Shown here in pieces: positions 1 to 64,000 of a DNA stretch of 64,000 nucleotides. This DNA comes from Sphingobacteriales bacterium (GTDB lineage: Bacteria > Bacteroidota > Bacteroidia > Chitinophagales > CAIOSU01). Every line of letters starts with the position of its first letter. Positions within the stretch are counted from its first letter, which is position 1. Made by a program: the position numbers and the translations under genes. The stretch covers positions 1-64,000 of the forward strand of contig JAIXOI010000055.1 of NCBI GenBank assembly GCA_027486795.1, given 5' to 3'. The notes below the pieces were generated by a model. It made no database searches and was not told the origin of the DNA. It saw only the letters and a program-made list of their open reading frames with translations.

Positions 1-70
1 GACACAAGACACAAGACACAAGACACAAGACACAAGACACAAGACACAAGACACAAGACACAAGACACAA
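1..70 (+). repeat. 7-bp tandem repeat array (GACACAA)n
   Basis: Ten perfect head-to-tail copies of the unit GACACAA fill positions 1-70, and the array may continue beyond the left window edge. The same unit recurs at 15334, 19567 and, inverted, at 217 and about 29384. A 7-bp unit shifts frame in every copy and no gene uses it, so this is an intergenic minisatellite. Confidence 0.95.
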
Positions 71-216
71 GATTTCAGTCGCTTTTTGTAAGAAAGTTCA
101 ATGTTTAATGCCATTATATCCAAAATCGTACCTCTTACATTATACATGGTACATCAAAAATGCCCCATCTTTGTAGTTCAATGCACAATTCTTTGTGCAA
201 GCCACTTACATTTAGT

Positions 217-247
217 CTTGTGTCTTGTGTCTTATGTCTTGTGTCTT
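217..247 (-). repeat. Inverted copy of the 7-bp array before hisC
   Basis: Four units of CTTGTGT (one reads CTTATGT) lie on the plus strand. This is the reverse complement of the array at 1-70. The copy ends 14 bases before the chosen hisC start, so it must lie in the hisC leader. With 1-70 it makes an inverted pair around about 146 bp that hold no gene I can support. Confidence 0.85.
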
Positions 248-261
248 CGCAAAGCAAGGCT

Positions 262-1323
262 ATGTCAACCAACTTCAATCTCAATAACCTTATCCGTGCC
301 AATGTGTGCAAAATGAAGCCTTATTCATCAGCTCGCGACGAGTTTAGCGGCACTGCCCAAGTATATCTGGATGCTAACGAGAACCCATTTGATACGGGTC
401 TCAATCGCTATCCCGACCCGCACCAAAAGGAATTGAAGAAGGTTATAGCAAAGCTGAATAAGGTGAAGCCCGAGAACATATTTCTGGGCAATGGTAGCGA
501 TGAGCCTATTGATTTGCTGTTCAGAGCTTTTTGCGAGCCAGGTACTGATCATGCGGTGTTTATTGCACCCAGCTATGGTATGTACGAAGTGGCGGCCAAT
601 ATCAATAATATTACCTATACACAGGTACCACTTACCAGTGAGTTTCAGATGGATACCGATGCTATTTTGTTGGCTGCTAAGCGCAAAAATGGTGCATTGA
701 TATCAACCAAACTGATTTTCCTTTGCTCACCCAATAACCCCAGTGGTAACTTGCTCGATAAGGGTTCGGTGAAGCATTTATTGGATAATTTTGATGGTCT
801 GGTAGTAATTGACGAGGCCTATATTGATTTTGCCGAGGATAAAGGCTGGTTGCCGGAATTGGCAGAATACCCAAATTTGGTAGTATTGCAAACCCTTTCC
901 AAAGCTTGGGGATTGGCCAGTATTCGTTTGGGGATGGCCTTTGGTAGTGCAGAGTTGGTTGCGGTGTTGGACAAGATAAAACCCCCTTACAACATCAACG
1001 AGCTTACCCAACAGGCTGCCATGAAAGCCTTGCAGCATGCGGACAAAGTGCAAAAGCAGATAAAAGAACTGTTAGAAGAACGCAGCAAATTGGCCGATGG
1101 CTTGAGGCCGTTGCCATTCGTTGTTAGGGTGTTCCCTTCCAAAGCTAACTTCTTGTTGGTAAAAACCACCGATGCCCGTAAGGTTTATGATTATTGCTTG
1201 GAGCGCGGCATTATTCTCCGCGACCGAAGTAAAGTGCCTGGCTGCGAAGGTTGTGTAAGGGTTACGGTAGGCACCCCAGAAGAGAATTTGAGGTTGTTGG
1301 AGGTGTTGCGGGAGTTAAATTAA
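262..1323 (+). CDS. hisC: Histidinol-phosphate aminotransferase
   Basis: PLP-dependent class I/II aminotransferase that converts imidazole-acetol phosphate plus glutamate to histidinol phosphate in histidine biosynthesis. The 353 residues match the family length. Visible signatures are the N-terminal DANENP, GNGSDEPIDLL, the CSPNNPSGN segment, the VVIDEAY segment, and the PLP lysine in SKAWGLA (about K214). The C-terminal segment GCVRVTVGTPEEN supplies the phosphate-binding arginine. The ATG at 262 was chosen because the open frame upstream to 160 runs through minisatellite sequence and encodes no family-like residues. No other his gene is in the window. Upstream his genes, if they are linked, lie beyond the left edge and would be separated from hisC by the repeats. 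Confidence 0.95.
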   Translation: MSTNFNLNNLIRANVCKMKPYSSARDEFSGTAQVYLDANENPFDTGLNRYPDPHQKELKKVIAKLNKVKPENIFLGNGSDEPIDLLFRAFCEPGTDHAVFIAPSYGMYEVAANINNITYTQVPLTSEFQMDTDAILLAAKRKNGALISTKLIFLCSPNNPSGNLLDKGSVKHLLDNFDGLVVIDEAYIDFAEDKGWLPELAEYPNLVVLQTLSKAWGLASIRLGMAFGSAELVAVLDKIKPPYNINELTQQAAMKALQHADKVQKQIKELLEERSKLADGLRPLPFVVRVFPSKANFLLVKTTDARKVYDYCLERGIILRDRSKVPGCEGCVRVTVGTPEENLRLLEVLRELN

Positions 1324-1325
1324 TC

Positions 1326-1697
1326 TCATCGCGTAGCCACTACGCTGCCGCCATTATCGTATTGTTTGGCCGATATAAGGGTACCATTGCTGTATAATAT
1401 TTCACAGAATAGTTTACCATCTGTATCCCAAAAGCGCCATATACCAATTTTTACCCCTCGTTCATATTGCGCTTGTGCTGTAACATGGCCTTTGTCGTTG
1501 AAACTAGCCCAAGCACCATGAGGTTTATTGTGCTTCAACCAACCTGTTTGCGATATCTGTCCGTTATTATAATGCTTTATTACCGCTACTTTGCCATGCT
1601 TCTGTTTTACGAAAGTTATAGCTGGTTCGGCAGCAATTTGCGCATAACTCAACTGCAAACAAAACAATAGCGATAATATAGAGAGCAGCAGTTTCAA
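1326..1697 (-). CDS. Small secreted MORN-like repeat protein
   Basis: A 123-residue protein with a clear signal peptide (MKLLLSILSLLFCLQLSYAQ). Its body resembles MORN/YwqK-type repeats: NNGQISQTGWLKHNKPHG, then ASFNDKGHVTAQAQYERGVKIG, then FWDTDGKLFCEILYSNG. Such repeats are short beta-hairpins; the function here is unknown. The start is a TTG at 1697, because the in-frame sequence just upstream contains a stop and the signal peptide begins directly at the TTG. It is convergent with hisC, with two bases between the stops. It probably ends in the periplasm or outside the cell. Confidence 0.72.
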   Translation of the reverse strand: MKLLLSILSLLFCLQLSYAQIAAEPAITFVKQKHGKVAVIKHYNNGQISQTGWLKHNKPHGAWASFNDKGHVTAQAQYERGVKIGIWRFWDTDGKLFCEILYSNGTLISAKQYDNGGSVVATR

Positions 1698-1787
1698 GTA
1701 TCTTTAATTAACATTACCTTAACATGAAGATAATACTAAGTTAACGCAAATGCTGTACTCGTTGTTCGGAAATGAGTGTTATTTTTT

Positions 1788-3740
1788 CTACTCTAATATG
1801 GTAACCTCCGTGCGGCGGTTTTTGGCACGGCCATCTTCGCTGCTGTTGTCTGCCAATGGTTTGTTGGCGCCATACCCCTTAGCTTTAAGGCGGGCTTTAT
1901 CAATACCCGCATTTACTAGGTAATTAACCACTTCATTGGCGCGCTTTTGCGATAGGTCGAGGTTGTTGGCTTCGGTGCCTACATTATCGGTATGTCCAGC
2001 TATTTCAAGTTTTATAGCTGGGTTTATTTCCAGAAATTTCATCAACCTGTCCAACTCGCTTTTCGATTCGTTTTTGAGCTTGTAATTACCCGTTTCGTAA
2101 AATACATTATTCAACACCACGGTGCTCTTCGAGGAAATAGGCTCAAGCAGTATATCTAGCTTTTGGTAGTTGTTCTGCTTATTGATTGGGAAATTATAAG
2201 AGTAAAACAAATAGCCAGGTTGGTTGATGCTTAAGCCATAATTGCTACCGGTGGGCAACGTTAGCAAAAACTCTCCACTTTGTGCATCAGGCACTATCAG
2301 GTTGTTGGTTTGGCCAGTGGCAAGGTCGATAAACTCAATTGAAGGAAGTAAAACTTTTTTGGTGCTCTTATCTTTTACCGTGCCCGTTACATAGGTTACC
2401 TTTTTGGGCCTTGCCGCTAGTGGCATTTCAAACCCATATATATCAAGATTATTGTTGAGGGTAAACCTATCGGTGGCAAAGTATGCTGAATCACCATTAA
2501 TATTAACAAAAATTCCACCTTCGTAATAGTATGAATTGATGGGGTAGCCCAGGTTGATTGGTTCGCTCCAGCCATTCTCTTGCTTGCGAGCATAATAAAT
2601 ATCGGCATCGCCAAAGCCCGGTCGGCCGTCGCTGGAGAAGTAGAGCGTTTGCCCATCAGGGTGTATGTAGGGCCGTTCGTCAATGGTTGGGGTATTTATG
2701 GTTGGGCCTAAGTTTTCAGGTACGCCCCAGTTTCCATCGGTTTGCATTCGGCTCACCCAAATATCCAACATGCCCTGCCCGCCAGGCCTTGAGCTTACAA
2801 AATACAACGAACGGCCATCGCCACTAATACAAGGCTGGGTTTCTTTATACTTGGTATTGACGTTAGGGCCTAGGTTTACGGGTTTGCCCCAAGTATTGCC
2901 AACCCGTTTCGAAACATAAATGTCGCAGCTGCCGTAGCCGCCGCCGCTCTCGCAAATAGTAAAATACAGCTGCCTTCCATCTGGCGAAATACTGTGAGCG
3001 CCTTGGTTTGCATCTTGGGTATTTACATTGCTACTTACCGATATTGATTTGCTCCATGCTGTCTCTTCCCATTGGCTCACTAGTATGTCTTCTTGCAGGT
3101 GCATGGTGCCTGGGTCTTTTATCTGGCGTGTAAAGAAGAGATATTTGCCATCGGCCGTAAGGGCAGGGAAATATTCATTATCGGCACTGTTTACCCCTTG
3201 CCCTGCAGGTTTTGGAGTGAATGTCACAGGGTGTTTAATGGCTTCTTTAGCAAATACTATGCTGCTTTCCAGCAGTTTCAGTTCACCTTCGCGCTTTGGA
3301 TTAATGGCACCAACTTTTCGGTAGGTATCAAAGTAGTATTGCGATGAATCGAACTGCTGAATGTAAAAACAGCTTCGTGCCAGATAATAAAAGGCCTCCT
3401 TACTTTTGTTCGGGTCCACCTTCAGCATTTCTGTAAAATGGAATTTCGATTGGCTGTATTTGCGGGTTTGGAAGTACAAATAGCCCAGCCGTTCGTTAGC
3501 GAGCATGAAGTCGGGCTGTATTTTCAATGCATCCAATAGCGATTGCTCAGCCTCTGCAAAGCGGTCCCAGTTAAGGTGCTCAATGCTTTCATTATACAAG
3601 TCAAAGGCTTTCTTGTTTACTTTTTGCGGCTGTGGCTGGGCAATAGCTGGTGCAAAGCCCAATAGCAATAGTGTTAAAACCAATAGCCACTGGTTCAAGG
3701 TATATCTAAGTACTTGTGCGTTTGCAGTGATATTTCCCAT
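1788..3740 (-). CDS. PorE-like OmpA family protein (TPR, WD40-like propeller, OmpA C-terminus)
   Basis: A 650-residue exported protein. In order it has a signal peptide ending APAIAQ, TPR units (about residues 40-150), WD40-like PD40 blades with recurring FPALTADGKYLFFTR and YFSSDGRPGFGD-type motifs (about 180-440), a carboxypeptidase-regulatory-like domain (about 445-530), and a C-terminal OmpA peptidoglycan-binding domain with AGHTDNVG and LSQKRANEV. This is the order known for PorE, the T9SS component that links the machine to peptidoglycan, although Bacteroidota carry several such paralogues. The ATG at 3740 overlaps queE by 46 bp. An alternative TTG at 3698 overlaps the queE stop as TTGA and would give a shorter leader, but without the leader's arginine. 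A second protein with this order starts at 62330. Confidence 0.88.
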   Translation of the reverse strand: MGNITANAQVLRYTLNQWLLVLTLLLLGFAPAIAQPQPQKVNKKAFDLYNESIEHLNWDRFAEAEQSLLDALKIQPDFMLANERLGYLYFQTRKYSQSKFHFTEMLKVDPNKSKEAFYYLARSCFYIQQFDSSQYYFDTYRKVGAINPKREGELKLLESSIVFAKEAIKHPVTFTPKPAGQGVNSADNEYFPALTADGKYLFFTRQIKDPGTMHLQEDILVSQWEETAWSKSISVSSNVNTQDANQGAHSISPDGRQLYFTICESGGGYGSCDIYVSKRVGNTWGKPVNLGPNVNTKYKETQPCISGDGRSLYFVSSRPGGQGMLDIWVSRMQTDGNWGVPENLGPTINTPTIDERPYIHPDGQTLYFSSDGRPGFGDADIYYARKQENGWSEPINLGYPINSYYYEGGIFVNINGDSAYFATDRFTLNNNLDIYGFEMPLAARPKKVTYVTGTVKDKSTKKVLLPSIEFIDLATGQTNNLIVPDAQSGEFLLTLPTGSNYGLSINQPGYLFYSYNFPINKQNNYQKLDILLEPISSKSTVVLNNVFYETGNYKLKNESKSELDRLMKFLEINPAIKLEIAGHTDNVGTEANNLDLSQKRANEVVNYLVNAGIDKARLKAKGYGANKPLADNSSEDGRAKNRRTEVTILE

Positions 3741-4315
3741 TTTGGGTGGGCTTTTACGTAGTCAATAATCAATGGCGTAACTTTCTTGCTAACGCTCCAC
3801 TCGGGTTGAAGATACAATTTACATGCCGAGTTTACTTGTGCTGCAAACTCTTCGGCCCATTGAAAGTCGCTTTTATTGTAAACGATTATTTTTAGTTCAT
3901 TGGCAAAAGGAATAACCTCCGGTAAGGGAGCCTTAAATTTTTTAGGCGAAAGACATATCCAGTTCCAATGTCCACTAAGCGGATACGCGCCCGATGTTTC
4001 AATATTGGTTCGGAAACCCGATTGTTGCAACTGGGCTGTAAGCTCATCCAAATTGTACATTAAGGGTTCACCACCTGTAACTACCGCCAAACGGCCCGGG
4101 TGCTGGGCTGCTTCGGTTACTAGGTCAGCTACTTCCCACGAGGGGTGCGCATCAGCATCCCACGATTCTTTTACATCGCACCACACGCAACCCACGTCGC
4201 AACCACCCAAGCGTATAAAGTAAGCAGCATTGCCTTGGTAGTAGCCTTCACCTTGTATGGTGTAGAACTGTTCCATAACTGGCAGACTGGTAACAATGGT
4301 TGTATTAAGTGACAT
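3695..4315 (-). CDS. queE: 7-carboxy-7-deazaguanine synthase
   Basis: Radical-SAM enzyme that contracts 6-carboxytetrahydropterin to 7-carboxy-7-deazaguanine on the way to preQ0 and queuosine. In 206 residues it shows the substrate-binding start FYTIQGEGYYQG, a Cx3Cx2C iron-sulphur motif at C39, C43 and C46 (CDVGCVWC), and the radical-SAM GGEPL motif. The W-C-D context after the third cysteine is typical of QueE. The start is ATG 4315. The next gene on the same strand, the OmpA protein, begins inside or at the stop of queE, so the two are probably co-transcribed. No other queuosine gene is in the window. Confidence 0.94.
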   Translation of the reverse strand: MSLNTTIVTSLPVMEQFYTIQGEGYYQGNAAYFIRLGGCDVGCVWCDVKESWDADAHPSWEVADLVTEAAQHPGRLAVVTGGEPLMYNLDELTAQLQQSGFRTNIETSGAYPLSGHWNWICLSPKKFKAPLPEVIPFANELKIIVYNKSDFQWAEEFAAQVNSACKLYLQPEWSVSKKVTPLIIDYVKAHPKWEISLQTHKYLDIP

Positions 4316-4476
4316 GTTGCAAATATCGGAAGGAATATTGGGATACCACTATTGTGCATTTTAACTAATTAATTTTCAAGAAGTTATTGTGCTGCTTTGC
4401 CGGTAACGTAACTTTTTTTCGCAGTTCTCGTACTATAAAACAATAGGTCAATTTCAATTACCTAAAGCCTTTAATT

Positions 4477-4824
4477 ATGCAAAAGAGTATTCTGATTGTT
4501 GGTATCATAATGATTATGGCAACAGGTTTTGTTGGTTTCCGCTATGGCGACGATAAAAACTCGATGGACATAACTTATGAAGTACTTTGCAAGGATTGCA
4601 CGGTTACCTATCGCGATGAAATGGGCAATTCGGCTGAAGTGCATGGCGTGCCAGAGAAATGGTCATTTGATTTTACAGGTAAGCCAGGTCAATTTGTATA
4701 TGTATCAGCAACTAACCCAGATGGCTCCGAAACACAAGTGATAATAAAGCGCGGTGGTAACGAGCTTATTAAAGGTAAAAGCCTTGAGCGCGAGCACGCC
4801 GCAAGAGCTGGTTCGATTTTGTAA
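4477..4824 (+). CDS. Small exported or membrane-anchored protein, MmpS-like fold
   Basis: A 115-residue protein with one hydrophobic N-terminal segment (about residues 4-20) that can be a signal peptide or an anchor. The rest (ITYEVLCKDCTVTYRDEMG, GKPGQFVYVSATNPDG, QVIIKRGGNELIKG) has the spacing of an MmpS-like immunoglobulin-type beta fold: a short Cx2C pair, then an aromatic-rich core and a paired strand with I-K-R-G-G. The function is unknown and the family call is tentative. The start is ATG 4477. A strong hairpin terminator follows 26 bases after the stop. Confidence 0.6.
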   Translation: MQKSILIVGIIMIMATGFVGFRYGDDKNSMDITYEVLCKDCTVTYRDEMGNSAEVHGVPEKWSFDFTGKPGQFVYVSATNPDGSETQVIIKRGGNELIKGKSLEREHAARAGSIL

Positions 4825-4850
4825 AAACTAATTCGGTTGATAAAATAAGA

Positions 4851-4887
4851 TAGAGCTGTCCCGTTTATGGGATGGCTCTATTTTTTT
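4851..4887 (+). terminator. Rho-independent terminator between convergent genes
   Basis: A 12-bp stem (TAGAGCTGTCCC pairing with GGGATGGCTCTA, two G-U pairs) with loop GTTTAT is followed by a run of seven T. It ends the plus-strand gene at 4477-4824. It also overlaps the end of the minus-strand DUF2892 gene and may serve both. Confidence 0.85.
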
Positions 4888-5087
4888 GGTGCAGGGCAGG
4901 TATTAAATCCAACTAGGGTATACAGCGGGCAAAAACTAACCAAACTGGTAAGCATAAACACGGCTCCTAAAACAACCAAAACGATACCTACCGTGCCAGT
5001 AACGGTGCCTGTAAAGTATAAAGCAATAAATACTGCCGCAACAATTACTCTAATTGTGCGGTCTACCATTCCCATGTTCTGTTTCAT
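4878..5087 (-). CDS. DUF2892 (YgaP-like) small membrane protein
   Basis: Sixty-nine residues with the family's shape: an N-terminal MKQNMGMVDRTIRV, two membrane segments (about 12-32 and 34-54), and the C-terminal CPLYTLVGFNTC motif. DUF2892 is found as the tail domain of YgaP-like rhodanese proteins and as stand-alone small inner-membrane proteins; its role is not established. Its 3' end lies inside the terminator hairpin it shares with the convergent gene. A possible 32-residue membrane protein lies ten bases upstream. Confidence 0.85.
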   Translation of the reverse strand: MKQNMGMVDRTIRVIVAAVFIALYFTGTVTGTVGIVLVVLGAVFMLTSLVSFCPLYTLVGFNTCPAPKK

Positions 5088-5097
5088 AAACTAGTTT

Positions 5098-5196
5098 TTA
5101 GGTAATGTGCATTAGCCACACTACAAGGGTTATAAAACCAATGCACACTATGCACCAAGCTATTAAGCGCAATAATTCCATCGCATTTGGTTTCAT
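5098..5196 (-). CDS. Possible 32-residue single-span membrane protein
   Basis: A short frame (ATG at 5196, stop at 5098) encodes MKPNAMELLRLIAWCIVCIG followed by FITLVVWLMHIT. It has a short polar N-terminus with one net positive region, then about 22 hydrophobic residues. The stop lies ten bases before the DUF2892 start, the spacing expected in an operon. The residue order looks like a designed membrane helix rather than chance, but short hydrophobic frames are easy to find, so this is moderate evidence only. I recognise no family. Confidence 0.45.
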   Translation of the reverse strand: MKPNAMELLRLIAWCIVCIGFITLVVWLMHIT

Positions 5197-5282
5197 TGTA
5201 AAATAACCACATTGTTCGCGGGCTATTAGTGACCAAAGTCACACCTGACATATGATGTTTGGCAGGAAACTGAATGGCAAGC

Positions 5283-5747
5283 CTAGCGCTTTCTTTTGAG
5301 CAGAATAACACCAACGGAAACCAAAACGGACATTAACACAGCAATAACACTAAGCCCAATGCTCAGCAGGCCGTTAATCGAAAATCCTCCCCCATCCATG
5401 TTATAGGCTTTGCGGAGGTGAAAGTTTTGCTCGCCTAATACGCTAAAGCCAATGAAGGTAAACAATACGAAAAGCAAGTAGTGTGGCATATAAAACAACC
5501 ATGAGCTTTGATAACGATGCTTGTAAGCTGCTAACAGAAGCATTACTATGTAGCTGATCACGTTAAACAGAAAAAGCGCTTTACTGTACACTTGGTAGTT
5601 AGCAAATCGTGCACTGATGTCGTCGCCGAACGATAATGAATACCAACCAAGTAATGATAACGTAGATAAGGCACTGAACGAGACAATAAACAGGGACCAA
5701 TACAGCTTCGTGGTTTTGTTTAACTTATTATCATTATAGCTATCCAT
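5283..5747 (-). CDS. Hypothetical four-span membrane protein
   Basis: About 154 residues from ATG 5747. That start is preferred over an in-frame ATG at 5768 because it falls two bases after the stop of the upstream lipoprotein gene. Four hydrophobic segments are visible: around LFIVSFSALSTLSLLGW, LFNVISYIVMLLLAAY, LLFVLFTFIGFSVLG, and the C-terminal LLSIGLSVIAVLMSVLVSVG before a KRKR end. A charged HKHR-type loop follows the second span. No family is recognised. It is the last gene of a three-gene minus-strand operon. Confidence 0.7.
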   Translation of the reverse strand: MDSYNDNKLNKTTKLYWSLFIVSFSALSTLSLLGWYSLSFGDDISARFANYQVYSKALFLFNVISYIVMLLLAAYKHRYQSSWLFYMPHYLLFVLFTFIGFSVLGEQNFHLRKAYNMDGGGFSINGLLSIGLSVIAVLMSVLVSVGVILLKRKR

Positions 5748-5749
5748 GG

Positions 5750-6307
5750 TTATAAGGCATTTACCCATTCTTTGGCAGCTTCAAGCTGGTCGGGCTGCGG
5801 TATCAAAATTAGTTTACTGGTGTCGCGGAGGTTTCTTTGCAATATTTTGATAAAAGTAAGGCTGCTTGGCGATGCCGGGTAGGCCACATTTTGCTTATAC
5901 GTTTCTATCATTAGCAGTATTTCGGCTCCAACACACGATTGCACATTGTCGGGCGGGTTAGGACCACCTCCGCGCAAACTAATGCCTGCACAAGGCTCGG
6001 TGCTATCTAGCATTTTTACCAGTTCTTTAAGGTGCTGTTTTTGTATCCAGTTTTTAGGAGCCTCATCAAGCAGCACGGTGCCGCTTGCCACATTTTCTTT
6101 CAAATACTCAATAAACGTAACGGGTGTGTATCGCTCGTAACCATCAGCCGGAAACTCAAGGGCATTGGTGCCTCTCCTAACTGGGGCAGGGGCAGGTTTG
6201 GTAGTATCGGCCACTACTTCGGGCGTTGTTGGTTCGGCTTGGTTAGTGCAACTGGCAAAAATCAGCATGATTATAGCAGTACTTGCTGCAAGTAAGGGGC
6301 GTAACAT
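5750..6307 (-). CDS. Hypothetical lipoprotein
   Basis: A 185-residue protein with a lipoprotein signal (LLAASTAIIMLIFASC). The lipobox FASC predicts acylation at about C20. A proline- and alanine-rich linker (about 22-47) precedes a soluble domain that contains a pair of cysteines around EPCAGISLRGGG and VQSCVG. The domain is not recognised. The start is ATG 6307, since the codon before it is only a TTG. It sits eight bases after the T9SS cargo gene and two bases before the next frame, which suggests one transcript. Confidence 0.75.
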   Translation of the reverse strand: MLRPLLAASTAIIMLIFASCTNQAEPTTPEVVADTTKPAPAPVRRGTNALEFPADGYERYTPVTFIEYLKENVASGTVLLDEAPKNWIQKQHLKELVKMLDSTEPCAGISLRGGGPNPPDNVQSCVGAEILLMIETYKQNVAYPASPSSLTFIKILQRNLRDTSKLILIPQPDQLEAAKEWVNAL

Positions 6308-6315
6308 CAATGAGC

Positions 6316-7206
6316 TTATTTTACAATAGTGATAAAGCGGGTTTCAATTGCACCATTATCAAACCGTAATTGTGCGTAGTAGAAACCTGTTGAAAGTCGG
6401 TTGGTGTTAATTAAAAGTTCTTTAGTTCCGGGCGCAGATTCCTGTATTTGCACTTGACGGCCTTCTGCATTCAAAATGGTTACGCTTGCAATACCCTGTT
6501 TTGGGCTGCTTACTACAAAATGATCACTAATTGGGTTGGGGTAAATGACAACTTCTGATACATCAACTGGCTCTTGAGCTGAAACCACTCCTTCGAACGA
6601 CAAATTATCAATGGTTAACTTACTAGGCTGCGGGCTATTTAGGCTGTCGGTTGAGGTAATCAATATCACATAGCTGTCTGGTTTTGGCAAACTCGTTTCT
6701 GATGAATCGGTATTCAATATCTGGAAACCGAATTGTTGAAATGTAGTGGCCGGGCCAAGCCTGGCGTTGCCAGATGCTATTAGCGAATCGCGGTTTAGGC
6801 CAGCATCAAAACGGTACATATACAACACTACCAATGCCTTATCGCCAGGGGCGGCATCGTATTTATAATAGCCACTGAAGCTTTCCGGGCGATAATTGAT
6901 TGGAGTGCCATCAAGGCCCAGCGAATCGTTGCGGATACTGCCATTGGTAAGAATACCAGCATAGTAGTTTGAAGTTCCGGAGGCCAAAATAGTTTGCACT
7001 ACCGCAGCGCTGTCGCCCGATTGGGCATCACTGGTGTCAAAAACGGTTTCGCCGAATGCAATGAAAGTGCTGGTATTGGTTTTCCAACCTACGGGTACTT
7101 TGTAGGTGCCAGTCTCGGTCCAGTTTTCAAAGTCGCCATTGGTGATGTTTTGGGCCGCCAAAACTATTGTTGACAGGCAGAACAGGAGCGTAAATAAGTG
7201 CTTCAT
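6316..7206 (-). CDS. T9SS type A cargo protein, PCMD/carbohydrate-binding-like
   Basis: A 296-residue secreted protein. The signal peptide MKHLFTLLFCLSTIVLAAQ is followed by ITNGDFENWTETGTYKVPVGW. That opening is typical of a jelly-roll domain seen in secreted Bacteroidota proteins (GFENW...P.GW), which extends to about residue 205. The C-terminal 80 residues are a type A sorting domain (VIYPNPISDHFVVSS, ILNAEGRQV, LSTGFYYAQLRFDNG), cleaved after passage through T9SS. It is first in an operon with the lipoprotein and membrane protein genes. The signal peptide and upstream bases are nearly the same as those of the unrelated gene at 7296-8513. Confidence 0.88.
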   Translation of the reverse strand: MKHLFTLLFCLSTIVLAAQNITNGDFENWTETGTYKVPVGWKTNTSTFIAFGETVFDTSDAQSGDSAAVVQTILASGTSNYYAGILTNGSIRNDSLGLDGTPINYRPESFSGYYKYDAAPGDKALVVLYMYRFDAGLNRDSLIASGNARLGPATTFQQFGFQILNTDSSETSLPKPDSYVILITSTDSLNSPQPSKLTIDNLSFEGVVSAQEPVDVSEVVIYPNPISDHFVVSSPKQGIASVTILNAEGRQVQIQESAPGTKELLINTNRLSTGFYYAQLRFDNGAIETRFITIVK

Positions 7207-7295
7207 ACCTTAAATATAGCAATTATAGCAAAATATAGGTGGCGTGTGCGTAAAATCTAACTACGAAATTTACCCCTCAAAGACATTTTATTCAG

Positions 7296-8513
7296 TTAAA
7301 AACCGAATATTTCAGCGAGTTTCTGCTCTAATGCTGCCCCGCGAAGGTTTTTGCTGATGATGTTGCCTTCTTGATCGATCAAAAATGTTGCAGGTATTGA
7401 TTTGATGTTATAAAGACCAGCTACTGGGTAGTTCCAAAACAAAAGGTTACTGCCGTGGTAGGGCCAGCTAAGGTTATCTTGCCCAATTGCGTTTACCCAG
7501 GCATCCTTGTTTTTATCCAACGATACACTGTATATGGTAAAACCTTTGTCTTTATATTTTGCATAGGTTTTTACCAAGTTCGGGTTTTCATTTCGGCAAG
7601 GCTTACACCAACTTGCCCAAAAATCAATTAATACTATTTGGCCTTTTAGGCTTGAAAGTTGAATCGTCTCACCAGTCGGGCTTTTGAGCGTAAAGTCGGG
7701 TGCAGGGCGGCCAATGGCCAACTTGGTTGCTTCGGCTACTTTGGCTGCAATTTCTTTGGCTAAACTTAAGCTAGAATCTTGCGCTAGTGCTTTATCAGCT
7801 ATCTTTTTGATGAAATTGGCATGTTCTTCAATATTGAGGTTGCTGATGGCAAACACGGCTAGCAATGGGTCGGCGGTAGTATCGGCAAAAGTTATGAGGC
7901 TATTAATCATGCTTTGTTGCAACGAGGTATACTCTTTTTGCATAGCCTGTAATTGGTTTTGGTCGGCACCACTGTATTGTGCATTGATAAACTCTTGGTT
8001 TAACTCGCTTACTCTGCGGTTTTTTACGCCCATTTCTTTCACAAAGTTGTTCAACGTTATGGTGGCATGGTCGCCACCAAAGGTGTACTTCATTATATCA
8101 TTAAAATCGCCGGTAATTGTAACTTTTGCACCCGGCTCCAATACCACAATCCAAGTGTGCTTTTCATCTACACGCAACATGTATAGGTTTCGGCTAGTAA
8201 TTTTGTTTTTAAAGGCGAAGTTGCCTTTTTTATCAATCAATGCCGAATCAACTACTGTGCTCTTTGTTAAGTTGTTCCATTTATCCAAAAAGATGGTAAA
8301 GCCTGCTGCATTGGCCATTTTACCTTTAATGGTGTATATTCCTTCAGGGGTAAGTTGCTCGTTGCAAGCATTTCTGTTTAGATCTGTTACATCAGCAAAT
8401 GGTAACCTGTAACTGCTGTCAAAGTGCCGATTAGTAAAAACTAACTTGCCCAAGTTTTGGGAAGTCAATGCTAATGTTGACAGGCAAAATAGTAGAGTAA
8501 AAAAATGCTTCAT
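7296..8513 (-). CDS. TlpA-like thioredoxin with N-terminal DUF4369 domain (copy 2)
   Basis: A 405-residue exported thiol-disulphide protein. A signal peptide (MKHFFTLLFCLSTLALTSQ) leads into about 28 unique residues, then a DUF4369 beta domain (GKMANAAGFTIFLDKW), a helical linker, and a C-terminal TlpA/AhpC-like thioredoxin fold with the redox motif WASWCKPC and cis-proline segment SIPATFLI. Such proteins reduce or rescue periplasmic cysteines, for example in cytochrome c maturation. From about residue 55 it is closely similar to the protein at 8649-9782, so the two are a tandem duplication. This copy uses signal peptidase I, whereas the other is a lipoprotein. Confidence 0.9.
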   Translation of the reverse strand: MKHFFTLLFCLSTLALTSQNLGKLVFTNRHFDSSYRLPFADVTDLNRNACNEQLTPEGIYTIKGKMANAAGFTIFLDKWNNLTKSTVVDSALIDKKGNFAFKNKITSRNLYMLRVDEKHTWIVVLEPGAKVTITGDFNDIMKYTFGGDHATITLNNFVKEMGVKNRRVSELNQEFINAQYSGADQNQLQAMQKEYTSLQQSMINSLITFADTTADPLLAVFAISNLNIEEHANFIKKIADKALAQDSSLSLAKEIAAKVAEATKLAIGRPAPDFTLKSPTGETIQLSSLKGQIVLIDFWASWCKPCRNENPNLVKTYAKYKDKGFTIYSVSLDKNKDAWVNAIGQDNLSWPYHGSNLLFWNYPVAGLYNIKSIPATFLIDQEGNIISKNLRGAALEQKLAEIFGF

Positions 8514-8594
8514 GCCCTAAATATACCTAAAAGACGAAAAGGTAGACTACTGATAGGTAAAAATGGTTTGCAACCTAAAGTTATGAGTGATAAT

Positions 8595-8624
8595 AAAAAG
8601 GCACGGAAACCTCCATGCCTTTTT
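8595..8624 (-). terminator. Terminator after the first TlpA-like gene
   Basis: Left arm AAAAAGGCACGGA and right arm TCCATGCCTTTTT pair as a 13-position stem with one C-A mismatch and loop AACC. Read on the minus strand the hairpin ends in T5. It lies 24 bases beyond the stop at 8649 and separates the two tandem thioredoxin genes. Confidence 0.85.
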
Positions 8625-8648
8625 ATGCTTATGTGCTATAATATCCAG

Positions 8649-9782
8649 TTACGAGCCGAAAACTTCAGCTAGTTTTTGCTCTAAGGCTACACCACGTAGA
8701 TTTTTACCAATGATGTTACCTTCTTTGTCAACCAAGAATGCGGCAGGTATTGAGTTAACATTGTATTGGCGAGCCACTGGGCAGTTCCAAAATAGTAGGT
8801 TACTGCCATGGTGCGGCCAAGTTAGGTTGTCTTGTTTGATGGCGTTTACCCAAGCATCCAACTCTTTATCCAACGATATGCTGTAGATAGTAAAACCTTT
8901 GTCTTTGTATTGTGCATATGTTTTTACCAAGTTCGGGTTTTCGGCACGGCAGGGTTTGCACCAGCTCGCCCAAAAATCAATCAATACTACTTGGCCTTTT
9001 AAGCTAGACAGTTGTACTGTTTGACCAGTAGGGCTTTTTAGTGTAAAATCGGGAGCGGGGCGGCCAACGGCCAACTTAGTACTTTCAGCTACTTTGATAG
9101 CAATTTCTTTGGCTAAGCTTAGGTTCGGGTCTTGTGCTAGTGCCTTGTCGGTTATCTTTTTCAAGAAATCGGCATTTTCTTCTACATTCAGGTTGCTGAT
9201 TGCAAACACAGCCAACAATGGGTCGGTAGTAGTATCGGCAAAAGAGGTCAGGTTGCTAATCATGGTTTGTTGCAACGCAATGTATTCATTTTGCATGGCC
9301 AACAATTGGTTTTGGTCGGCACCGCTGTACTGGGCATTCATAAACTCTTGGTTTATTTCGCCTACGCGTCGGTTTTTTGCGGCTAGGTCTTTCAATAGGG
9401 TGGTCAACAGCACTGTGGGTTGGCTGCCGGCAAAGCTATATACCGATACATCGTTCAAATCCCCTTCGAAGGTAAGTTTGGCTCCTGGTTCTAAAACCAA
9501 AATCCAACTGCGGTCTTGGCTAATGCGCAACATATACAAACCACGACCAACAATCGGTTTTTTTAGGGTAAAGGTGCCTTCTTTGCTAATAATACCTGTA
9601 TCCACAGGGGTAGCTGTAGTAAGGTTATCCCATTTATCCAGAAAAATGGTCATGCCAGCGGCATTGGCCAATTTACCTTCGATTAAGTATTCGTTATCGG
9701 CAGGCTTTTCGGCGGTATCGCACGACTGCAAAACAAAAGTAAAAGCGATAAGCGCTAGGAACAGAGTCCTCATGATATTCAT
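8649..9782 (-). CDS. TlpA-like thioredoxin lipoprotein with DUF4369 domain (copy 1)
   Basis: A 377-residue protein. The lipobox in FTFVLQSCDTA puts the acylated cysteine at about residue 21. Then come a DUF4369 domain (EGKLANAAGMTIFLDKW), a helical region, and a TlpA-type thioredoxin domain with WASWCKPC and SIPAAFLV. It should be membrane-anchored with its redox domain in the periplasm. Its ATG overlaps the gatB stop as ATGA, which suggests translational coupling to a gene with no related function. A terminator follows. The body is highly similar to the next gene downstream, so one arose by duplication. Confidence 0.9.
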   Translation of the reverse strand: MNIMRTLFLALIAFTFVLQSCDTAEKPADNEYLIEGKLANAAGMTIFLDKWDNLTTATPVDTGIISKEGTFTLKKPIVGRGLYMLRISQDRSWILVLEPGAKLTFEGDLNDVSVYSFAGSQPTVLLTTLLKDLAAKNRRVGEINQEFMNAQYSGADQNQLLAMQNEYIALQQTMISNLTSFADTTTDPLLAVFAISNLNVEENADFLKKITDKALAQDPNLSLAKEIAIKVAESTKLAVGRPAPDFTLKSPTGQTVQLSSLKGQVVLIDFWASWCKPCRAENPNLVKTYAQYKDKGFTIYSISLDKELDAWVNAIKQDNLTWPHHGSNLLFWNCPVARQYNVNSIPAAFLVDKEGNIIGKNLRGVALEQKLAEVFGS

Positions 9783-11248
9783 TTTTGATTGAGTTTTTCA
9801 ATTAACACTTGCGTGGCCGCTTTGGGGTCGGCTATCCCTTTTGATGCTTTCATTACCAACCCCATAAAAAAGCCCTGTAATTTTAGCTCTCCATTATGGA
9901 AACGGGCTACCTCATTGGGGTTATTATCCAGTATTTGCTGCACTATGCTACCGATAACGGCAACATCGCGCTGTTGTATTAAGTTCAGTTCCTCGGCAAG
10001 CACACGGGGTGCTTTTTGGGGCTGCAATAACATAGCTGGGAAGAGTTGTTGGTTGGCAATGGTATAGCTTACAGCCCCATCGTCAATCATATTTATCAAC
10101 CCAGCTAAGTGCTCAAAGGTAATAGGAAATTTTGCTATTTCCACGCCTTTTTCGTTTAGGTATGCCTGCACATTGTGTATTACCCAGTTGGCAGCGGCTT
10201 TGTAGTTGTTTGTGAAGCCAGTAAGATTAACATAAAATAACGCTATATCCCGTTCTTCGGTAAGAATTTTGGCATCGCTGGCTGGTAAGCCATGTTCGTT
10301 TATAAACTTCTTGTAAAGCTCTTGGGGTAGGGCAGGTAAGGTGCTGTTTATGCCGTCAATATAAGATTGCGAAACCAACACGGGCGGCAAATCGGGCTCC
10401 GGGAAATAGCGGTAATCGTCCGCATCTTCTTTGCTTCGCAGGCTAAAGGTAGTGCCATTATCGGCATCAAAGCTGCGAGTTTCTTGTATCACTTTGCCAC
10501 CTCCGTCAATCACCTCAATCTGGCGCATTACTTCGTGCTCAATGGCGCGTTTCAAGTTGCGCACCGAGTTCAGGTTTTTTACTTCGGCTCGTTGTCCATA
10601 TTGTGTGGCGCCTTTTAGCATTACCGAAACGTTGGCATCGCAGCGTAGGCTGCCTTCTTCCATATTGCCATCGCAAATGCCCAACCAGCGCAATAGTTTA
10701 CGTATCTCGGCCAAGTATGCATATGCCTCATCTGCACTGCGGATGTCGGGCTCGGTAACTATCTCAATCAAAGGTGTGCCTGCTCGGTTAAGGTCCACCA
10801 AAGTATTGTTGGGGTCAATATCGTGGGTGCTTTTGCCCGCATCTTCCTCAAGATGTATGCGGTTGATGCGGATGCGCTTGGTTTCACCATTTACCTCAAT
10901 ATCTAAGTGGCCACTGTAGCATATTGGCGTATCCATTTGGGTTATTTGGTAGCCTTTCGGCAAATCGGCATAAAAGTAATGCTTGCGGCTAAACTCGTTG
11001 CGCTCTTGTATTTGGCAATGGGTAGCCAAGCCCATTTTAACGGCCAGCTCTAATGCCTTTTTATTGAAAAACGGCAATGTACCAGGATGCCCAACTGATA
11101 TGGGCCCCAAATGGGTGTTTGGCTCGCCGCCATACGCCGCTATTTCTGGGCTGAATATCTTGCTCTCCGTTAGCAACTGCGCATGCACTTCCAAGCCTAT
11201 TACGGGTTGGTAGTTGTGGTAGGGCAATATGTTGGTTTCGTTTTGCAA
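9779..11248 (-). CDS. gatB: Aspartyl/glutamyl-tRNA amidotransferase subunit B
   Basis: The B subunit of GatCAB, which amidates mis-charged Glu-tRNA(Gln) or Asp-tRNA(Asn). The conserved opening YQPVIGLEVHAQLLTESKIFS, PKGYQITQ, the NRAGTPLIEIVTEPD block, the SLRCDANVSV block and the C-terminal GatB/YqeY tail domain ending LIEKLNQK are all present. The open frame extends to a GTG at 11353, but that part lies inside an intergenic repeat and has no family likeness. The TTG at 11248 gives MQNETNILPYHNYQPVIG and the expected length of about 489 residues. No gatA or gatC is in the window. The stop overlaps the next start. Confidence 0.93.
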   Translation of the reverse strand: MQNETNILPYHNYQPVIGLEVHAQLLTESKIFSPEIAAYGGEPNTHLGPISVGHPGTLPFFNKKALELAVKMGLATHCQIQERNEFSRKHYFYADLPKGYQITQMDTPICYSGHLDIEVNGETKRIRINRIHLEEDAGKSTHDIDPNNTLVDLNRAGTPLIEIVTEPDIRSADEAYAYLAEIRKLLRWLGICDGNMEEGSLRCDANVSVMLKGATQYGQRAEVKNLNSVRNLKRAIEHEVMRQIEVIDGGGKVIQETRSFDADNGTTFSLRSKEDADDYRYFPEPDLPPVLVSQSYIDGINSTLPALPQELYKKFINEHGLPASDAKILTEERDIALFYVNLTGFTNNYKAAANWVIHNVQAYLNEKGVEIAKFPITFEHLAGLINMIDDGAVSYTIANQQLFPAMLLQPQKAPRVLAEELNLIQQRDVAVIGSIVQQILDNNPNEVARFHNGELKLQGFFMGLVMKASKGIADPKAATQVLIEKLNQK

Positions 11249-11267
11249 ATATTGGTATAAAACAATG

Positions 11268-11454
11268 CCGTCATTGCGAAGGCTTTGCTTAATCTTAAAA
11301 TGGTGAAACAAACTTGAAAGCCTGAAGCAATCCCCTGCTACGTAGCATGCCACTCAAAAAACCACTGGAAAACATACTTCACCAGTAACTTAGGGAGATT
11401 GCTTCGTCATTTCACCCCAATGAAAAATTGGGGCTACATTCCTCGGAATGACGC
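11268..11454. repeat. Intergenic element with nested inverted repeats
   Basis: The outer arms GTCATTGCGAAGG (from 11270) and CCTCGGAATGAC (11441-11452) are near reverse complements. The inner arms GAAGCAATCCCC (from 11324) and GGGAGATTGCTTCGTC (11393-11408) also pair. A perfect 12-bp palindrome TGCTACGTAGCA lies at 11336-11347. Elements reading GTCATTGCGA...GAAGCAATC are common between genes in Bacteroidota. This copy fills the gap between alaS and gatB and abuts the alaS stop. Confidence 0.8.
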
Positions 11455-11455
11455 A

Positions 11456-14071
11456 TTACCGGGCCAAAAACGCCTGCGCCAACTCCAACACCTTTGGCAA
11501 GCCAGCAGGGTTTTTACCACCAGCAGTTGCATAGAAGGGCTGGCCACCGCCGCCGCCTTGTATCTCCTTTGCCCAATCGCGAATCAAATCGCCAGCTTTC
11601 CAGCCTTTAGTTTTTACTAGCTCGTCGTCAATCATAATAGTCAATTGTGCTTTACCATCCGCTTGGGTACCAAGTACCAAAAACAAGTTCGGTATTTCTT
11701 GCTTCAAGTTATAGGCCAAGGCTTTTACGGCATCGGCATTGGTAAGGTCAATTGTTGCACCAATGTAGTTTACGCCATTAATGGGCTGCACCGTTTTGGC
11801 CAAACTATCTTTTAGGCTATTAGCTTGGGCTATGGTAGCTTGCTCTAACTCTTTTTTCAAAGCTGCATTTTCGTCGGCCAGGGCTTGTATGCCTTTTACC
11901 ACGTCGGCGTTGTTGCGGCTAATCGCGGTAATTTGTTCCAATTGCCCCAATTTTTCGTTGATGTATGCCAAGGCGCCTGGGCCGGTAACGGCCTCAATGC
12001 GGCGTATGCCGGCAGCCACCGAGGTCTCGGTGGTTATTTTCAAAAGACCAATCTCGCCAGTAGCTTTTACGTGGGTACCGCCGCACAACTCCACCGAAGT
12101 GCCAAATTGGATTACCCTTACTACATCGCCGTATTTCTCTCCAAACAAAGCCATAGCACCTAAGGCTTTCGCTTCGGCGATAGGCACAGTGCGGCGCTCG
12201 TTCAAGGGGTAGTTGGCACGGATGCGCTCATTAACCAATTGCTCCACTTTAGCCAATTCTTCGTCGGTAACTTTGCTAAAGTGGCTAAAATCGAAACGCA
12301 ATACGTCTTGGTTTACCAATGAGCCTTTTTGCTGAACATGGTCGCCCAATACTTCGCGCAAAGCCTCTTGCAACAAGTGCGTGGCACTGTGGTTTAGCTC
12401 TGTGTACTGGCGTTTTTGTTTATCCACCGAAGCACGAAAGGTAGCACTTGGGTTAGAGGGCAATTTATCGGCCCAATGTACTATTAAGTTGTTTTCTTTC
12501 TTGGTGTCGAAAATGCGGATAGCCTCACCGTTATGGGTAAGGGTACCGGTATCGCCCACCTGTCCACCACTTTCGGCATAGAAAGGGGTATAATTGAACA
12601 CCAATTGGTATTGCTCCTTGTCTTTTGCCTTTACGGTACGGTAGCGGGTTATCTGCACTTCGCCCTCTTGGTAATCATAACCTACAAACTCAGATTCGGC
12701 ATCTTCTTGCAGCACCACCCAATCGCCTTGCTGCACATTGGCATCTTGGCGACTGCGGGCTTTCTGTTTAGCAAGCTCTGCCTCAAAACCATTTTCATCA
12801 ATCAGCAAACCATTTTCACTGGCCAACAGTCGCGTAAGGTCAATCGGGAAACCGAAGGTATCTAAAAGTTCAAAAGCTTCTTTACCACCAATGGTGTTGC
12901 CTTTCATATCCTCTGTTATGACAGCAAATTTCCTCAACCCACTGCCTAAGGTATTCAAGAACGAAGCTTCCTCTTCTTTAATCACCTTGCTAACAAAATC
13001 AACTTGCTGTTGCAATTCGGGGAAAACATATTGCAATTGGCTAGCCAAAACGGGCACCAATTGATGGATAAAGGGCTCTTTTAAATTTAGGTACGAGTAC
13101 CCGTATCTAATGGCCCTGCGCAATATACGACGTATCACATAGCCTGCTCCACCATTGCTCGGCAGTTGCCCGTCGGCTATTGCAAACGATACGGCACGTA
13201 TATGGTCGGCAATTACGCGTATAGCAATATCGCTCTTGGTATCGGCATAGGTATAGTTAATGCCACTTATTTTCTCAATGGCATTAATCATTGGGCTAAA
13301 TACATCCGTATCGTAATTGCTGCGCTTGCCTTGCAGCACCATGCATAGGCGCTCAAAGCCCATACCCGTATCTACGTGCTTGGCAGGCAACGGGGTAAGG
13401 CTGGTATCGGCATTACGGTTGAACTGGATAAAAACCAAGTTCCAAATTTCTATTACTTGCGGGTGGTCGTTGTTCACCAAGTCGCGGCCATTAATTGCTG
13501 CACGCTCTTCGTCGGTACGCATGTCCACATGTATCTCGGTACAAGGGCCGCATGGGCCGGTAGCGCCCATTTCCCAAAAGTTATCTTTTTTACTGCACGA
13601 AAGAATTCGGTCGGCAGGCATATACTTACTCCAGAGTTGGCGGGCCTCATCGTCTTCAGGCAGGTTATCAGCCGTGTCGCCCTGAAAAACGGTAACATAC
13701 ATACGGTCGGTATCAATACCATAAACATCTACCAACAGCTCCCAAGCCCAATCAATGGCTTCTTTTTTGAAATAGTTGCCAAAACTCCAGTTGCCCAGCA
13801 TTTCAAACATGGTATGGTGGTAGGTATCAATACCTACTTCTTCCAAGTCGTTGTGCTTGCCGCTCACGCGCAGGCATTTTTGGGTATCGGCAATACGCGG
13901 GTTCTCTGGGGTTTTGTTGCCCAAGAAGAACTCTTTAAACTGGTTCATGCCCGAATTGGTGAACATCAAAGTAGGGTCGTCTTTCACCACAATTGGCGCT
14001 GACGGAACGATACGGTGCTCTTTGGAGTTGAAAAAATTGATGAACGTTTCTCGTATCTCGGCTGATGTCAT
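11456..14071 (-). CDS. alaS: Alanyl-tRNA synthetase
   Basis: Charges tRNA-Ala and edits mischarged Ser or Gly. The 871 residues hold the class II catalytic core ([33 protein letters not shown], the [18 protein letters not shown] motif and [12 protein letters not shown]), the editing domain with the zinc motifs HSATHLL and CGGTH, and the C-terminal DHHA1 glycine-rich segment IQGGGGGQP. The start is ATG 14071; the frame's GTG at 14083 adds four residues not seen in the family. The stop codon lies directly against the inverted-repeat element at 11268-11454. Confidence 0.96.
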
Positions 14072-14104
14072 TTGTTTTGGCACGGCTATTAACTTTATTT
14101 AGGT

Positions 14105-14134
14105 TTTGCTAAGAGGCTGAATTAATTATCTTTG
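14105..14134 (+). promoter_or_regulatory. Candidate sigma-ABfr promoter
   Basis: A TTTG at 14105-14108 and TATCTTTG at 14127-14134 are 18 bp apart, close to the Bacteroidota -33/-7 pattern (TTTG, 19-21 bp, TAnnTTTG). It points toward the M23 peptidase gene, 215 bp downstream, but intergenic repeats intervene and no transcript evidence exists. Confidence 0.4.
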
Positions 14135-14261
14135 TTTACTACCGTTACTAAACGGCTGTGCAAAATTACTGAAAAGTATTTACGATTTTAGAGGGATGAG
14201 GTACGATTGAGAATGCGCTATTACCTCTTGATAATTGCTTAGGGTGCCGTTTTTTTATTCA

Positions 14262-14289
14262 AACTCGCAACCCGCAACTCGCAACCCGT
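14262..14289 (+). repeat. Two 14-bp direct repeats (AACTCGCAACCCG)
   Basis: The unit AACTCGCAACCCG(C/T) occurs twice in tandem here. A related piece, AACCCGTAACTCGCAAC, lies at about 29319. It is followed by a short tandem of GTGGACT units before the M23 gene start. All are non-coding and of the same simple-sequence style as the 7-bp arrays. Confidence 0.6.
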
Positions 14290-14349
14290 ACCCTTGCTAA
14301 ATTAAGGGAAACGGTGAACTGTGGACTGTGGACTGTGTACCTTGGACCA

Positions 14350-15321
14350 ATGAAGAAAGTAAAATACCATTATAATAAGCAGACCTTGCGCTATGAGCGC
14401 ATAAAGCCATCATGGAGTAAAAACCTCCTGTTGGGCATGAGCTTTTTAATCACTTCGGCCATTTTTGGCGTGGGTATGGCTATGCTGGGTTTCTATTATT
14501 TCGATTCGCCGAAGGAAAAGATTTTGAAGCGTGAGATTGAAAAGATGCAACTAGAGTATGGTATTTTAGACCAGAAACTAGAGCAAATGACCGAGGTGCT
14601 GCAGGGCTTGGAATACCGCGATGAGAACATTTACCGCGTAGTGTTTGAGGCAGAGCCCATTCCAGCCTCGGTGCGCGAGGCGGGCACAGGCGGTTCGCAA
14701 AAGTATAAAAGCTTAGAAGGGTTTGAGAACAGCGACCTAATGGAAAATACGGCCATGCTATTGGATAGGCTCCGCAAGAAAATGTATGTGCAGAGCAAAA
14801 GTTACGATGAAGTGGCAGAACTAATCAAGAACAAAGAGCTGATGCTCTCTTCCATACCGGCCATTATGCCTGTAGCCAACAAAGACCTAACCCGCGTGGC
14901 ATCAGGTTACGGTATGCGCATCCATCCAATTTACAAAACTTATAAAATGCACACGGGCATGGACTTTACCGCGCCTGTGGGTACCGATATATATTCGACA
15001 GGCAGCGGAACGGTAGTTGAAGTGGAGTATGGCAGCGGTGGTTATGGCAAACATGTAATAGTTGACCATGGATTTGGATACCAAACCCTTTATGGCCACA
15101 TGTATAAAGTAAATGTGAAAAGGGGGCAGAAAGTATTGCGTGGCGAAGTGCTAGGCTCAGTAGGCAATACGGGTACCTCAACGGGCCCGCACTTGCACTA
15201 TGAGGTAATCAAGAACGGCATTAAGATAAACCCGGTAAACTATTACTTCAATGATTTAACTCCTGAAGAGTTTGAGCGTATGTTGGAGATAAGCAGCAAC
15301 CACAACCAATCGTTCGATTAA
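14350..15321 (+). CDS. M23 (LytM-type) peptidoglycan endopeptidase, membrane-anchored
   Basis: A 323-residue protein. A basic N-terminus and one membrane span (about 30-52) are followed by a coiled-coil-like region (about 57-85), a linker, and a C-terminal LytM domain with the zinc ligands in MRIHPIYKTYKMHTGMDF and the GPHLHYEV motif. Both halves of the HxxxD and HxH signature are intact, so it should be catalytically active, unlike the degenerate EnvC/NlpD activators. It probably cleaves peptide cross-links at the periplasmic face. ATG 14350 was chosen over a frame that opens in simple repeats at 14314. A 7-bp repeat array begins 13 bases after the stop. Confidence 0.92.
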   Translation: MKKVKYHYNKQTLRYERIKPSWSKNLLLGMSFLITSAIFGVGMAMLGFYYFDSPKEKILKREIEKMQLEYGILDQKLEQMTEVLQGLEYRDENIYRVVFEAEPIPASVREAGTGGSQKYKSLEGFENSDLMENTAMLLDRLRKKMYVQSKSYDEVAELIKNKELMLSSIPAIMPVANKDLTRVASGYGMRIHPIYKTYKMHTGMDFTAPVGTDIYSTGSGTVVEVEYGSGGYGKHVIVDHGFGYQTLYGHMYKVNVKRGQKVLRGEVLGSVGNTGTSTGPHLHYEVIKNGIKINPVNYYFNDLTPEEFERMLEISSNHNQSFD

Positions 15322-15333
15322 GTTGTTTTTTTA

Positions 15334-15402
15334 GACACAAGACACAAGACACAAGACACAAGACACAAGACAAAAAATACAACCTGCCTGCCGGCAGGCA
15401 GG
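15334..15402 (+). repeat. GACACAA array plus 20-bp perfect palindrome
   Basis: About five GACACAA units (15334-15372) are followed by the perfect palindrome CCTGCCTGCCGGCAGGCAGG at 15383-15402, then another GACACAA piece. The same palindrome recurs twice at 19548 and 19610, also embedded in 7-bp arrays. It lies just after the M23 stop and could fold into a strong hairpin. Confidence 0.9.
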
Positions 15403-15446
15403 GACACAAGACGAGCAGAAGATGACAAATGTCAGACCGGAAGTTT

Positions 15447-15461
15447 GATTAATTTTTAATC
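15447..15461. promoter_or_regulatory. AT-rich inverted repeat before the Fur-family gene
   Basis: GATTAA-TTT-TTAATC is a perfect 6-bp inverted repeat with a 3-bp centre, 39 bases before the fur-family start. Fur/PerR proteins commonly bind AT-rich inverted repeats and regulate themselves, so this is a candidate operator. It is inferred from position and symmetry only. Confidence 0.35.
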
Positions 15462-15500
15462 GTTCACCAATAACCAATAACTAATACACCGATTAACCAA

Positions 15501-15914
15501 ATGACAAACACGGTTTCCTTACTTAAAGAACATAACCTGCGTAACACCGAGGCTAGAGTAGCGGTGCTAAATACCTTTATGGTGCAGCCGCATGCCCTAT
15601 CGCATGGCGATATTGAGCGCGAAGTAGGGGAGCAGTTTGATAGGGTGACCATCTACCGCACTCTTACTTCATTTATGGAGAAAGGCCTGCTGCATAAAGT
15701 ACCCGTTGACGATGGCAGTACCCGTTATGCGCTTTGCGACCACTGCGACCACCACCAGCACGAAGACAACCACATCCACTTTAAATGTACCGTTTGCGGC
15801 AATACCCAGTGCCTCGACGACCTACCCATACCCCAAGTAAAACTGCCACAAGGCTACACCCTCACCGAAACCAACTTTTTAGTGCAAGGGGTTTGTAAGG
15901 GGTGTAATGGGTGA
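15501..15914 (+). CDS. Fur family transcriptional regulator
   Basis: A 137-residue metal-dependent repressor. The N-terminal winged helix includes ARVAVLNTF and the recognition part FDRVTIYRTLTSFMEKGLLHKV. The C-terminal dimerisation domain has the histidine-rich HHQHEDNHIHFKC segment and two CxxC pairs (CTVC and CKGC) for structural zinc. The histidine-rich region and overall layout fit Fur/Zur/PerR-type proteins. Which metal or signal it senses cannot be told from the sequence. Thus it could be Zur- or PerR-like rather than Fur itself. Confidence 0.9.
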   Translation: MTNTVSLLKEHNLRNTEARVAVLNTFMVQPHALSHGDIEREVGEQFDRVTIYRTLTSFMEKGLLHKVPVDDGSTRYALCDHCDHHQHEDNHIHFKCTVCGNTQCLDDLPIPQVKLPQGYTLTETNFLVQGVCKGCNG

Positions 15915-15987
15915 AATCATGGTTCGAACAAAGAATTGAACCATTCTCCACCTTCCATACGTTCCTATTGCAACCATTATATATGCC

Positions 15988-16593
15988 ATGAATTCAATTG
16001 CCTTCCAAAAGTATTTGGATAAAAGCCTTTCTTACCCTCAATATCGCGCCCTTATTGATTCCCTTTTAGTGGAAGGTAAAACTACTGGTACCAATCACTC
16101 AGCTGATTTTATCAATTACACGCAACTTAACGTAATCCGCATGGAGCGCTTGGATAAAACCATTGTGCTGAAAGATGATTTGCTGGTAGCTTTGCAGCGC
16201 TTGAAACGCAAACAGATATGGCTCTTAATAACTGAGGCTTGGTGTGGAGATGCAGCTCAAAACTTGCCTATATTGCACCAAATAGTAAAGCAAACCCCCA
16301 ACATTGAGCTGCGCCTTGCACTGCGAGATGAGAACCTAGAGCTGATGGACCAATACCTTACCGATGGTGGCCGCTCGATACCTAAGTTAATAATGCTTGA
16401 TGCGGAAACATTAACTGAGTTGGCCACTTGGGGTCCTAGACCGGCAGGTGCGCAAGAGTTGCTGGCAGCCCACAAAGCCAACCCTACTGAAAGCCATGCT
16501 GATTTCGTTAAAAATGTACAGTTGTGGTATGCCAAAGACAAAACCCTAAGCACTCAGCACGAATTGTTGGCTTTGCTGAAATCGATAGATTGA
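15988..16593 (+). CDS. Thioredoxin-like protein (Thioredoxin_9 type)
   Basis: A 201-residue cytoplasmic protein (no signal peptide) whose middle (about 70-175) has a thioredoxin fold: KQIWLLITEAWCGDAAQNLP, then a helix, and SIPKLIMLD holding the cis-proline. The usual CxxC is reduced to C-G-D-A, so only one cysteine is at the active position. That is common in this subfamily and argues against ordinary disulphide exchange. The role is not established. It lies 73 bases behind the Fur-family gene on the same strand. Confidence 0.82.
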   Translation: MNSIAFQKYLDKSLSYPQYRALIDSLLVEGKTTGTNHSADFINYTQLNVIRMERLDKTIVLKDDLLVALQRLKRKQIWLLITEAWCGDAAQNLPILHQIVKQTPNIELRLALRDENLELMDQYLTDGGRSIPKLIMLDAETLTELATWGPRPAGAQELLAAHKANPTESHADFVKNVQLWYAKDKTLSTQHELLALLKSID

Positions 16594-16850
16594 TTTAGGT
16601 GTCGAGTTTGAATTTTATACAATAATCGGCATAACAATAAGGTACCAAGTGAGTTTTCTGTCGGCCAAGAAATGGCCTCCTTCAGTTTCTTTTTCCAATA
16701 AGCGGATTGGGAAACGCCGTTAACTACGACTATAAATGATATAAACACAAAAATGTCAATCGTACTCGAATCAGTCTATTGAGCATATTAGCTGTGTCGG
16801 TACATTTTATTAATTTTTGTAACGGTATTATACAGCACCATGATTTTGAT

Positions 16851-16864
16851 TTGACAATAATCAG
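16851..16864. promoter_or_regulatory. Possible Crp/Fnr-type binding site
   Basis: TTGACAATAATCAG differs from the FNR consensus TTGAT-N4-ATCAA at the two symmetric inner and outer positions. It lies about 137 bp before the usp gene whose cluster ends with a Crp/Fnr regulator. This is a weak match and could be chance in AT-rich sequence. Confidence 0.3.
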
Positions 16865-16956
16865 GATTAAGGATGATGCATGTTGCTTTTTATAGGCTTA
16901 TTTAAATTTAATTTCGAAGAGTAAATGAGTAAGTATTGCATTGAAGGTTTTTTTGG

Positions 16957-16980
16957 TGGATTATTTTCTGTAATAATCCA
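16957..16980. promoter_or_regulatory. Perfect 9-bp inverted repeat in the usp leader
   Basis: TGGATTATT and AATAATCCA pair exactly around a 6-base loop (TTCTGT), ending 20 bases before the usp ATG. It could be an operator or an RNA hairpin that limits translation. It lacks a T-run, so it is not a simple terminator. Confidence 0.45.
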
Positions 16981-17000
16981 AGGGAAGCATTAGCAAGGAA

Positions 17001-17915
17001 ATGGATAGGTATAAGCGAATTATGGTTGGTCTCGATTTTACGCCGATGGATAAGACCCTTGTGCAAACCGCTTCGTTTTTGGCGGCCTTATTGAAACCAG
17101 AGAAGATATATTTTGTAAATGCACAAGAAGGGCTTGAAAACGCAGAAGAATGGTTTGCCGAATACCCTGAGCTTGATGCCCCGATTGATGAAAAGTTTAA
17201 GGAAGAGATTGAGGCTGAACTGAAACTACATTATGAACCTGTTGATGGGGTTAGCTCTGAAACCCTGATATTGGAAGGTAGTGTTATAAAAGAATTGAAT
17301 CAACAGGTGCAAATAAACGAGATTGACTTGTTGGTTGTGGGTCGTAAAAACGGATTGAAAGGTAGTGGAATCATTTCTCAAAAGTTGGCACATAAGGTAC
17401 CTACCTCTATACTTTTTGTGCCTGAAGGAGGTAAACCATTGTTGGAGAATATATTGGTCGCTGTCGATTTTTCCCACAACTCCCGCCTAGCGGTTGAGGA
17501 GGCCATTGAGCTCGCTTTACTAAACAGTAATTGCGACATTACGGTGTTAAATACTTTCTGGCTGCCTTTAAAATATTACAAAACCAGTAAAACAGAAGCG
17601 GAGTTTAATCAAATAGCCAGAGCGAATGCTGAACGCAAATGCACACAATTTTTAAACGAAATAAATACAAAAGGAGTTAATTTAAAACCCTATTTTGTCA
17701 GCAAAAGGGAGCAATACACTTACGAGGCAATTTACGATTTTGCATTGGAGCAGCAAGCCAGTATTATTGTTATTGGTGGCATGGGGCACACCAATTTTTC
17801 GGCTCTTTTGTTGGGCAGTATTGCCGAAAAATTAATCAGCGTGGATATGGATATTCCATTGCTAGTGGTAAAAGATAAGAACGCAACACACGGGTTGCTC
17901 GATATATTGAAATAG
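17001..17915 (+). CDS. Tandem-domain universal stress protein
   Basis: A 304-residue protein with two UspA folds: domain 1 about residues 4-140 (IMVGLDFTPMDKTL at its start) and domain 2 about 152-292 (NILVAVDFSHNSRLAVEEA). The ATP-binding loop G-x2-G-x9-G-S/T is recognisable in domain 2 as GGMGHTNFSALLLGSIAEKL; in domain 1 it is altered (GRKNGLKGSGIISQKLAHKV). Such proteins accumulate under stress and are cytoplasmic. It heads a run of usp, usp and crp-type genes on one strand, 18 bases from the next. Confidence 0.92.
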   Translation: MDRYKRIMVGLDFTPMDKTLVQTASFLAALLKPEKIYFVNAQEGLENAEEWFAEYPELDAPIDEKFKEEIEAELKLHYEPVDGVSSETLILEGSVIKELNQQVQINEIDLLVVGRKNGLKGSGIISQKLAHKVPTSILFVPEGGKPLLENILVAVDFSHNSRLAVEEAIELALLNSNCDITVLNTFWLPLKYYKTSKTEAEFNQIARANAERKCTQFLNEINTKGVNLKPYFVSKREQYTYEAIYDFALEQQASIIVIGGMGHTNFSALLLGSIAEKLISVDMDIPLLVVKDKNATHGLLDILK

Positions 17916-17933
17916 CTATAAAAACAAACTACC

Positions 17934-18776
17934 ATGATACAGCACATTTTGGTTCCCACCAACTTTCTTGATTATGCAGTAAATGCGGCCGAGTATGCCG
18001 TGCAGTTGGCGGCACAATACAATGCCAGGGTTACGCTTTTCCACACCTACCACATACCCGTAATTGATCCTTTGGTTCCTTCGGAGTACCTAATGGAGTT
18101 GGCAAGCAGTGCCGAAAAAAACGCAGAAAATAGTATTCGCCAACAAGTCGAAGACCTTCAAGAAGCTTTCCCCCATATGAAAGATAGTATTGCCTATCAA
18201 ATATCCATGGGTTTTGCTGCCGACGAGATTCTATCCGTTGCCCATGCTACAGGCGCAGATGCCATTGTAATGGGCACTAGGCATAGCGAAAAAATACAAC
18301 GTATATTGTTGGGTAGTGTGTTAGGTACTATTTTAGAAAAGGCCGAGGTACCTGTAATAGTTATACCAGAGAATCTAGCCTACAAAACAATCAACAATAT
18401 ACTGTTCGCGTCGGAGTTTAATGATAGTGAAGATATCCACTCTATAAACCGTGTACTCGATTTTACAGCTAAACTGAATGGAACTTTGTATAGCCTTCAC
18501 ATTCAAGAAACCGAGCCCGACGAGAATGACATGATCCGCATTCAAAACATCAGGGCCATTTACGAGGGAAAACTTGGAGCGGGTAAGGTACATTTTGAGA
18601 ACATAGCCTATAGCAACATTCTGGAGGGCCTATCTAAATTTAGTAAGGTGAATGATATTGATATGGCTGTAATGGTAACGCACAAGCGCAACTTTTTTGA
18701 GAAACTGTTTGATAGGAGCTTAAGCAAGCAAATGGCATACAAAACGGATGTGCCTTTAATAGTGTTTCATAAATAA
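17934..18776 (+). CDS. Universal stress protein
   Basis: A 280-residue protein with two UspA domains. The first (about 3-140) has a full ATP-type loop, MGTRHSEKIQRILLGSVLGT. The second (about 145-280) starts NNILFASEFNDSEDIHSINR and lacks a complete glycine loop, ending in VPLIVFHK. It follows the first usp gene by 18 bases and precedes the Crp/Fnr gene by about 60, with a promoter-like sequence in that gap. The three may form one stress-response unit. Confidence 0.91.
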   Translation: MIQHILVPTNFLDYAVNAAEYAVQLAAQYNARVTLFHTYHIPVIDPLVPSEYLMELASSAEKNAENSIRQQVEDLQEAFPHMKDSIAYQISMGFAADEILSVAHATGADAIVMGTRHSEKIQRILLGSVLGTILEKAEVPVIVIPENLAYKTINNILFASEFNDSEDIHSINRVLDFTAKLNGTLYSLHIQETEPDENDMIRIQNIRAIYEGKLGAGKVHFENIAYSNILEGLSKFSKVNDIDMAVMVTHKRNFFEKLFDRSLSKQMAYKTDVPLIVFHK

Positions 18777-18811
18777 ATGGTTTTTACTGAACACTTTTGG
18801 TGCTTCTGGTG

Positions 18812-18819
18812 TACATTTG
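18812..18819 (+). promoter_or_regulatory. -7 element for the Crp/Fnr gene
   Basis: TACATTTG matches TAnnTTTG exactly and lies 20 bases before the chosen ATG at 18839. No clear -33 partner stands at the usual 19-21 bp. The regulator may thus have its own promoter besides read-through from the usp genes. Confidence 0.45.
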
Positions 18820-18838
18820 TATACCTAGTAAGCACATT

Positions 18839-19540
18839 ATGAAATTCTCTCAACCTGACTGTGCACATTGTAATGGCCGACGCGACTCGCTCTTTAGTTT
18901 TTGCAAAATGGCCGAAATTGATGAATTGAACGAAAGCAAATCGTGCAATAGTTATAAGCGTGGTCAAGTAGTGTTTGAAGAAGGGGCCAACCCGTTGGGC
19001 GTGTACTGCATCAATTCGGGTAAGGTAAAGCTGTATAAGCACGCATCCGATGGTAAGGAGCAGATTATACGTATTGTTAAGCCTGGCGATTTTTTAGGAT
19101 ACCGCTCCATGTTGGCGGGCACCAAGTATAAGCTCTCGGCATCGGCCATGGAGGATACTGCTGTGTGTATGATTCCTAAAGCTACTTTCTTGGAACTGTT
19201 TCGCACCAATGAGAGCTTCTCTAAAGGCCTTTTAAGCGCGCTGTGCAGCACTTTAGACGAGAGTTATACCAAGATGGCCGACATAGCTTACAAGCCCGTG
19301 AGGGGCCGTGTAGCCGAAGCGCTGCTTTTTCTCCATAACTTTTATAAAGATGAGCAAAACCCCCATGGCATCATTAACATAGGACGGGAGGATTTGGCCA
19401 GCTTTGTGGGTACGGTAAAGGAAACTGCTATCCGTATGCTCAAAGAGTTTAAAGATGAGGGCCTAATTGAAACGGATAAAAGCAATATTATTATTAAAGA
19501 TTCGGAAGGTTTATTGCATATTAGTGAGCTGTACGATTAA
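18839..19540 (+). CDS. Crp/Fnr family transcriptional regulator, possible Fe-S sensor
   Basis: A 233-residue regulator. It has a cyclic-nucleotide-binding-like beta barrel (about 30-130; GVYCINSGKVKLYKHASDGK, IVKPGDFLGYRSML) and a C-terminal HTH_Crp domain (GREDLASFVGTVKETAIRML as recognition region). Four cysteines precede or begin the barrel (C8, C11, C22, C36), a pattern compatible with an oxygen-labile cluster as in FNR, though the spacing is not the E. coli one. ATG 18839 (MKFSQPDCAHC) was chosen over an upstream frame at 18797, because it keeps this cysteine-rich head and sits behind a good -7 element. The position behind two usp genes suggests control of stress or low-oxygen survival. 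Confidence 0.9.
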   Translation: MKFSQPDCAHCNGRRDSLFSFCKMAEIDELNESKSCNSYKRGQVVFEEGANPLGVYCINSGKVKLYKHASDGKEQIIRIVKPGDFLGYRSMLAGTKYKLSASAMEDTAVCMIPKATFLELFRTNESFSKGLLSALCSTLDESYTKMADIAYKPVRGRVAEALLFLHNFYKDEQNPHGIINIGREDLASFVGTVKETAIRMLKEFKDEGLIETDKSNIIIKDSEGLLHISELYD

Positions 19541-19547
19541 GGCACAA

Positions 19548-19699
19548 CCTGCCTGCCGGCAGGCAGGGACACAAGACACAAGACACAAGACACAAGACAC
19601 AAGACACAACCTGCCTGCCGGCAGGCAGGGACACAAGACTCAAGACTAAAGACTCAAGACGCAAGACGCAAGACGCAAGACGCAAGACGCAAGACGCAA
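19548..19699 (+). repeat. Composite array: two 20-bp palindromes and three classes of 7-bp units
   Basis: CCTGCCTGCCGGCAGGCAGG occurs at 19548-19567 and again at 19610-19629, separated by GACACAA units. After the second copy the 7-bp units change: GACACAA, GACTCAA, GACTAAA, GACTCAA, then six identical GACGCAA copies (19658-19699). The blocks of a single variant suggest recent expansion by slippage. The array starts eight bases after the Crp/Fnr stop and is non-coding. Confidence 0.93.
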
Positions 19700-19740
19700 A
19701 TTTTTAGTGCATTATGTTGTAAAAGTTCCGTAGGCTTTAA

Positions 19741-19781
19741 AATAAGAGAGGCTGGTTCCAACGGAACCAGCCTCTCTTATT
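19741..19781. terminator. Strong bidirectional terminator
   Basis: AATAAGAGAGGCTGGTTCC and its exact reverse complement (19763-19781) form a 19-bp perfect stem with loop AAC. T-rich sequence follows on both strands. It sits between the convergent Crp/Fnr gene (with its repeat array) and the large T9SS cargo gene and can stop both. Confidence 0.9.
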
Positions 19782-19824
19782 TTGTATTTGCAGCAGTCTC
19801 TATTTTTGGAGACTTAGTAAGTCC

Positions 19825-22800
19825 TTATTGCTTGATAAGCTTGGTAGTCAATAGTTTTTCGCCAGGTATTTGAGCGGCAACAACATAGCTGCCACTTTGC
19901 AACTGGCTTAGCTCAAGGTTTACTTTGTTTAAGCCTGTAACCAATGAGCTCAACTTTTGATTGTAAACCACGCGGCCAGTAATGTCGTATACCATTACAA
20001 CTGCCTCACGGCCTTGTTTTACGTACAAGTCAAGGTTGGCGGTAGCAGTTACCGGGTTAGGGTACAATTTCAATGAAGCAGGTTGGCTATTTACCACTTC
20101 ATTTACCCCAACTATCTCTTTACAAGGAGTTACGTCGCAAGTTGATGGCGTGAGGCTGGTGGTACGGAAAATACCACGGCCATGAGTTGCGGCATAAAGT
20201 ACCCTACACTCTTTATCGTACAGTTTATCAAAATTCAACTGGAAGGTAGGAACCGCGCCAAAATCTTGTGCGTTCTCGGTCGACCAAGAAATTTGAGTTG
20301 CTCCATCTAAGTAGTTATTAGTGCTCCACACACCAAGCTCGGTGCCCAACAGAAGATTGTTTCCGTTGTAGTAATCAAACACGGCATCATACACCGGCAT
20401 TTGTGGCAAGTTGTTTTGTATCGATTGGAAGGTTGGAAGCGGCGTAGTTTGACCTACCGGAGGGTCGTTACCGTTTGATGTTTGGAAAACATAATCAGTG
20501 TTACCATATTGGCCGTAGGTTACCACTACTTGGTTAGGGTCGCTTGGGTTAATAGCAAAACCGGTTACATAGCGGTTAGTAGTGCCCGGTACGGTTAGTT
20601 TTACCCTTCTTATTCCTTGGCTAGTAGCAATGTTACTTGCTATGCTAGGGAAAGTCCAAGTACTGCGATCAAGTGGTGATACGTAGAAGTAATCGTATAC
20701 AGAATCTACTATTTCAATATTGGCATCGTTCGGGTCAGCTGCAATATTTACGGCTGATAAAAGTGAATCTAGCACATAACCATCGGTCAAGCCGTCAATA
20801 CGGTATACGTTTCCGGTTTGTGTACCTACAAAAGCAACTCCTTGTTCAGAAACGGTTACGGCAGTAGCGGTACCCGAAACCGAAATTTTGAACCAAACTG
20901 GGTTTAAAGACGGATTGAGTGGGTTTGGCGTAAACCAGATGCCATTATTAGTACAGATAAACAAAAAAGCTTTTTCCTTTTTAACCGTAATGTTTTCAGG
21001 CGTTGTTACTTGCGAAATAACGGCCTGGGTTGTTTTATCAATTTTGGTAGTGGTGCGGTACACCGTGTTGGTTACCAAACTGTCATCTTCCCACAATGCA
21101 ATCGGTGTTAAGAACAAGGTTCCGTCGTCAGGAAGACAATCGTTGTTGGCGTCAATATTTTCATCAAGCGCACAGCTGTATGAGTCTGAAAAATTTACTG
21201 AACGCGTTAGTGATCCGCTAGTAATGGTAGCGAACGAAATGTTTGGATACAAACGAGATATCGCAGCATCGCCACCATCGCCGCCGCTAACTTCCCGGAA
21301 GGTTTTAGGGGCATTGTTTTGGCAATCGTTTAAGTTAGTACCGTTATCTTGTGTTCCACCAATTACGCTTCCATTGTAACCAGTGCCAAACCCGTAAAAC
21401 TGAGTTATGCCAAGCCCTTTGTTTCGAGGGGTGAATTTAGGAAATTGGTCCTGTGCATTGTTACTTCTTGATACGCCGCCGTCGCTCCCAACGTACATGA
21501 TGTTAGGGTCGGTTGGGTGAAACAGAACCAAGTGCATATCGGCATGAACGTAATATGGGTTAGACGGTATATCTGGCTGCCAATAAGCGATCAAATCGCG
21601 GCCACCACTTACGTTTACGCTCCATAGTTCCAATTGACCGCCAATTATCAAGCGGTCGGTGTTTGCTGGGTCAATAGCAAAAGCAATATTCCAGAAAGAC
21701 TGTTCTCCTAATGGATTAAAGCCGTTTGCACTTCCTCTTACCACTACCGTCCAATTAGCTCCTCCATCGTCTGAGCGATAAATGGCATCCATGATACCAC
21801 CAAAACCTGGAGTTGAAACACAAGCATAAACCAAACCTTGTTGGCTTTTTGTAACAGCAAACTCAATACGACCAATTCTATTTGCGGCTGGAAATCCATT
21901 AATGCCGGTAATATCGGTAAAGGTTAAGCCGCTGTCAACAGATCTGAAAACTCTGCTGCCTGAAAGTGCATATACATAACCTAATGTAGGGTCTACAGCT
22001 ACTTCAAGCGCAGGGCCGTTCTGCAAAGCTGGCGTAATGCCATTAGGGCTAGTGAAGGTGGTTCCGCCATCTTGAGTCATTACAATACCTCTGTGCGTAG
22101 CTACATAGAATTTGTTGTTGTCAAATGGGTCAAAGGCTATATCGTAAATGAATGACCAACGCTCGCTATTGCTGTTAGCCACTGGGGTAGTAGCCGGCAA
22201 TAAATCGAAAGTTGCACCGTCATCGGTGGAGCGATAAATACCACTACCAATGAAACCCGGAGCACCAAAAGTGTTTGGCACTCCATCTAATATAGGAGCA
22301 AAACCTTCACCAGTGCCAATATAAATGTCGCCGTTGGGTGCCATACGCATGGTGCTGATGCCGACATGGTCGTTTTCCCTGGTCCAAGGGTGTATTTCCC
22401 ATGATAGACCACCGTTTAAAGAAAAGAAAAGTCCACCAGATACACCGCCGCACCACATTCTTTCGGGGTTTGCAGGGTCAATTACGATAGCTCGTGTACG
22501 GCCACCAACGTTATCTGGGCCTAGTTCTTCCCAAGTTAGGCCAAGCGAGCGGCCGCCTCGTGTTTTTAGCTGTTTAGACGCTAACCATTGGCTACGGGCA
22601 GCTAATACATCGGTCATAGATACAATTCCGGTATTTTGGTTGGCACGCATCAGATGCAAATATTCTTTTGCGCCTAAAATGCCTTTTTTCTTTTTCTCTC
22701 CGTTCTTTGCTTCGTACGATTTTTTGTATTGCATTGCGGGAGAGTCGCTAACCCCAGCCATTGGGTCAGAAGAGAATGTGCCATTGGCCCAAAATCCTAT

Positions 22801-22848
22801 TGCACCTAAAATGAGGGCAGATACGAGTACGAAAGCGATTTTTTTCAT
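19825..22848 (-). CDS. Large T9SS type A cargo with BNR/sortilin-like beta-propeller
   Basis: About 1007 residues. A signal peptide (MKKIAFVLVSALILGAIGFW) and a charged KNGEKKKKG linker lead to repeated propeller blades with the VPS10/BNR style motif S-x-D-x-G-x-x-W/F (SLNGGLSWE, STDDGATFD, TQDGGTTFT, SVDSGLTFT, SDDGGANWT), running to about residue 900. A type A sorting domain follows (LKLYPNPVTATANLDLYV, MVYDITGRVVYNQ, LQSGSYVVAA). It should be exported and attached to or released from the cell surface by T9SS; the ligand or substrate is unknown. Starts at ATG 22848 rather than the TTG two codons upstream. A strong terminator follows. Confidence 0.9.
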   Translation of the reverse strand: MKKIAFVLVSALILGAIGFWANGTFSSDPMAGVSDSPAMQYKKSYEAKNGEKKKKGILGAKEYLHLMRANQNTGIVSMTDVLAARSQWLASKQLKTRGGRSLGLTWEELGPDNVGGRTRAIVIDPANPERMWCGGVSGGLFFSLNGGLSWEIHPWTRENDHVGISTMRMAPNGDIYIGTGEGFAPILDGVPNTFGAPGFIGSGIYRSTDDGATFDLLPATTPVANSNSERWSFIYDIAFDPFDNNKFYVATHRGIVMTQDGGTTFTSPNGITPALQNGPALEVAVDPTLGYVYALSGSRVFRSVDSGLTFTDITGINGFPAANRIGRIEFAVTKSQQGLVYACVSTPGFGGIMDAIYRSDDGGANWTVVVRGSANGFNPLGEQSFWNIAFAIDPANTDRLIIGGQLELWSVNVSGGRDLIAYWQPDIPSNPYYVHADMHLVLFHPTDPNIMYVGSDGGVSRSNNAQDQFPKFTPRNKGLGITQFYGFGTGYNGSVIGGTQDNGTNLNDCQNNAPKTFREVSGGDGGDAAISRLYPNISFATITSGSLTRSVNFSDSYSCALDENIDANNDCLPDDGTLFLTPIALWEDDSLVTNTVYRTTTKIDKTTQAVISQVTTPENITVKKEKAFLFICTNNGIWFTPNPLNPSLNPVWFKISVSGTATAVTVSEQGVAFVGTQTGNVYRIDGLTDGYVLDSLLSAVNIAADPNDANIEIVDSVYDYFYVSPLDRSTWTFPSIASNIATSQGIRRVKLTVPGTTNRYVTGFAINPSDPNQVVVTYGQYGNTDYVFQTSNGNDPPVGQTTPLPTFQSIQNNLPQMPVYDAVFDYYNGNNLLLGTELGVWSTNNYLDGATQISWSTENAQDFGAVPTFQLNFDKLYDKECRVLYAATHGRGIFRTTSLTPSTCDVTPCKEIVGVNEVVNSQPASLKLYPNPVTATANLDLYVKQGREAVVMVYDITGRVVYNQKLSSLVTGLNKVNLELSQLQSGSYVVAAQIPGEKLLTTKLIKQ

Positions 22849-22889
22849 CTTCAAATTTCAGTTTGAATGAACAACTATTGGCACAAAAC

Positions 22890-22908
22890 CACGGTTATTT
22901 AAGCCGTG
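22890..22908 (-). terminator. Weak hairpin after lipA
   Basis: On the minus strand CACGG pairs with CCGTG around an interrupted AT-rich inner stem, followed by TTTTG. It lies 22 bases past the lipA stop and could end that transcript before the next gene, but the stem is short and bulged. Confidence 0.3.
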
Positions 22909-22930
22909 AAAATACGAAATTTTATCAAAA

Positions 22931-23803
22931 TTAGATGTGTCTTTCGGCATGGTACGACGACCTTACAAGAGGTCCGCTTTCCACATAACTTAAGCCACGT
23001 TTCAATCCTTCTTCCTTATACATTTCAAAAACCTCAGGGGTAACATATTCTTTTACCTCCAGGTGCAATTTAGTAGGTTGCAAGTATTGTCCGATGGTCA
23101 TAACATCGCAACCATGTGCTGCCAAGTCGTCCATTAGTTCAAATAATTCTTCGTGTGTTTCGCCCAAGCCCAGCATAATGCCGCTTTTGGTGCGCATGCC
23201 ACCTGCTTTCAATTGCTGTATCACATCCAAACTACGCTGGTATATGGCTTGCGGGCGCACTAAGCGATACAAGCGTTTTACCGTCTCCATATTATGCGAT
23301 ACTACTTCGGGTGCTACTTCTATGATGTCGTTTATCGCCTTTTGGTTGCCTTTGAAATCAGGAATTAATGTTTCCATGGTGGTACCTGGGCTCATTTCCC
23401 TTACTGCCCTAACAGTTGCGGCCCAAATTTTTGATCCTCCATTGTGCAATTCATCTCTATCAACTGAGGTGAGTACGCAATGTTTTACGCCCATTAGTTG
23501 CACTGCTTCGCCCACTCGGCGTGGCTCATCCCAGTCAATTTCAGCAGGCCTGCCCGTTTTTACAGCGCAAAATGAACATGAACGGGTGCACACATTACCC
23601 AAAATCATGAATGTAGCGGTGCCAGCTCCCCAGCACTCGCCCATATTGGGGCAGTTGCCACTTTCGCAAATAGTGTGCAACTTATACTCGTCTACCAACC
23701 CACGAACCTTACGGTAGCCTTCGCCAGTTGGCAGCTTTACCCTAAGCCAAGTAGGCTTGCCAGCCCTGCGCTCTTTTTTCTCAACTATATCCAGTTCAAT
23801 CAT
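22931..23803 (-). CDS. lipA: Lipoyl synthase
   Basis: Radical-SAM enzyme that inserts two sulphurs into protein-bound octanoyl groups to make lipoate. At 290 residues it has the auxiliary cluster motif Cx4Cx5C (C46, C51, C57 in [12 protein letters not shown]), the radical-SAM Cx3Cx2C (C72, C76, C79 in CTRSCSFC), the [13 protein letters not shown] segment and the C-terminal RSSYHAE that supplies the serine ligand. All catalytic residues are intact. It stands alone, divergent from the AAA ATPase gene; lipB is not in the window. Confidence 0.96.
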
Positions 23804-23830
23804 TGGCTTAATATTCGCTTAATGTAACCA

Positions 23831-23838
23831 CAAATTTA
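23831..23838 (-). promoter_or_regulatory. -7 element for lipA
   Basis: The minus strand reads TAAATTTG, a full match to TAnnTTTG, 28 bases before the lipA ATG. No good -33 element is visible at the usual spacing. Confidence 0.45.
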
Positions 23839-23948
23839 ACGGTTTAGTTTAAATATTGGTTTACTATTAGCTAGGTATATTGGTCTAATAATTTTATTGG
23901 TTGGCGTTACTTTAGGGCTACCAAATGGCAACCCAACTATAACTTCCT

Positions 23949-23956
23949 TAACTTTG
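23949..23956 (+). promoter_or_regulatory. -7 element for the AAA ATPase gene
   Basis: TAACTTTG matches TAnnTTTG and points toward the ATPase ATG 105 bases downstream. The -33 region is not convincing. Confidence 0.4.
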
Positions 23957-24060
23957 CAAGGTTGGTTGGTACATCGTGCAACATGATACCTTGATTGTAC
24001 TGATTGTTTCTACCCCATTTTTGCTCAAGTTGAGTAAGAATATAAACCACTTGCACTGCC

Positions 24061-25122
24061 ATGACCGACCCATTAGTAAATATGTTTGCGAAGGCTGATT
24101 ATTTTCAGCCATACTACTATTTTTATGTAAAAACTGGGCAAATACCCTACCGCATAATTATTGAAGGGATTGAAATGGCGGGTGTGCACGAAACCTTGTC
24201 TGAATCTTTTCCGGGCTTAACGCAGGTTTTGGGTACCTATCTGTACCCAAACGAAAGCAAAGAAGGCACGGCACCAACAGGTACGTATTGGTTGGAGGCG
24301 GGTTTGCTCATAAGCTTGACTGTAAATGAATTTGACCCAGAGGAAACAACGGCCATAGTACTGCACAATGCGGCCGTTGATAAGGATTTGTTGGATAAAC
24401 TCACCCAACTTTTTAGGGATAGGCAGACGTATAAAGCCGTAAATGAGGCCAACAACCTGTATTTGCTCAAAACGTTTCAATATGGGTTGGGTTTTCATAA
24501 ATTCAAACTCAATATTGCTGCCATTGATTTAGAGCGCCATTACAATGATGACTTAGTTGCGCTCAACCAAGAAATACTGGAGCGCCTGAACGGAAAAGAC
24601 GAAAAAGGTATCTTGCTGTTGCATGGTAAGCCTGGCACGGGCAAAACCACCTATATACGCTATTTATGCTCGCAGGTGAACAAAAAGAAACTGTTTATAC
24701 CGGTTGAGTTGGGCAAAAAGATTGCCAGCCCCGAGTTTTTGTCGCTGTTGGACGGTTACGAAAACTCTGTTTTAATTATTGAAGATGCCGAGAGTATCCT
24801 CAAAAGCCGAAAATCGAGCGAAGGTAGTGCCGTGGCCAATTTGCTCAATTTGAGCGATGGGTTGATTTCGGATTGCTACAACATACAGGTTATTTGTACC
24901 TTCAATACCAACCTTGCCGATATTGACGATGCCTTATTGCGCAAAGGAAGGCTGATAGCTCAATATGAGTTCAAGGAGCTGGAGTTGGACAAAACCAATG
25001 CACTTATTACCGAACTTGGGCACGAAATTAAGGTTGATGCACCGATGACCCTTGCCGACATATACCACCTCAACGATAAAAACTATGTAAGCCCTCATAA
25101 GAAAATAGGGTTTAAGCAATAA
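24061..25122 (+). CDS. AAA family ATPase of unknown role
   Basis: A 353-residue cytoplasmic protein. The N-terminal 160 residues are an unrecognised domain, rich in aromatic residues (YFQPYYYFYVKTGQIPY). The C-terminal half is an AAA domain: Walker A GKPGTGKTT (lysine about 195), Walker B VLIIEDAE, sensor-1-like CTFNTN and arginine-finger candidate LLRKGRLI. The order is that of single-ring AAA proteins related to the FtsH/CDC48 core, but no protease or DNA-binding part is attached. It is monocistronic between divergent lipA and the riboswitch, so context gives no function. Confidence 0.85.
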   Translation: MTDPLVNMFAKADYFQPYYYFYVKTGQIPYRIIIEGIEMAGVHETLSESFPGLTQVLGTYLYPNESKEGTAPTGTYWLEAGLLISLTVNEFDPEETTAIVLHNAAVDKDLLDKLTQLFRDRQTYKAVNEANNLYLLKTFQYGLGFHKFKLNIAAIDLERHYNDDLVALNQEILERLNGKDEKGILLLHGKPGTGKTTYIRYLCSQVNKKKLFIPVELGKKIASPEFLSLLDGYENSVLIIEDAESILKSRKSSEGSAVANLLNLSDGLISDCYNIQVICTFNTNLADIDDALLRKGRLIAQYEFKELELDKTNALITELGHEIKVDAPMTLADIYHLNDKNYVSPHKKIGFKQ

Positions 25123-25178
25123 CGGCAATTGGCTATTTAGCTAGCTTGAAAATAGATATAAAAATATTTGTTGGGCTA

Positions 25179-25211
25179 TTGCGTAATCAAAGAATATTGT
25201 CCGTTACTTTG
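25179..25211 (+). promoter_or_regulatory. Promoter of the TPP riboswitch transcript
   Basis: TTGC (25179-25182) and TTACTTTG (25204-25211) are 21 bp apart. The -7 has one mismatch to TAnnTTTG. Initiation about seven bases later would fall at the first base of the riboswitch P1 stem, which supports the call. Confidence 0.6.
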
Positions 25212-25218
25212 TATCATT

Positions 25219-25300
25219 AAGACTGGGGTGTCTCGTAATAATCGAGACTGAGATTATACCCAATGAACCTGATCCGGTTGGTACCGGCGGAGGGAGTCTT
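25219..25300 (+). ncRNA. Thiamine pyrophosphate riboswitch (THI element)
   Basis: The P1 arms AAGACT and AGTCTT close an element with all the conserved blocks: GGGGTG, a variable stem (TCTCG/CGAGA), CTGAGA, ACCC, GAACCTGATC and the GGCGGAGGGA end. It precedes the TonB-dependent receptor by about 86 bases. The gap contains a TCACGCG/CGCGTGA hairpin and others but no T-run, so control is more likely on translation than on termination. High TPP would lower receptor synthesis. Confidence 0.96.
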
Positions 25301-25385
25301 GCACTCACGCGTTCGTGCGCGTGATGTTGAGCATCATTTGGTAGTGCTTATCTGCATTTGCAGGCCTCGGGCTATAACCCAACAA

Positions 25386-27614
25386 ATGATTGCGATGAGG
25401 TCTGCATTATTAATTCCGGTTTTATTAATAGTTTTTGGTAGTGCTCAAGCGCAGCAGCTTGATTCAATCCTTGTTGATTCTATTGTTGTGCCTAAGTTTT
25501 TAGAAGAAGCATTGATCAAAAGCACCCGAGCTGGCAAAGAAGTGCCCACCACCCACACCAACGTAAAAAAAGGTGAGTTGGAGAAGCTCAACTTGGGGCA
25601 AGATTTGCCCGTACTACTCGATCAAACCCCATCGTTGGTGAGCACCAGCGATGCTGGGGCTGGGGTAGGGTACACCAGCCTGCGCCTGAGGGGTAGCGAC
25701 CAAACGCGCATAAATGTAACCCTCAATGGCATTCCCTACAACGATGCAGAAAGCCAGGGGGTGTTTTGGGTAAATATGCCCGATTTAGGAAGCTCTGTGA
25801 GCAATATACAAATACAGCGTGGCGTGGGCACCAGCACCAACGGAGCGGGGGCATTTGGTGGCACTGTAAACGTCCAAACCATGGACCCTAGCAAAATTGC
25901 GTTTGGCGAAGTGAGTGCCAGCTATGGTTCATTCAATACGTATCGGTTAAATGGGCAGTTTGGCACGGGACTTATCGCTAAAAAAATTGCGTTTCAAGGC
26001 CGAGTTTCTAAGATTGAATCGGATGGGTATGTTGATAGGGCCAGCAGCAACCTTACCTCGTTTTTTATAGCTGGGGCATACTTTGGCAATAAAGATATAC
26101 TGCGCCTGAATGTTTTTGGAGGCAAAGAAATAACTTACCAAAGCTGGAACGGTGTGGATGAAGCCACCTTGCAAACCAACCGAACCGGCAATAGCGCTGG
26201 TACCGACTTTTTTAAGAAAGCAGGTGACCCTTACGATAAGCAAGTAGACAATTACAGGCAAGATCATTTCCAGCTCATTTACTCGCGGCAAATAGGCGAG
26301 AAGTGGTACATAAACCCAGCTCTGCACTATACCCGTGGCTATGGCTTTTTTGAGGAATATAAGGTTGATGAAACATTGGCCGATTACCTGCTTAGCCCCG
26401 TGACAGTGGGTGCTGATACTATACTCAATACCGATTTGGTGCGCCGCCGTTGGTTAGATAACCACTTTTATGGTGCGGTGTTTTCGGCTATTTACAAGGG
26501 CGAACGTTTGGGACTTACCTTTGGTGGCGGCTTTAACCAATACCGTGGCGCACACTTTGGTCAGGTTATTTGGGCACAATTTGCAGCCAATGGTGATACG
26601 GAACACCAGTATTACTATAGCGATGGTATTAAGAATGATGGAAACATTTATGCAAAATTGACCTATACCGTAAAGGAAAAGTTTCGCTTCTTCGTCGATC
26701 TTCAATACCGCAACGTGCTGCATAAATTGGATGGAACTGATAACGATCAACGCTTTATAGAGCTCGATAAATCGTTCAATTTCTTTAATCCAAAGGCTGG
26801 TCTGTCGTTCGATTTTAATGATAAAAACTCGGTGTATGGCACTTTTGCAGTCGGCCACCGCGAACCTACCCGCAGCGATTTTATTGATGCACCTATTGGC
26901 GAGGCACCTACTGCCGAAAGGATGTACAACCTGGAGGTTGGCTACCAGTTTGCCCACCCCAAGTATGCCTTCACCGCTAATTATTACCTGATGAACTATA
27001 AAAACCAGCTGGTGCTTAGGGGAGAGCTTAACGATGTAGGTTCGCCAGTACGAACCAATGTTGACAAAAGCTACAGAATGGGTTTGGAGTTGATGGGCTC
27101 GGTGAAACCGCTAAAGTGGTTGAACATTAACGCCAACCTAACCTACAGTATCAACAAAATAAACAGGTTTGAAGAGGTGCTGTATGTATATGACGAGAAC
27201 TATGCGTTTTTGGGCGAGCAACGCAATGAATACAATAACACCGATATTTCGTTCTCTCCCAATTTGATTGGTGCCATTAACCTTACCTTCATTCCGGTTA
27301 AAGGGCTGAGTGTGGCGATACTTGGTAAATATGTAAGCAAGCAATACCTTGATAATACTCAAAACGAGGACCGCCGCTTGGATGCTTATTTTACTACCAA
27401 CCTGAATGCGAACTACAGTTTCAAGTTTTGGATTTTGAAGGATGTAACACTCAGTGTTTTGGTGAACAACCTTTTTAATACCCTATATGAAAGCAATGGC
27501 TACACCTTCAGCGAGGTATACCGAAACGCAGGCAATGATAGCCGCGCCGATTATAACTACTATTACCCGCAGGCAGGTATAAATGTGTTAGGAGGCATAA
27601 AAATCAAGTTTTAA
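25386..27614 (+). CDS. TonB-dependent receptor, predicted outer-membrane thiamine uptake
   Basis: A 742-residue outer-membrane protein. A signal peptide ends in GSAQAQ. A plug domain follows (about 45-165; LDQTPSLVSTSDAGAGVG, LRLRGSDQTRINVTLNGIP, GGTVNVQTMD), then a beta-barrel ending with the terminal phenylalanine GGIKIKF. The TPP riboswitch directly upstream is the evidence for a thiamine-related ligand, as in known thiamine-regulated receptors (Omr1 type) of Bacteroidota. The sequence alone does not show specificity. ATG 25386 (or 25395) is the start; the frame that opens at 25263 lies inside the riboswitch. No inner-membrane thiamine transporter such as PnuT follows; the next gene is a flippase. 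Confidence 0.9.
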   Translation: MIAMRSALLIPVLLIVFGSAQAQQLDSILVDSIVVPKFLEEALIKSTRAGKEVPTTHTNVKKGELEKLNLGQDLPVLLDQTPSLVSTSDAGAGVGYTSLRLRGSDQTRINVTLNGIPYNDAESQGVFWVNMPDLGSSVSNIQIQRGVGTSTNGAGAFGGTVNVQTMDPSKIAFGEVSASYGSFNTYRLNGQFGTGLIAKKIAFQGRVSKIESDGYVDRASSNLTSFFIAGAYFGNKDILRLNVFGGKEITYQSWNGVDEATLQTNRTGNSAGTDFFKKAGDPYDKQVDNYRQDHFQLIYSRQIGEKWYINPALHYTRGYGFFEEYKVDETLADYLLSPVTVGADTILNTDLVRRRWLDNHFYGAVFSAIYKGERLGLTFGGGFNQYRGAHFGQVIWAQFAANGDTEHQYYYSDGIKNDGNIYAKLTYTVKEKFRFFVDLQYRNVLHKLDGTDNDQRFIELDKSFNFFNPKAGLSFDFNDKNSVYGTFAVGHREPTRSDFIDAPIGEAPTAERMYNLEVGYQFAHPKYAFTANYYLMNYKNQLVLRGELNDVGSPVRTNVDKSYRMGLELMGSVKPLKWLNINANLTYSINKINRFEEVLYVYDENYAFLGEQRNEYNNTDISFSPNLIGAINLTFIPVKGLSVAILGKYVSKQYLDNTQNEDRRLDAYFTTNLNANYSFKFWILKDVTLSVLVNNLFNTLYESNGYTFSEVYRNAGNDSRADYNYYYPQAGINVLGGIKIKF

Positions 27615-27718
27615 AGCTATTTCCATTTTTTTAAGCGAGTGGGGTCCTTTGGTATTGGTTTAACGGCCTTTTTGCAGATTTAACGTAGTTTTAAACCTGG
27701 TTACAACCGATTGGTTTA

Positions 27719-29197
27719 ATGGGTGAAATTCAGCGTCAGAGTATTTACAACAGCTTGGTTGCCTATCTGGGTATCCTTTTAGGATTTCTCAATATGGGTA
27801 TCTTATTCCCCTTTGTGCTTACTACTGAGCAAATAGGGCTGTATGCCGTAATAGCCGCTATAGGACAAGTGGGTAGTAATATGTTTCGGTTCGGGGTGCC
27901 CAATATTGCTATGCGATACTTGCCTTATTATCGCGATAATGAGGATAAGCTAGCCCAATTTATTGGTTTTCAAATATTCCTGGTGGCTCTTGGTGGTGCC
28001 TTTTTTGTATTGTTATACAGCATTTTTAAACCAATGCTGGCAAGTTGGTTCCGGGGCGACTCGCTGCTGTTCGACAGTTATAGCCAACTAGCGGTTCCGT
28101 TTACCCTTTTTATGTTGGCTTTTGAGTTGTTCTTTGGATTTTGTAGGGCCAATATTCTTACGGTAGCGGCAGGCTTTGCCCGCGATGTGCTTTTCCGAAT
28201 GGTAATATTCGCACTCATTATTGCTTTGCATTTTCAGGTAATATCTTTCCATCAATTTATCTGGATATACTCGTTTGTCTACGCTATACCCACCCTGTTT
28301 TTGTTACTCTACTTAGTAAGCAAGCACAAGCTGCCCATCAATTTCCGCTTCAGTTCGTTGGAAAATCTCAAAACCATGTTTATCTACGGCTGCTTCGTGT
28401 CAATGGGGAGCCTATCAACGGTTTTGTTGAACGAGCTGGATAAGATTATGATAACCGGAATGGTAGATTTAGATGCTACGGGTGTATATGCGGTTTCTGC
28501 CTTCTTTGGTGCGGTAATTGTGGCTCCTGCTAGGTCGTTATTTATGATTGCTTCGCCCATTATTGCACAATTTATGAAGGATGGCGAAATGGAAAAGATA
28601 GCCCGTGTGTATAGCAAATCTGCCATCAATTTACTGGCAGTTGGGTTGCTTATATATGTGGGCTTGTGCGTAAATCTCGACAACATCTTTACCATTTTGC
28701 CCGAAAAGTTTGCATCTGGCTATTATGTAGTGGTGTTTATTGGCTTATCAAAGCTAATAGAGATGGGCACTGGCGCCAATGGCGATATCATTCTCAATTC
28801 TAAATACTTTCGCTACGATTTACTGTTCAACTTTTGCCTAGCCTTGCTGGCTATTGGCACTAATTTGTTGCTAATACCCATGTACGGTATTACAGGTGCA
28901 GCCGTGGCAACTGCCATTTCTATTTTCTTGTTTAATACCTTTAGGGGCATCTTTATCTATTGGAAATTCAGGATGCAGCCCTACAGCATGAAAACCGTGT
29001 ACTGCATCTTGATAGGGCTTTTGGTGCTGGCTATCAATCACTTTTTACCTCGGTGGGATAATGTTTACCTCGATATCATCATGCGCTCCACCATAGCGGT
29101 AGGGGTTTATGTGCCCTTACTATTGGCTTTCAACATATCGCCTGACATAAATGGAATGGTAACCAAATTGTTGGCTCAAGCTAAGGGGAGAAAGTAA
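27719..29197 (+). CDS. Wzx-like polysaccharide flippase (MATE/MOP superfamily)
   Basis: A 492-residue inner-membrane protein with about 12-14 hydrophobic segments spread over its length. The N-terminal SIYNSLVAYLGILLGFLNMG and FVLTTEQIGLYAVIAAIGQV and the GVPNIAMRYLPYY segment are typical of polysaccharide biosynthesis (Wzx/RfbX) proteins. It should flip lipid-linked oligosaccharide to the periplasmic face. No glycosyltransferase cluster is nearby, so its polymer is unknown. A terminator follows 43 bases after the stop. Confidence 0.88.
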   Translation: MGEIQRQSIYNSLVAYLGILLGFLNMGILFPFVLTTEQIGLYAVIAAIGQVGSNMFRFGVPNIAMRYLPYYRDNEDKLAQFIGFQIFLVALGGAFFVLLYSIFKPMLASWFRGDSLLFDSYSQLAVPFTLFMLAFELFFGFCRANILTVAAGFARDVLFRMVIFALIIALHFQVISFHQFIWIYSFVYAIPTLFLLLYLVSKHKLPINFRFSSLENLKTMFIYGCFVSMGSLSTVLLNELDKIMITGMVDLDATGVYAVSAFFGAVIVAPARSLFMIASPIIAQFMKDGEMEKIARVYSKSAINLLAVGLLIYVGLCVNLDNIFTILPEKFASGYYVVVFIGLSKLIEMGTGANGDIILNSKYFRYDLLFNFCLALLAIGTNLLLIPMYGITGAAVATAISIFLFNTFRGIFIYWKFRMQPYSMKTVYCILIGLLVLAINHFLPRWDNVYLDIIMRSTIAVGVYVPLLLAFNISPDINGMVTKLLAQAKGRK

Positions 29198-29239
29198 AAG
29201 GGAAACCTTATCGTCCGATACTGATGATTTAAAGCAAAA

Positions 29240-29270
29240 AAAGCCGAGCAACATCACGTCACTCGGCTTT
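29240..29270 (+). terminator. Rho-independent terminator after the flippase
   Basis: AAAGCCGAG (29240-29248) pairs with CTCGGCTTT (29262-29270) as a 9-bp stem with a 13-base loop. T-richness follows weakly on the plus strand, while an A-run precedes it, so it may also act on minus-strand read-through from the dehydrogenase. Confidence 0.75.
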
Positions 29271-29315
29271 ATACCTATTTCGGGGTTACCGCAATGAACG
29301 TAAAGTTAAAAAACA

Positions 29316-29403
29316 TTCAACCCGTAACTCGCAACTAATGTCATACTGAGCGTAGTCGAAGTACGTAACCCACAACAATTCTTGTGTCTTGTGTCTTGCG
29401 TCT
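29316..29403. repeat. Mixed intergenic repeats
   Basis: Three pieces seen elsewhere or in many Bacteroidota stand together: AACCCGTAACTCGCAAC (related to 14262), GTCATACTGAGCGTAGTCGA at about 29340, and three inverted 7-bp units (CTTGTGT, CTTGTGT, CTTGCGT) at about 29382-29402. The array ends five bases past the stop of the dehydrogenase gene on the minus strand. Confidence 0.7.
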
Positions 29404-29407
29404 AAAA

Positions 29408-30958
29408 TCAAAAATCAAACTTAATGCCCTGTGCCAATGGCAAATCGCTACCATAGTTAATAGTGTTTGTTTGACGGCGCATGTACACTTTCCAAGCATC
29501 TGAGCCCGATTCGCGGCCACCGCCGGTTTCTTTTTCGCCACCAAAGGCACCGCCAATTTCGGCACCGCTGGTGCCAATGTTCACGTTGGCTATGCCGCAA
29601 TCGCTACCTTCAACAGATAGGAAACGCTCAGCTTCGCGTAAGTTGGTGGTCATAATGGCCGAAGATAGGCCTTGCACCACACCGTTTTGTAGCTCAATAG
29701 CTTCTTCAATGGTGTGGTACTTCATAATGTACAATATTGGGGCAAAGGTTTCATGCTGCACAATTTCGTAGTGGTTTTCCACTTCGGCAATGGCAGGTTT
29801 TACGTAGCAGCCCGATGCATAGGCATCGCCTTCCACCACGCCACCTTCAACGGCAAATTTGCCACCTTGCGATTTCACGGCATCCAAGGCTTTCAAGTAG
29901 GTGTTCACGGCATCCTTATCAATCAGCGGGCCTACGTGGTTGTGCTGGTCCAATGGGTCACCAATGCGCAATTGGCCGTAAGCTTTTACCAAGCGCTTTT
30001 TCACTTCTTCGTACACACTCTCATGTATAATCAATCGGCGGGTGCTGGTGCAGCGCTGGCCACAAGTGCCCACGGCACCAAATACAGCCCCGATAATAGT
30101 CATATCCAAATCGGCATTCGGGGTAATGGTAATGGCATTGTTGCCACCCAATTCCAATAAGGCGCGGCCCAAGCGCGCACCTACCGCAGCACCAACGGCC
30201 TTACCCATGCGGGTACTACCGGTGGCAGATACCAACGGAATGCGACCGTCGTTGCTCATCCATTCGCCTGCCTCGCGGCCAGCTATGATGATGCCCGATA
30301 CACCTTCCGGTACATCGTTGCTGCGCAATACTTCGTTAATTATGTTTTGGCAAGCAATAGCGCAAAGCGGTGTTTTCTCTGATGGTTTCCAGATACAAAC
30401 ATCGCCACATACCCAGGCCAACATCGAGTTCCAAGACCATACGGCTACTGGGAAATTGAAGGCTGATATAACGCCTACCAAACCTAATGGGTGGTACTGC
30501 TCGTACATACGGTGTTTAGGGCGCTCACTGTGCATGGTGAGGCCATGCAATTGGCGCGAAAGGCCTACTGCAAAATCGCAGATGTCAATCATCTCTTGCA
30601 CTTCGCCATAACCTTCTTGCAGGCTTTTGCCCATTTCGTAACTCACTAGTTTGCCCAGTGGTTCTTTATATTTACGCAAGGCCTCACCAATTTGGCGTAC
30701 CACTTCGCCGCGCCTAGGTGCAGGCCAAGTGCGCCATACTTTAAAAGCGGCTTGTGCGGTTGTTACCACTAGCTCATAATCGTCTTTGCTAGCGGCATAT
30801 ACGCTGCCTATCAATTGCCCATCTACGGGGCTGTAGCTCTCTATCAATTCAGTGCCATGATCAAGCCATTGCGTGCCAGTGCTGGCTCCAGCGTTGTATT
30901 CATTCAATCCAAGCGCTTTCAAAAAAGCCAAATCAGTTCGGGTACTAGTAGTTTCCAT
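29408..30958 (-). CDS. amaB: ALDH7-type aldehyde dehydrogenase (aminoadipate-semialdehyde/P6C dehydrogenase)
   Basis: A 516-residue NAD(P)-dependent enzyme. It has the ISAFNFPVAVWSWN nucleotide-binding region, SATGSTRMG, LELGGNNA with the general-base glutamate, and the catalytic cysteine C303 in GTCGQRCTSTRR. The GTSGAEIGGAFGGEKETGGG segment is the hallmark of the ALDH7 (antiquitin) group, which oxidises alpha-aminoadipate semialdehyde, in equilibrium with piperideine-6-carboxylate, in lysine breakdown. No other lysine-catabolic gene is close, so the gene symbol is a family-based assignment. It lies 24 bases behind the M1 peptidase gene and is probably co-transcribed. Confidence 0.88.
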   Translation of the reverse strand: METTSTRTDLAFLKALGLNEYNAGASTGTQWLDHGTELIESYSPVDGQLIGSVYAASKDDYELVVTTAQAAFKVWRTWPAPRRGEVVRQIGEALRKYKEPLGKLVSYEMGKSLQEGYGEVQEMIDICDFAVGLSRQLHGLTMHSERPKHRMYEQYHPLGLVGVISAFNFPVAVWSWNSMLAWVCGDVCIWKPSEKTPLCAIACQNIINEVLRSNDVPEGVSGIIIAGREAGEWMSNDGRIPLVSATGSTRMGKAVGAAVGARLGRALLELGGNNAITITPNADLDMTIIGAVFGAVGTCGQRCTSTRRLIIHESVYEEVKKRLVKAYGQLRIGDPLDQHNHVGPLIDKDAVNTYLKALDAVKSQGGKFAVEGGVVEGDAYASGCYVKPAIAEVENHYEIVQHETFAPILYIMKYHTIEEAIELQNGVVQGLSSAIMTTNLREAERFLSVEGSDCGIANVNIGTSGAEIGGAFGGEKETGGGRESGSDAWKVYMRRQTNTINYGSDLPLAQGIKFDF

Positions 30959-30982
30959 GTATTGGATATCTTTTGTTGGGTA

Positions 30983-33900
30983 TTAAAGCAATTTCATGTT
31001 CCGAATCAAGGCCAAAGGGTCCATTTGCCGGATGTTCAAAGTAAACGTAATTTTTTGGTAAAACTTACTCAATCCTAAGCCAGTTTCTTGATTTTGCTTA
31101 ATGTTGTCAGTTGTAAGTAACGGGAAATTTATCTCAAATAAATCAGGGATAACCACTACAGCCAATCCCAATTCGGCGGCAAAGTTAAATTCGTTGCTAC
31201 CGTCAATGAAACCTGCCATGCCTGCAAAAAGTTTCACGGGTATTTTGCTTGGCGCGGTTATGTCTGCGGTTAAGCTGCTGAGGAATTTCTTAGTGTCGCC
31301 CACAATGGTGCGCGAGCGGAAGCCCCCGTCTTTGGTAACAATTTGCTGCGCAAACACTTGGTCAAGGCCGTTACGGTCTAGGTAGTAGTGGTCGAACATA
31401 TAGTCGCGCTGGAACATGGTGAGCTTATCGCTGCCATTGCCGCCGCTGCCGCTCAGCTGCAATACTGGGTTAGGCGGGTTAATATAGCTGGGGTTTTTAT
31501 TGTCGAATAGGAAACCGCCGGCAAAAAAGCGAATGTTGATGCTCTCTTTGGCCTTTAGGTAATGGATTTTGAACTTGGCTTCGGCAAAGGCCACTGCAAA
31601 AGTGTTGGCTTGCCTAATCCCTACTTCGGCGCCAAACGGATTGAGGGTACTGCGGTGGTTGTACTCCACCACCACTTCGTTTACATAATAGCGGCTTTTT
31701 ACCACCTCTTTGTTGTAGTAATAGTCTTGCCAGATGTTAACGCTGCGCATATTGAGGGCAAAACTGTTTACGTTGCGGGGTGTCTTTGGTTTAAAGTCGA
31801 AATGCAAAGTAGGCACCAAACGGCTCCAAGTAAGCACTTCGGGTTTTAATAGATGTGAAAAACGTTGTCCAGCTATCGAGAGCGTTACACGCTTTATTTT
31901 ATTGCCTTTAGGTAGCCAGTTATAGGCCATTTTGCCAGTACCAGTAAACTGCACCGATGCTGTGCCAATCATGGGTACTAGTTCGTACTCCAGTTTTTTG
32001 TTAGGCAATAGGTGGTTGTATAGCGCTATGCCCACCATAGTTTTATCGTAGTTGTTCCAGGCAATGGCTGGGGCAATAAACAGTTGGCTTTTGTATGGAT
32101 TATCCAACGAGCCCAAAAACTGGAACCGCACGGGCTCCACCTTGTGCATGAGGCCTTTGGTGCGATAAGTATCGTTGGCGCGGTTGTATTCCGGCATATC
32201 CATATGGGCATCAATCCGGAAGTTCAAATACTCACCCACTGGGAAAAGCACCGTGGTATCTTTAGCCGCGCCATTATACCAAATGGTTTTTATTACCTTC
32301 CCATCAGCATTTAAGGCAGCAATAGAGTAGGGGGCATTTATGCCGCCTTTGTTGGTTACCTGTATTTCGTAATACTGGCTATAATCGGGATGCTTACGAG
32401 CCTTAGTAATGGCATAGTCCAAGCGTTTATCGGTATTGATTACCTCGTCAAAAAACCAACCCAAATTTTTGCCCGTGCTGGTTTCCAACACTTGTTGCAA
32501 GTCTTCTGGTTGTGGGTGTTTAAATTTCCACTCATCAAAGTAGCGGTGCATGGCCACATCGTAAATACTGTCGCCCAAATAGCCGCGCAGGTATTTCATA
32601 GCCACGGCACCTTTTGCATATACTATGGCGCCATAGTTAAGGGCGGTAAAATCTTCGCTAGTTAGCCCTAAGGCTTGGTCTTCGTTTCTGGTGGCCGAGT
32701 ATAAGTATAAAAGCTGGCTTTGGTATGCACGTTTGGCCCAACCAAGGTCCAGTATTTTGTCTGCTCCTGGCATATTTAACAGGGTTTGGTTGGGGTAACG
32801 GTCCTCAAAGTATAGGTTTTCGTAAAACGAGTTGATGCCCTCATCCATCCAAGGGTAGCGGCGCTCGTTGGTGCCCAATATGCCATAAAGCCAAAAGTGA
32901 CCTACTTCATGCACCGTAATGGTTTCCAATTGTTTTTTGTTGGTGGCCGAGCCTACAATAGTTATGGTTGGGTACTCCATGCCGCCACCAGCGCTCAAGG
33001 CACCCTCTACTGCAGTGGCTACTTTGTAAGGGTAGTAGCCCAAGTATTTACTATAGTGCTCAATGGCATTGGCCACATATTGGGCAGCGCTGTTCCAAAC
33101 ACCTTTTTTAGTATCGCTGGTGTACATGGCCCAACATACAACCGTATCGCCGTTAGCCAGCAAAGCTTGGTCTTTTTTTACTTTAAATCGCTTATCGGCA
33201 AACCAAGCAAAGTCGTGGGCGTTTTTTAGCTCGTAATGGAGCGTTTTGGTTTGTTTCGATGATTCAGGAAAACTTTGCTCCTGCCAAGCTTTGGTGCTGC
33301 CATTGGACAATGAATCGAGCCAGAGCGATTCGCTTGTGGTCTTTAAATCGCCCGATGCACCCACCACATAGTTTGCGGGTAGGGTTATTTTTACATTGAA
33401 GGTACCAAACTCGCTGTAAAATTCTCCTTGGTCCAAGTATGGCATCGGGTGCCATCCAGTTTTGTCGTATACCGCTGGCTTTGGGTACCATTGGGTAATC
33501 TGGTAGCTTTGTTCCACATGCCCCAATCGGCTATACGATTCTGGTATTTTTACACGGAAAGGGGTTTTTATGGTTAGCTTGCCACCTGGGTATAGCGGGT
33601 TGTTCAGTTTCAATACGCCATAGTCAATGTGCGTGCTATCGGGTATAAACTGTGCAGGCAGGTTGTTTACCAAAAAATCGAGCCCATCGATATAGCCTTG
33701 GTCGACACGATTGGAGAAGCGAAAGTCAATTTCTCCATTTTCTACCTGTTGTTTTGCGAACGCAGTGTTGATATTTTTATAAGCGTTCGGCCAAAGATGA
33801 AAATACAAGTACTGGAGCGTATCTGGGGAGTTATTCACATAACTGATATTGATAACTCCTTGCAGCTCATGCTTGTTATCGTCAAGTGTGACTTCTATAT

Positions 33901-34015
33901 TGTAGTCAACTTCCTGCTGCCAATAGGTATTGGTTTGTGCAAATGTGAACGAAACGCACCAAAGGATGGTTGCCAACGTGGAGAAAAACTTGACTTGAGT
34001 GTGCAAATTGACCAT
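30983..34015 (-). CDS. Secreted M1 family metallopeptidase
   Basis: A 1010-residue exported protein with signal peptide MVNLHTQVKFFSTLATILWC...FAQ. The N-terminal domain (about 35-250) resembles the aminopeptidase N saddle domain. The catalytic domain has HEVGH (H369, E370, H373) and the third zinc ligand E392, 18 residues on, exactly as in M1 peptidases. The exopeptidase GxMEN motif appears as GGMEYPT. After about residue 560 comes a long region with beta-strand character, ending without a T9SS signal. It probably trims peptides in the periplasm or at the outer membrane. Confidence 0.9.
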   Translation of the reverse strand: MVNLHTQVKFFSTLATILWCVSFTFAQTNTYWQQEVDYNIEVTLDDNKHELQGVINISYVNNSPDTLQYLYFHLWPNAYKNINTAFAKQQVENGEIDFRFSNRVDQGYIDGLDFLVNNLPAQFIPDSTHIDYGVLKLNNPLYPGGKLTIKTPFRVKIPESYSRLGHVEQSYQITQWYPKPAVYDKTGWHPMPYLDQGEFYSEFGTFNVKITLPANYVVGASGDLKTTSESLWLDSLSNGSTKAWQEQSFPESSKQTKTLHYELKNAHDFAWFADKRFKVKKDQALLANGDTVVCWAMYTSDTKKGVWNSAAQYVANAIEHYSKYLGYYPYKVATAVEGALSAGGGMEYPTITIVGSATNKKQLETITVHEVGHFWLYGILGTNERRYPWMDEGINSFYENLYFEDRYPNQTLLNMPGADKILDLGWAKRAYQSQLLYLYSATRNEDQALGLTSEDFTALNYGAIVYAKGAVAMKYLRGYLGDSIYDVAMHRYFDEWKFKHPQPEDLQQVLETSTGKNLGWFFDEVINTDKRLDYAITKARKHPDYSQYYEIQVTNKGGINAPYSIAALNADGKVIKTIWYNGAAKDTTVLFPVGEYLNFRIDAHMDMPEYNRANDTYRTKGLMHKVEPVRFQFLGSLDNPYKSQLFIAPAIAWNNYDKTMVGIALYNHLLPNKKLEYELVPMIGTASVQFTGTGKMAYNWLPKGNKIKRVTLSIAGQRFSHLLKPEVLTWSRLVPTLHFDFKPKTPRNVNSFALNMRSVNIWQDYYYNKEVVKSRYYVNEVVVEYNHRSTLNPFGAEVGIRQANTFAVAFAEAKFKIHYLKAKESINIRFFAGGFLFDNKNPSYINPPNPVLQLSGSGGNGSDKLTMFQRDYMFDHYYLDRNGLDQVFAQQIVTKDGGFRSRTIVGDTKKFLSSLTADITAPSKIPVKLFAGMAGFIDGSNEFNFAAELGLAVVVIPDLFEINFPLLTTDNIKQNQETGLGLSKFYQKITFTLNIRQMDPLALIRNMKLL

Positions 34016-34181
34016 ATTGCCGATAATAGTTGAGTTAGCAGGGAGCTAAGTTAGTAAACTAGTTATTGTAATTAATAACTGGCAGTAAGCAGCAATGAAC
34101 GGTGGAGTGGTGATAGGGTGGTGGTAAATGCATTAAGTGTTTTTGTTTAAGCGTTACTACCTACTGGCTACTTAAAAAAAA

Positions 34182-34212
34182 TTGCTAATTGAAATTAACA
34201 GGAGTACCTTTG
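34182..34212 (+). promoter_or_regulatory. Bacteroidota promoter for the TPR gene
   Basis: TTGC (34182-34185) and TACCTTTG (34205-34212) are separated by 19 bp, the expected arrangement of -33 and -7 boxes. A start about seven bases later leaves a leader of roughly 16 bases to ATG 34235. Confidence 0.7.
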
Positions 34213-34234
34213 CTTAACCTCCAAAACGTTGCTT

Positions 34235-35647
34235 ATGTACGAAAGGAATTTTGAGGATTACGAGAGAGAGGATGTCACTGAGCTAATCGAGACCTTCGAG
34301 CGGATGGTGCAAGACGAATCCAACTACTTCTTTGAGGAAGGATCGTTTGACCAAATTATCGAATATTACGAAGAGAAACTAGACATGAAACGTGCCCTAG
34401 ACGTGGTTAACCGCGCACTGGAACAGCATCCGTTTGTGGCTAGCTTCTTGATTAAAAAGGCGCACCTTTTGTTTGAACAAAAACGTTTGGACGAGGCCAT
34501 GGACCTGCTTGAAAAGGCCGAAGCTTTGGATGGTAGCGACATTTCTCTTTACTTATTGCGTTGCGATATTTTTACTTGGCAAGGTAAATACAACAAGGCC
34601 CTGCAAACCATTCAAGTGGCTATGGGTATTGCCGACGAGGATGAAAAAGCAGACCTGTACCTGGAGCTGGCAGATGTATACGAAGAGTGGGAAAAGTACG
34701 ACGAGGTATTTGATTGCCTAGTGCGTGCCTTAGAGCTTGACCCGGAAAACGAAGAAGCCCTGAACCGCCTGTGGTTTTGTGTGGAGTTTACCGAAAAGTT
34801 TGAGCAGAGTATAATTTTCCACAAGCGGTTTATCGACGAGCACCCATATTCTTACCTAGCTTGGTTTAACTTGGCTCATGCCTATTCAGGCTTGGATTTG
34901 TATGAAAAGGCCGTTGAAGCGTTTGAGTTTGTAATTGCCATTAACGAAGATTACGAATACGCGCACAAAGATTGTGGCGAGGTGCTTTACCGCATGGGCG
35001 AGTACGAAAAAGCGGCTGAGTATTTGTTGCGTGCCTCTATTATCGGCAAGCCATACAAAGAACTGTACTACAGTCTTGGCGAGTGCTTTGAGCAGTTGAA
35101 AAACTACAACCGCGCTCGCTACTATTATCGTAAAGCTACCAACCTTGACCCTTATTTTGCGGATGCATTCCATAAAATTGGCTATTGCTACGAAGAGGAA
35201 GAGCGTTTCGACTCGGCTATTACCGCCTATGAGCGTGCTCACCGCTTAGACAAGAGCAGTGCTGATTATGTAGTGGCTTTGGGTTTTGTGTATTTCAACA
35301 TGGACCAGTTTGATAAGAGCATCGAGTATTTCCGCCGTGCGGTGGAAATGGAAGGTGACTGTGAAGAAAACTGGGAAATGCTCTCTAGAGCTTATTTTGA
35401 AGCTGTTGAATACCGCGAGGCCTTGAATGTACTGGAAAAAGCCATCCTACTTTTTGAAACCAATGCCAATTTCTTTTACATGAAATCGGCCTTTTACTAT
35501 CAAATTGGTAACCGTAACGAAGCTTTGGTGAACTTAGAGCGTGCCTTGCTGCAAGATTTTGATAGCCACGATTTGATGTGGGAAATAACCCCATACATGG
35601 AGCACGACGATACCGTAGCTGCGCTGATTGAGCAATACCGTAAATAG
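34235..35647 (+). CDS. TPR repeat protein
   Basis: A 470-residue cytoplasmic protein (no signal peptide) made of about 12 tetratricopeptide repeats in a row from residue 40 on, with the usual W/LG/Y/A/P pattern (YSLGECFEQLKNYNRARYYY, KIGYCYEEEERFDSAITAYE). It is strongly acidic. ATG 34235 is taken over a TTG six bases upstream because it fits the promoter. Similar proteins are widespread in Bacteroidota, but the partner is unknown. A good terminator follows. Confidence 0.9.
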   Translation: MYERNFEDYEREDVTELIETFERMVQDESNYFFEEGSFDQIIEYYEEKLDMKRALDVVNRALEQHPFVASFLIKKAHLLFEQKRLDEAMDLLEKAEALDGSDISLYLLRCDIFTWQGKYNKALQTIQVAMGIADEDEKADLYLELADVYEEWEKYDEVFDCLVRALELDPENEEALNRLWFCVEFTEKFEQSIIFHKRFIDEHPYSYLAWFNLAHAYSGLDLYEKAVEAFEFVIAINEDYEYAHKDCGEVLYRMGEYEKAAEYLLRASIIGKPYKELYYSLGECFEQLKNYNRARYYYRKATNLDPYFADAFHKIGYCYEEEERFDSAITAYERAHRLDKSSADYVVALGFVYFNMDQFDKSIEYFRRAVEMEGDCEENWEMLSRAYFEAVEYREALNVLEKAILLFETNANFFYMKSAFYYQIGNRNEALVNLERALLQDFDSHDLMWEITPYMEHDDTVAALIEQYRK

Positions 35648-35682
35648 TTGTTAGTGACTAGCGAAAGATATAAGAAATAAGG

Positions 35683-35706
35683 AAAGGCACTCGGAAGGGT
35701 GCCTTT
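35683..35706 (+). terminator. Rho-independent terminator after the TPR gene
   Basis: AAAGGCAC (35683-35690) pairs with GTGCCTTT (35699-35706), with an 8-base loop, followed by more T. It lies 36 bases past the stop. Confidence 0.85.
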
Positions 35707-35800
35707 TTTACTTTAATGCCTTTTATCCATGCACCACGAACCATCGTCGACCGTCGACTGATAAATCCCGATGTTTGGCACCAAACTCAATTACCACCAA

Positions 35801-35911
35801 ATGACAAAATACAGAGAGTACTTATTACAAGGGTTGGCTATTGGCGCTGCCGATGTGGTGCCAGGGGTTTCGGGCGGAAACATTGCCTTTATTACTGTGC
35901 TTTTGGCTTAA
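35801..35911 (+). pseudogene. Truncated N-terminus of a DUF368 (PopT-type) membrane protein
   Basis: The ATG at 35801 opens a 36-codon frame: MTKYREYLLQGLAIGAADVV followed by PGVSGGNIAFITVLLA and a stop. G-A-A-D-V-V-P-G-V-S-G-G-N/T-I-A-F is the N-terminal signature of DUF368 proteins, which normally run to about 300 residues with several spans. Here the match ends at the stop. The last 20 bases are shared with the 3' end of the convergent DedA gene, so the rest of the gene has been lost. It is non-functional unless a piece lies elsewhere. Confidence 0.8.
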
Positions 35912-36545
35912 GGTATCTGCTCCTGAAATACTCGAGAAAGGGTGGAAGCACCGACAAAAAAATGATGCCGAATACAACCAGCGTAAAGTTTTTCTTAACT
36001 GCCGGCAAGTTGCCAAACAAATAGCCAATTATTAAAAAACCTGCAACCCATAAAAATGCACCGATAACATTATAAGAAAAGAAGCGGCCATATTTCATAG
36101 ATCCTATACCAGCCACAAATGGGGCAAACGTGCGAATAATAGGCATAAAGCGTGCAATAATAATGGTTTTGCCGCCATACTTCTCGTAAAAGGCCTCTGT
36201 TTTGAGTAAGTACTCTTTCTTAAGAAAACGATAATCTCGCTTAAAAACCTTAGGGCCTAAATAATTGCCGATGGAATAGTTAACTGCATCGCCCAAAACA
36301 GCGGCTATTAACATTACAACGAACAGTAGAAACAAATTCAAAGGGCTTCCATCAATAGCCGCTAATGCGCCGCATGCAAACAGTAATGAATCGCCAGGCA
36401 AAAATGGCATAACCACAAGCCCTGTTTCAATGAAAATGATCAGGAATAGGATGACATAAGTAAGTGTGCCATATGCCGCCACCCAATCATTGAGATGTAC
36501 ATCTAAGTGAAGGAAGAAGTCTAAAATTTCTTTTATAGATTCCAT
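35892..36545 (-). CDS. DedA family membrane protein
   Basis: A 217-residue inner-membrane protein from ATG 36545 (MESIKEILDFF). It has the DedA/SNARE-associated layout: several spans, the ETGLVVMPFLPGDSLLFACG segment, the GDAVNYSIGNYLGPKVF loop and the FMPIIRTFAPFVAGIGSM helix pair. DedA proteins flip undecaprenyl phosphate and help keep membrane potential. Its last 20 bases run into the truncated DUF368 frame on the other strand. The TTG at 36614 opens the frame but adds no family-like sequence. Confidence 0.92.
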   Translation of the reverse strand: MESIKEILDFFLHLDVHLNDWVAAYGTLTYVILFLIIFIETGLVVMPFLPGDSLLFACGALAAIDGSPLNLFLLFVVMLIAAVLGDAVNYSIGNYLGPKVFKRDYRFLKKEYLLKTEAFYEKYGGKTIIIARFMPIIRTFAPFVAGIGSMKYGRFFSYNVIGAFLWVAGFLIIGYLFGNLPAVKKNFTLVVFGIIFLSVLPPFLEYFRSRYLKPKAQ

Positions 36546-36753
36546 GCCGACAAAACTAACACGAATAGTTGCAAACTTATAGCGCCAATGATAATTAATG
36601 TAAAAGCAAGGCAAACACCGTTGTTGCTCATTACAACCGAAAACAGTAGCTTTAGCTTACTATTGGTTATTTACTGGTTCTTTTTTATGGAACATTCTTT
36701 GATTGTTGTTGTGTGTCATAATGTATTGAGTAACCCCCAAGAGTAGTGAGAGC

Positions 36754-37485
36754 ATGAGGCAGTTTGGGTTGATTGGTTACCCTTTGGGGCATTCGTTTTC
36801 GAAAGGGTATTTTACCCGCAAGTTTGAGCTGGAGGGCATTGCCAATGCCGTTTATGACAATTTTGAGATAGAAAATATCCAAGCGTTTCCGCAGTTGCTT
36901 CAAGCGCACCCTAACCTAAAGGGTTTGAACGTAACTATACCTTACAAACAATCCATTATTCCTTTTTTGGATGATATTGATTTCTCGGCGTTGATAATAC
37001 GTGCCGTAAACACGGTTAAGTTTACAAAAGGAAAAACCAAGGGTTATAATACCGATTACATTGGCTTTCGCGATTCGATAAGGCCCTTGCTTCAGCCCCA
37101 GCATACTAAAGCACTAGTGCTAGGTACTGGTGGTTCATCCAAAGCAGTGGTGTTTGCTTTAACCCAAATGGGCATTGAGGTGCAACAGGTTTCAAGAGAG
37201 CCAAAGGATGCGGAAATAGGGTATGCGGCTATAGATGCGAAAACAATACAAGCGTATACCATTATTGTAAATACTACCCCATTGGGTATGTATCCTAATA
37301 TTGAGGCTGCCCCCGAAATCCCTTACCAATACATCACCAGCCAGCATCTGCTTTTCGACTTGGTTTACAACCCGGCCGAAACGCTTTTTCTCCGAAAGGG
37401 TAAAGCACAAGGTGCTATTGTTAAAAACGGACAAGAAATGCTGGAGCTTCAAGCCGAAGCCGCTTGGAAAATTTGGAACGGTTAA
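36754..37485 (+). CDS. aroE: Shikimate dehydrogenase
   Basis: Reduces 3-dehydroshikimate with NADPH in the shikimate pathway. The 243 residues show the shikimate-binding GYPLGHSFSKGYF (S14, S16), the catalytic lysine K65 in NVTIPYKQ, the NTD of GYNTDYIGF, the NADP-binding GTGGSSKAV (shorter than the E. coli type) and the C-terminal GQEMLELQAEAAWKIW. Length and motifs are typical of the Bacteroidota form. Its stop overlaps by three bases with the convergent PorP-type gene. Confidence 0.95.
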   Translation: MRQFGLIGYPLGHSFSKGYFTRKFELEGIANAVYDNFEIENIQAFPQLLQAHPNLKGLNVTIPYKQSIIPFLDDIDFSALIIRAVNTVKFTKGKTKGYNTDYIGFRDSIRPLLQPQHTKALVLGTGGSSKAVVFALTQMGIEVQQVSREPKDAEIGYAAIDAKTIQAYTIIVNTTPLGMYPNIEAAPEIPYQYITSQHLLFDLVYNPAETLFLRKGKAQGAIVKNGQEMLELQAEAAWKIWNG

Positions 37486-38453
37486 TCAACCTTCCTCGAA
37501 TTTCTCTCTTGCTCTTTTGGCGCCAATTGCACTGTAAGGCTTACCTCAAAGTTGTGGTAGCGCAAAAAGGCATCTTGCTGGTTGCCGATGTAGTTGTAGG
37601 TGCCTTGAAAGCGGAACTTCTTTTTTAATTGAAACCCAGCCGTTGGGCTAAGAACTTGGTTGGCCGAGTAGCCAAAGCCCGCAAATAAAGCCTTATCATA
37701 GTCGGCCATAAAACCTATTGAAAACTGAGCTCTCTCGCCAAAACTCGTTGCATTGCTGTTGCTGCTGGCGGTGGCAAAATAGAGATATGGCTCTAGGTGT
37801 AGCTTTTCTATTAGCTCAATGTCATACGACAAATAGGCATTCATTACCGGACTGTAGTTGCCAATAAAATTGCCTCCAATACCACTGATACGGAAGTTGC
37901 CTAAATGCGATACCGATATGCCCGCATTCAGTTTTTTGTATTGGTACCAAGCACCTAGGCTAAAATCAAGGTGGTTGCTGCTGGCGCGGCCCGTTATGAT
38001 GGGGTCGTTGCCACTTATGGTGCCTTGCGTGTTGGCAAAAAACCTTCGGTAGGCCACGCCCGCTCCAAATTGCAAGCGGTGGTCATTGTTTATTTGCCAG
38101 CGGTAGGCATAATTGCCACCAGCGCTTAAGGTATAATACGTGCCAGCAACATTGGGTGCATTAAATACCACAAAGGCCCCCCAAGCGCCTTTTATAGTTG
38201 GGCAAGGCCTATCAAATGACCCATAGCCTACATTTAAAGGATTAATTGCACTGGCAGTTCCTGTAACTTTAAATAGCCCAGTCATGCTATGCAAGTGCAG
38301 GTTTAGCTTATCGCTGCTGCCAGCATAGGCTGGGTTGTATAGTAGTTGGTTTTGGGTATGCTGGGTAAGGTAGTAATAAAACGGGTATGTGCCCGCTTGG
38401 GCGGTAAAGGCAGCAAGGGTTATAAAGAGATGGATAATTAACTGACGCACCAT
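37482..38453 (-). CDS. PorP/SprF family outer-membrane protein (T9SS-associated)
   Basis: A 323-residue beta-barrel protein with a signal peptide ending in TAQAG. The start of the mature part, LTQHTQNQLLYNPAYAGSSD, is the PorP/SprF signature. The body is beta-rich with glycine and aromatic alternation, and the frame ends in a charged tail. These proteins partner T9SS; SprF-type members are needed for export of type B cargo. Two type B cargo genes lie about 14 kb away, but this one stands alone, convergent with aroE. ATG 38453 was taken over the TTG two codons upstream. Confidence 0.9.
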   Translation of the reverse strand: MVRQLIIHLFITLAAFTAQAGTYPFYYYLTQHTQNQLLYNPAYAGSSDKLNLHLHSMTGLFKVTGTASAINPLNVGYGSFDRPCPTIKGAWGAFVVFNAPNVAGTYYTLSAGGNYAYRWQINNDHRLQFGAGVAYRRFFANTQGTISGNDPIITGRASSNHLDFSLGAWYQYKKLNAGISVSHLGNFRISGIGGNFIGNYSPVMNAYLSYDIELIEKLHLEPYLYFATASSNSNATSFGERAQFSIGFMADYDKALFAGFGYSANQVLSPTAGFQLKKKFRFQGTYNYIGNQQDAFLRYHNFEVSLTVQLAPKEQERNSRKVD

Positions 38454-38532
38454 AATCAAATATAACGCTAGCCTGTTACAATTAACTTACTGGTTAGTAT
38501 TTATTATGAAGTAAAAAATCAGTGTCAAACCA

Positions 38533-40716
38533 CTAAGCCACTTGGCTGGCGGTGTTCAATACTTCTGCCGATTGAAACTCCTTTGTGCCCTTTTGTAGCA
38601 CCAAAATAGAAGGCAGCGACTCAATCTCTATGTTTTCTTGATGGAAGATCTCTTGCCAACGAGGAGCGGTAAGTAGCAACAGCTCGAACCGGGTTAAAAG
38701 CTTGGCATCCAAACCTTGCCCAGTTATTTTGGCAAAGTTATAACCTTGGTTGGCTATTTCGCGCTCCGCCTCCTGTTGTCCTGTATCCAATAAGAGCACT
38801 GTTACCGCACTGCCAAGTGATTGTGCCAGCAGGTGCGCATACCGCAAAAGGGGCAAATCGTTGTGGTCGTAGTAGCCTATTGCTATGCGGTTGGGCGAAA
38901 CCAAGTGATGATCGCTTAGTAATAGCACGTCGCAATCTACCTGGCCTAATACTTTCCGTATTTTAAGGCCCATGGGCTGCGCCCTGAACATGGTTTCGGC
39001 CCCGCCCATGAGCAATAACGAAGGCTGCAGGCGATGGTGTTGTTCCATTATTTCTTGGTCAATATCTTCATTGGCTCGGTATAAGGTGCTCACAGGCAAG
39101 TGCAGCTTTGCCGATTCTTGAAGGATATCGGCAAAACTTTCTTTTTCAAAAATATGGGCATCGGCGGGAGAGATATCGCTAATAGGGGATACGTGCAGTG
39201 CTGAGACATGGGCGCCTGTTTTTCCTGCTAAAGCATGGGCAAACCACAAAAGCTTTGCGCCCATACCTGGCCTACCGAATGATATCATGATGTTTTGCCC
39301 TAAGGCTGGTTTAGCTGTGAGGGGTTCTTCGCTCAAGGTAAAGCGGTCGACTAGGCTTAAGGCTGGGCCGGTCATAAAGGTGGTAAACAATGCCATAAAC
39401 ACCATCATAGTGAATATTTGCGGTCCGAGGATGCCCAAATCGTACCCGATGTTGAGCACCACCAATTCCATTAAACCCCTTGTGTTCATTAACACTCCTA
39501 TACTGAGGGAGTTGTGCCAGGTTTGCCCCAAAAAGCGAGCGGCCAGCGCACTACCGCCCAACTTGCCCGCCACCGCAACGGCTGTTACCCCTAGGCAGGT
39601 AAGCCAAAGACCAGTGGTGTTAAGCATGCCTATTTCGGTGCGTAGGCCGGTAAACACAAAAAACAGCGGCAGCAGCAACACCAAGGCCACGTCTTCTATC
39701 TTATCAGTTATTACCTTTTTAAAGCTAAAACTATCGGGCATGATTACGCCTGCCAAAAAAGCCCCGAAAAGGGCGTGGATGCCCACAATTTCTGAAACGT
39801 ATGCTGAGCCCAACAAGGTGAGGAAGATGATGGCAACTACCGGTTTATTAACGGTTTCTTTGCTTTCGCGGCCACTGGCTATACGCGCCAAAAGAGGCTT
39901 AATCACCCAAAACATAAATACTATAAAAGCCACCGATAGCCCAATGGTAACCACTGCAGGGGCCATGCCGCCAGCTTTTACCAAAGCTATTACGCCAGCT
40001 AGCAGGCACCAAGCCGTTACATCGTCGGCAGCGGCGCAGGTAAGCGCTAGGTTGCCCAACGGTGTGCGGGTAAGCCCTCGCTCTTGCACGATGCGTGCCA
40101 ACACAGGAAAAGCCGTAATACTCATGCTTATGCCCATAAACAGGGCAAATGCTACAAATGATATACCTGGCATGGCGAAGTTGTCGAATAGCCAGTAGCT
40201 TGCGGCTACACCAAGCGCAAAAGGTATTACTATACTGGCGTGGCTAATAATTATGGCTTCTTGGGCCTTGTTGCGGATGGATTTAGTATCGAGCTCCATA
40301 CCGATGACGAACATAAACAGCAAAAGCCCTATTTGGCTAAGAAACTGTAGGTTGCCCAACGAGTTGGCTGGAAACAAAAAGGCCATAGCATCGGGCCAGA
40401 CCCAGCCTAGCAACGATGGTCCTAGGGCAATGCCTGCCACAATTTCGCCTATTACGGCGGGTTGACCAATTTTGCGAAAAAGGGTACCCAGCACGCGGGC
40501 GGCCAATATAATGGTGATGATTTGTAATAAAAGTATGGCTAATGGATGGTGAAACTGGTCGGCTAGGTTGTTCCAAACGCCTTCATATACGTTTGTATTG
40601 GAGGGGGCTGTTGGCTGTATTGGGGACCTTGTTTTCGGCCCGTTGGATAGCATAAACCATATAAGGAGGCCAATAGCCCCCATTACAATGGTGTAAAACC
40701 ATCCGGTCTTTTTCAT
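38533..40716 (-). CDS. CPA2-type cation:proton antiporter with C-terminal cytoplasmic domain
   Basis: A 727-residue membrane protein. One N-terminal span is followed by about 12 spans (60-455) with the CPA2 motifs GEIVAGIALGPSLLGW and GAFLAGVIMP and the ion-site region TCAAADDVTAW with two adjacent aspartates. After about residue 470 comes a cytoplasmic region of about 250 residues, beginning GQNIMISFGRPGMGAKLLWF, that looks like a UspA-type fold. It probably exchanges K+ or Na+ for H+. No TrkA-N/KTN domain is evident, so it differs from KefB/KefC. Confidence 0.9.
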   Translation of the reverse strand: MKKTGWFYTIVMGAIGLLIWFMLSNGPKTRSPIQPTAPSNTNVYEGVWNNLADQFHHPLAILLLQIITIILAARVLGTLFRKIGQPAVIGEIVAGIALGPSLLGWVWPDAMAFLFPANSLGNLQFLSQIGLLLFMFVIGMELDTKSIRNKAQEAIIISHASIVIPFALGVAASYWLFDNFAMPGISFVAFALFMGISMSITAFPVLARIVQERGLTRTPLGNLALTCAAADDVTAWCLLAGVIALVKAGGMAPAVVTIGLSVAFIVFMFWVIKPLLARIASGRESKETVNKPVVAIIFLTLLGSAYVSEIVGIHALFGAFLAGVIMPDSFSFKKVITDKIEDVALVLLLPLFFVFTGLRTEIGMLNTTGLWLTCLGVTAVAVAGKLGGSALAARFLGQTWHNSLSIGVLMNTRGLMELVVLNIGYDLGILGPQIFTMMVFMALFTTFMTGPALSLVDRFTLSEEPLTAKPALGQNIMISFGRPGMGAKLLWFAHALAGKTGAHVSALHVSPISDISPADAHIFEKESFADILQESAKLHLPVSTLYRANEDIDQEIMEQHHRLQPSLLLMGGAETMFRAQPMGLKIRKVLGQVDCDVLLLSDHHLVSPNRIAIGYYDHNDLPLLRYAHLLAQSLGSAVTVLLLDTGQQEAEREIANQGYNFAKITGQGLDAKLLTRFELLLLTAPRWQEIFHQENIEIESLPSILVLQKGTKEFQSAEVLNTASQVA

Positions 40717-40743
40717 GCTGGTTGTTTGGTTATTCGGTCAGCA

Positions 40744-40751
40744 CAAAGATA
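40744..40751 (-). promoter_or_regulatory. -7 element for the antiporter gene
   Basis: The minus strand reads TATCTTTG, an exact match to TAnnTTTG, 28 bases before ATG 40716. The expected -33 region is AT-rich but lacks a clear TTTG. Confidence 0.45.
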
Positions 40752-40833
40752 GCGATTGCTCTTGGGTTTTTAAAGCTGAGAGATTGCCACTGCTTTTGTA
40801 AGCAATTAGAGCCCATTGCATTAATGGTTGTTT

Positions 40834-40890
40834 TTACTTCAACCGTTCCTTAATATCCAACCTATATTTCCTAGCAGTGTATTGTATAAT
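40834..40890 (-). pseudogene. Duplicated 3' end of hutU (fragment)
   Basis: On the minus strand this encodes [18 protein letters not shown] plus a stop. The true urocanase ends [19 protein letters not shown]. The DNA matches hutU positions 41539 onward with about seven differences in 57 bases. Only the tail exists here, so it is a remnant copy. It and the real hutU end flank the parDE genes as a direct repeat. Confidence 0.85.
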
Positions 40891-40914
40891 GAAACGACGC
40901 GCTGGATAAAATTG

Positions 40915-41220
40915 TTATTTAAAATGCATAGGTAAGTCCCTATTGCCATGCATTATCCTCACAATCCTTATCCGGTCTACCAGAATTCTATAAAATATAA
41001 CGTGTTGACCCTTGGGAAAGCTCCTTAAATCAACTTTTATTTCATTGCGCTCTCTGCCTATTTTAGGATTGATGGATAATTGATAAAAAGTTTCTAGAAG
41101 TTCGGTAAGATATTTTTCCGCTTGATCAAATCCAAACTCAAGATGCGTATAGTCTAAAATTTCCTCCAAATCCATATCAGCTTCCGCTGATAGTTCATAA
41201 ACTCGTTTTGAACTCATCAT
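40915..41220 (-). CDS. parE: ParE-type toxin
   Basis: A 101-residue RelE/ParE superfamily protein. It has the characteristic start YELSAEADMDLEEILDYTHL, a helix ending in LTELLETFYQLSINPKIG, and the strand FPKGQHVIFYRILVDRIRIVRIMHGNRDL. ParE toxins poison DNA gyrase; RelE relatives cut mRNA. The helical hairpin at the N-terminus points to ParE. The gene follows its antitoxin with five bases between them, the usual order. The pair is flanked by a 58-bp direct repeat of the hutU 3' end. Confidence 0.92.
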   Translation of the reverse strand: MMSSKRVYELSAEADMDLEEILDYTHLEFGFDQAEKYLTELLETFYQLSINPKIGRERNEIKVDLRSFPKGQHVIFYRILVDRIRIVRIMHGNRDLPMHFK

Positions 41221-41225
41221 GGAAG

Positions 41226-41453
41226 CTAAGACTTAGGGCGCTTTGCGTTTATTATATCTTCAACAGTTCGTGCGCTAGTAGCTCCAGCCCAGCCTTTTTC
41301 AATTTCAGCCTTTAAATCTTCAATTATTTTATGGCGATAAACCTCGTGAAGCCTTAATGCATCGCGCACCACTTCACTGGCATTCTGGAAGTCTCCATTT
41401 TGAACTTGCTCTGCAATGTATTTGGCTTGCTTTTCCGTGAAACTTATGTTCAT
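41226..41453 (-). CDS. parD: ParD-type antitoxin
   Basis: A 75-residue antitoxin of the CC2985 family. It has an N-terminal ribbon-helix-helix (MNISFTEKQAKYIAEQVQNG, then DFQNASEVVRDALRL) and a disordered, charged C-terminus that would bind the toxin. It precedes parE on the minus strand. Autoregulation through the RHH domain is expected from the family. A TATCTTTA box about 24 bases upstream may be the -7 element. Confidence 0.92.
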   Translation of the reverse strand: MNISFTEKQAKYIAEQVQNGDFQNASEVVRDALRLHEVYRHKIIEDLKAEIEKGWAGATSARTVEDIINAKRPKS

Positions 41454-41538
41454 AGTTAGAACTTTGTTTTAATTAAAGATACACCTATGTCCATAAATAG
41501 CCAAATTGGACATTTTGTTCCAATGGTGGCTATTAAAT

Positions 41539-43200
41539 TTACTTCAACCGTTCCTTAATATCTAACCTATGTTTCCTAGCGGTGTCTTGGGCAATATCAT
41601 AGCCCGCATCGGCATGGCGGATAACACCCATGGCTGGGTCGTTGTGCAGCACCCGTTTTAGGCGGCGCTCAGCATCGGCGGTGCCATCGGCCACTATCAC
41701 CATGCCCGCATGCAGCGAATAACCCATGCCCACCCCGCCACCGTGGTGGTAACTAACCCAACTGGCACCGCCAGCTGTGTTTATAAGGGCATTCAGTATC
41801 GGCCAGTCGGCAACGGCATCGCTGCCATCGAGCATCGCCTCCGTTTCGCGGTTGGGCGAGGCAACCGAGCCGGTATCCAAATGGTCGCGGCCAATTACTA
41901 TCGGGGCACTTACTTTGCCTTCGGCTACTAGTTTGTTAAATGCCAAACCTGCTATTTCCCTATCGCCCATGCCTAGCCAACAAATGCGCGCAGGCAGGCC
42001 TTGAAAGGCAATACGCTCCTTGGCCATATCAAGCCAGCGCAGCAGTCCTTTATCGGCAGGAAAAAGGCGTTTTAGCTCTTCATCGAGGGTGTAAATATCT
42101 TGTGGGTCGCCGCTTAAAGCCACAAAACGGAACGGGCCTTTGCCCTCGCAAAAAAGCGGACGTATATAAGTTGGCACAAACCCCGGGAAACCAAAAGCCT
42201 CCTTTAGTCCATGCGCCAATGCTTGCCCACGCAGGTTGTTGCCATAGTCGAAGGTAATGGCACCTCGTTTTTGCAATTCCAGCATTTGGCTCACTTGTTT
42301 TACCATCGTATCCAACGAGCGGTTATGGTATTCATTTGGGTTGCTTTCGCGTAGGGTTTTGGCTTCTGCCACCGACAATCCTTCGGGGAAATAGCCTACC
42401 ATTTCGTCGTGCGCACTGGTTTGGTCGGTAAGGGTATCGGGGGTTATGTTTCGGTCTATCAATCGTTGCAGCAAATCAACGGCATTGCACACCACGCCGA
42501 TCGATACGGCCTCATTGTTGGCTTTTGCCTCCAGCGCCCTATCTATGGCCGCATCAATATCGTGCGTCATTTCATCAATGTAGCGGGTTTCGAGGCGCTT
42601 TTCAATACGCCATTCTTCCATTTCGGCAGCCAAGCATACGCCCTCGTTCATGGTAATGGATAGCGGCTGGGCGCCGCCCATGCCGCCTAAGCCAGCAGTT
42701 ACATTTAGTTTGCCTTTTAGGCTGCCACCAAAATGCTTATTGGCCAGCGAAAGGTACGTTTCATAAGTACCTTGCACTATGCCTTGTGAACCGATATATA
42801 TCCAGCTACCAGCCGTCATTTGGCCATACATCATCAGGCCTTTAGCCTCCAACTCTCTAAAGTGCTCCCAATTGGCCCATTTGCCTACTAGGTTGCTATT
42901 GGCTATCAACACCCTTGGGGCATCTTTGTGGGTGGGTAATATACCCACTGGTTTGCCACTTTGCACCAATAAGGTCTCGTCTTCGTTTAGGTCTTTTAGG
43001 GCCTTTACAATCAAATCAAAGGCCTCCCAGTTTCGGGCAGCTTTGCCCGTGCCGCCATATACAATTAGGTCTTCTGGGCGCTCGGCCACTTCTGGGTCCA
43101 GGTTGTTCATTAGCATGCGCAGGGCAGCCTCCTGCACCCAGCCTTTACAAGTTAGTTGGGTTCCGGTAGGGGCTTTTAGGGTTTGATTTGAGGTATGCAT
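41539..43200 (-). CDS. hutU: Urocanate hydratase
   Basis: NAD+-dependent urocanase, the second enzyme of histidine degradation. From ATG 43200 ([20 protein letters not shown]) it has 553 residues, close to the family's 556. Intact family blocks are [18 protein letters not shown], the [11 protein letters not shown] dinucleotide site, [11 protein letters not shown], and the [16 protein letters not shown] segment. The open frame upstream to 43290 adds 30 residues without family likeness. hutH, hutI and formimidoyl-glutamate genes are absent from the window, so hutU is separated from the rest of the pathway. Its 3' end is duplicated behind parDE. Confidence 0.95.
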
Positions 43201-43319
43201 TGTTGTGGTTGTTTTGCCAGTAGTATAAAGATAAGGGAAAGTGCTTAAGGGGGTAGCAAAAGTTAAATCCACTTTTCCTACTTGCTTCAATAATCATGGC
43301 TTAGGTTCTTAAATATGTT

Positions 43320-43327
43320 TAACTTTG
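43320..43327 (+). promoter_or_regulatory. -7 element for the FkbM gene
   Basis: TAACTTTG matches TAnnTTTG exactly, 22 bases before ATG 43350. No strong -33 box is at the expected distance. Confidence 0.45.
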
Positions 43328-43349
43328 GCGCAAACATAATTGACTCCCC

Positions 43350-44054
43350 ATGTTGCAATTCTTGAAGAGTATATTGCCAGCTAATCTAAAAAACAATCTA
43401 AAAGCTATTTTAATTGGCAACAACTGGTTAGAATCAACTTACTTTTCCCAGTTTGGGGAAGATGTGCTGATAAGAAGCTATTTTCCGAAAAGTAAACGAG
43501 ATGGCGTTTTTGTTGACGTAGGGGCATACCAGCCCGTTTCTTTATCTAACACCTATTACTTTTACTTAAAAGGTTGGCGTGGCATTAACGTAGAGCCCAA
43601 TCCTGTTGGTATTGCTGCATTCAATAAATATCGTCCGCTAGATATCAACTTACAAGTGGGCGTATCTGAAGTCCCAGGAACATTGAGCTACCACATGATT
43701 CCAGACAAGCCTTTTGAAAATACGTTTTCACAAAGCCAAGCTGACATCAGACACGAACCGGGCTTAAACGAGCAAGTAGTTGAATTGCCAGTTGATACAC
43801 TTGCCAATATATTAGACAAGCATTTGCCTAAAGGCAAATCCATCGACTTTTTCTCTATTGACGTGGAAGGTATAAACCTTGAGGTACTTCGCTCAAACAA
43901 TTGGGAAAAGTATCGGCCAAAATTGATAGTGGTTGAAAAACATCTTTCAGAAGAAGAACACAAAAACCAGGAACTACTTAAACTGATGGCAGAAAAAGGC
44001 TACAAACTGGACTATGATATTCTGCATAGTTATTTTTTGGTGGATGCGAGATAG
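43350..44054 (+). CDS. FkbM family methyltransferase
   Basis: A 234-residue SAM-dependent methyltransferase. The FkbM core begins at YFSQFGEDVLIRSYF, with the SAM-binding motif GVFVDVGAYQPVSLSNTYYF, the acidic loop NVEPNP, and the FFSIDVEGINLEVLRSNNW segment typical of the family. FkbM enzymes methylate hydroxyls on sugars or small molecules; the substrate is not evident. It stands alone between hutU and the collagen-like T9SS protein. Confidence 0.9.
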   Translation: MLQFLKSILPANLKNNLKAILIGNNWLESTYFSQFGEDVLIRSYFPKSKRDGVFVDVGAYQPVSLSNTYYFYLKGWRGINVEPNPVGIAAFNKYRPLDINLQVGVSEVPGTLSYHMIPDKPFENTFSQSQADIRHEPGLNEQVVELPVDTLANILDKHLPKGKSIDFFSIDVEGINLEVLRSNNWEKYRPKLIVVEKHLSEEEHKNQELLKLMAEKGYKLDYDILHSYFLVDAR

Positions 44055-44140
44055 TTTTCTTATTTAAATAAATATTCTTATTTTGGGTCTGGGAAGGCAA
44101 CGTTTAGGAAAAGAGATTTTTCAACCTAAACTTTATAAAA

Positions 44141-45976
44141 ATGAGAATATCAAAAAAATGCCTGACACTGTTAGTGTGCTTGTTAGTTGTTAAATTAAAT
44201 ATTTTTGGACAAGGTTTTACAACTGCTTCTCCTACGCAAACCACCACTGACGACATTAATATTGGTACTACTTCCAATGAAGGAAACTTAACATTAGAGG
44301 GTAATGCCACCCTAAATAACGGATCGGTTACATTTAATCTGGAGCAAGAAAAGCATTTTCGGGTCATAACTCCTTCTCAGAATGGTTCATATTCATCAGA
44401 TATATATTTTGATTTAGAGAGTGCAAGTAATTTTTATGTTAGAGAAATCACTCCAACGGCTATTACCAATGTATTGCAAGTAAATGGACAATCAGTTGGG
44501 GACTTTTCCATAAAAGGAAGTAACACTATTTTGAATAACGAAATACAATTTGACATATCCAAAAGTGACATTGGACTGTTTCGTATTAATTCATCTGTAT
44601 ATGCTAATCTTTTTGTCGCTCAAAATGAAGGTTTTGTGGGTATTGGGACTAAACGAACGAATCCATCACATGGATTTGAGTATAAATTGCCAGGTAGTGT
44701 GGTGTTTGATTTTACTCTTGGCAATATAAATTCGGAATTTCGAATTCGTAATACAACTTATCATGGAGGTAGTTCTCCTATTTTTCGTGTCGATGAAAGT
44801 AAAGTATATGTAGGTTCAACTACTGGTGGAACAGCAACGCTAGAAGTTTCAGGACTTACAATAACCAAAAACTTTCAGATGACCACAGCTCCAACTTCTG
44901 GACATGTTTTAACTTCTGATGGCGCTGGCAATGGTTCTTGGCAGCCAGTTTCTGGTGTTGCTGGCCCAACGGGCGCAACAGGAGCAACTGGTGCCACTGG
45001 TGCTACAGGTGTGGCAGGTGCAACTGGAGCAACGGGGCCTGTTGGCTGTGCTACTGACAACCGGGTGCTAATTGGCGATGGCACTGGCGTTGAGTGTAGT
45101 AACTTACTTTGGGATGATGGCAGTTTTGTTGGAGTGGGTACTACCTCGGCATTTACACGCCCATCGCCATATTCTGGTGCATCGAATGCTTTGTTGCAGG
45201 TTGAAGGGAACACGAGTGGCTCTGATGCTGCTTTTTTCAATGGAAATACTTATACCATAGGTTTTGGTTTTGTTGTATCAGACCCGAATTTGAAAACCCA
45301 GTCACAGGCTTATAGTGGAGCTTTGCAAAAGCTCTTGCAATTGGATGTTAAAGAATATTTATTTGACCAAGACAAGTTTGGGAAGTTAGCATTGCCCAAT
45401 GGCAAACAAATAGGTCTGTTTTCTACCGAGTTAGAAAAAATATTTCCAGCGTTGGTTAGGGATGTAGCCATGAACCCTGAAAAGACTGATGGCCATTTAG
45501 ATGTTATAAAGATGGTTAACTATGAAGGCCTAGTACCTGTGACCATTGCTGCAATTCAAGAGCAAAACCAAATCATTGAAACCCAAGCGCAAACCATTAC
45601 AGCCCAGCAAGAACAAATAAATGATTTGGAAGCTCGCTTAGCTGTAATTGAAAACTTGTTAAAAGGCAACAGCAATCCAACAGTATTGCCATTAAAACCA
45701 TCCAGCACCCGTATTTTAGAAGGTGCCCAACTCTTCCAAAACGTACCCAACCCTTTCGAAGGCACAACCACCATTAGCTATACCATGCCCGAAGGCATAG
45801 TGGGCGTATTGCAAGTAACCGATGCTACTCAAAAGGTGATAAAAGAAATTAAACTTAATAGTGCCAAAGAAGGCAAAATTGAACTAAGCCTAAAGGAGTT
45901 TAGCAACGGTGTATATTTCTATAGCCTAGTGGTAAACGGTAAAATACTTGATACCAAAACGATGGTAAAACAATAA
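44141..45976 (+). CDS. T9SS type A surface protein with collagen-like and S74 chaperone domains
   Basis: A 611-residue secreted protein. In order: a signal peptide ending in LNIFGQ; a beta-rich body (about 25-275) with NAFN-like repeats; a collagen-like stretch of Gly-X-Y triplets (about 276-305, GPTGATGATGATGATGVAG and on); a short linker; a peptidase S74 intramolecular chaperone domain (about 380-470, with SDPNLK holding the Ser-Lys pair); a coiled coil (about 470-510); and a type A sorting domain (FQNVPNPFEGTTTISY). The S74 fold normally ends phage tail spikes and trimeric adhesins and trims itself after trimerisation. Thus a trimeric fibre on the cell surface is likely. Confidence 0.9.
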   Translation: MRISKKCLTLLVCLLVVKLNIFGQGFTTASPTQTTTDDINIGTTSNEGNLTLEGNATLNNGSVTFNLEQEKHFRVITPSQNGSYSSDIYFDLESASNFYVREITPTAITNVLQVNGQSVGDFSIKGSNTILNNEIQFDISKSDIGLFRINSSVYANLFVAQNEGFVGIGTKRTNPSHGFEYKLPGSVVFDFTLGNINSEFRIRNTTYHGGSSPIFRVDESKVYVGSTTGGTATLEVSGLTITKNFQMTTAPTSGHVLTSDGAGNGSWQPVSGVAGPTGATGATGATGATGVAGATGATGPVGCATDNRVLIGDGTGVECSNLLWDDGSFVGVGTTSAFTRPSPYSGASNALLQVEGNTSGSDAAFFNGNTYTIGFGFVVSDPNLKTQSQAYSGALQKLLQLDVKEYLFDQDKFGKLALPNGKQIGLFSTELEKIFPALVRDVAMNPEKTDGHLDVIKMVNYEGLVPVTIAAIQEQNQIIETQAQTITAQQEQINDLEARLAVIENLLKGNSNPTVLPLKPSSTRILEGAQLFQNVPNPFEGTTTISYTMPEGIVGVLQVTDATQKVIKEIKLNSAKEGKIELSLKEFSNGVYFYSLVVNGKILDTKTMVKQ

Positions 45977-45986
45977 CATAAGTGTT

Positions 45987-46025
45987 AAAAGGCCCCGTTT
46001 GGTTTTATGCTAAGCGGGGCCTTTT
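45987..46025 (+). terminator. Strong terminator after the collagen/S74 gene
   Basis: AAAAGGCCCCG (45987-45997) pairs with CGGGGCCTTTT (46015-46025) as an 11-bp GC-rich stem with a T-rich end. It lies ten bases past the stop and overlaps the open frame upstream of the next gene, which argues for the downstream start at 46085. Confidence 0.92.
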
Positions 46026-46084
46026 GCATATTGCCATTTGCAACCAACCAACTTTCTTCTTATCTTATTGTTATAATAGGGTAT

Positions 46085-46906
46085 ATGCGTTTCGGGTTGG
46101 TTATATTGCTATGGTGTTTTGCTACGGTTGGGCATGCCCAACAGCAGCTAGATGATTTGTTTAAGCCTAGCACGCCCAGCCAAGATACCGTGCTGAATGA
46201 GGCAAAAGAACTATATGCTAAAGGGTTTTTTGGTAAGGCTACCAAGGTATTGTACCGCGAAACCAAAAAACAGCCCGATTATTTCAATGGCTATATTTTG
46301 TTGGGCTACCTTAATTACGATAAACAGTACTTCGATCAGGCGGCCCTTTATTTTGCCAAAGCTATCAAAATAGACCCCAACCATACCGGTGCCTTGTTTA
46401 TGCGAGGAACTTGTTTTTTAAAGGCGGCCAAGTACCGGTTGGCACTAACCGACTACTTGCAGTGCATCAGGCTCGACCAAAACTTTTACCCGGCATACAA
46501 CAACATAGCCGTGGTGCGCATGCTGTACCAAAACGTTGAAGAAACGAGCCTTTTCGACCTGCACTTGGCGAAGCAGGATTTAGATGCTATCATTAACACG
46601 GACGACAACCCCAACAATGCCATGTTGTTTAACATGGGCTTTGTGTATTTGCTGTTGTGGGAGTTCGAGCAGTCTATTTTTTATTTCGATAAGGCCATTG
46701 ATGCCGATATGGGTTATGCAAAGGCTTGGTTTTATAGGGGCATGGCGCAATACTATATTAGGCAATACCCAGAAGCTAAGTCCAGCTTTGAGCAAGCCAG
46801 TCTGCTGGGTTACAATACCGACCGCTGTGCCGCTTTTGTGGCGCGTCTGGATAAGATTATCAGTTACATGGCCGAGCAAAAACCGACCAAACCCGAGGGT
46901 TGGTAA
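46085..46906 (+). CDS. Secreted or periplasmic TPR protein
   Basis: A 273-residue protein with signal peptide MRFGLVILLWCFATVGHAQ and about five TPR units (YILLGYLNYDKQYFDQAALY, KAWFYRGMAQYYIRQYPEAK). ATG 46085 was chosen because the frame back to 46007 lies in the terminator of the previous gene. TPR proteins of this size in Bacteroidota often assist surface-protein or lipopolysaccharide assembly, but no specific role can be read from it. Confidence 0.82.
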   Translation: MRFGLVILLWCFATVGHAQQQLDDLFKPSTPSQDTVLNEAKELYAKGFFGKATKVLYRETKKQPDYFNGYILLGYLNYDKQYFDQAALYFAKAIKIDPNHTGALFMRGTCFLKAAKYRLALTDYLQCIRLDQNFYPAYNNIAVVRMLYQNVEETSLFDLHLAKQDLDAIINTDDNPNNAMLFNMGFVYLLLWEFEQSIFYFDKAIDADMGYAKAWFYRGMAQYYIRQYPEAKSSFEQASLLGYNTDRCAAFVARLDKIISYMAEQKPTKPEGW

Positions 46907-46914
46907 TGATTGGG

Positions 46915-46946
46915 TTTGTGCCTTAAGGGGTATAGTTATATTTTTG
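46915..46946 (+). promoter_or_regulatory. Bacteroidota promoter for the DUF4259 gene
   Basis: TTTG (46915-46918) and TATTTTTG (46939-46946) are 20 bp apart, fitting -33 and -7 boxes. The leader to ATG 46963 would be about ten bases. Confidence 0.65.
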
Positions 46947-46962
46947 GCAAAAAAACAATCTG

Positions 46963-47379
46963 ATGGGTGCTTGGGGATATGGTCTGTTTGACGACGACAT
47001 GGCAATGGATGCCGTTGATGCGATGCAGTATGAAGAAAATCCGTACGAGTTTTTTGCCGACGCATTTGAGGATGCCATTATTGCGGAGCATTTGGATTAC
47101 GATAGTTGCCATGCCGTAATTGTTTCGGCAGCTTATATGGATGCGATGCTGAACGGCACCGAATACCCCATTGAAGGCTCAGAGGATGCGGACTATTTTA
47201 ACTCGTTTGCCAAAAAGTACATCGCCCTTAATGTTATCGACTTGAAACCTTTTGCTCGGCAAGCACTACAGGTGGTACTTTCCGACAAATCGGAGCTTAA
47301 CGAACTCTGGGCCGAAAACGAAGAGTTGTACCCGCTTTGGAAGGCAAATGTGGAGGGGTTGGTGGAGCGGTTGAAGTAG
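46963..47379 (+). CDS. DUF4259 protein
   Basis: A 138-residue acidic cytoplasmic protein. It opens with the DUF4259 signature MGAWGYGLFDDDMAMDAVDA and has the typical all-helical middle, ending in LWKANVEGLVERLK. The function is unknown. It has its own promoter and converges on a toxin-antitoxin-like pair, with five bases between the stops. Confidence 0.85.
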   Translation: MGAWGYGLFDDDMAMDAVDAMQYEENPYEFFADAFEDAIIAEHLDYDSCHAVIVSAAYMDAMLNGTEYPIEGSEDADYFNSFAKKYIALNVIDLKPFARQALQVVLSDKSELNELWAENEELYPLWKANVEGLVERLK

Positions 47380-47384
47380 TACGA

Positions 47385-47729
47385 TTAATCAATTCCTTCC
47401 ATTTTGTTCTGAAACACGTTTACTAATTTGTGGTTGTCTGATAGTTGCGCAATTTGTTCCCAATTCGTTTCCACAAACCTATTGAAATGGTAAAGGCGCA
47501 TATTACCGCATTTTATATGAATTACCCTAGGCGGCGGTACTGAAAACAATATTCTATTCGAAAAGTCAGAATCTTTAGAGATTATAGTTAGCGTTTTATC
47601 CATTGCATATAGCCAAATGTCGGTGTCGTTCCAACTTGGGTTAATGTCAGATACATGAATGAACGCTTCGCTCTGCCATGGAGGGCAGTTAAAGGGGAGA
47701 TTTGCATCAATCAAATACTTAAGCGACAT
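47385..47729 (-). CDS. DUF5615 PIN-like protein (putative toxin)
   Basis: About 114 residues from ATG 47729 (MSLKYLIDANLPFNCPPW). The start IDANLP, then DTDIWLYAMDKTLTIISKDSDF, is the PIN-like DUF5615 pattern, with acidic residues in the expected places (D-x-N-L-P and K-D-x-D-F). Such proteins often pair with DUF433. The frame overlaps the upstream DUF433 gene by 11 bp. The longer frame to 47768 adds residues that overlap the antitoxin and is unlikely. Confidence 0.82.
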   Translation of the reverse strand: MSLKYLIDANLPFNCPPWQSEAFIHVSDINPSWNDTDIWLYAMDKTLTIISKDSDFSNRILFSVPPPRVIHIKCGNMRLYHFNRFVETNWEQIAQLSDNHKLVNVFQNKMEGID

Positions 47730-47958
47730 CTTTAATGGTGTAGCTATGCGAAAGCATGTCTGCCGCAAATTTTAAGCTAGCCTCTATATCAGCTTGCTCC
47801 ACGAAAGGATAAGCCTCCAATATTTCGGCAGCCGAATCGCCTGCCGCTAAATATTCCAATACCGTTTGCACCGTAAGCCTGGTGCCACGTATAGTGGGCT
47901 TGCCATTGCAAATCCCCTCATCTACGGTAATTCTGTCGGTAAGGTATCTCAGTGCCAT
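47719..47958 (-). CDS. DUF433 protein (putative antitoxin)
   Basis: A 79-residue DUF433 protein: ITVDEGICNGKPTIRGTRLT followed by VQTVLEYLAAGDSAAEILEAYPFVEQADIEASLKFA. This is the complete family core, a winged helix commonly found as the VapB-like partner of PIN or DUF5615 proteins. It leads the pair and overlaps the partner by 11 bp. Confidence 0.9.
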   Translation of the reverse strand: MALRYLTDRITVDEGICNGKPTIRGTRLTVQTVLEYLAAGDSAAEILEAYPFVEQADIEASLKFAADMLSHSYTIKDVA

Positions 47959-48052
47959 GTTATAAAAATAGCAAATTCCTATAAATCGTTCACCAATATA
48001 AGGTCAAATATCCCTGCTAATGCCTCAAACCTCTCAGATAGAGATTTTCATC

Positions 48053-48070
48053 GTACAATGTACATTGTAC
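48053..48070. repeat. 18-bp perfect palindrome
   Basis: GTACAATGTACATTGTAC reads the same on both strands and sits eight bases past the purC stop. It could be a transcription-end hairpin for purC or a protein-binding site. No T-run follows. Confidence 0.6.
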
Positions 48071-48077
48071 ATCCAAA

Positions 48078-49019
48078 TCACAGCTTCTTCAGCGCTTTCA
48101 ATACATTACTTTCCACGCGCTCGAGCACGTTGTCGTTTTCGGTGCGCTGAAATTTACGACCTAGCAGCAATTCATACAACTCAATGTAGCGGCCAGTAAT
48201 AGTTTCTACCCATTCGTCGCTCATTTCGGGCACGGTTTGACCTTCTTTGCCCTGAAAGTTATTGGCAATCAACCATTCGCGTACAAACTCCTTGCTTAAT
48301 TGCTTTTGCGGTTCGCCATTGGCTTGGCGGGCTTCATAGCCTTCGGCATAAAAGTAACGCGACGAGTCGGGCGTATGTATCTCGTCCATCAATGTCACCT
48401 GCCCATTATAGAAACCGAACTCATACTTCGTATCCACCAAAATCAACCCACGCTCGGCGGCCATTTCGGTGCCACGGTCAAATAAGTCGTAAGTATAACG
48501 CTCCATGGTTATGTAGTTCTTCTCGCTCACAATGCCTTGCGCCAAAATCTCCTCGCGGCTTATGTCCTCATCGTGCCCTTCGGCAGCTTTGGCGGCTGGG
48601 GTAATAATGGGGGTTGGCAGTTTGTCATGCTCTTTCAATCCTTCAGGTAAGGTAATGCCGCAAAGGGTGCGCAAGCCGCTCTTGTAGGTGCGCCACGCAT
48701 GGCCGGTAAGGTAGCCACGTATTACCATCTCGATGCGGATGGGCTCACATATTTTACCAATAGCCACATTCGGGTCTGGCGACTCGATAAACCAATTGGG
48801 ACATATATCCACACAGCTTTTCAAAAATTTGGCCGCAATTTGGTTCAGCACCTGGCCTTTATAAGGTATCGGGCGGGGCAGAATCACATCAAAAGCCGAG
48901 ATACGGTCGCTGGCCACCATCACCAAGTATTTGTTATCGATGTTGTACACATCGCGTACTTTGCCGTGGTAAACGCTTACTTGGCCTGGCAACTGGAAAT
49001 GGGTGCGGAGAATGCTCAT
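48078..49019 (-). CDS. purC: Phosphoribosylaminoimidazole-succinocarboxamide synthase
   Basis: SAICAR synthetase in purine biosynthesis. At 313 residues it is the longer, eukaryote-like form. Family blocks include [28 protein letters not shown] and [15 protein letters not shown] at the N-terminus, [17 protein letters not shown], and [13 protein letters not shown] with [13 protein letters not shown] in the C-terminal half. All substrate residues I can place are present. An 8-bp tandem array lies about 38 bases upstream of its start. Confidence 0.95.
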
Positions 49020-49056
49020 AGGGTGGGGTGGTTATGCTGCCGCAAAGTTGGTGAAA

Positions 49057-49120
49057 AATGTACCAATGTGCTAATGTACCGATGTGCAAATGTGCTAATG
49101 TGCTGATGTACCGATGTGCT
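49057..49120 (+). repeat. 8-bp tandem array before purC
   Basis: Eight units of the form (A/G)ATGT(A/G)C(C/T/A) stand head to tail: AATGTACC, AATGTGCT, AATGTACC, GATGTGCA, AATGTGCT, AATGTGCT, GATGTACC, GATGTGCT. A ninth imperfect unit follows. This is a second minisatellite type with a different period from the GACACAA arrays. Confidence 0.85.
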
Positions 49121-49159
49121 GATGTTGAGATTTGCTAGCGCGGGAGTTACTCAAGTGCC

Positions 49160-49404
49160 GCGACGGATTTTTAATCCGTCGCAACAGAGCAGCAGATTTG
49201 CAATCCGCCACGTAACACGGTTACGCAACACCATTATCCACTTGTTACTTTTATTCCATTTTGTCTTTGTTATAAATTTATAGATGCAGCTGCGTATTTC
49301 AAAAGTCGTGCTTATTTTGGGTTTTGATGTGTATTTTATGACCGTATTATGTGGCGGATTGTAAATCCGCAGCTCGGTCATTCGGATGTGAACATCCGAA
49401 TGGG
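49160..49404. repeat. REP-like hairpin cluster / MITE-like element
   Basis: Four hairpins with GGAT...ATCC cores: GCGACGGATT-TTT-AATCCGTCGC at about 49162; GCAGATT-TGC-AATCCGC at about 49187; GCGGATT-GTA-AATCCGC at about 49354; and CATTCGGATGT-GA-ACATCCGAATG at about 49379. The second and third lie in 36-bp arms (49184-49219 and 49343-49378) that are imperfect inverted repeats of each other around about 123 bp without a gene. This is the form of a REP doublet or a small non-autonomous mobile element. Confidence 0.82.
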
Positions 49405-49560
49405 CTGGGAATGCAACTTTTTCAAATATGGCAAGGAAAAGTACGCATTGAAAATTCGAGATAGCTATCAGTTGGGTTTAAAACAACTTGCGGAAAAATA
49501 AAATTTATACCAAAACATTCAATCCTTAACAATTTGTTCATTCCTTGCTTATATTAGAGC

Positions 49561-51369
49561 ATGCGCTATCAACTACCCCTGCTACAAGTTGCCCTATTTT
49601 GGGTTTGTATTTTGTTTTTTTGGAGCCCACTTGAGGCACAAACCGTATACCCGCCACGTATGTTTGGCGATACCGCTCATGCGCCGTTTTACCACGGAAT
49701 TGCGAGTGGCGACCCGCTGCCCAACGCCGTTCTGCTATGGACCCGCATAACGCCTGATAGCGCTACCGCTGCCCCCATAACAATTGCTTGGGAACTGGCC
49801 ACCGATACAGCCTTTGCCAATGTAGTAGCCAATGGCGCCGGCACTGCCTCTGCTGCACGCGATTTTACGCTAACGGTAGATGCCACGGGCCTTACGCCTA
49901 ACACGGTCTATTATTATCGTTTTGAGTCGCCAAGTGGTGCTACTTCGCGCCGTGGGCGCACCCAAACCGCGCCGCAAGGCAGCACTGATAGCATGAAGGT
50001 GGCCGTGTTGTCGTGCAGCAGTATATTTTCGGGCTACTTTAATGGCTATGCCCGCCTCGCGGAGCGAAACGATATTAACTTGGTGGTGCACATGGGCGAT
50101 TACATTTACGATTTCGTTGATCCTAATGAACAAGTGCGGGTGCCTAGCCCGGGGCCTATTGGCCCAAGCACGGTTGATGAGTGGAGGGACAGACATGAGT
50201 ATTATTTGCTTGACCCCGATTTGCGTGATGCCCGTGCTCAGTTTCCATGGGTAACCTTTTGGGACAACCATGATTTAAGGCAAAGCAATCCTTTGAATGG
50301 TAGCATAGCCTTTACGGAGTGGGTGCCGATTAGAATGCCCGATACCACACAGCCTACCGTAATATATAGAGCCTTTCAGTACGGCGATTTGTTCGATTTG
50401 CACATGCTGGATATTTTGTTGTTTAGAGACAGGGATACTATTGCACCAGGCGAAACCAGTATTTTGGGTACCGTGCAGCACGATTGGTTTATCAATTCTT
50501 GGCTGGCATCAACTACCAAATGGAACCTAATAGGCAGCCAGAAAATGGTGGGCGGCTGGTATGCCCGCGGTATACCGCAAATACCGCAAATACCCCGCGA
50601 TGGCGATTTTTTCAGCACCAATAGCTGGGATGGCTATGTGGAAGACCGCAGGCGTTTGTTTAGTTTGTTCGATTCTTTGGATAGGAGAAACAACATGTTT
50701 ATAAGCGGCGATGCGCACATGTCCATTGCTATGGATTTGGCCATTGACCCATTTGATAGCTTGCAATATACTGCCCGAACAGGAGCAGGCGCAGTAGGTA
50801 CCGAGTTTTTACCTACTAGTGTTACCCGTGGCAATTTCGATGAAATGGGTATTGCCCTAAATTTGGTGGAGGCAGCCGTGCAGATTAGTAAAGGGGCCAA
50901 CCCGCACCATGTATTTATGGAGGTGGTGCAGCATGGTTATGGGGTGCTCAATATCAATAAAGACAGTATTACGGCAGAGTATTGGTATTCGCCTATTTTG
51001 GCTGAAACCACTACCGAAACCTTAGGCCAACGCTTGGTGATGGAAGATGGGGCCGGGCATTGGAAACGCGACTTGCCCACCAGTGTTAGGCCGCCCATAA
51101 TTTCTACTGCACCCACCGAGTTTGTATCTCTTATACGGCCAAACCCGGCCAACGATTGGATTGAGTTTGATATAGAGAGCCAAAACCCTGGGGATGCCCA
51201 AATAAAAATGTTTAATATCGCTGGCAAGGCCATTAAGCTTGCCGAGGTGAACACCTCAGCCGGGGGCGCTACTTACCGCATATTTACAGGCAACCTTCAA
51301 CCTGCTATTTACATTATACAGGTAACCACAGCCGAGGGTTCTATGATTAGGCAGTTTGTGAAACAATAA
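49561..51369 (+). CDS. PhoD-type alkaline phosphatase with T9SS sorting domain
   Basis: A 602-residue exported enzyme. A signal peptide ends in PLEAQ. An N-terminal fibronectin-like PhoD_N domain follows (about 38-140; GIASGDPLPNAVLLWTRITP). The metallophosphatase domain has AVLSCSSIFSGYFNGY, the metal motif HMGDYIYDF, FWDNHDLRQ and SGDAHMSIAM, all near the PhoD consensus. The C-terminus is a type A sorting domain (LIRPNPANDWIEFDIES, MFNIAGKAIKLAE, FVKQ). It should act on phosphodiesters or phosphomonoesters outside the cell to gain phosphate. Most PhoD proteins use Tat; this one ends in a T9SS signal instead. Confidence 0.9.
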   Translation: MRYQLPLLQVALFWVCILFFWSPLEAQTVYPPRMFGDTAHAPFYHGIASGDPLPNAVLLWTRITPDSATAAPITIAWELATDTAFANVVANGAGTASAARDFTLTVDATGLTPNTVYYYRFESPSGATSRRGRTQTAPQGSTDSMKVAVLSCSSIFSGYFNGYARLAERNDINLVVHMGDYIYDFVDPNEQVRVPSPGPIGPSTVDEWRDRHEYYLLDPDLRDARAQFPWVTFWDNHDLRQSNPLNGSIAFTEWVPIRMPDTTQPTVIYRAFQYGDLFDLHMLDILLFRDRDTIAPGETSILGTVQHDWFINSWLASTTKWNLIGSQKMVGGWYARGIPQIPQIPRDGDFFSTNSWDGYVEDRRRLFSLFDSLDRRNNMFISGDAHMSIAMDLAIDPFDSLQYTARTGAGAVGTEFLPTSVTRGNFDEMGIALNLVEAAVQISKGANPHHVFMEVVQHGYGVLNINKDSITAEYWYSPILAETTTETLGQRLVMEDGAGHWKRDLPTSVRPPIISTAPTEFVSLIRPNPANDWIEFDIESQNPGDAQIKMFNIAGKAIKLAEVNTSAGGATYRIFTGNLQPAIYIIQVTTAEGSMIRQFVKQ

Positions 51370-51629
51370 TCCATTTAAAATAAATTGCTTGGTTAATATC
51401 AGTTGATTATGGCCTTTCTGCGAAATAATTTTTAACATGATTTTTATCCTAAAGTATAGTGTTTTAAATGGTTTCAATAAATTGGTGCAGTAAGTTGTGC
51501 ACAAAGTAGCCTAACACTCATTAGGATATTTTGGCAATATGATTTAACTTCTCGCAAAATTAACCTTGTGCTAACGAACCGCTAACAGTTGGCACTAGGT
51601 GTTTTAGCCTAATTAACCAACTTACTGCT

Positions 51630-52052
51630 ATGTTGAAACTGCTACTCACCCTCTATATTGGGGTATTTGCTACTGCTTTTGCCGCATTTGGCCAAGGCGA
51701 TTGGACCTCACTGCATAACGATGGGAAAGTAGCCATCGAATATCGCTACAGCGATTGTCACCGCCCAGAGGATGGTATACACAAACAGAACGTGCATTTT
51801 AGGTTTACAAACCTAACAGCAAGCACTCAAAAGGTAAATTACCAAAAGAAAGTATCGTACAACAACAAACCGGCCGCTGCCCCCAGCGCTGAAAATACCT
51901 TTGCAGTTACCTTGAAGCCCACAGAAGTATTGGAAGGCAGTTGCAGCCTAAAAGATAATAGGCTGGCCATTTTTGTGAAAATGCTCGACGGCACTTCGCA
52001 ATCAGTAATGACTTCTTTTGAATTGGTGAACATTAAAGTGACCCAACCTTAA
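51630..52052 (+). CDS. Small secreted protein of unknown function
   Basis: A 140-residue protein with a signal peptide (MLKLLLTLYIGVFATAFAAF, cleavage after FGQ) and a beta-strand-rich mature part of about 117 residues with two cysteines (YSDCHRPEDG and LEGSCSLKDN) that could form a disulphide. No family is recognised. It ends 13 bases before the SprB-repeat gene, so it probably belongs to the same transcript as the adhesin genes. Confidence 0.75.
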   Translation: MLKLLLTLYIGVFATAFAAFGQGDWTSLHNDGKVAIEYRYSDCHRPEDGIHKQNVHFRFTNLTASTQKVNYQKKVSYNNKPAAAPSAENTFAVTLKPTEVLEGSCSLKDNRLAIFVKMLDGTSQSVMTSFELVNIKVTQP

Positions 52053-52065
52053 AAAACTGCTACCA

Positions 52066-55000
52066 ATGGCTTCAAGAATCATAATTCTCGTTTCATTAAT
52101 TTTTGCTGGGTGCGCGCAGCTTTTTGGCCAGTGCGAGGTTACTGCATCTGTTTCGCCCAGTAATAGTGTTTGTGGCGACTGCGCTGTGCTTACTGCTTTT
52201 GGCCGTGGCCAAGGCCAGCAGGTGTTCAACGAAACGTTCAATAGCGGCAGCCCTTCGGGCTGGGCCTTTACCCAGCAAGCAACCTTTACCAACCCCTGCA
52301 GTCCGGGTGGGGTAAATGGCACCACCCATTTATGGATGGGCAGTGCATCGGCAGTGCCGCGCTCGTTGGTTACGCAATCATATAACTTTACCACTGCTAC
52401 TTCGGGTGCCACAGTTTGTTTTGACATGCTATTTGCCGAACAAGGGGGCGCTGCTCCTTGCGAAGGCCCTGATGAGCCGCAAGAGGGAGTATTTTTGCAA
52501 TATTCTACCGATGGCGGCAGCACATGGACGACTATTTTCTATTTCGATCCCAATGGGGGCAACGACCCTGACTTGGTAAACTGGAACAATTGGTGTTTTC
52601 AATTGCCCCCTGCCGCATTGGGTCCCAATACCCAAATTCGCTTTTTTCAAGATGCTGATTCAGGTGCTGATTTTGACCACTGGGGCATCGATAACGTGGC
52701 TATTTATTACAACGATCCTACCTACAATATTACTTGGCAGCATGATGGTTATTCTTATGGCCAAGGCAACTCTGGTGGTGCAAGCCCTAACAGGGTTTGC
52801 CCACAAACCATTACCAATTATTTTGTGCTGATGACCAATGGCACTACTACCTGCCGCGATACAGTTACACTTACAGTGGTAAACCCAACTATAGACATTA
52901 ACGCTGGCAACGATACCAGCATTTGCCCAGGCACATGTGCCAACTTAAATGCTACGGCTAAAGTGATAAAAAGCCCAGAGCAAACTCGCACGTATGCCAA
53001 TAACGAATTTCAAGTTTTGGCACCAGGTACTCCTGCTGTAATCAACATCAATGTTACTGGATTGAATAACCCAACTATTAATCCTGTAACAATCCAATCG
53101 GTTTGCATTGGGTCTCTTACATATTTTGGTTCGGGACTTGATTTTAGTGTGTTTCCACCCACCTTTGTTACAATCACGGCTAGGAATCTTAGATATGAAT
53201 TAATTTGTCCTGATGGCACGGTGCTTACCTTGCTTCCACAAAACGTTATCAGTGCCGGTAATACCATCACTAATTTATGTTTTGTACCAGGAGGGCCAAA
53301 TATAACTACCGGTTCGCCACCTTATACGGGTGGTTTTGCACCGAACCAGCCATTTGCCAATCTTAATGGTTGCACTGCAAACGGTGTTTGGAGTTTGAGA
53401 GTAACCTTGAATGGCGCAGCTTTAGGTACCGGTTTCTTTTTTAACTGGAACATTACTTTACTCGACCCAGAAATAAGCTACCCAGCTGACATAACCTGGA
53501 GCCCCACCACCAACATGACGGGCTCAACAACCCTTACCCCGCAAGTTTGCCCAACGGGTACAACTATCTATACCCTTAGCGCCAGCGATACGGCAGGATG
53601 CGTAACTGTAACCGACCAAGTAACCGTTACGGTCTTACCGAGTTGCTGCAACCTAACCATTGGTGCCACGGCTACCAACCCGGCTTGTGGCGCTAGCAAT
53701 GGCGCAATCAGTATAAACGTTACGCAGGGCACCGGGCCTTATACCTATACTTGGACCCCAGGCGGTGTATTAGGTGCATCTCGTACCGGATTAACCGCTG
53801 GCACCTATACCATCAGGATAACCGATACTGGTCAGCCTACCTGTTTTAGGGATACCACTATTACCTTAACTTCTCCTAATTCGCCAGTAATAAACAGCAT
53901 TACCCCAACCGCTGAAACTTGCGCTGGGTTTAACGATGGCAGTATTGCGGTAAACGCCAGTGGCGGAACCGGAGCACTTACTTATGCTTGGACACCAGCT
54001 AATACGGGTGCCAACATCAATAACCTTGCCGATGGCAACTACTCCGTTACGGTAACTGACGCGAGCGGCTGCTCTGTTACAGGTAGCACAAGTGTAGCTG
54101 CTGGGCCGCCTTGTTGTAACTTGGCTATTTCGGCAAGCACTGCAAGCCCTACTTGTGGCGGTACCAATGGAAGCATAACCATAAATGTAACCACTGGAAG
54201 TGGCAACTACACTTATGCTTGGACAGGTGGCATAAGTGCTGCTAATACTCTTACAAATATTGGTGCAGGTACCTACAGTGTAACCGTTACCGACGTTACG
54301 CAAGGTTGCAACCGCGATACTACCATTACTTTGAGTAGCGCCAATGAACCAACTATTGGTAACATAGCCAGTACTGCTGAAACTTGCCTAGGCGACGGCG
54401 ATGGCACGGCAACGGTAGCTGCTTCAGGTGGCACTGGAGCCTTAACTTATAACTGGAACACAACCCCAGCTCAGGCTACAGCAACTGCTACCGCACTTGT
54501 ACCTGGTAGTTATAGCGTAACGGTAACTGATGGAGTGGGTTGCCAAGCGGTATCGAATGTGCTGGTTGCAGCGGGGCCAAACTGTTGTAATTTGAGCTAT
54601 AACATTGCTACTACTAATCCAACTTGCGGTAATAACGATGGCGCGATAAATATTACCAACTTGGGCGGCTCAGGCAGTTATACTTTCCTTTGGAGCGATA
54701 ACTCGTCAGGTCAAAATTTATTGAACGTTGGTGCCGGAACTTATAGCGTTACCATAACCGACAACACCTACCCTAACTGCCAGTTGGATACTACCATATC
54801 GTTGAGTAACCCTAATGCACCGGTAATTAGCAATATCGCGGCCACTGCTGAAACATGCTTAGGCGCAAGTGATGGCTCGGTTGATATGACCATAACTTGC
54901 GGGGTTGCGCCTTGCACTATTGGTTGGAGCAACAGCCAAACTACCGAAGACCTTAGTAACTTGGCCGCTGGTAACTATTCTGTAACGGTTACCGATGGTT

Positions 55001-56712
55001 TGGGCTGCCAAGCAACGGGCTTTATTGTAGTCCCTGCTGGGCCTAATTGTTGCAATTTATCTTTCGATTTGGATGTGATAGACCCAAGTTGTGGCCAAAA
55101 CAATGGTTCACTTGAAGTAACTAACATAACTGGTACTGGTCCGTTTATCAATATCTGGAGCAACGGTGCATCTACAGCATTAATTAATAACCTAGCAGCC
55201 GGAACGTATACTGTAACCGTAACTGACAACGGCCAACCCAACTGCCAACTGGATAGCACTATTACCATTAGCAATGCTGGTTCGCCTGTTATTAGCAATA
55301 TATCGGGCACCGATGAAGCTTGTGCAGGTGCTGGCAATGGCACCGCAACTGTAACTGCTGCTGGTGGGGCCGCGCCGTTAACCTACACTTGGAGCAACTT
55401 AACTACAGGCGCCAGCATTACTGGCTTAGCACCTGGCACTTATACGGTAACAGTAACAGATGCCAACGGATGCTCTGTAACTGGGCAAGTGGTTATAGGC
55501 ACTGGCCCGGTATGTTGTAGCTTATCGGCTTCGGCAACTACCACCCCAGCAAGTTGTGGCACTGCGGATGGTAGCATAACCGTAACGGTTGTTGCAGCTT
55601 CTGGTACAGCGCCATTCCAGTACAACCTTAACGGCGGCAGCTTTGGTGCTAGCAACGTTTTTACAGTTGGTGGCGGAAACTATGCCGTTATTGCACGCGA
55701 TGTAAACGGCTGCGATACCACTTTGTTAGTGACTGTAAATGAAGCCAACAATACTTTAGTGCTTACCCCAAGCAGCTTCAACCCAACCTGCCCTGGAGGC
55801 ACGGATGGCTGGGTAGGCATTAATGTAGCGGGCGGCACTCCACCAAATATTACCACATGGTCGACAGGTGCGAGTACCGATACCTTGCTAAACCTCGGTG
55901 CAGGTACTTATAATGTTACGGTTACCGATGTGTCGAATTGCTCGGCTTTCTTGAGCATTACATTAACCAATCCGGCTCCTCCGAGTGTTAACTTGGGCGA
56001 TGATATCGACTTATGCGATGGACAAACAATTGGCCTGGATGCGGGGTTGGCAGGTGCCTATACATGGTCTACGGGCGATACTACGCAAGGGATAACTGCC
56101 TCCGCTAGCGGTACTTATAGCGTTACCATTACCAATGCAGGCGGCTGCACCGCCACCGATGATGTTTTGGTTACTGTGGCTGCACCTATAATCGTTGATG
56201 CCGGAGAGGATACCACTATCATTCAATTTGAAAGTGTGCTTGAACTAACGGCCACCGTTACCGGTTCGGCGGGTGGCAGCTATTTATGGACCCCAAGCGA
56301 TTATTTGGCTTGCGACAATTGCCAAACGACCTCACTTTCGCCGGATAGCACCACTACCTATGTGCTGGTATATACCGATGTATTGGGTTGCACCGCATTT
56401 GATAGTGTAACCATTACGGTTTTGCCGGGTGAATATATCGCCATTGTGCCCAATGCTTTCAGCCCAAATGCCGATGGAACAAACGACATACTGTATGTAT
56501 ACCATAAAGGCGTAAGACGCCTTGTTTTCAGGGTGCACGACCGATGGGGAGAGAAGGTGTTTGAAACCGACGATATGAACAAAGGTTGGGATGGAACGCT
56601 CAAAGGCGTTAACGCCCAAGACGGGGTGTATGTATGGGATCTCTATGTTGAGTTTTTAAACCTGCAAATACCTGCCCAACGCTCAAAAGGTAGTGTATTG
56701 CTGCTAAAATAA
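52066..56712 (+). CDS. Giant SprB-repeat T9SS type B surface protein
   Basis: A 1548-residue adhesin-like protein. After a signal peptide (MASRIIILVSLIFAGCAQLF) there is a jelly-roll-like region (about 40-225; FNSGSPSGWAF), an Ig-like unit, and a P-domain-like region (about 320-470). Next come SprB-type repeats (about 527-1235) built from pairs with C-G/N-G starts, Y-x-W cores and GTYSVTVTD ends. Two Ig or PKD-like units follow, and a CHU_C/gliding-associated type B sorting domain (NAFSPNADGTNDILYVY, DRWGEKVFETDD, GWDGTLKG). SprB of Flavobacterium is the gliding adhesin; here the repeats show the fold but not the function. It is probably displayed on the cell surface. Confidence 0.9.
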   Translation: MASRIIILVSLIFAGCAQLFGQCEVTASVSPSNSVCGDCAVLTAFGRGQGQQVFNETFNSGSPSGWAFTQQATFTNPCSPGGVNGTTHLWMGSASAVPRSLVTQSYNFTTATSGATVCFDMLFAEQGGAAPCEGPDEPQEGVFLQYSTDGGSTWTTIFYFDPNGGNDPDLVNWNNWCFQLPPAALGPNTQIRFFQDADSGADFDHWGIDNVAIYYNDPTYNITWQHDGYSYGQGNSGGASPNRVCPQTITNYFVLMTNGTTTCRDTVTLTVVNPTIDINAGNDTSICPGTCANLNATAKVIKSPEQTRTYANNEFQVLAPGTPAVININVTGLNNPTINPVTIQSVCIGSLTYFGSGLDFSVFPPTFVTITARNLRYELICPDGTVLTLLPQNVISAGNTITNLCFVPGGPNITTGSPPYTGGFAPNQPFANLNGCTANGVWSLRVTLNGAALGTGFFFNWNITLLDPEISYPADITWSPTTNMTGSTTLTPQVCPTGTTIYTLSASDTAGCVTVTDQVTVTVLPSCCNLTIGATATNPACGASNGAISINVTQGTGPYTYTWTPGGVLGASRTGLTAGTYTIRITDTGQPTCFRDTTITLTSPNSPVINSITPTAETCAGFNDGSIAVNASGGTGALTYAWTPANTGANINNLADGNYSVTVTDASGCSVTGSTSVAAGPPCCNLAISASTASPTCGGTNGSITINVTTGSGNYTYAWTGGISAANTLTNIGAGTYSVTVTDVTQGCNRDTTITLSSANEPTIGNIASTAETCLGDGDGTATVAASGGTGALTYNWNTTPAQATATATALVPGSYSVTVTDGVGCQAVSNVLVAAGPNCCNLSYNIATTNPTCGNNDGAINITNLGGSGSYTFLWSDNSSGQNLLNVGAGTYSVTITDNTYPNCQLDTTISLSNPNAPVISNIAATAETCLGASDGSVDMTITCGVAPCTIGWSNSQTTEDLSNLAAGNYSVTVTDGLGCQATGFIVVPAGPNCCNLSFDLDVIDPSCGQNNGSLEVTNITGTGPFINIWSNGASTALINNLAAGTYTVTVTDNGQPNCQLDSTITISNAGSPVISNISGTDEACAGAGNGTATVTAAGGAAPLTYTWSNLTTGASITGLAPGTYTVTVTDANGCSVTGQVVIGTGPVCCSLSASATTTPASCGTADGSITVTVVAASGTAPFQYNLNGGSFGASNVFTVGGGNYAVIARDVNGCDTTLLVTVNEANNTLVLTPSSFNPTCPGGTDGWVGINVAGGTPPNITTWSTGASTDTLLNLGAGTYNVTVTDVSNCSAFLSITLTNPAPPSVNLGDDIDLCDGQTIGLDAGLAGAYTWSTGDTTQGITASASGTYSVTITNAGGCTATDDVLVTVAAPIIVDAGEDTTIIQFESVLELTATVTGSAGGSYLWTPSDYLACDNCQTTSLSPDSTTTYVLVYTDVLGCTAFDSVTITVLPGEYIAIVPNAFSPNADGTNDILYVYHKGVRRLVFRVHDRWGEKVFETDDMNKGWDGTLKGVNAQDGVYVWDLYVEFLNLQIPAQRSKGSVLLLK
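53644..55740 (+). repeat. Internal ~156-residue supra-repeats in the SprB-like gene
   Basis: Segments starting with C-C-N-L (or C-C-S-L) begin at 53644, 54112, 54583, 55048 and 55513, giving periods of 468, 471, 465 and 465 bp. Each full unit holds two SprB repeats: one after the CC pair and a second beginning TAETC or equivalent. The fifth is incomplete and diverged. The regular periods and multiples of three show repeated in-frame duplication. Confidence 0.9.
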
Positions 56713-56807
56713 TTTAACTTAACATCGACCAATGCCCTGACCCTGAATAATTGAATGGCAACAACTGAACTAATTAAACTAACCAACCAGAATAACGAGA
56801 CTAGGTT

Positions 56808-59800
56808 ATGAAAATGGCCCATAATTATCAACGAGGCTTTGCCGTATGGCTATTGCCATTGCTATTGCTGTGCACCTTTGCATTGCATGCCCAGCAAACC
56901 ACTTACCGCATCAACTATGATATTTCACTGTTTGATTTGCCAGGAGGCTTAGTACAAGCTTCCTCAGGCAATGTTGTATTTGCAGGCACCAACACCAGTT
57001 TTATACCAATATCTGGAACCCTTACTGAGGTAAACAACATTGGTACTGTGGTGTGGTCAAAGCGCTATAATGCGCTATCGGTAGCAACCGATTTTCAAGA
57101 TATTAAGCGAGTAGCTTCTGGCGGATACATCATTACAGGCTCCAATGGTTCTGATTTGATGTTGATGCGCACCGATGCTTTGGGTAACGTTACGTGGGCC
57201 AATACCTACCAAGTAGCCAATACTAGCAGTTTTGGCAATAGGGTTATACCTACTTCCGATGGTGGTTTTGTGGTAGCTGGCAGCATTACCGGTGCCGACC
57301 CTGATGGAGCTGGTGCATTGGTTAGGCAAGACTCCACTAATATGTATTGTATAAAGGTTAACTCAAGCGGAGCGCTGCAATGGGGCAATGTGTTTTTCTA
57401 TACCACAGCCTTTGTTGACGACCATTCGTTGGTTGATGTGGCTGAAGTATCGGATGGTTACATTTTTACGGGTTCTGTGAACGAGAGTGGCAACGATGGA
57501 CCTACCGATGCGGTGGTTATCAAAACAAATACATCCGGTGCTCGCCAATGGTCGTATCGTTACGGAGGGGGTAATAGCCAAGATGGCTCCTCTATTAGAG
57601 CGTTGAGTGGAAGCGAGGTGCTTATCTCAGGTGGTGATAACGGAAGGCCCTATTATATTCGAATGAGTTCGGCAGGCAGCGTTACGGCTGGAAGCAGATA
57701 TTCCTTCGGTTTCTTGAGTTTTGATCAAGCTTTCGGCACCGATATTGTGCAAACCAATGACGGCAATTATGCTATGTTTGGTACTTATATTGGTTTCAAT
57801 GTTCCGCCTGTTTTTTCAGCGTTTATCCTTAAAATCAATCCTTCCAATGGTAGTTTGATTTTCCAGAAATACTACTCACCTACCTCTACATCCTTTTTAA
57901 GCATCTCGCTTTTGCCAGAGGGTATTCAGGCTGCCGACTCATCGTATATGATGGTTTCTACAGGCTTTGGCTCTGGCGGTAGTGGCGGATATGATTATGA
58001 ATTGATTAAAGCAGATAAGAACGGCTTGCTCAATAACACGGGTTGTCCAGAGGCTAATTTGAACCTATCTCGGGCAAGTTTTACGCCCGGCTTATCGAGT
58101 TTTACCCCTATCACAACCACTGCTGTTTCGGCAAGTGCATTAACCATGGTTATTACCACACCCAGTACCACATCGGCTGTTGCGTGCCGCACTATTATTT
58201 GTAACCGCCCAGAGGCTGCCAATAGCGTAACGGCTACCAACAACAACTTCTGCCCAGGAGGTTCAAGTCAAATAAATGCCAATGGTACAAGTAGCAACGT
58301 GGTATATAAAGTATATACAGCATCAACGGGTGGTACTTTATTAGGAACCACACCACTCACCGTTAGCCCAATCATAACTACTACCTATTATGTAGAAACT
58401 GAGGACACGGCTAACCCCGGTTGCGTAAGTGCAACCCGCCCTTCCGTTACTATTACGGTTTTGCCAGCTGCTCCGTTGCAACCGGGCACTATTAGCGGCC
58501 CAAGCCCTGCTTGCCCTGGTAACCAAACTTATACTATTGGTGCCGTAACCAATGCTAGCAGCTATACTTGGAGCGTAAGCGGAGGTGGCACTATTTCGGG
58601 TAGCGGAACTTCCGCCTCTGTAAACTGGACCACACCGGGCACCTATACCGTGTCGGTAACTGCAACCAATAGTTGCGGTACCAGCCCTGTGCGAACGCTA
58701 TCAGTTACCGTAAGCAATCCTCAACCAGCGCAACCCGGTGCAATTACGGGCAATACAAATCCATGCCCAGGCACCGAAAGCTACACTATAGCCGCAGTAA
58801 CCAATGCAACAAGTTATACTTGGAGCGTAAGTGGCGGAGGCACTATAACTGGCAGCGGCACATCGGCTAGCGTAAGCTGGACAACATCAGGCGGTCCTTA
58901 TACAATATCGGTAACTGCCACCAACAGCTGCGGAACCAGTGCTGCACAAACCTTGCAAGTAAACGTTCAAGCAGGCCCACCAACTACAATTGGTGCCATT
59001 ACCGGCCTTACCAATGTGTGCGTGGGTAGCCAACCATACAGCGTACCAGCAGTTGCTGGCGCTACTACCTATACCTGGAGCGTAAGCGGTGGCGGCAGCG
59101 TTACTGGTGGTCAAGGTACGCGCAACGCAACTATTAACTGGACTTCTGCAGGTACTTACAATGTATCTATCACTGCTTCAAACGGCTGTGGAAGCGTAAA
59201 TGCTACGCCAATAACCGTAACCGTTGCCGGCGCGCCACCTATAACCCCAGGCCCAATAACAGGCACTAATACTGCATGCACAGGCAACCAAACCTATACT
59301 ATACCACCAGTTGCAGGCGCCGATAGCTATACTTGGAGCGTAAGCGGCGGTGGAACGGTAGTTTCGGGTGCCAATAGCACCAGCTTTACCATAAACTGGA
59401 CCACATCGGGCACGCATACTGTATCGGTTACTGCTACCAATGCTTGTGGCACTAGCAGCGCGGCTACCACATCGGTTACCGTTTCTCAATCGGTTCCTCC
59501 GGTTCCTGGAGCTATAACTGGTTCAGCTAGCGTTTGTGCAGGTAGCCAATTGTATAGTATTGCAACTGTGGCAGGTGCCACAGGCTATACTTGGGCGGTA
59601 AGCAATGGTGGTAGCATAACTAGCGGGCAAGGTACCAACAGTATTGCTGTTAACTGGGCAACCCCCGGTGGACCCTATACTGTAACCGTAGTTGCTACCA
59701 ATATTTGTGGCAGCAGTAGTTCGTCTGATTTACAAGTTTCCGTATTACCAGCTAATCCTGCGGCACCTGCCAGCATTACAGGAAATACACCTGTTTGTTT

Positions 59801-62315
59801 TGGCAGCGAAACCTATACCGCAGCGGCAGTAGCAGGAGCTTCTGGATATACTTGGAGCGTAAGCGGCGGAGGCACCATTGCAACTAATGGCAACCAAACG
59901 GTAAATATTAACTGGACAACAGCCGGAACTTGGACGGTTTCAGTTACAGCCCAAAACCAATGTGGCAGCAGCAGTGCTACTACCTATAGCGTAACCGTAT
60001 TGCCTGCAAGCCCACCAACACCAGGCAATATAACTGGTCCGTTGGGTGTATGCCCTGGTTCGGTAACTTATAGCATACCTACCATATCTGGGGCAACTGG
60101 CTATACCTGGACGGTAGGTGCTGCTGGCACTATCACCAGCGGGCAAGGTACCGAAAGCATTGATGTTACTTGGGCTTCGGCCTCTGGTACGTACACCGTT
60201 TCGGTAACTGCCGAAAACCAATGTGGCAGCAGCGCCGCCTCATCGGTACAGGTCAACTTAACACCGGGTGCACCAACAGGCACTCCAACTATTTCAGGTA
60301 ATGATTTGCCTTGCCCAGGCCCACAAACCTATATCGTTGGTGGTGTTACTGGCGCAAGCGATTACACTTGGACAGTAAGCGGTGGTGGTACCATTCAAAC
60401 GGGACAAGGCACTGGAACCATTATTATCAATTGGACTGCAACAGGCGGCCCTTACACCATTGATGTTACCCCTTCAAACGCTTGTGGCAACGGCACATCC
60501 AATACTTTTGATGTAATCGTTGATGGCCCGCCAGTTTTGGGTGCAGCTACCGTTACTGGCAACAACACCCCGTGCCCTAGCAGCGAAAACTATACCATTA
60601 GTTCAGTACCTAACGCAACAGGCTATACTTGGACATTGAGCGGTGGTGGAACCATCACTAGTGGTCAAGGCACTGCTGCAGTGGCGGTTAACTGGACCAC
60701 ATCTGGCGGACCATATACGCTTAGCGTAAACGCCACCAATGCTTGCGGAAGCAGTGCCTTGGCAGCAACTTATAATGTAACCGTGCAACCTGGCCCACCA
60801 ACTACGCCTGGTGCCATTGCAGGTATTAATAGCGTTTGCCAAAATACCAATGGCGTGGCATATACTATAGCCAGCGTAACCAATGCCACTAGCTACACTT
60901 GGAGTATAAGTGGCGGAGGCACCATAGCATCGGGCCAAGGTACTACCAATGCCACCATCGATTGGACAGGTACTCCGGGTAACTATACGGTTTCGGTAAC
61001 TGCCACCAATTCTTGCGGCACCAGCACTGCATCAACCCTTAATGTAACCATTACCCCAGGTGCACCCGCTCAACCGAGTAGCATAATTGGGGCGGCTAAT
61101 ATTTGCCCAGGTGTTGAGCCATACAGCATAGGAGCAGTAACTAATGCAACGGGCTATACTTGGACATTGAGCGGCGGCGGTACCATCGCAACCGGACAAG
61201 GTAGTAATAGCATTACCATAAACTGGACCACCAGCGGTGGCCCTTATCAATTAAGCGTAATTGCTACCAATGCTTGTGGTAATTCAACTGCACAAACTAT
61301 TGATGTTACGGTTAATGCAAGCCCAACAGCACCTAGCATTATTACCAGTGGCGATACCATTTGCGAAGGCGATTCGGCAACTATTACGGCAACCGGTTCA
61401 ACGGGTGGAGCTATTACTTACAACATATTTAGCGCACAAACAGGCGGCAGCTCATTGGGTGTTTCACCACTAACCGTTAGCCCTATTGTAACTACTACTT
61501 ACTATGTAGAGGTGATCAACGATTTGGGTTGTCGCTATAGTGGTGGACGTGTTCCGGTTACTATAGTGGTATCGCCTGCACCTGTTGCTCCGGTTATTAC
61601 TGGCAATAACGGGGGCGTTTGTTACAACGAAAGTGCAACGCTTACCGCAACGTCTTCCAACTCAACTATTACTTGGTGGAATGCTGCAACTGGCGGTACG
61701 TTATTAGGTTCGGGTAATACCCTGAACACTGGCGCATTAACCAACACTACCACCTTCTATGCTGAAGCTACCAACGCAAACGGCTGCGGTAGTTTAACAG
61801 GCAGGGTGGCAGTTACAGTAAATGTGGCGCAATTGCCTACTGCAACATTAACCAGCGATGCTCCTGACAACAGCATTTTCATTAACCAAGCCCTTATTGT
61901 AACCGTAGAGCCGAGTGACTACACTAGGTACGAGTTTTTCTTGAACGGTACTTCGGTACAATTGGATAGCATCAACACATGGGGCAGCAGTGCTTTCAAC
62001 GATGGAGATGTTGTTTCGGTAATTGTAACCGATGGAGGCTGTGTAGGCAATGAAGTGGAATTGACTGTTAGGGTTACCGACCTGCCAAATGCCTTTACCC
62101 CGAATGGCGATGGACGCAACGACGACTTCTTGAAAGGTTTTGAACTGGTAATTATCAACCGTTGGGGCCAAGAGCTTTATAATGGTTTTGATGGCTGGGA
62201 TGGGTACTACAACGGAGAGCGGGTTTCGCCAGGTACCTACTTCTATATTGTGCGTGTGCCAGATATAACGGACACGGATAAGGTATTGAAGGGATCTGTA
62301 TTGGTACACTATTAA
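56808..62315 (+). CDS. Giant PKD-repeat T9SS type B surface protein
   Basis: An 1835-residue protein. A signal peptide ends in LHAQ. A propeller-like head (about 30-465) has delta-60-like motifs (SGGYIITGSNGSDLMLMRTD, TSDGGFVVAGS). An Ig_7-like unit comes next (about 470-555), then 11 PKD-like repeats of about 86 residues (about 557-1503), each with two cysteines, a YTWSVSGGGTI core and a VSVTATNSCG end. Two more Ig_7-like units follow, then a type B sorting domain (NAFTPNGDGRNDDFLKGFEL, NRWGQELYNG, WDGYYNG). It is likely a long stalked surface protein secreted with its upstream partner. It starts 95 bases behind the SprB-like gene and precedes a PorE-like gene by 14. Confidence 0.9.
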   Translation: MKMAHNYQRGFAVWLLPLLLLCTFALHAQQTTYRINYDISLFDLPGGLVQASSGNVVFAGTNTSFIPISGTLTEVNNIGTVVWSKRYNALSVATDFQDIKRVASGGYIITGSNGSDLMLMRTDALGNVTWANTYQVANTSSFGNRVIPTSDGGFVVAGSITGADPDGAGALVRQDSTNMYCIKVNSSGALQWGNVFFYTTAFVDDHSLVDVAEVSDGYIFTGSVNESGNDGPTDAVVIKTNTSGARQWSYRYGGGNSQDGSSIRALSGSEVLISGGDNGRPYYIRMSSAGSVTAGSRYSFGFLSFDQAFGTDIVQTNDGNYAMFGTYIGFNVPPVFSAFILKINPSNGSLIFQKYYSPTSTSFLSISLLPEGIQAADSSYMMVSTGFGSGGSGGYDYELIKADKNGLLNNTGCPEANLNLSRASFTPGLSSFTPITTTAVSASALTMVITTPSTTSAVACRTIICNRPEAANSVTATNNNFCPGGSSQINANGTSSNVVYKVYTASTGGTLLGTTPLTVSPIITTTYYVETEDTANPGCVSATRPSVTITVLPAAPLQPGTISGPSPACPGNQTYTIGAVTNASSYTWSVSGGGTISGSGTSASVNWTTPGTYTVSVTATNSCGTSPVRTLSVTVSNPQPAQPGAITGNTNPCPGTESYTIAAVTNATSYTWSVSGGGTITGSGTSASVSWTTSGGPYTISVTATNSCGTSAAQTLQVNVQAGPPTTIGAITGLTNVCVGSQPYSVPAVAGATTYTWSVSGGGSVTGGQGTRNATINWTSAGTYNVSITASNGCGSVNATPITVTVAGAPPITPGPITGTNTACTGNQTYTIPPVAGADSYTWSVSGGGTVVSGANSTSFTINWTTSGTHTVSVTATNACGTSSAATTSVTVSQSVPPVPGAITGSASVCAGSQLYSIATVAGATGYTWAVSNGGSITSGQGTNSIAVNWATPGGPYTVTVVATNICGSSSSSDLQVSVLPANPAAPASITGNTPVCFGSETYTAAAVAGASGYTWSVSGGGTIATNGNQTVNINWTTAGTWTVSVTAQNQCGSSSATTYSVTVLPASPPTPGNITGPLGVCPGSVTYSIPTISGATGYTWTVGAAGTITSGQGTESIDVTWASASGTYTVSVTAENQCGSSAASSVQVNLTPGAPTGTPTISGNDLPCPGPQTYIVGGVTGASDYTWTVSGGGTIQTGQGTGTIIINWTATGGPYTIDVTPSNACGNGTSNTFDVIVDGPPVLGAATVTGNNTPCPSSENYTISSVPNATGYTWTLSGGGTITSGQGTAAVAVNWTTSGGPYTLSVNATNACGSSALAATYNVTVQPGPPTTPGAIAGINSVCQNTNGVAYTIASVTNATSYTWSISGGGTIASGQGTTNATIDWTGTPGNYTVSVTATNSCGTSTASTLNVTITPGAPAQPSSIIGAANICPGVEPYSIGAVTNATGYTWTLSGGGTIATGQGSNSITINWTTSGGPYQLSVIATNACGNSTAQTIDVTVNASPTAPSIITSGDTICEGDSATITATGSTGGAITYNIFSAQTGGSSLGVSPLTVSPIVTTTYYVEVINDLGCRYSGGRVPVTIVVSPAPVAPVITGNNGGVCYNESATLTATSSNSTITWWNAATGGTLLGSGNTLNTGALTNTTTFYAEATNANGCGSLTGRVAVTVNVAQLPTATLTSDAPDNSIFINQALIVTVEPSDYTRYEFFLNGTSVQLDSINTWGSSAFNDGDVVSVIVTDGGCVGNEVELTVRVTDLPNAFTPNGDGRNDDFLKGFELVIINRWGQELYNGFDGWDGYYNGERVSPGTYFYIVRVPDITDTDKVLKGSVLVHY
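58479..61318 (+). repeat. Eleven tandem ~86-residue PKD-like repeats
   Basis: About 2840 bp divide into 11 units near 258 bp. Each encodes P-G-x-I-x-G, a first cysteine (CPG or CxG), Y-T/S-I, A-T/S-x-YTW-S/T-V, GGG-T/S-I/V, GQGT or similar, NWT, and x-CGxS. The units differ enough in DNA sequence that the expansion is not very recent, but the protein pattern is tightly held. Confidence 0.9.
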
Positions 62316-62329
62316 TCTTGCAACTAGCT

Positions 62330-64000
62330 ATGAAATCGACAACTATCATCATACTGATGCTACTTACCGTAGGTGCGGCTTGGGGGCAATCGAGAAAAGA
62401 ACTGGCAGACAAAGCCTTTGAGCATAAAGAGTATTACGCCGCCATTGATTTGTATAAAAAGCATTTGGAGAAAGACCGCAACACTGCCAACAATGGTGAG
62501 GTGTACTTTAATGTAGCGGAATGCTACCGCCATATACTCGACTATAAAGAGGCATTGGATTGGTATAACAAAGCTCAAGGTGCCCAATATGAGCAACCCA
62601 ACTTACACTTTCAGAAGGGTAGGGTATTGTTAAACCTTGGTGAGTACAGCGAAGCTAAAAAGTCGTTGGATAAATTCTTGGAAACGCAGCCAAACGATAA
62701 AGATGGACTGCGATTGAAAACCAATGTTGATTTTGCTTTGAGCGTAAAAAACGACCCGCCGTCGTTGTTTACTGTTGTAAACGAACAGTTGCTCAATACT
62801 TCAATGAGCGATTATGGGGCTTACTATTTTGAAGATAAAGTAGTGTTTACCTCGTCGCGAATGGAAGATGGTGGCAACGACAAAACCTACATGGTAGATG
62901 GCCAAGGTTTTTCAAACTTCTTTCTGGCTAACTACAACAACGAAGGCAAAACCTGGGATAAGCCAACCAAATTGGATGGCATCAGCAGCACCTTTAACGA
63001 TGGGGTATTTACATATAGCGCTGATACAAAAATGGCCTATTTTACCCAATGCAGCGGCGAAAAAGGCGAGAAATGCCGCATAATGCAGAGCAGCTACAAT
63101 GCTTTTACCAAGTTGTGGAATGCGCCTGAACCCATTAATTTCCCCGGCGAGCAAGTGGAGATGGTGCACCCAACGGTAAGCAAAGATGGCAATTGGATGT
63201 GGGTAGTGAGCCGTAAGGTCGATGGAAAGGGTGGTAGCGACATTTGGCTGCTGGAGCGCCGTGGCCTAGGTTGGGGCGAGCCTGTAAATGTGGAAGTATT
63301 CAACACCGAGTACGACGAAGCTTATCCCGTGTATTTCAACGATACCACTATGTACTTCTCCTCCAATGGCTTTACGGGTATGGGAGGATTGGATTTGTTT
63401 GTGTCGGTAAAGCGTGATGGACAATGGACCAAGCCAAGCAACCTAAGGGCACCGTTCAACTCTAATGCCGATGACTTTTTGATGGTGTTTAACAAGGACA
63501 AATCGGAAGGTTATTTCTCGTCAAACCGAAATGGTGGTAAAGGTAGCGATGACGTTTATTCGTTCTTTACAACACCTATAAACCTTACTTTGAACGGCAA
63601 TGTGAAGGATGTTGATGGTTTAACACCGTTGAAAGGTGTGAAGGTTTACCTTACCGGTAGCGATGGATCATTGGATAGCACCCTTACCGATGCCAATGGC
63701 AACTACAGCTTTGTGCTGGACAAAAACGTGGATTATAAAATAAACGTAAGCTTGCCAGAGTACTTTGGAGACTCAAGGAAAATGACCACCCAAGGCGAAT
63801 TGTACAGCAAAGACTTTTCGAAAGGTACTGGCTACGATTTCGATTTTGCCTTGATGAGAATCCCTAAAACCGAAATTACCATCGACGACATTTATTATGA
63901 CTACAACAGTGCAGTGCTTAGGTCGGAGTCTTTGGGAAGTTTAGATAAGCTAGTGAAGTTGTTGGATGACTCGCCGGACGTGCAGGTGCTTATCAATTCG
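62330..64000 (+). CDS. PorE-like OmpA family protein, truncated by the window end
   Basis: The frame from ATG 62330 stays open to the last base (557 codons). It encodes a signal peptide (MKSTTIIILMLLTVGAAWGQ), TPR units (about 20-140), WD40-like blades (about 150-410; VVFTSSRMEDGG, MYFSSNGFTGMGGLDLFV, EGYFSSNRNGGKGSDDVY), a carboxypeptidase-regulatory-like domain (about 415-500; GNVKDVDGLTPLKGVKVYLT), and the beginning of an OmpA domain (IDDIYYDYNSAVLRSESLGS). The order is the same as in the gene at 1788-3740. Directly behind two type B cargo genes, it may help their secretion or anchoring to peptidoglycan. The stop lies beyond the window. Confidence 0.88.
   Translation, partial: MKSTTIIILMLLTVGAAWGQSRKELADKAFEHKEYYAAIDLYKKHLEKDRNTANNGEVYFNVAECYRHILDYKEALDWYNKAQGAQYEQPNLHFQKGRVLLNLGEYSEAKKSLDKFLETQPNDKDGLRLKTNVDFALSVKNDPPSLFTVVNEQLLNTSMSDYGAYYFEDKVVFTSSRMEDGGNDKTYMVDGQGFSNFFLANYNNEGKTWDKPTKLDGISSTFNDGVFTYSADTKMAYFTQCSGEKGEKCRIMQSSYNAFTKLWNAPEPINFPGEQVEMVHPTVSKDGNWMWVVSRKVDGKGGSDIWLLERRGLGWGEPVNVEVFNTEYDEAYPVYFNDTTMYFSSNGFTGMGGLDLFVSVKRDGQWTKPSNLRAPFNSNADDFLMVFNKDKSEGYFSSNRNGGKGSDDVYSFFTTPINLTLNGNVKDVDGLTPLKGVKVYLTGSDGSLDSTLTDANGNYSFVLDKNVDYKINVSLPEYFGDSRKMTTQGELYSKDFSKGTGYDFDFALMRIPKTEITIDDIYYDYNSAVLRSESLGSLDKLVKLLDDSPDVQVLINS

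Follow-up and report, generated by a model that had tools for sequence, protein, structure and literature searches.

The 20-bp perfect palindrome CCTGCCTGCCGGCAGGCAGG is probably a minimal mobile unit that is moved in trans as a hairpin and otherwise persists as a near-neutral passenger, a reading built on the comparison of sequences. The window (the whole stretch of DNA analyzed here, 64,000 nt) contains three exact copies, at 15383, 19548 and 19610, as the earlier note had said. None was expected from 100 dinucleotide shuffles, and no further match was found in the window at up to three mismatches. The copies are flanked by arrays of the 7-bp unit GACACAA at 15333-15372 and 19568-19699. The first of these arrays (15333..15372, + strand; 5.7 units by TRF) lies between two ORFs, presumably encoding an M23-type peptidase and a Fur-like protein (names assigned by eye). 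Copy 1 (15383..15402) has a degenerate unit, gacaaaaaatacaa, on its left and only one GACACAA unit on its right. Copy 2 (19548..19567) is located directly past the stop codon of the ORF at 18797-19540, which we take, by eye, to be Crp/Fnr-like. Six GACACAA units (19568..19609, + strand) separate it from copy 3 (19610..19629), a tandem duplicate of copy 2 plus array, and the two copies form one locus in which the stretch of palindrome and array is repeated with a 62-bp period. The degenerate part of this array, with GACTCAA and GACGCAA units, extends over 19630..19699 (+ strand). Arrays with no palindrome occur at 1..72 (+ strand, by TRF; the contig end, as the window starts contig C53), at 215..247 (- strand) and, as a short array, at 29380..29403 (- strand).

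The genome from which the window comes (G000) contains 10 exact copies in 3.9 Mb, well short of a very high, HIP1-like genome-wide density, plus one copy with a single mismatch. GACACAA-like units adjoin all 10 exact copies and the single-mismatch copy. The statement in the earlier note that the palindrome is always within 7-bp arrays therefore holds for the window (3/3) and for this genome, but it fails outside the genus, where none of 211 palindromes has GACACAA within 20 bp and only 12 of 200 lie in any tandem array. Palindromes mostly without arrays, which the earlier note had named as evidence against its reading, are thus found outside the genus. Manual grouping of the listed array places in the genome gave 18 array loci with at least three exact units, of which four hold the palindrome and 14 do not. 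The tests of flanks, junctions, arrays, tRNAs and offsets excluded duplicate sites and any copy flanked by less than 60 bp, which left 22 of the 23 exact palindromes of the genus and 200 from outside it. The junction is CAA|palindrome|GA in 21 of the 22 distinct genus copies; the sole genus copy outside arrays (L061) sits in a tRNA fragment. The constant phase could stem from copying between arrays instead of repeated insertion.

Full and empty sites were found by comparing orthologous sites among congeners. At the site of copy 1 the palindrome is absent from G001, G002, G003 and G004, and the array there has three units in G002 and about four in G004. At the 19548/19610 site, G003 has a single palindrome, and G001 and G004 have none. 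At four loci an array with no palindrome occupies the orthologous site, namely that of L003 in G002, those of L006 and L007 in G002 and G004, and that of L010 in G003, G002 and G004. Overall, the palindrome is present in some congeners and absent from others at most sites compared. L010 represents a clean 20-bp insertion, with gaggcaa|tacacaagacacaagac in G003 versus gaggcaa|PAL|gacacaagacacaagac in G000 (PAL, palindrome), although the +1 base differs between the full and empty states. Array length also differs between congeners at the same loci, the variation that the earlier note had proposed as a test. Because congeners hold arrays without the palindrome at orthologous sites, the arrays are older and the palindrome is not their seed. 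In this genus, the palindrome evidently went into GACACAA arrays that were already there, at the same point of the heptamer, and the spread of states among the five congeners argues for gain rather than precise loss.

Outside the genus, the 200 copies have sharp ends at 20 bp, and their flanks are unrelated. Among 201 junctions (these 200 plus L061), 24 have an uninterrupted local copy of the site (same locus, at least 24 of 28 positions, offsets from -8 to +15 all allowed). A BLAST comparison gave 24 of 201, versus 18 of 774 control positions. An offset of 0, which implies neither duplication nor loss, was best in 20 of the 24 local site copies, while other offsets were best in four (+7 in two). 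Flanking direct repeats of length 4 or more are absent from 191 of the 200 palindromes outside the genus. With so many copies repeat-free and offset 0 prevailing, target-site duplication of the IS or MITE type is ruled out as the rule. On the evidence of these alignments, a site that was already there gained exactly 20 bp; none of the target was duplicated or lost, and both flanks stayed intact.

Of 395 genomes sampled from the phylum, 27 (in 26 of 171 genera) contain the identical 20-mer, versus 0 for the reversed control, and it is also found in Patescibacteria, Omnitrophota, Nitrospirota and other phyla. Together with the seamless empty sites, this distribution bears out the suggestion of the earlier note that the palindrome is a moving unit rather than a product of chance. 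At the search sensitivity used, collections of phages (50,697 records), plasmids (72,556) and E. coli (20,395 records) yielded no copy of the palindrome, and thus no vehicle between phyla was found in them. A search of the open-licence PMC literature returned no mention of the 20-mer, its core or its peptides. A second mini-palindrome, TCCCGATAGCTATCGGGA, has a similarly patchy spread.

The palindrome may instead have entered a single GACACAA array of the genus once and then have been passed between arrays through gene conversion or unequal exchange, two forms of recombination, without itself being mobile in the genus. We regard this as a serious but rather unlikely account. It would explain the single junction phase, the homogeneous GACACAA arrays at many places in the genome of the window, and the tandem doubling of palindrome and array, which is seen at 19548/19610 and also in contig C9 of G003; the +1 difference at L010 resembles the trace of a short conversion tract. 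However, it leaves unexplained why, in other families and phyla, the same 20-mer sits seamlessly at sites that have no array, as well as the genus copy in the tRNA fragment.

The palindrome can fold into a hairpin with an 8-bp stem and a CCGG loop, with computed energies of -8 kcal/mol as DNA and -13.9 kcal/mol as RNA. The RNA hairpin z of -2.4, the exact conservation of all 20 bp and the position of some copies directly past a stop codon (as at 19548) would fit a selected functional site, such as a protein-binding site, terminator or RNA hairpin. We consider this improbable, given that presence varies between congeners at most compared sites and only 10 of 60 relatives carry the palindrome. 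At least one copy lies in frame inside a 352-aa ORF; the palindrome reads identically on both strands and is stop-free in three translated frames. In addition, G003 has the decayed palindromes CCTGCCTGCCGGCAGGCAGA and CCTGCCGGCAGGCAGGCAGG as well as a copy that is disrupted, at L003, with no compensatory change. Such uncompensated decay by point mutation suggests that the palindrome behaves as a near-neutral passenger and not as a signal that is kept.

Unrelated 7-bp arrays surround 10 of the 200 palindromes outside the genus, versus 1 of 1541 controls. The palindrome is likewise enriched in fragments of neighboring tRNA genes, with such tRNA matches at 15 of the 201 copies; a 16th (L088) was left out and read as an artefact, as the matching tRNA entry (L252) itself contains the palindrome. 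Interruption of full tRNA genes was rejected, since ARAGORN run on joined flanks found no junction-spanning tRNA in 168 copies, and so was a hairpin-prone target, as folding of the joined flanks was not stronger than that of controls (p 0.93). Some of the palindromes in tRNA fragments adjoin genes for GIY-YIG nucleases, and within 500 bp of palindromes GIY-YIG genes reach a density of 4.06 per 100 kb, versus 0.22-0.30 farther away. The palindrome could accordingly be filler, templated from another copy, where homing-type nucleases of the GIY-YIG family have broken the DNA, given that it interrupts duplicate tRNA fragments beside such genes. This explanation is improbable: a GIY-YIG gene lies within 500 bp of only 9 of 230 palindromes, none of them in a GACACAA array. 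Encoded by 60 of 60 relatives, GIY-YIG genes do not discriminate palindrome-bearing genomes.

The enrichment in 7-bp arrays of unrelated sequence and the two local site copies that fit a +7 offset would agree with the proposal of the earlier note that the palindrome, as a hairpin intermediate, gives rise to the arrays. Nevertheless, this is very improbable and largely refuted by the palindrome-free arrays at orthologous sites of four loci, by the 14 of 18 arrays that lack the palindrome in the genome of the window, and by the 188 of 200 palindromes elsewhere that lack an array. The overall interpretation in the earlier note is thus partly supported. An assembly or library artefact, which might be suspected as most palindrome-bearing genomes are draft or metagenome assemblies, is refuted to the point of being negligible: separate assemblies share the palindrome at the orthologous sites L001, L046 and L047, and isolate genomes from several groups carry it (among them Winogradskyella, Salegentibacter and Longitalea).

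In the mobile-unit reading that we prefer, the palindrome would move as a single-stranded hairpin, served in trans by an enzyme of the host or of another element. The most likely candidate may be a transposase of the HUH/Y1 type (IS200/REP-type), which would work on single-stranded DNA, a step we propose with reserve. Further spread within the genus could proceed via recombination and slippage among arrays, and copies would afterwards decay through uncompensated point mutation. In its favor, every one of the four genomes of the genus that carry the palindrome has Y1_Tnp domains. These domains are found in 42 of 60 relatives, however, and do not discriminate palindrome-bearing genomes. Several observations weaken the Y1 step: G034 carries the palindrome but, at 94% completeness, gives no Y1_Tnp match; G026 combines 12 palindromes with one poor match; and G004, a member of the genus, shows Y1 matches and no palindrome. 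The scarcity of RAYT-like neighbors and the lack of a conserved guide tetranucleotide, described below, count against it too.

Among the closest known systems are the small dispersed repeats (SDRs) reportedly described by Elhai and colleagues in 2008 in Nostoc and its relatives. SDRs are 20-odd nt long, are dispersed and occur within tandem heptamer arrays; to our knowledge, they are confined to one group of cyanobacteria. Like them, the palindrome is short and dispersed, has exact ends, inserts precisely (as its empty sites indicate) and occurs within tandem heptamers; unlike them, it is perfect, and one identical sequence is found in several phyla. The palindrome thus appears to behave like cyanobacterial SDRs but crosses phyla. 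Rickettsia palindromic elements can also sit in frame within ORFs, as the 20-bp palindrome can, and are far longer than 20 bp; we know of no cross-phylum identity among them. Published work describes SDRs as some 20 bp long and possibly mobile (PMC2884548) and SDR5 as inserting precisely between nucleotides 3 and 4 of HIP1 (PMC4390886). REP elements are short, palindromic, mostly intergenic and served in trans by RAYT/TnpA-REP (PMC3733652, PMC6006769); the first of these papers also mentions Rickettsia palindromic elements. The palindrome shares the shortness, symmetry and mostly intergenic position of REP elements, and presumably the service in trans, but lacks their GTAG/CGTC tag. No guide tetranucleotide is conserved at its flanks (GTAG in 6/200, CGTC in 4/200), and a RAYT-like gene lies near only one of 230 copies (L225); with both tests failed, a REP element with its RAYT was rejected. 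Arrays of the heptanucleotide TAACTGA are described from Beggiatoaceae, Cyanobacteria and Bacteroidetes in a study in which heptanucleotide repeats are the commonest class in most genomes (PMC4679880). GACACAA arrays are likewise intergenic 7-bp direct repeats of patchy spread, but the heptamer differs, and that study mentions no palindrome.

It is quite possible, although we advance it tentatively, that this palindrome, identical across several phyla, ranks with the smallest mobile DNA units known, inserted seamlessly by a trans-acting process with a preference for tRNA gene fragments and 7-bp arrays, and that it is one of a class of mini-palindromes. If so, 20 bp in cis would suffice for DNA mobility, and one 20-bp unit would have crossed phylum borders while being absent from the phage, plasmid and E. 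coli collections searched. The system lends itself to testing, as congeners differ in full and empty sites, the insertion position is fixed and the copies can be counted. The finding may also bear on the gathering of small inserts in heptamer arrays and in GIY-YIG cassettes next to tRNA genes.

The earlier note had described three exact copies of a 20-bp perfect palindrome, each joined to tandem GACACAA heptamers. This was confirmed: CCTGCCTGCCGGCAGGCAGG occurs at 15383, 19548 and 19610, GACACAA arrays surround all three copies, and no further match with up to three mismatches was found in the window. The first copy lies between ORFs 14314-15321 and 15501-15914, and the other two are located directly behind the stop of ORF 18797-19540. 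Arrays without the palindrome occupy 1-72, 215-247 and 29380-29403. The window opens contig C53. Because the contig begins within the GACACAA array at 1-72, the assembly may be broken at such arrays, and their counts are minimum values. A further tandem array, with a period of 8/16 bp and the consensus AATGTACCAATGTGCT, is found at 49056-49136.

The 3.9-Mb draft genome (G000) contains 10 exact copies, plus one that differs at a single position and two that differ at two positions, and the reversed control sequence has no match in it. The proposed association with arrays holds genome-wide, as all 11 best copies adjoin GACACAA-like units; the two copies with two mismatches are not joined to such units. 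Among 18 array loci with at least three perfect units (exact 21-mer positions, grouped), four carry the palindrome. One copy (contig C38, position 4408) is in frame within a 352-aa ORF; in the orthologue from the congener G003 (protein 94% identical) two substitutions in the palindrome have broken its symmetry. A paralogue of this ORF (L194, contig C52, 38562-39503) has, at the same codon of its coding sequence, a GACACAA array into which a different hairpin is inserted.

The congeners G001, G002, G003 and G004 have 1, 4, 8 and 0 exact copies, respectively. The palindrome is preceded by CAA and followed by GAC in 20 of 22 distinct copies from the genus and lies between CAA and GAA in one; the remaining copy, L061, is inside a tRNA fragment. 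At L010, the palindrome of G000 is absent from G002, G004 and G003, the last with flanks in register except for one base. At L006 it carries one mutation in G003, and G002 has seven units without palindrome vs. two units in G004; thus, array length at the same loci varies between congeners, a possibility that the earlier note had raised. The L003 copy is disrupted in G003, and G002 has the array only. At L007 (window 15383), G002 and G004 have only the array, and G003 and G001 have neither array nor palindrome. For the pair of G000 copies L008/L009 (window 19548), G003 has a single palindrome, G001 an array only and G004 neither. Neither element is present in G002 at L011, the one-mismatch copy. 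Other full sites were judged by eye to be common to two or three congeners: L001 with L046 and L047, L002 with L054, and L004 with L059 and L063. These orthologous sites indicate that arrays precede, and exist without, the palindrome, which arrives as 20 bp.

Outside the genus, the flanks of 200 distinct copies are unrelated, with A preferred before and T after the palindrome. Direct repeats of at least 4 flank nine of the 200, mostly copies in arrays. For 24 of 201 copies (these 200 and L061), the same locus also holds the joined flanks without interruption, matching at least 24 of 28 positions; when the right flank was slid from -8 to +15 against that locus, the best offset was 0 in 20, +7 in two, -2 in one and +4 in one. 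By BLAST, uninterrupted local sites were found for 24/201 copies vs. 18/774 control positions. Some palindromes lie in or near other palindromes (L088:467; L235:2773 and 2806; L063:1501 and 1556), the pattern expected of nested or tandem insertions.

Joining the flanks gives a tandem array in 12/200 copies vs. 5/1541 controls (Fisher p 1.4e-8) and a period-7 array in 10/200 vs. 1/1541 (Fisher p 3.2e-9), an enrichment that partly reflects intergenic placement because controls were nearby positions, many of them coding. The heptamers in these period-7 arrays are unrelated (TCTAAAA, AATTACG, GTCGTAA, AGGAAAA and others). The palindrome interrupts a tRNA-like stretch in 16/201 copies (15 with L088 left out) vs. 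14/1905 controls, 12 of which match intact tRNA genes. The interrupted stretches are mostly fragments of an intact tRNA next to them, and the palindrome often falls within the D-loop. An ORF for a GIY-YIG nuclease accompanies the interrupted fragment at L057, L066, L085, L131 and L061 (PF01541, 1.3e-17 at L057 and 4.7e-17 at L061), and such genes lie within 500 bp of 9/230 copies. L259 likewise combines a small GIY-YIG gene, a tRNA gene and a partial tRNA duplicate interrupted by the palindrome, and L066 has the GIY-YIG gene and the start of the tRNA in two tandem copies. A predicted tRNA-Met gene (L252:2239-2320, end approximate) appears to carry the palindrome in its variable loop. At L225 (955-1530), the start of a Y1_Tnp (RAYT-like) ORF lies directly beside the palindrome, the sole case among 230 copies.

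The exact 20-mer was found in 10 of 60 relatives and 27 of 395 genomes across the phylum (26 of 171 genera; control 0), both counts including G000, and in at least 116 stretches among 84,980 species genomes. The 80 matches listed, assigned from names, comprise Patescibacteria (32), Bacteroidota (21), Omnitrophota (7), Nitrospirota (5), planctomycete/verrucomicrobial (PVC) groups (4), Elusimicrobia (2), Chloroflexi (1), WOR-1 (1) and seven without an assignable name; none is named as Proteobacteria, Firmicutes or Actinobacteria. A scan of 2.9 million viral contigs also found it in 33 stretches. With a 34-base query, the complete 20-mer was not matched in phages, plasmids (best 8 of 32 matches listed, top 36 bits) or E. 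coli, in searches of uncalibrated sensitivity. A second perfect palindrome, TCCCGATAGCTATCGGGA, was identified in 11/60 relatives (control 0), mostly in different genomes from CCTGCCTGCCGGCAGGCAGG (L320-L330; G034, G014, G029, G041, G044 and others), at L322 within an apparent 7-bp array.

REPs, which have a GTAG/CGTC tag and are served by RAYT, were rejected as an identity by examining the hairpin foot for the tag and the vicinity for a RAYT gene. The nearest kind known to us is the small dispersed repeats (SDRs) of cyanobacteria, which are often embedded in tandem heptamers. Excerpts from the literature describe SDRs as some 20 bp and possibly mobile (PMC2884548) and SDR5 insertion as precise (PMC4390886). 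Neither the 20-mer nor its peptides were found in the open-access literature (5.39 million papers), and we file the palindrome with the very small mobile repeats, as new among them.

The palindrome is a seamless 20-bp insertion with a fixed heptamer position, spread across phyla and decaying without compensation. It would move as a hairpin on single-stranded DNA, mobilized by an enzyme probably acting in trans. Our best guess for this enzyme is a Y1 transposase, since these insert without target duplication and act on single-strand hairpins. The latter activity is described in an excerpt of PMC6006769. One carrier, G034, has no Y1 match. Much of the palindrome's spread within the genus may be due to exchange among arrays.

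Follow-up and report, generated by a model that had tools for sequence, protein, structure and literature searches.

A predicted Chitinophagales operon that probably combines two T9SS cargo units: a PKD-repeat giant with a PorE-like OmpA protein and a PorP carrier, and an SprB-repeat giant

Type B substrates of the T9SS need carriers of the PorP/SprF family, and it is not settled in the Bacteroidota how individual giants of this type are matched to their carriers. In Porphyromonas gingivalis the cargo PG1035, PorP and PorE occur in one complex, the PorP-PG1035 part of which forms without PorE (PMC9143113). PorE follows the domain plan TPR, beta-propeller, CRD and OmpA, and its OmpA domain binds the DAP of peptidoglycan via Asp576, Asn584 and Arg591 (PMC7192894). 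In Flavobacterium johnsoniae the cargo of a PorE-type operon, Fjoh_3952, is static, whereas SprB moves (PMC12618676). The CXC motif in the C-terminal tail of the gliding carrier SprF forms the disulfide by which this carrier rides the track (PMC12635249). The link between static display and PorE has already been proposed by others.

The window, a stretch of 64,000 nucleotides (positions 1-64000 of contig JAIXOI010000055.1, here C53), lies in the genome of a Sphingobacteriales bacterium (GCA_027486795.1; 3.9 Mb, 59 contigs). The end of the window had been described from the letters alone (the sequence-only reading) as four genes on one strand, separated by 13, 95 and 14 bp, and ORFs were found exactly there on the plus strand (51630-52052, 52066-56712, 56808-62315 and 62330-64000, the last continuing beyond the window). 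The domain content ascribed to them, namely SprB repeats, PKD repeats, type B sorting domains and a PorE-like OmpA protein, was confirmed with Pfam and NCBIfam profiles. A PorP/SprF gene had also been predicted past position 64000; one is present at contig positions 64219-65127 (+), separated from the OmpA stop codon by 5 bp. The run thus comprises five genes on the same strand with short gaps between them, presumably transcribed as one operon; the PorP/SprF gene is the last and is followed by a convergent gene. The features are:

51510..51525, no strand assigned: palindrome CCTAA-N6-TTAGG, upstream of the operon within a block conserved among four species of the genus
51630..52052, plus strand: small secreted protein of 140 aa with a predicted signal peptide; Ig-like beta-sandwich in which Cys43 and Cys105 are invariant
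52066..56712, plus strand: SprB-repeat giant, 1548 aa, with a Reelin-B/P-domain-like N-terminal region, eight SprB-repeat stretches and a class II type B sorting domain
56808..62315, plus strand: PKD-repeat giant, 1835 aa; a beta-propeller head is followed by 11 PKD_6 stretches, then Ig_7 and a type B sorting domain of class A (Pfam, AF2)
62330..64000 and on to contig position 64213, plus strand: PorE-like OmpA protein, 627 aa, with TPR, beta-propeller, CarboxypepD_reg and OmpA domains
64219..65127 of the contig, plus strand, outside the window: PorP/SprF carrier, 302 aa (PF11751, 221 bits; TIGR03519, 222 bits)

The run is best explained, at a rough probability of two in three, as two independently conserved T9SS cargo units in one operon: a static module of PKD giant, OmpA protein and PorP (unit 1), and an SprB unit, the giant with its small protein, which would use another carrier (unit 2). 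The operon as a whole is classed with the known cargo-PorP-PorE display operons, as a variant of them. The present analysis contributes a second gene order together with its clade, the two-unit make-up of the operon and the mismatch between the sorting-domain class of the SprB giant and the neighbouring carrier.

Both giants have PF13585 above its cut-off and are type B substrates by that measure. TIGR04131 is above its cut-off in the SprB giant, while in the PKD giant it scored 31 bits in the protein scan and 35.5 in the genome search against a cut-off of 35. The head of the PKD giant is a predicted beta-propeller (AF2, pTM 0.84; propeller matches, E 2e-13), followed by the PKD_6 stretches (E 1.8e-197), Ig_7 and CHU_C. 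The OmpA protein matches the profiles TPR, PD40, CarboxypepD_reg and OmpA, its domains follow the order in PorE, and its best family is T9SS_PorE with 400 bits over the full protein, which does not reach the NF052230 cut-off of 600. Its putative peptidoglycan-binding residues D560, N568 and R575, equated by motif with Asp576, Asn584 and Arg591 of PorE (PMC7192894), are invariant in the ortholog alignment A1. A lipobox cysteine, as expected of the lipoprotein PorE, was found neither in this protein nor in its orthologues. Because it lies below the PorE model cut-off and has no lipobox, the protein is, on its sequence, classed as PorE-like and not filed as PorE. The carrier is above both cut-offs (22.3 bits for PF11751 and 90.6 bits for TIGR03519), which places it by sequence within the PorP/SprF family.

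A search with this PorP in 60 genomes (own included) gave best matches of 50-100% identity in nine and of at most 38% in all others. The matching OmpA gene lies directly upstream in 9/9 of the genomes with at least 50% identity. This search is an independent sample of the architecture, unlike the named loci, which were gathered by OmpA similarity. Together the two sets amount to 28 distinct loci, five of which were present twice under different identifiers and were counted once. PorP adjoins OmpA in 28/28, and the order cargo-OmpA-PorP on one strand, i.e., the adjacency expected of a static PorE-type display operon, is found in 26/28, the other two ending at a contig edge just upstream of OmpA. 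The loci with this order range over Chitinophagales and Bacteroidales, and the closest named records are MAGs labelled Chitinophagales, Chitinophaga or uncultured. Among more remote OmpA relatives, some have no PorP and the others are arranged as cargo-PorP-OmpA. The PKD giants of the seven other loci compared are orthologous, with 32-97% identity in the head and 54-99% in the last 160 residues. With the same order kept in different species and families, chance was set aside as its origin. No mention of cargo-OmpA-PorP was met in the literature searched, which comprised open-access papers only, subscription papers being outside the scope. Putative wall-anchored display modules thus have a second possible gene order, in Chitinophagales and Bacteroidales alike. 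The proposal of a dedicated secretion-and-anchor module in the sequence-only reading stands for this conserved trio.

In the PorP tree the cargo-OmpA-PorP loci form a clade with support 100/100, separate from the sampled cargo-PorP-OmpA loci and from the core PorP adjoining GldK-L-M-N. It was also considered whether the OmpA-PorP pair is itself the core PorE/PorP of the genome, its place beside the giants being incidental. The OmpA protein does have the second-best PorE score in the genome, but the core PorP sits with GldK-L-M-N in another clade and a lipoprotein at C14:38055 has a higher PorE score (neither protein reaching the family cut-off), so that this explanation is very improbable. Elsewhere in the window, a second PorE-like protein of 650 aa with TPR, propeller and OmpA domains is encoded at 1788-3740 (-). 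It scores 298 bits against T9SS_PorE, and no PorP was detected in its vicinity. The PorP/SprF-like gene which had been noted 14 kb away is real (37482-38459, -), but it is very divergent (branch length 3.07), has neither cargo nor OmpA as a neighbour and adjoins a Na/H exchanger gene.

By analogy, the Porphyromonas PG1035-PorP-PorE complex is the most likely model for how unit 1 works. The PorP barrel dedicated to the PKD giant would draw the type B sorting domain of this giant out of SprA, the translocon, and would keep the giant bound on the surface of the cell. From the periplasm, PorP may be gripped by the TPR/propeller part of the OmpA protein, with the OmpA domain binding peptidoglycan, and in this way the propeller-headed PKD stalk would be fixed to the cell wall. 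Common to both systems are a type B cargo, a PorP barrel and a TPR-propeller-CRD-OmpA protein with the same peptidoglycan-binding residues. Only here do the three genes stand side by side, with a PKD cargo of 1835 aa, an OmpA protein without a lipobox and a separate core PorP; the absence of the lipid anchor of PorE counts against the two-unit reading. The OmpA protein is unlikely to be necessary for export itself, given that the Porphyromonas PorP-PG1035 complex assembles in the absence of PorE (PMC9143113). The F. johnsoniae operon Fjoh_3952-3951-3950 likewise combines a type B substrate, its own SprF-like shuttle and a PorE homologue (PMC12618676), but its order is cargo-PorP-PorE instead of cargo-OmpA-PorP, and a second cargo of another class stands upstream only here.

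If one or both giants were mobile adhesins driven by the T9SS motor, as with SprB and SprF, the operon would be a gliding module. SprB repeats, one feature of the SprB gliding adhesin, are present, and GldK, L, M and N as well as a GldJ-like protein are encoded in the genome. SprB repeats are not known to be specific to gliding. The Cys-X-Cys of gliding SprF was sought in the operon PorP, which has no cysteine in its tail or anywhere else, and a C-tail cysteine is absent from the PorPs of its clade in 28/28 orthologous loci. Lacking the cysteines that tie gliding SprF to the track, these carriers fit a static anchor. As the CXC tail is absent from all 21 PorP proteins of the genome, the missing cysteine cannot by itself separate static from mobile cargo here. 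In addition, the PorP is paired with a putative peptidoglycan-binding partner, and in F. johnsoniae such a partner accompanies static cargo (PMC12618676). The locus shares with SprB-SprF (PMC12635249) the SprB repeats, a type B domain and a PorP/SprF-family carrier, and differs in the carrier tail, in the presence of an OmpA anchor and in the sorting domain of the SprB giant, which does not match the neighbouring carrier. A gliding module is thus improbable.

Unit 2 begins with the small secreted protein, the fold of which was predicted with pLDDT 86 (AF2). No Pfam or NCBIfam family was above cut-off for it; a YezG-like identity (18 bits, under cut-off) was rejected, as was assigning a function from its PDB matches, which are Ig-like folds of a generic kind and have Z scores no higher than about 7. 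The giant behind it has SprB repeats (PF13573, E 1.5e-51) and a CHU_C/TIGR04131 C-terminus. Homologues of the small protein occur in 14/60 genomes (own included), always directly upstream of a long ORF, and nine of these genomes are outside the genus. At the eight non-genus loci read further (L131, L271-L274, L276, L277 and L279) the N-terminal region identifies the long ORF as an SprB-type giant, weakly so in L277 (genome G055). No PorP or OmpA gene was seen beside the pair in these eight loci, of which L272 is truncated. At a further locus (L275) an SprB-type giant stands without the small protein. Relatives outside the genus also have the unit 1 locus without the genes for the small protein and the SprB giant. 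Since the small protein is found with an SprB-type giant at these eight loci, and there without PorP/OmpA, it belongs with the giant and not with the PorP module.

The sorting domains point in the same direction. Classes were defined from sorting domains beside a PorP, grouped by the clade of that PorP: A (cargo-OmpA-PorP, 25 domains), B (19) and II (8), the class II carriers of the training set being all from this genome. With the test case and its close relatives left out, the class models named the class of the adjacent carrier correctly for 51/52 held-out domains. The PKD giant is class A, with 127-139 bits (127 when close relatives were removed), the other two models giving 54 and 57. The SprB giant falls into class II, with 96.5 bits against 51.9 and 47.0, and its orthologues in two genomes of the genus (G001 and G004) are also class II, as are 8/8 complete SprB-type giants outside the genus. 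In a tree of 64 sorting domains, 11 SprB giants and eight class II domains fall on one side of a single branch (19/19, support 0.925); class B is an exact split (0.999) and class A is not one clade. The other orphan sorting domains of the genome are mostly class II. Class is a correlate of carrier choice and not proof of it. As it tracks the carrier clade in nearly every held-out case, the carriers of orphan giants may be predictable from sequence, and the operon, with two giants of different classes ahead of one carrier, offers a natural test.

The view of the sequence-only reading was that a single module serves both giants, the operon PorP carrying the SprB-repeat and the PKD giant and the OmpA protein anchoring both. 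The compact five-gene run speaks for it, as does its conservation within the genus: the two units are joined in the order of the window in G001, G003 and G004, and likewise in G002 as far as the broken contig reaches. In F. johnsoniae, moreover, a single carrier for three substrates is known, shared motifs are necessary but not sufficient for cargo-carrier pairing, and crosstalk occurs (PMC12618676), so that the PorP of the operon might take both. Against this, both a margin of 45 bits and the tree place the SprB giant in class II, and its orthologues in relatives form a separate unit without this PorP or an OmpA gene alongside. One module for both giants is thus only half supported; its extension to the SprB giant is probably wrong, and the view as a whole is unlikely, at a rough probability of one in five.

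On the two-unit reading, unit 2 shares the operon in this genus only, and the SprB giant probably depends on another PorP, one of class II, with its gene at some other place in the genome; candidates are the class II PorPs without a cargo gene directly upstream, namely L008 (beside a GldJ-like gene), L009 and L017. The operon would then co-express two adhesins with separate carriers. It counts against this reading that the five-gene linkage is kept in the genus wherever a contig permits the check, which could mean a shared function. A more speculative and rather doubtful extension is that one operon deliberately co-expresses a static wall-anchored PKD giant and an SprB giant destined for single-cysteine-tailed carriers, possibly coupled to the moving T9SS track. 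If true, a static grip and a movable adhesin would be made together.

SPOR is a peptidoglycan-binding domain, and two PorPs encoded behind type B giants (L003, C30:113620, +; L004, C51:57480, +) carry a fused C-terminal SPOR domain, scoring above the cut-off in L004 and just below it in L003. Such a fusion is possibly the in-cis counterpart of PorP plus an OmpA anchor. The class II PorPs at L009-L018, with or without an OmpA neighbour, mostly have a single conserved terminal cysteine (CPRF-like) and not CXC. Mutual exclusion between a C-tail cysteine and an OmpA neighbour was also considered and was refuted in this genome, where several class II PorPs have both.

A PADLOC search returned nothing but OmpA/MotB-type cross-hits. 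The palindrome at 51510..51525 is possibly an operator or part of the promoter region, judging from its sequence and position. It was rejected as a genome-wide regulatory site, the exact match being found only here and matches with two mismatches not clearly exceeding the control. The heptamer GACACAA, or its complement, forms dispersed arrays in the window at 1-72, 215-247, 15333-15382 and 19539-19699, and a degenerate 8-bp tandem repeat (AATGTACC/AATGTGCT) lies at 49057-49125, upstream of a PhoD-like gene.
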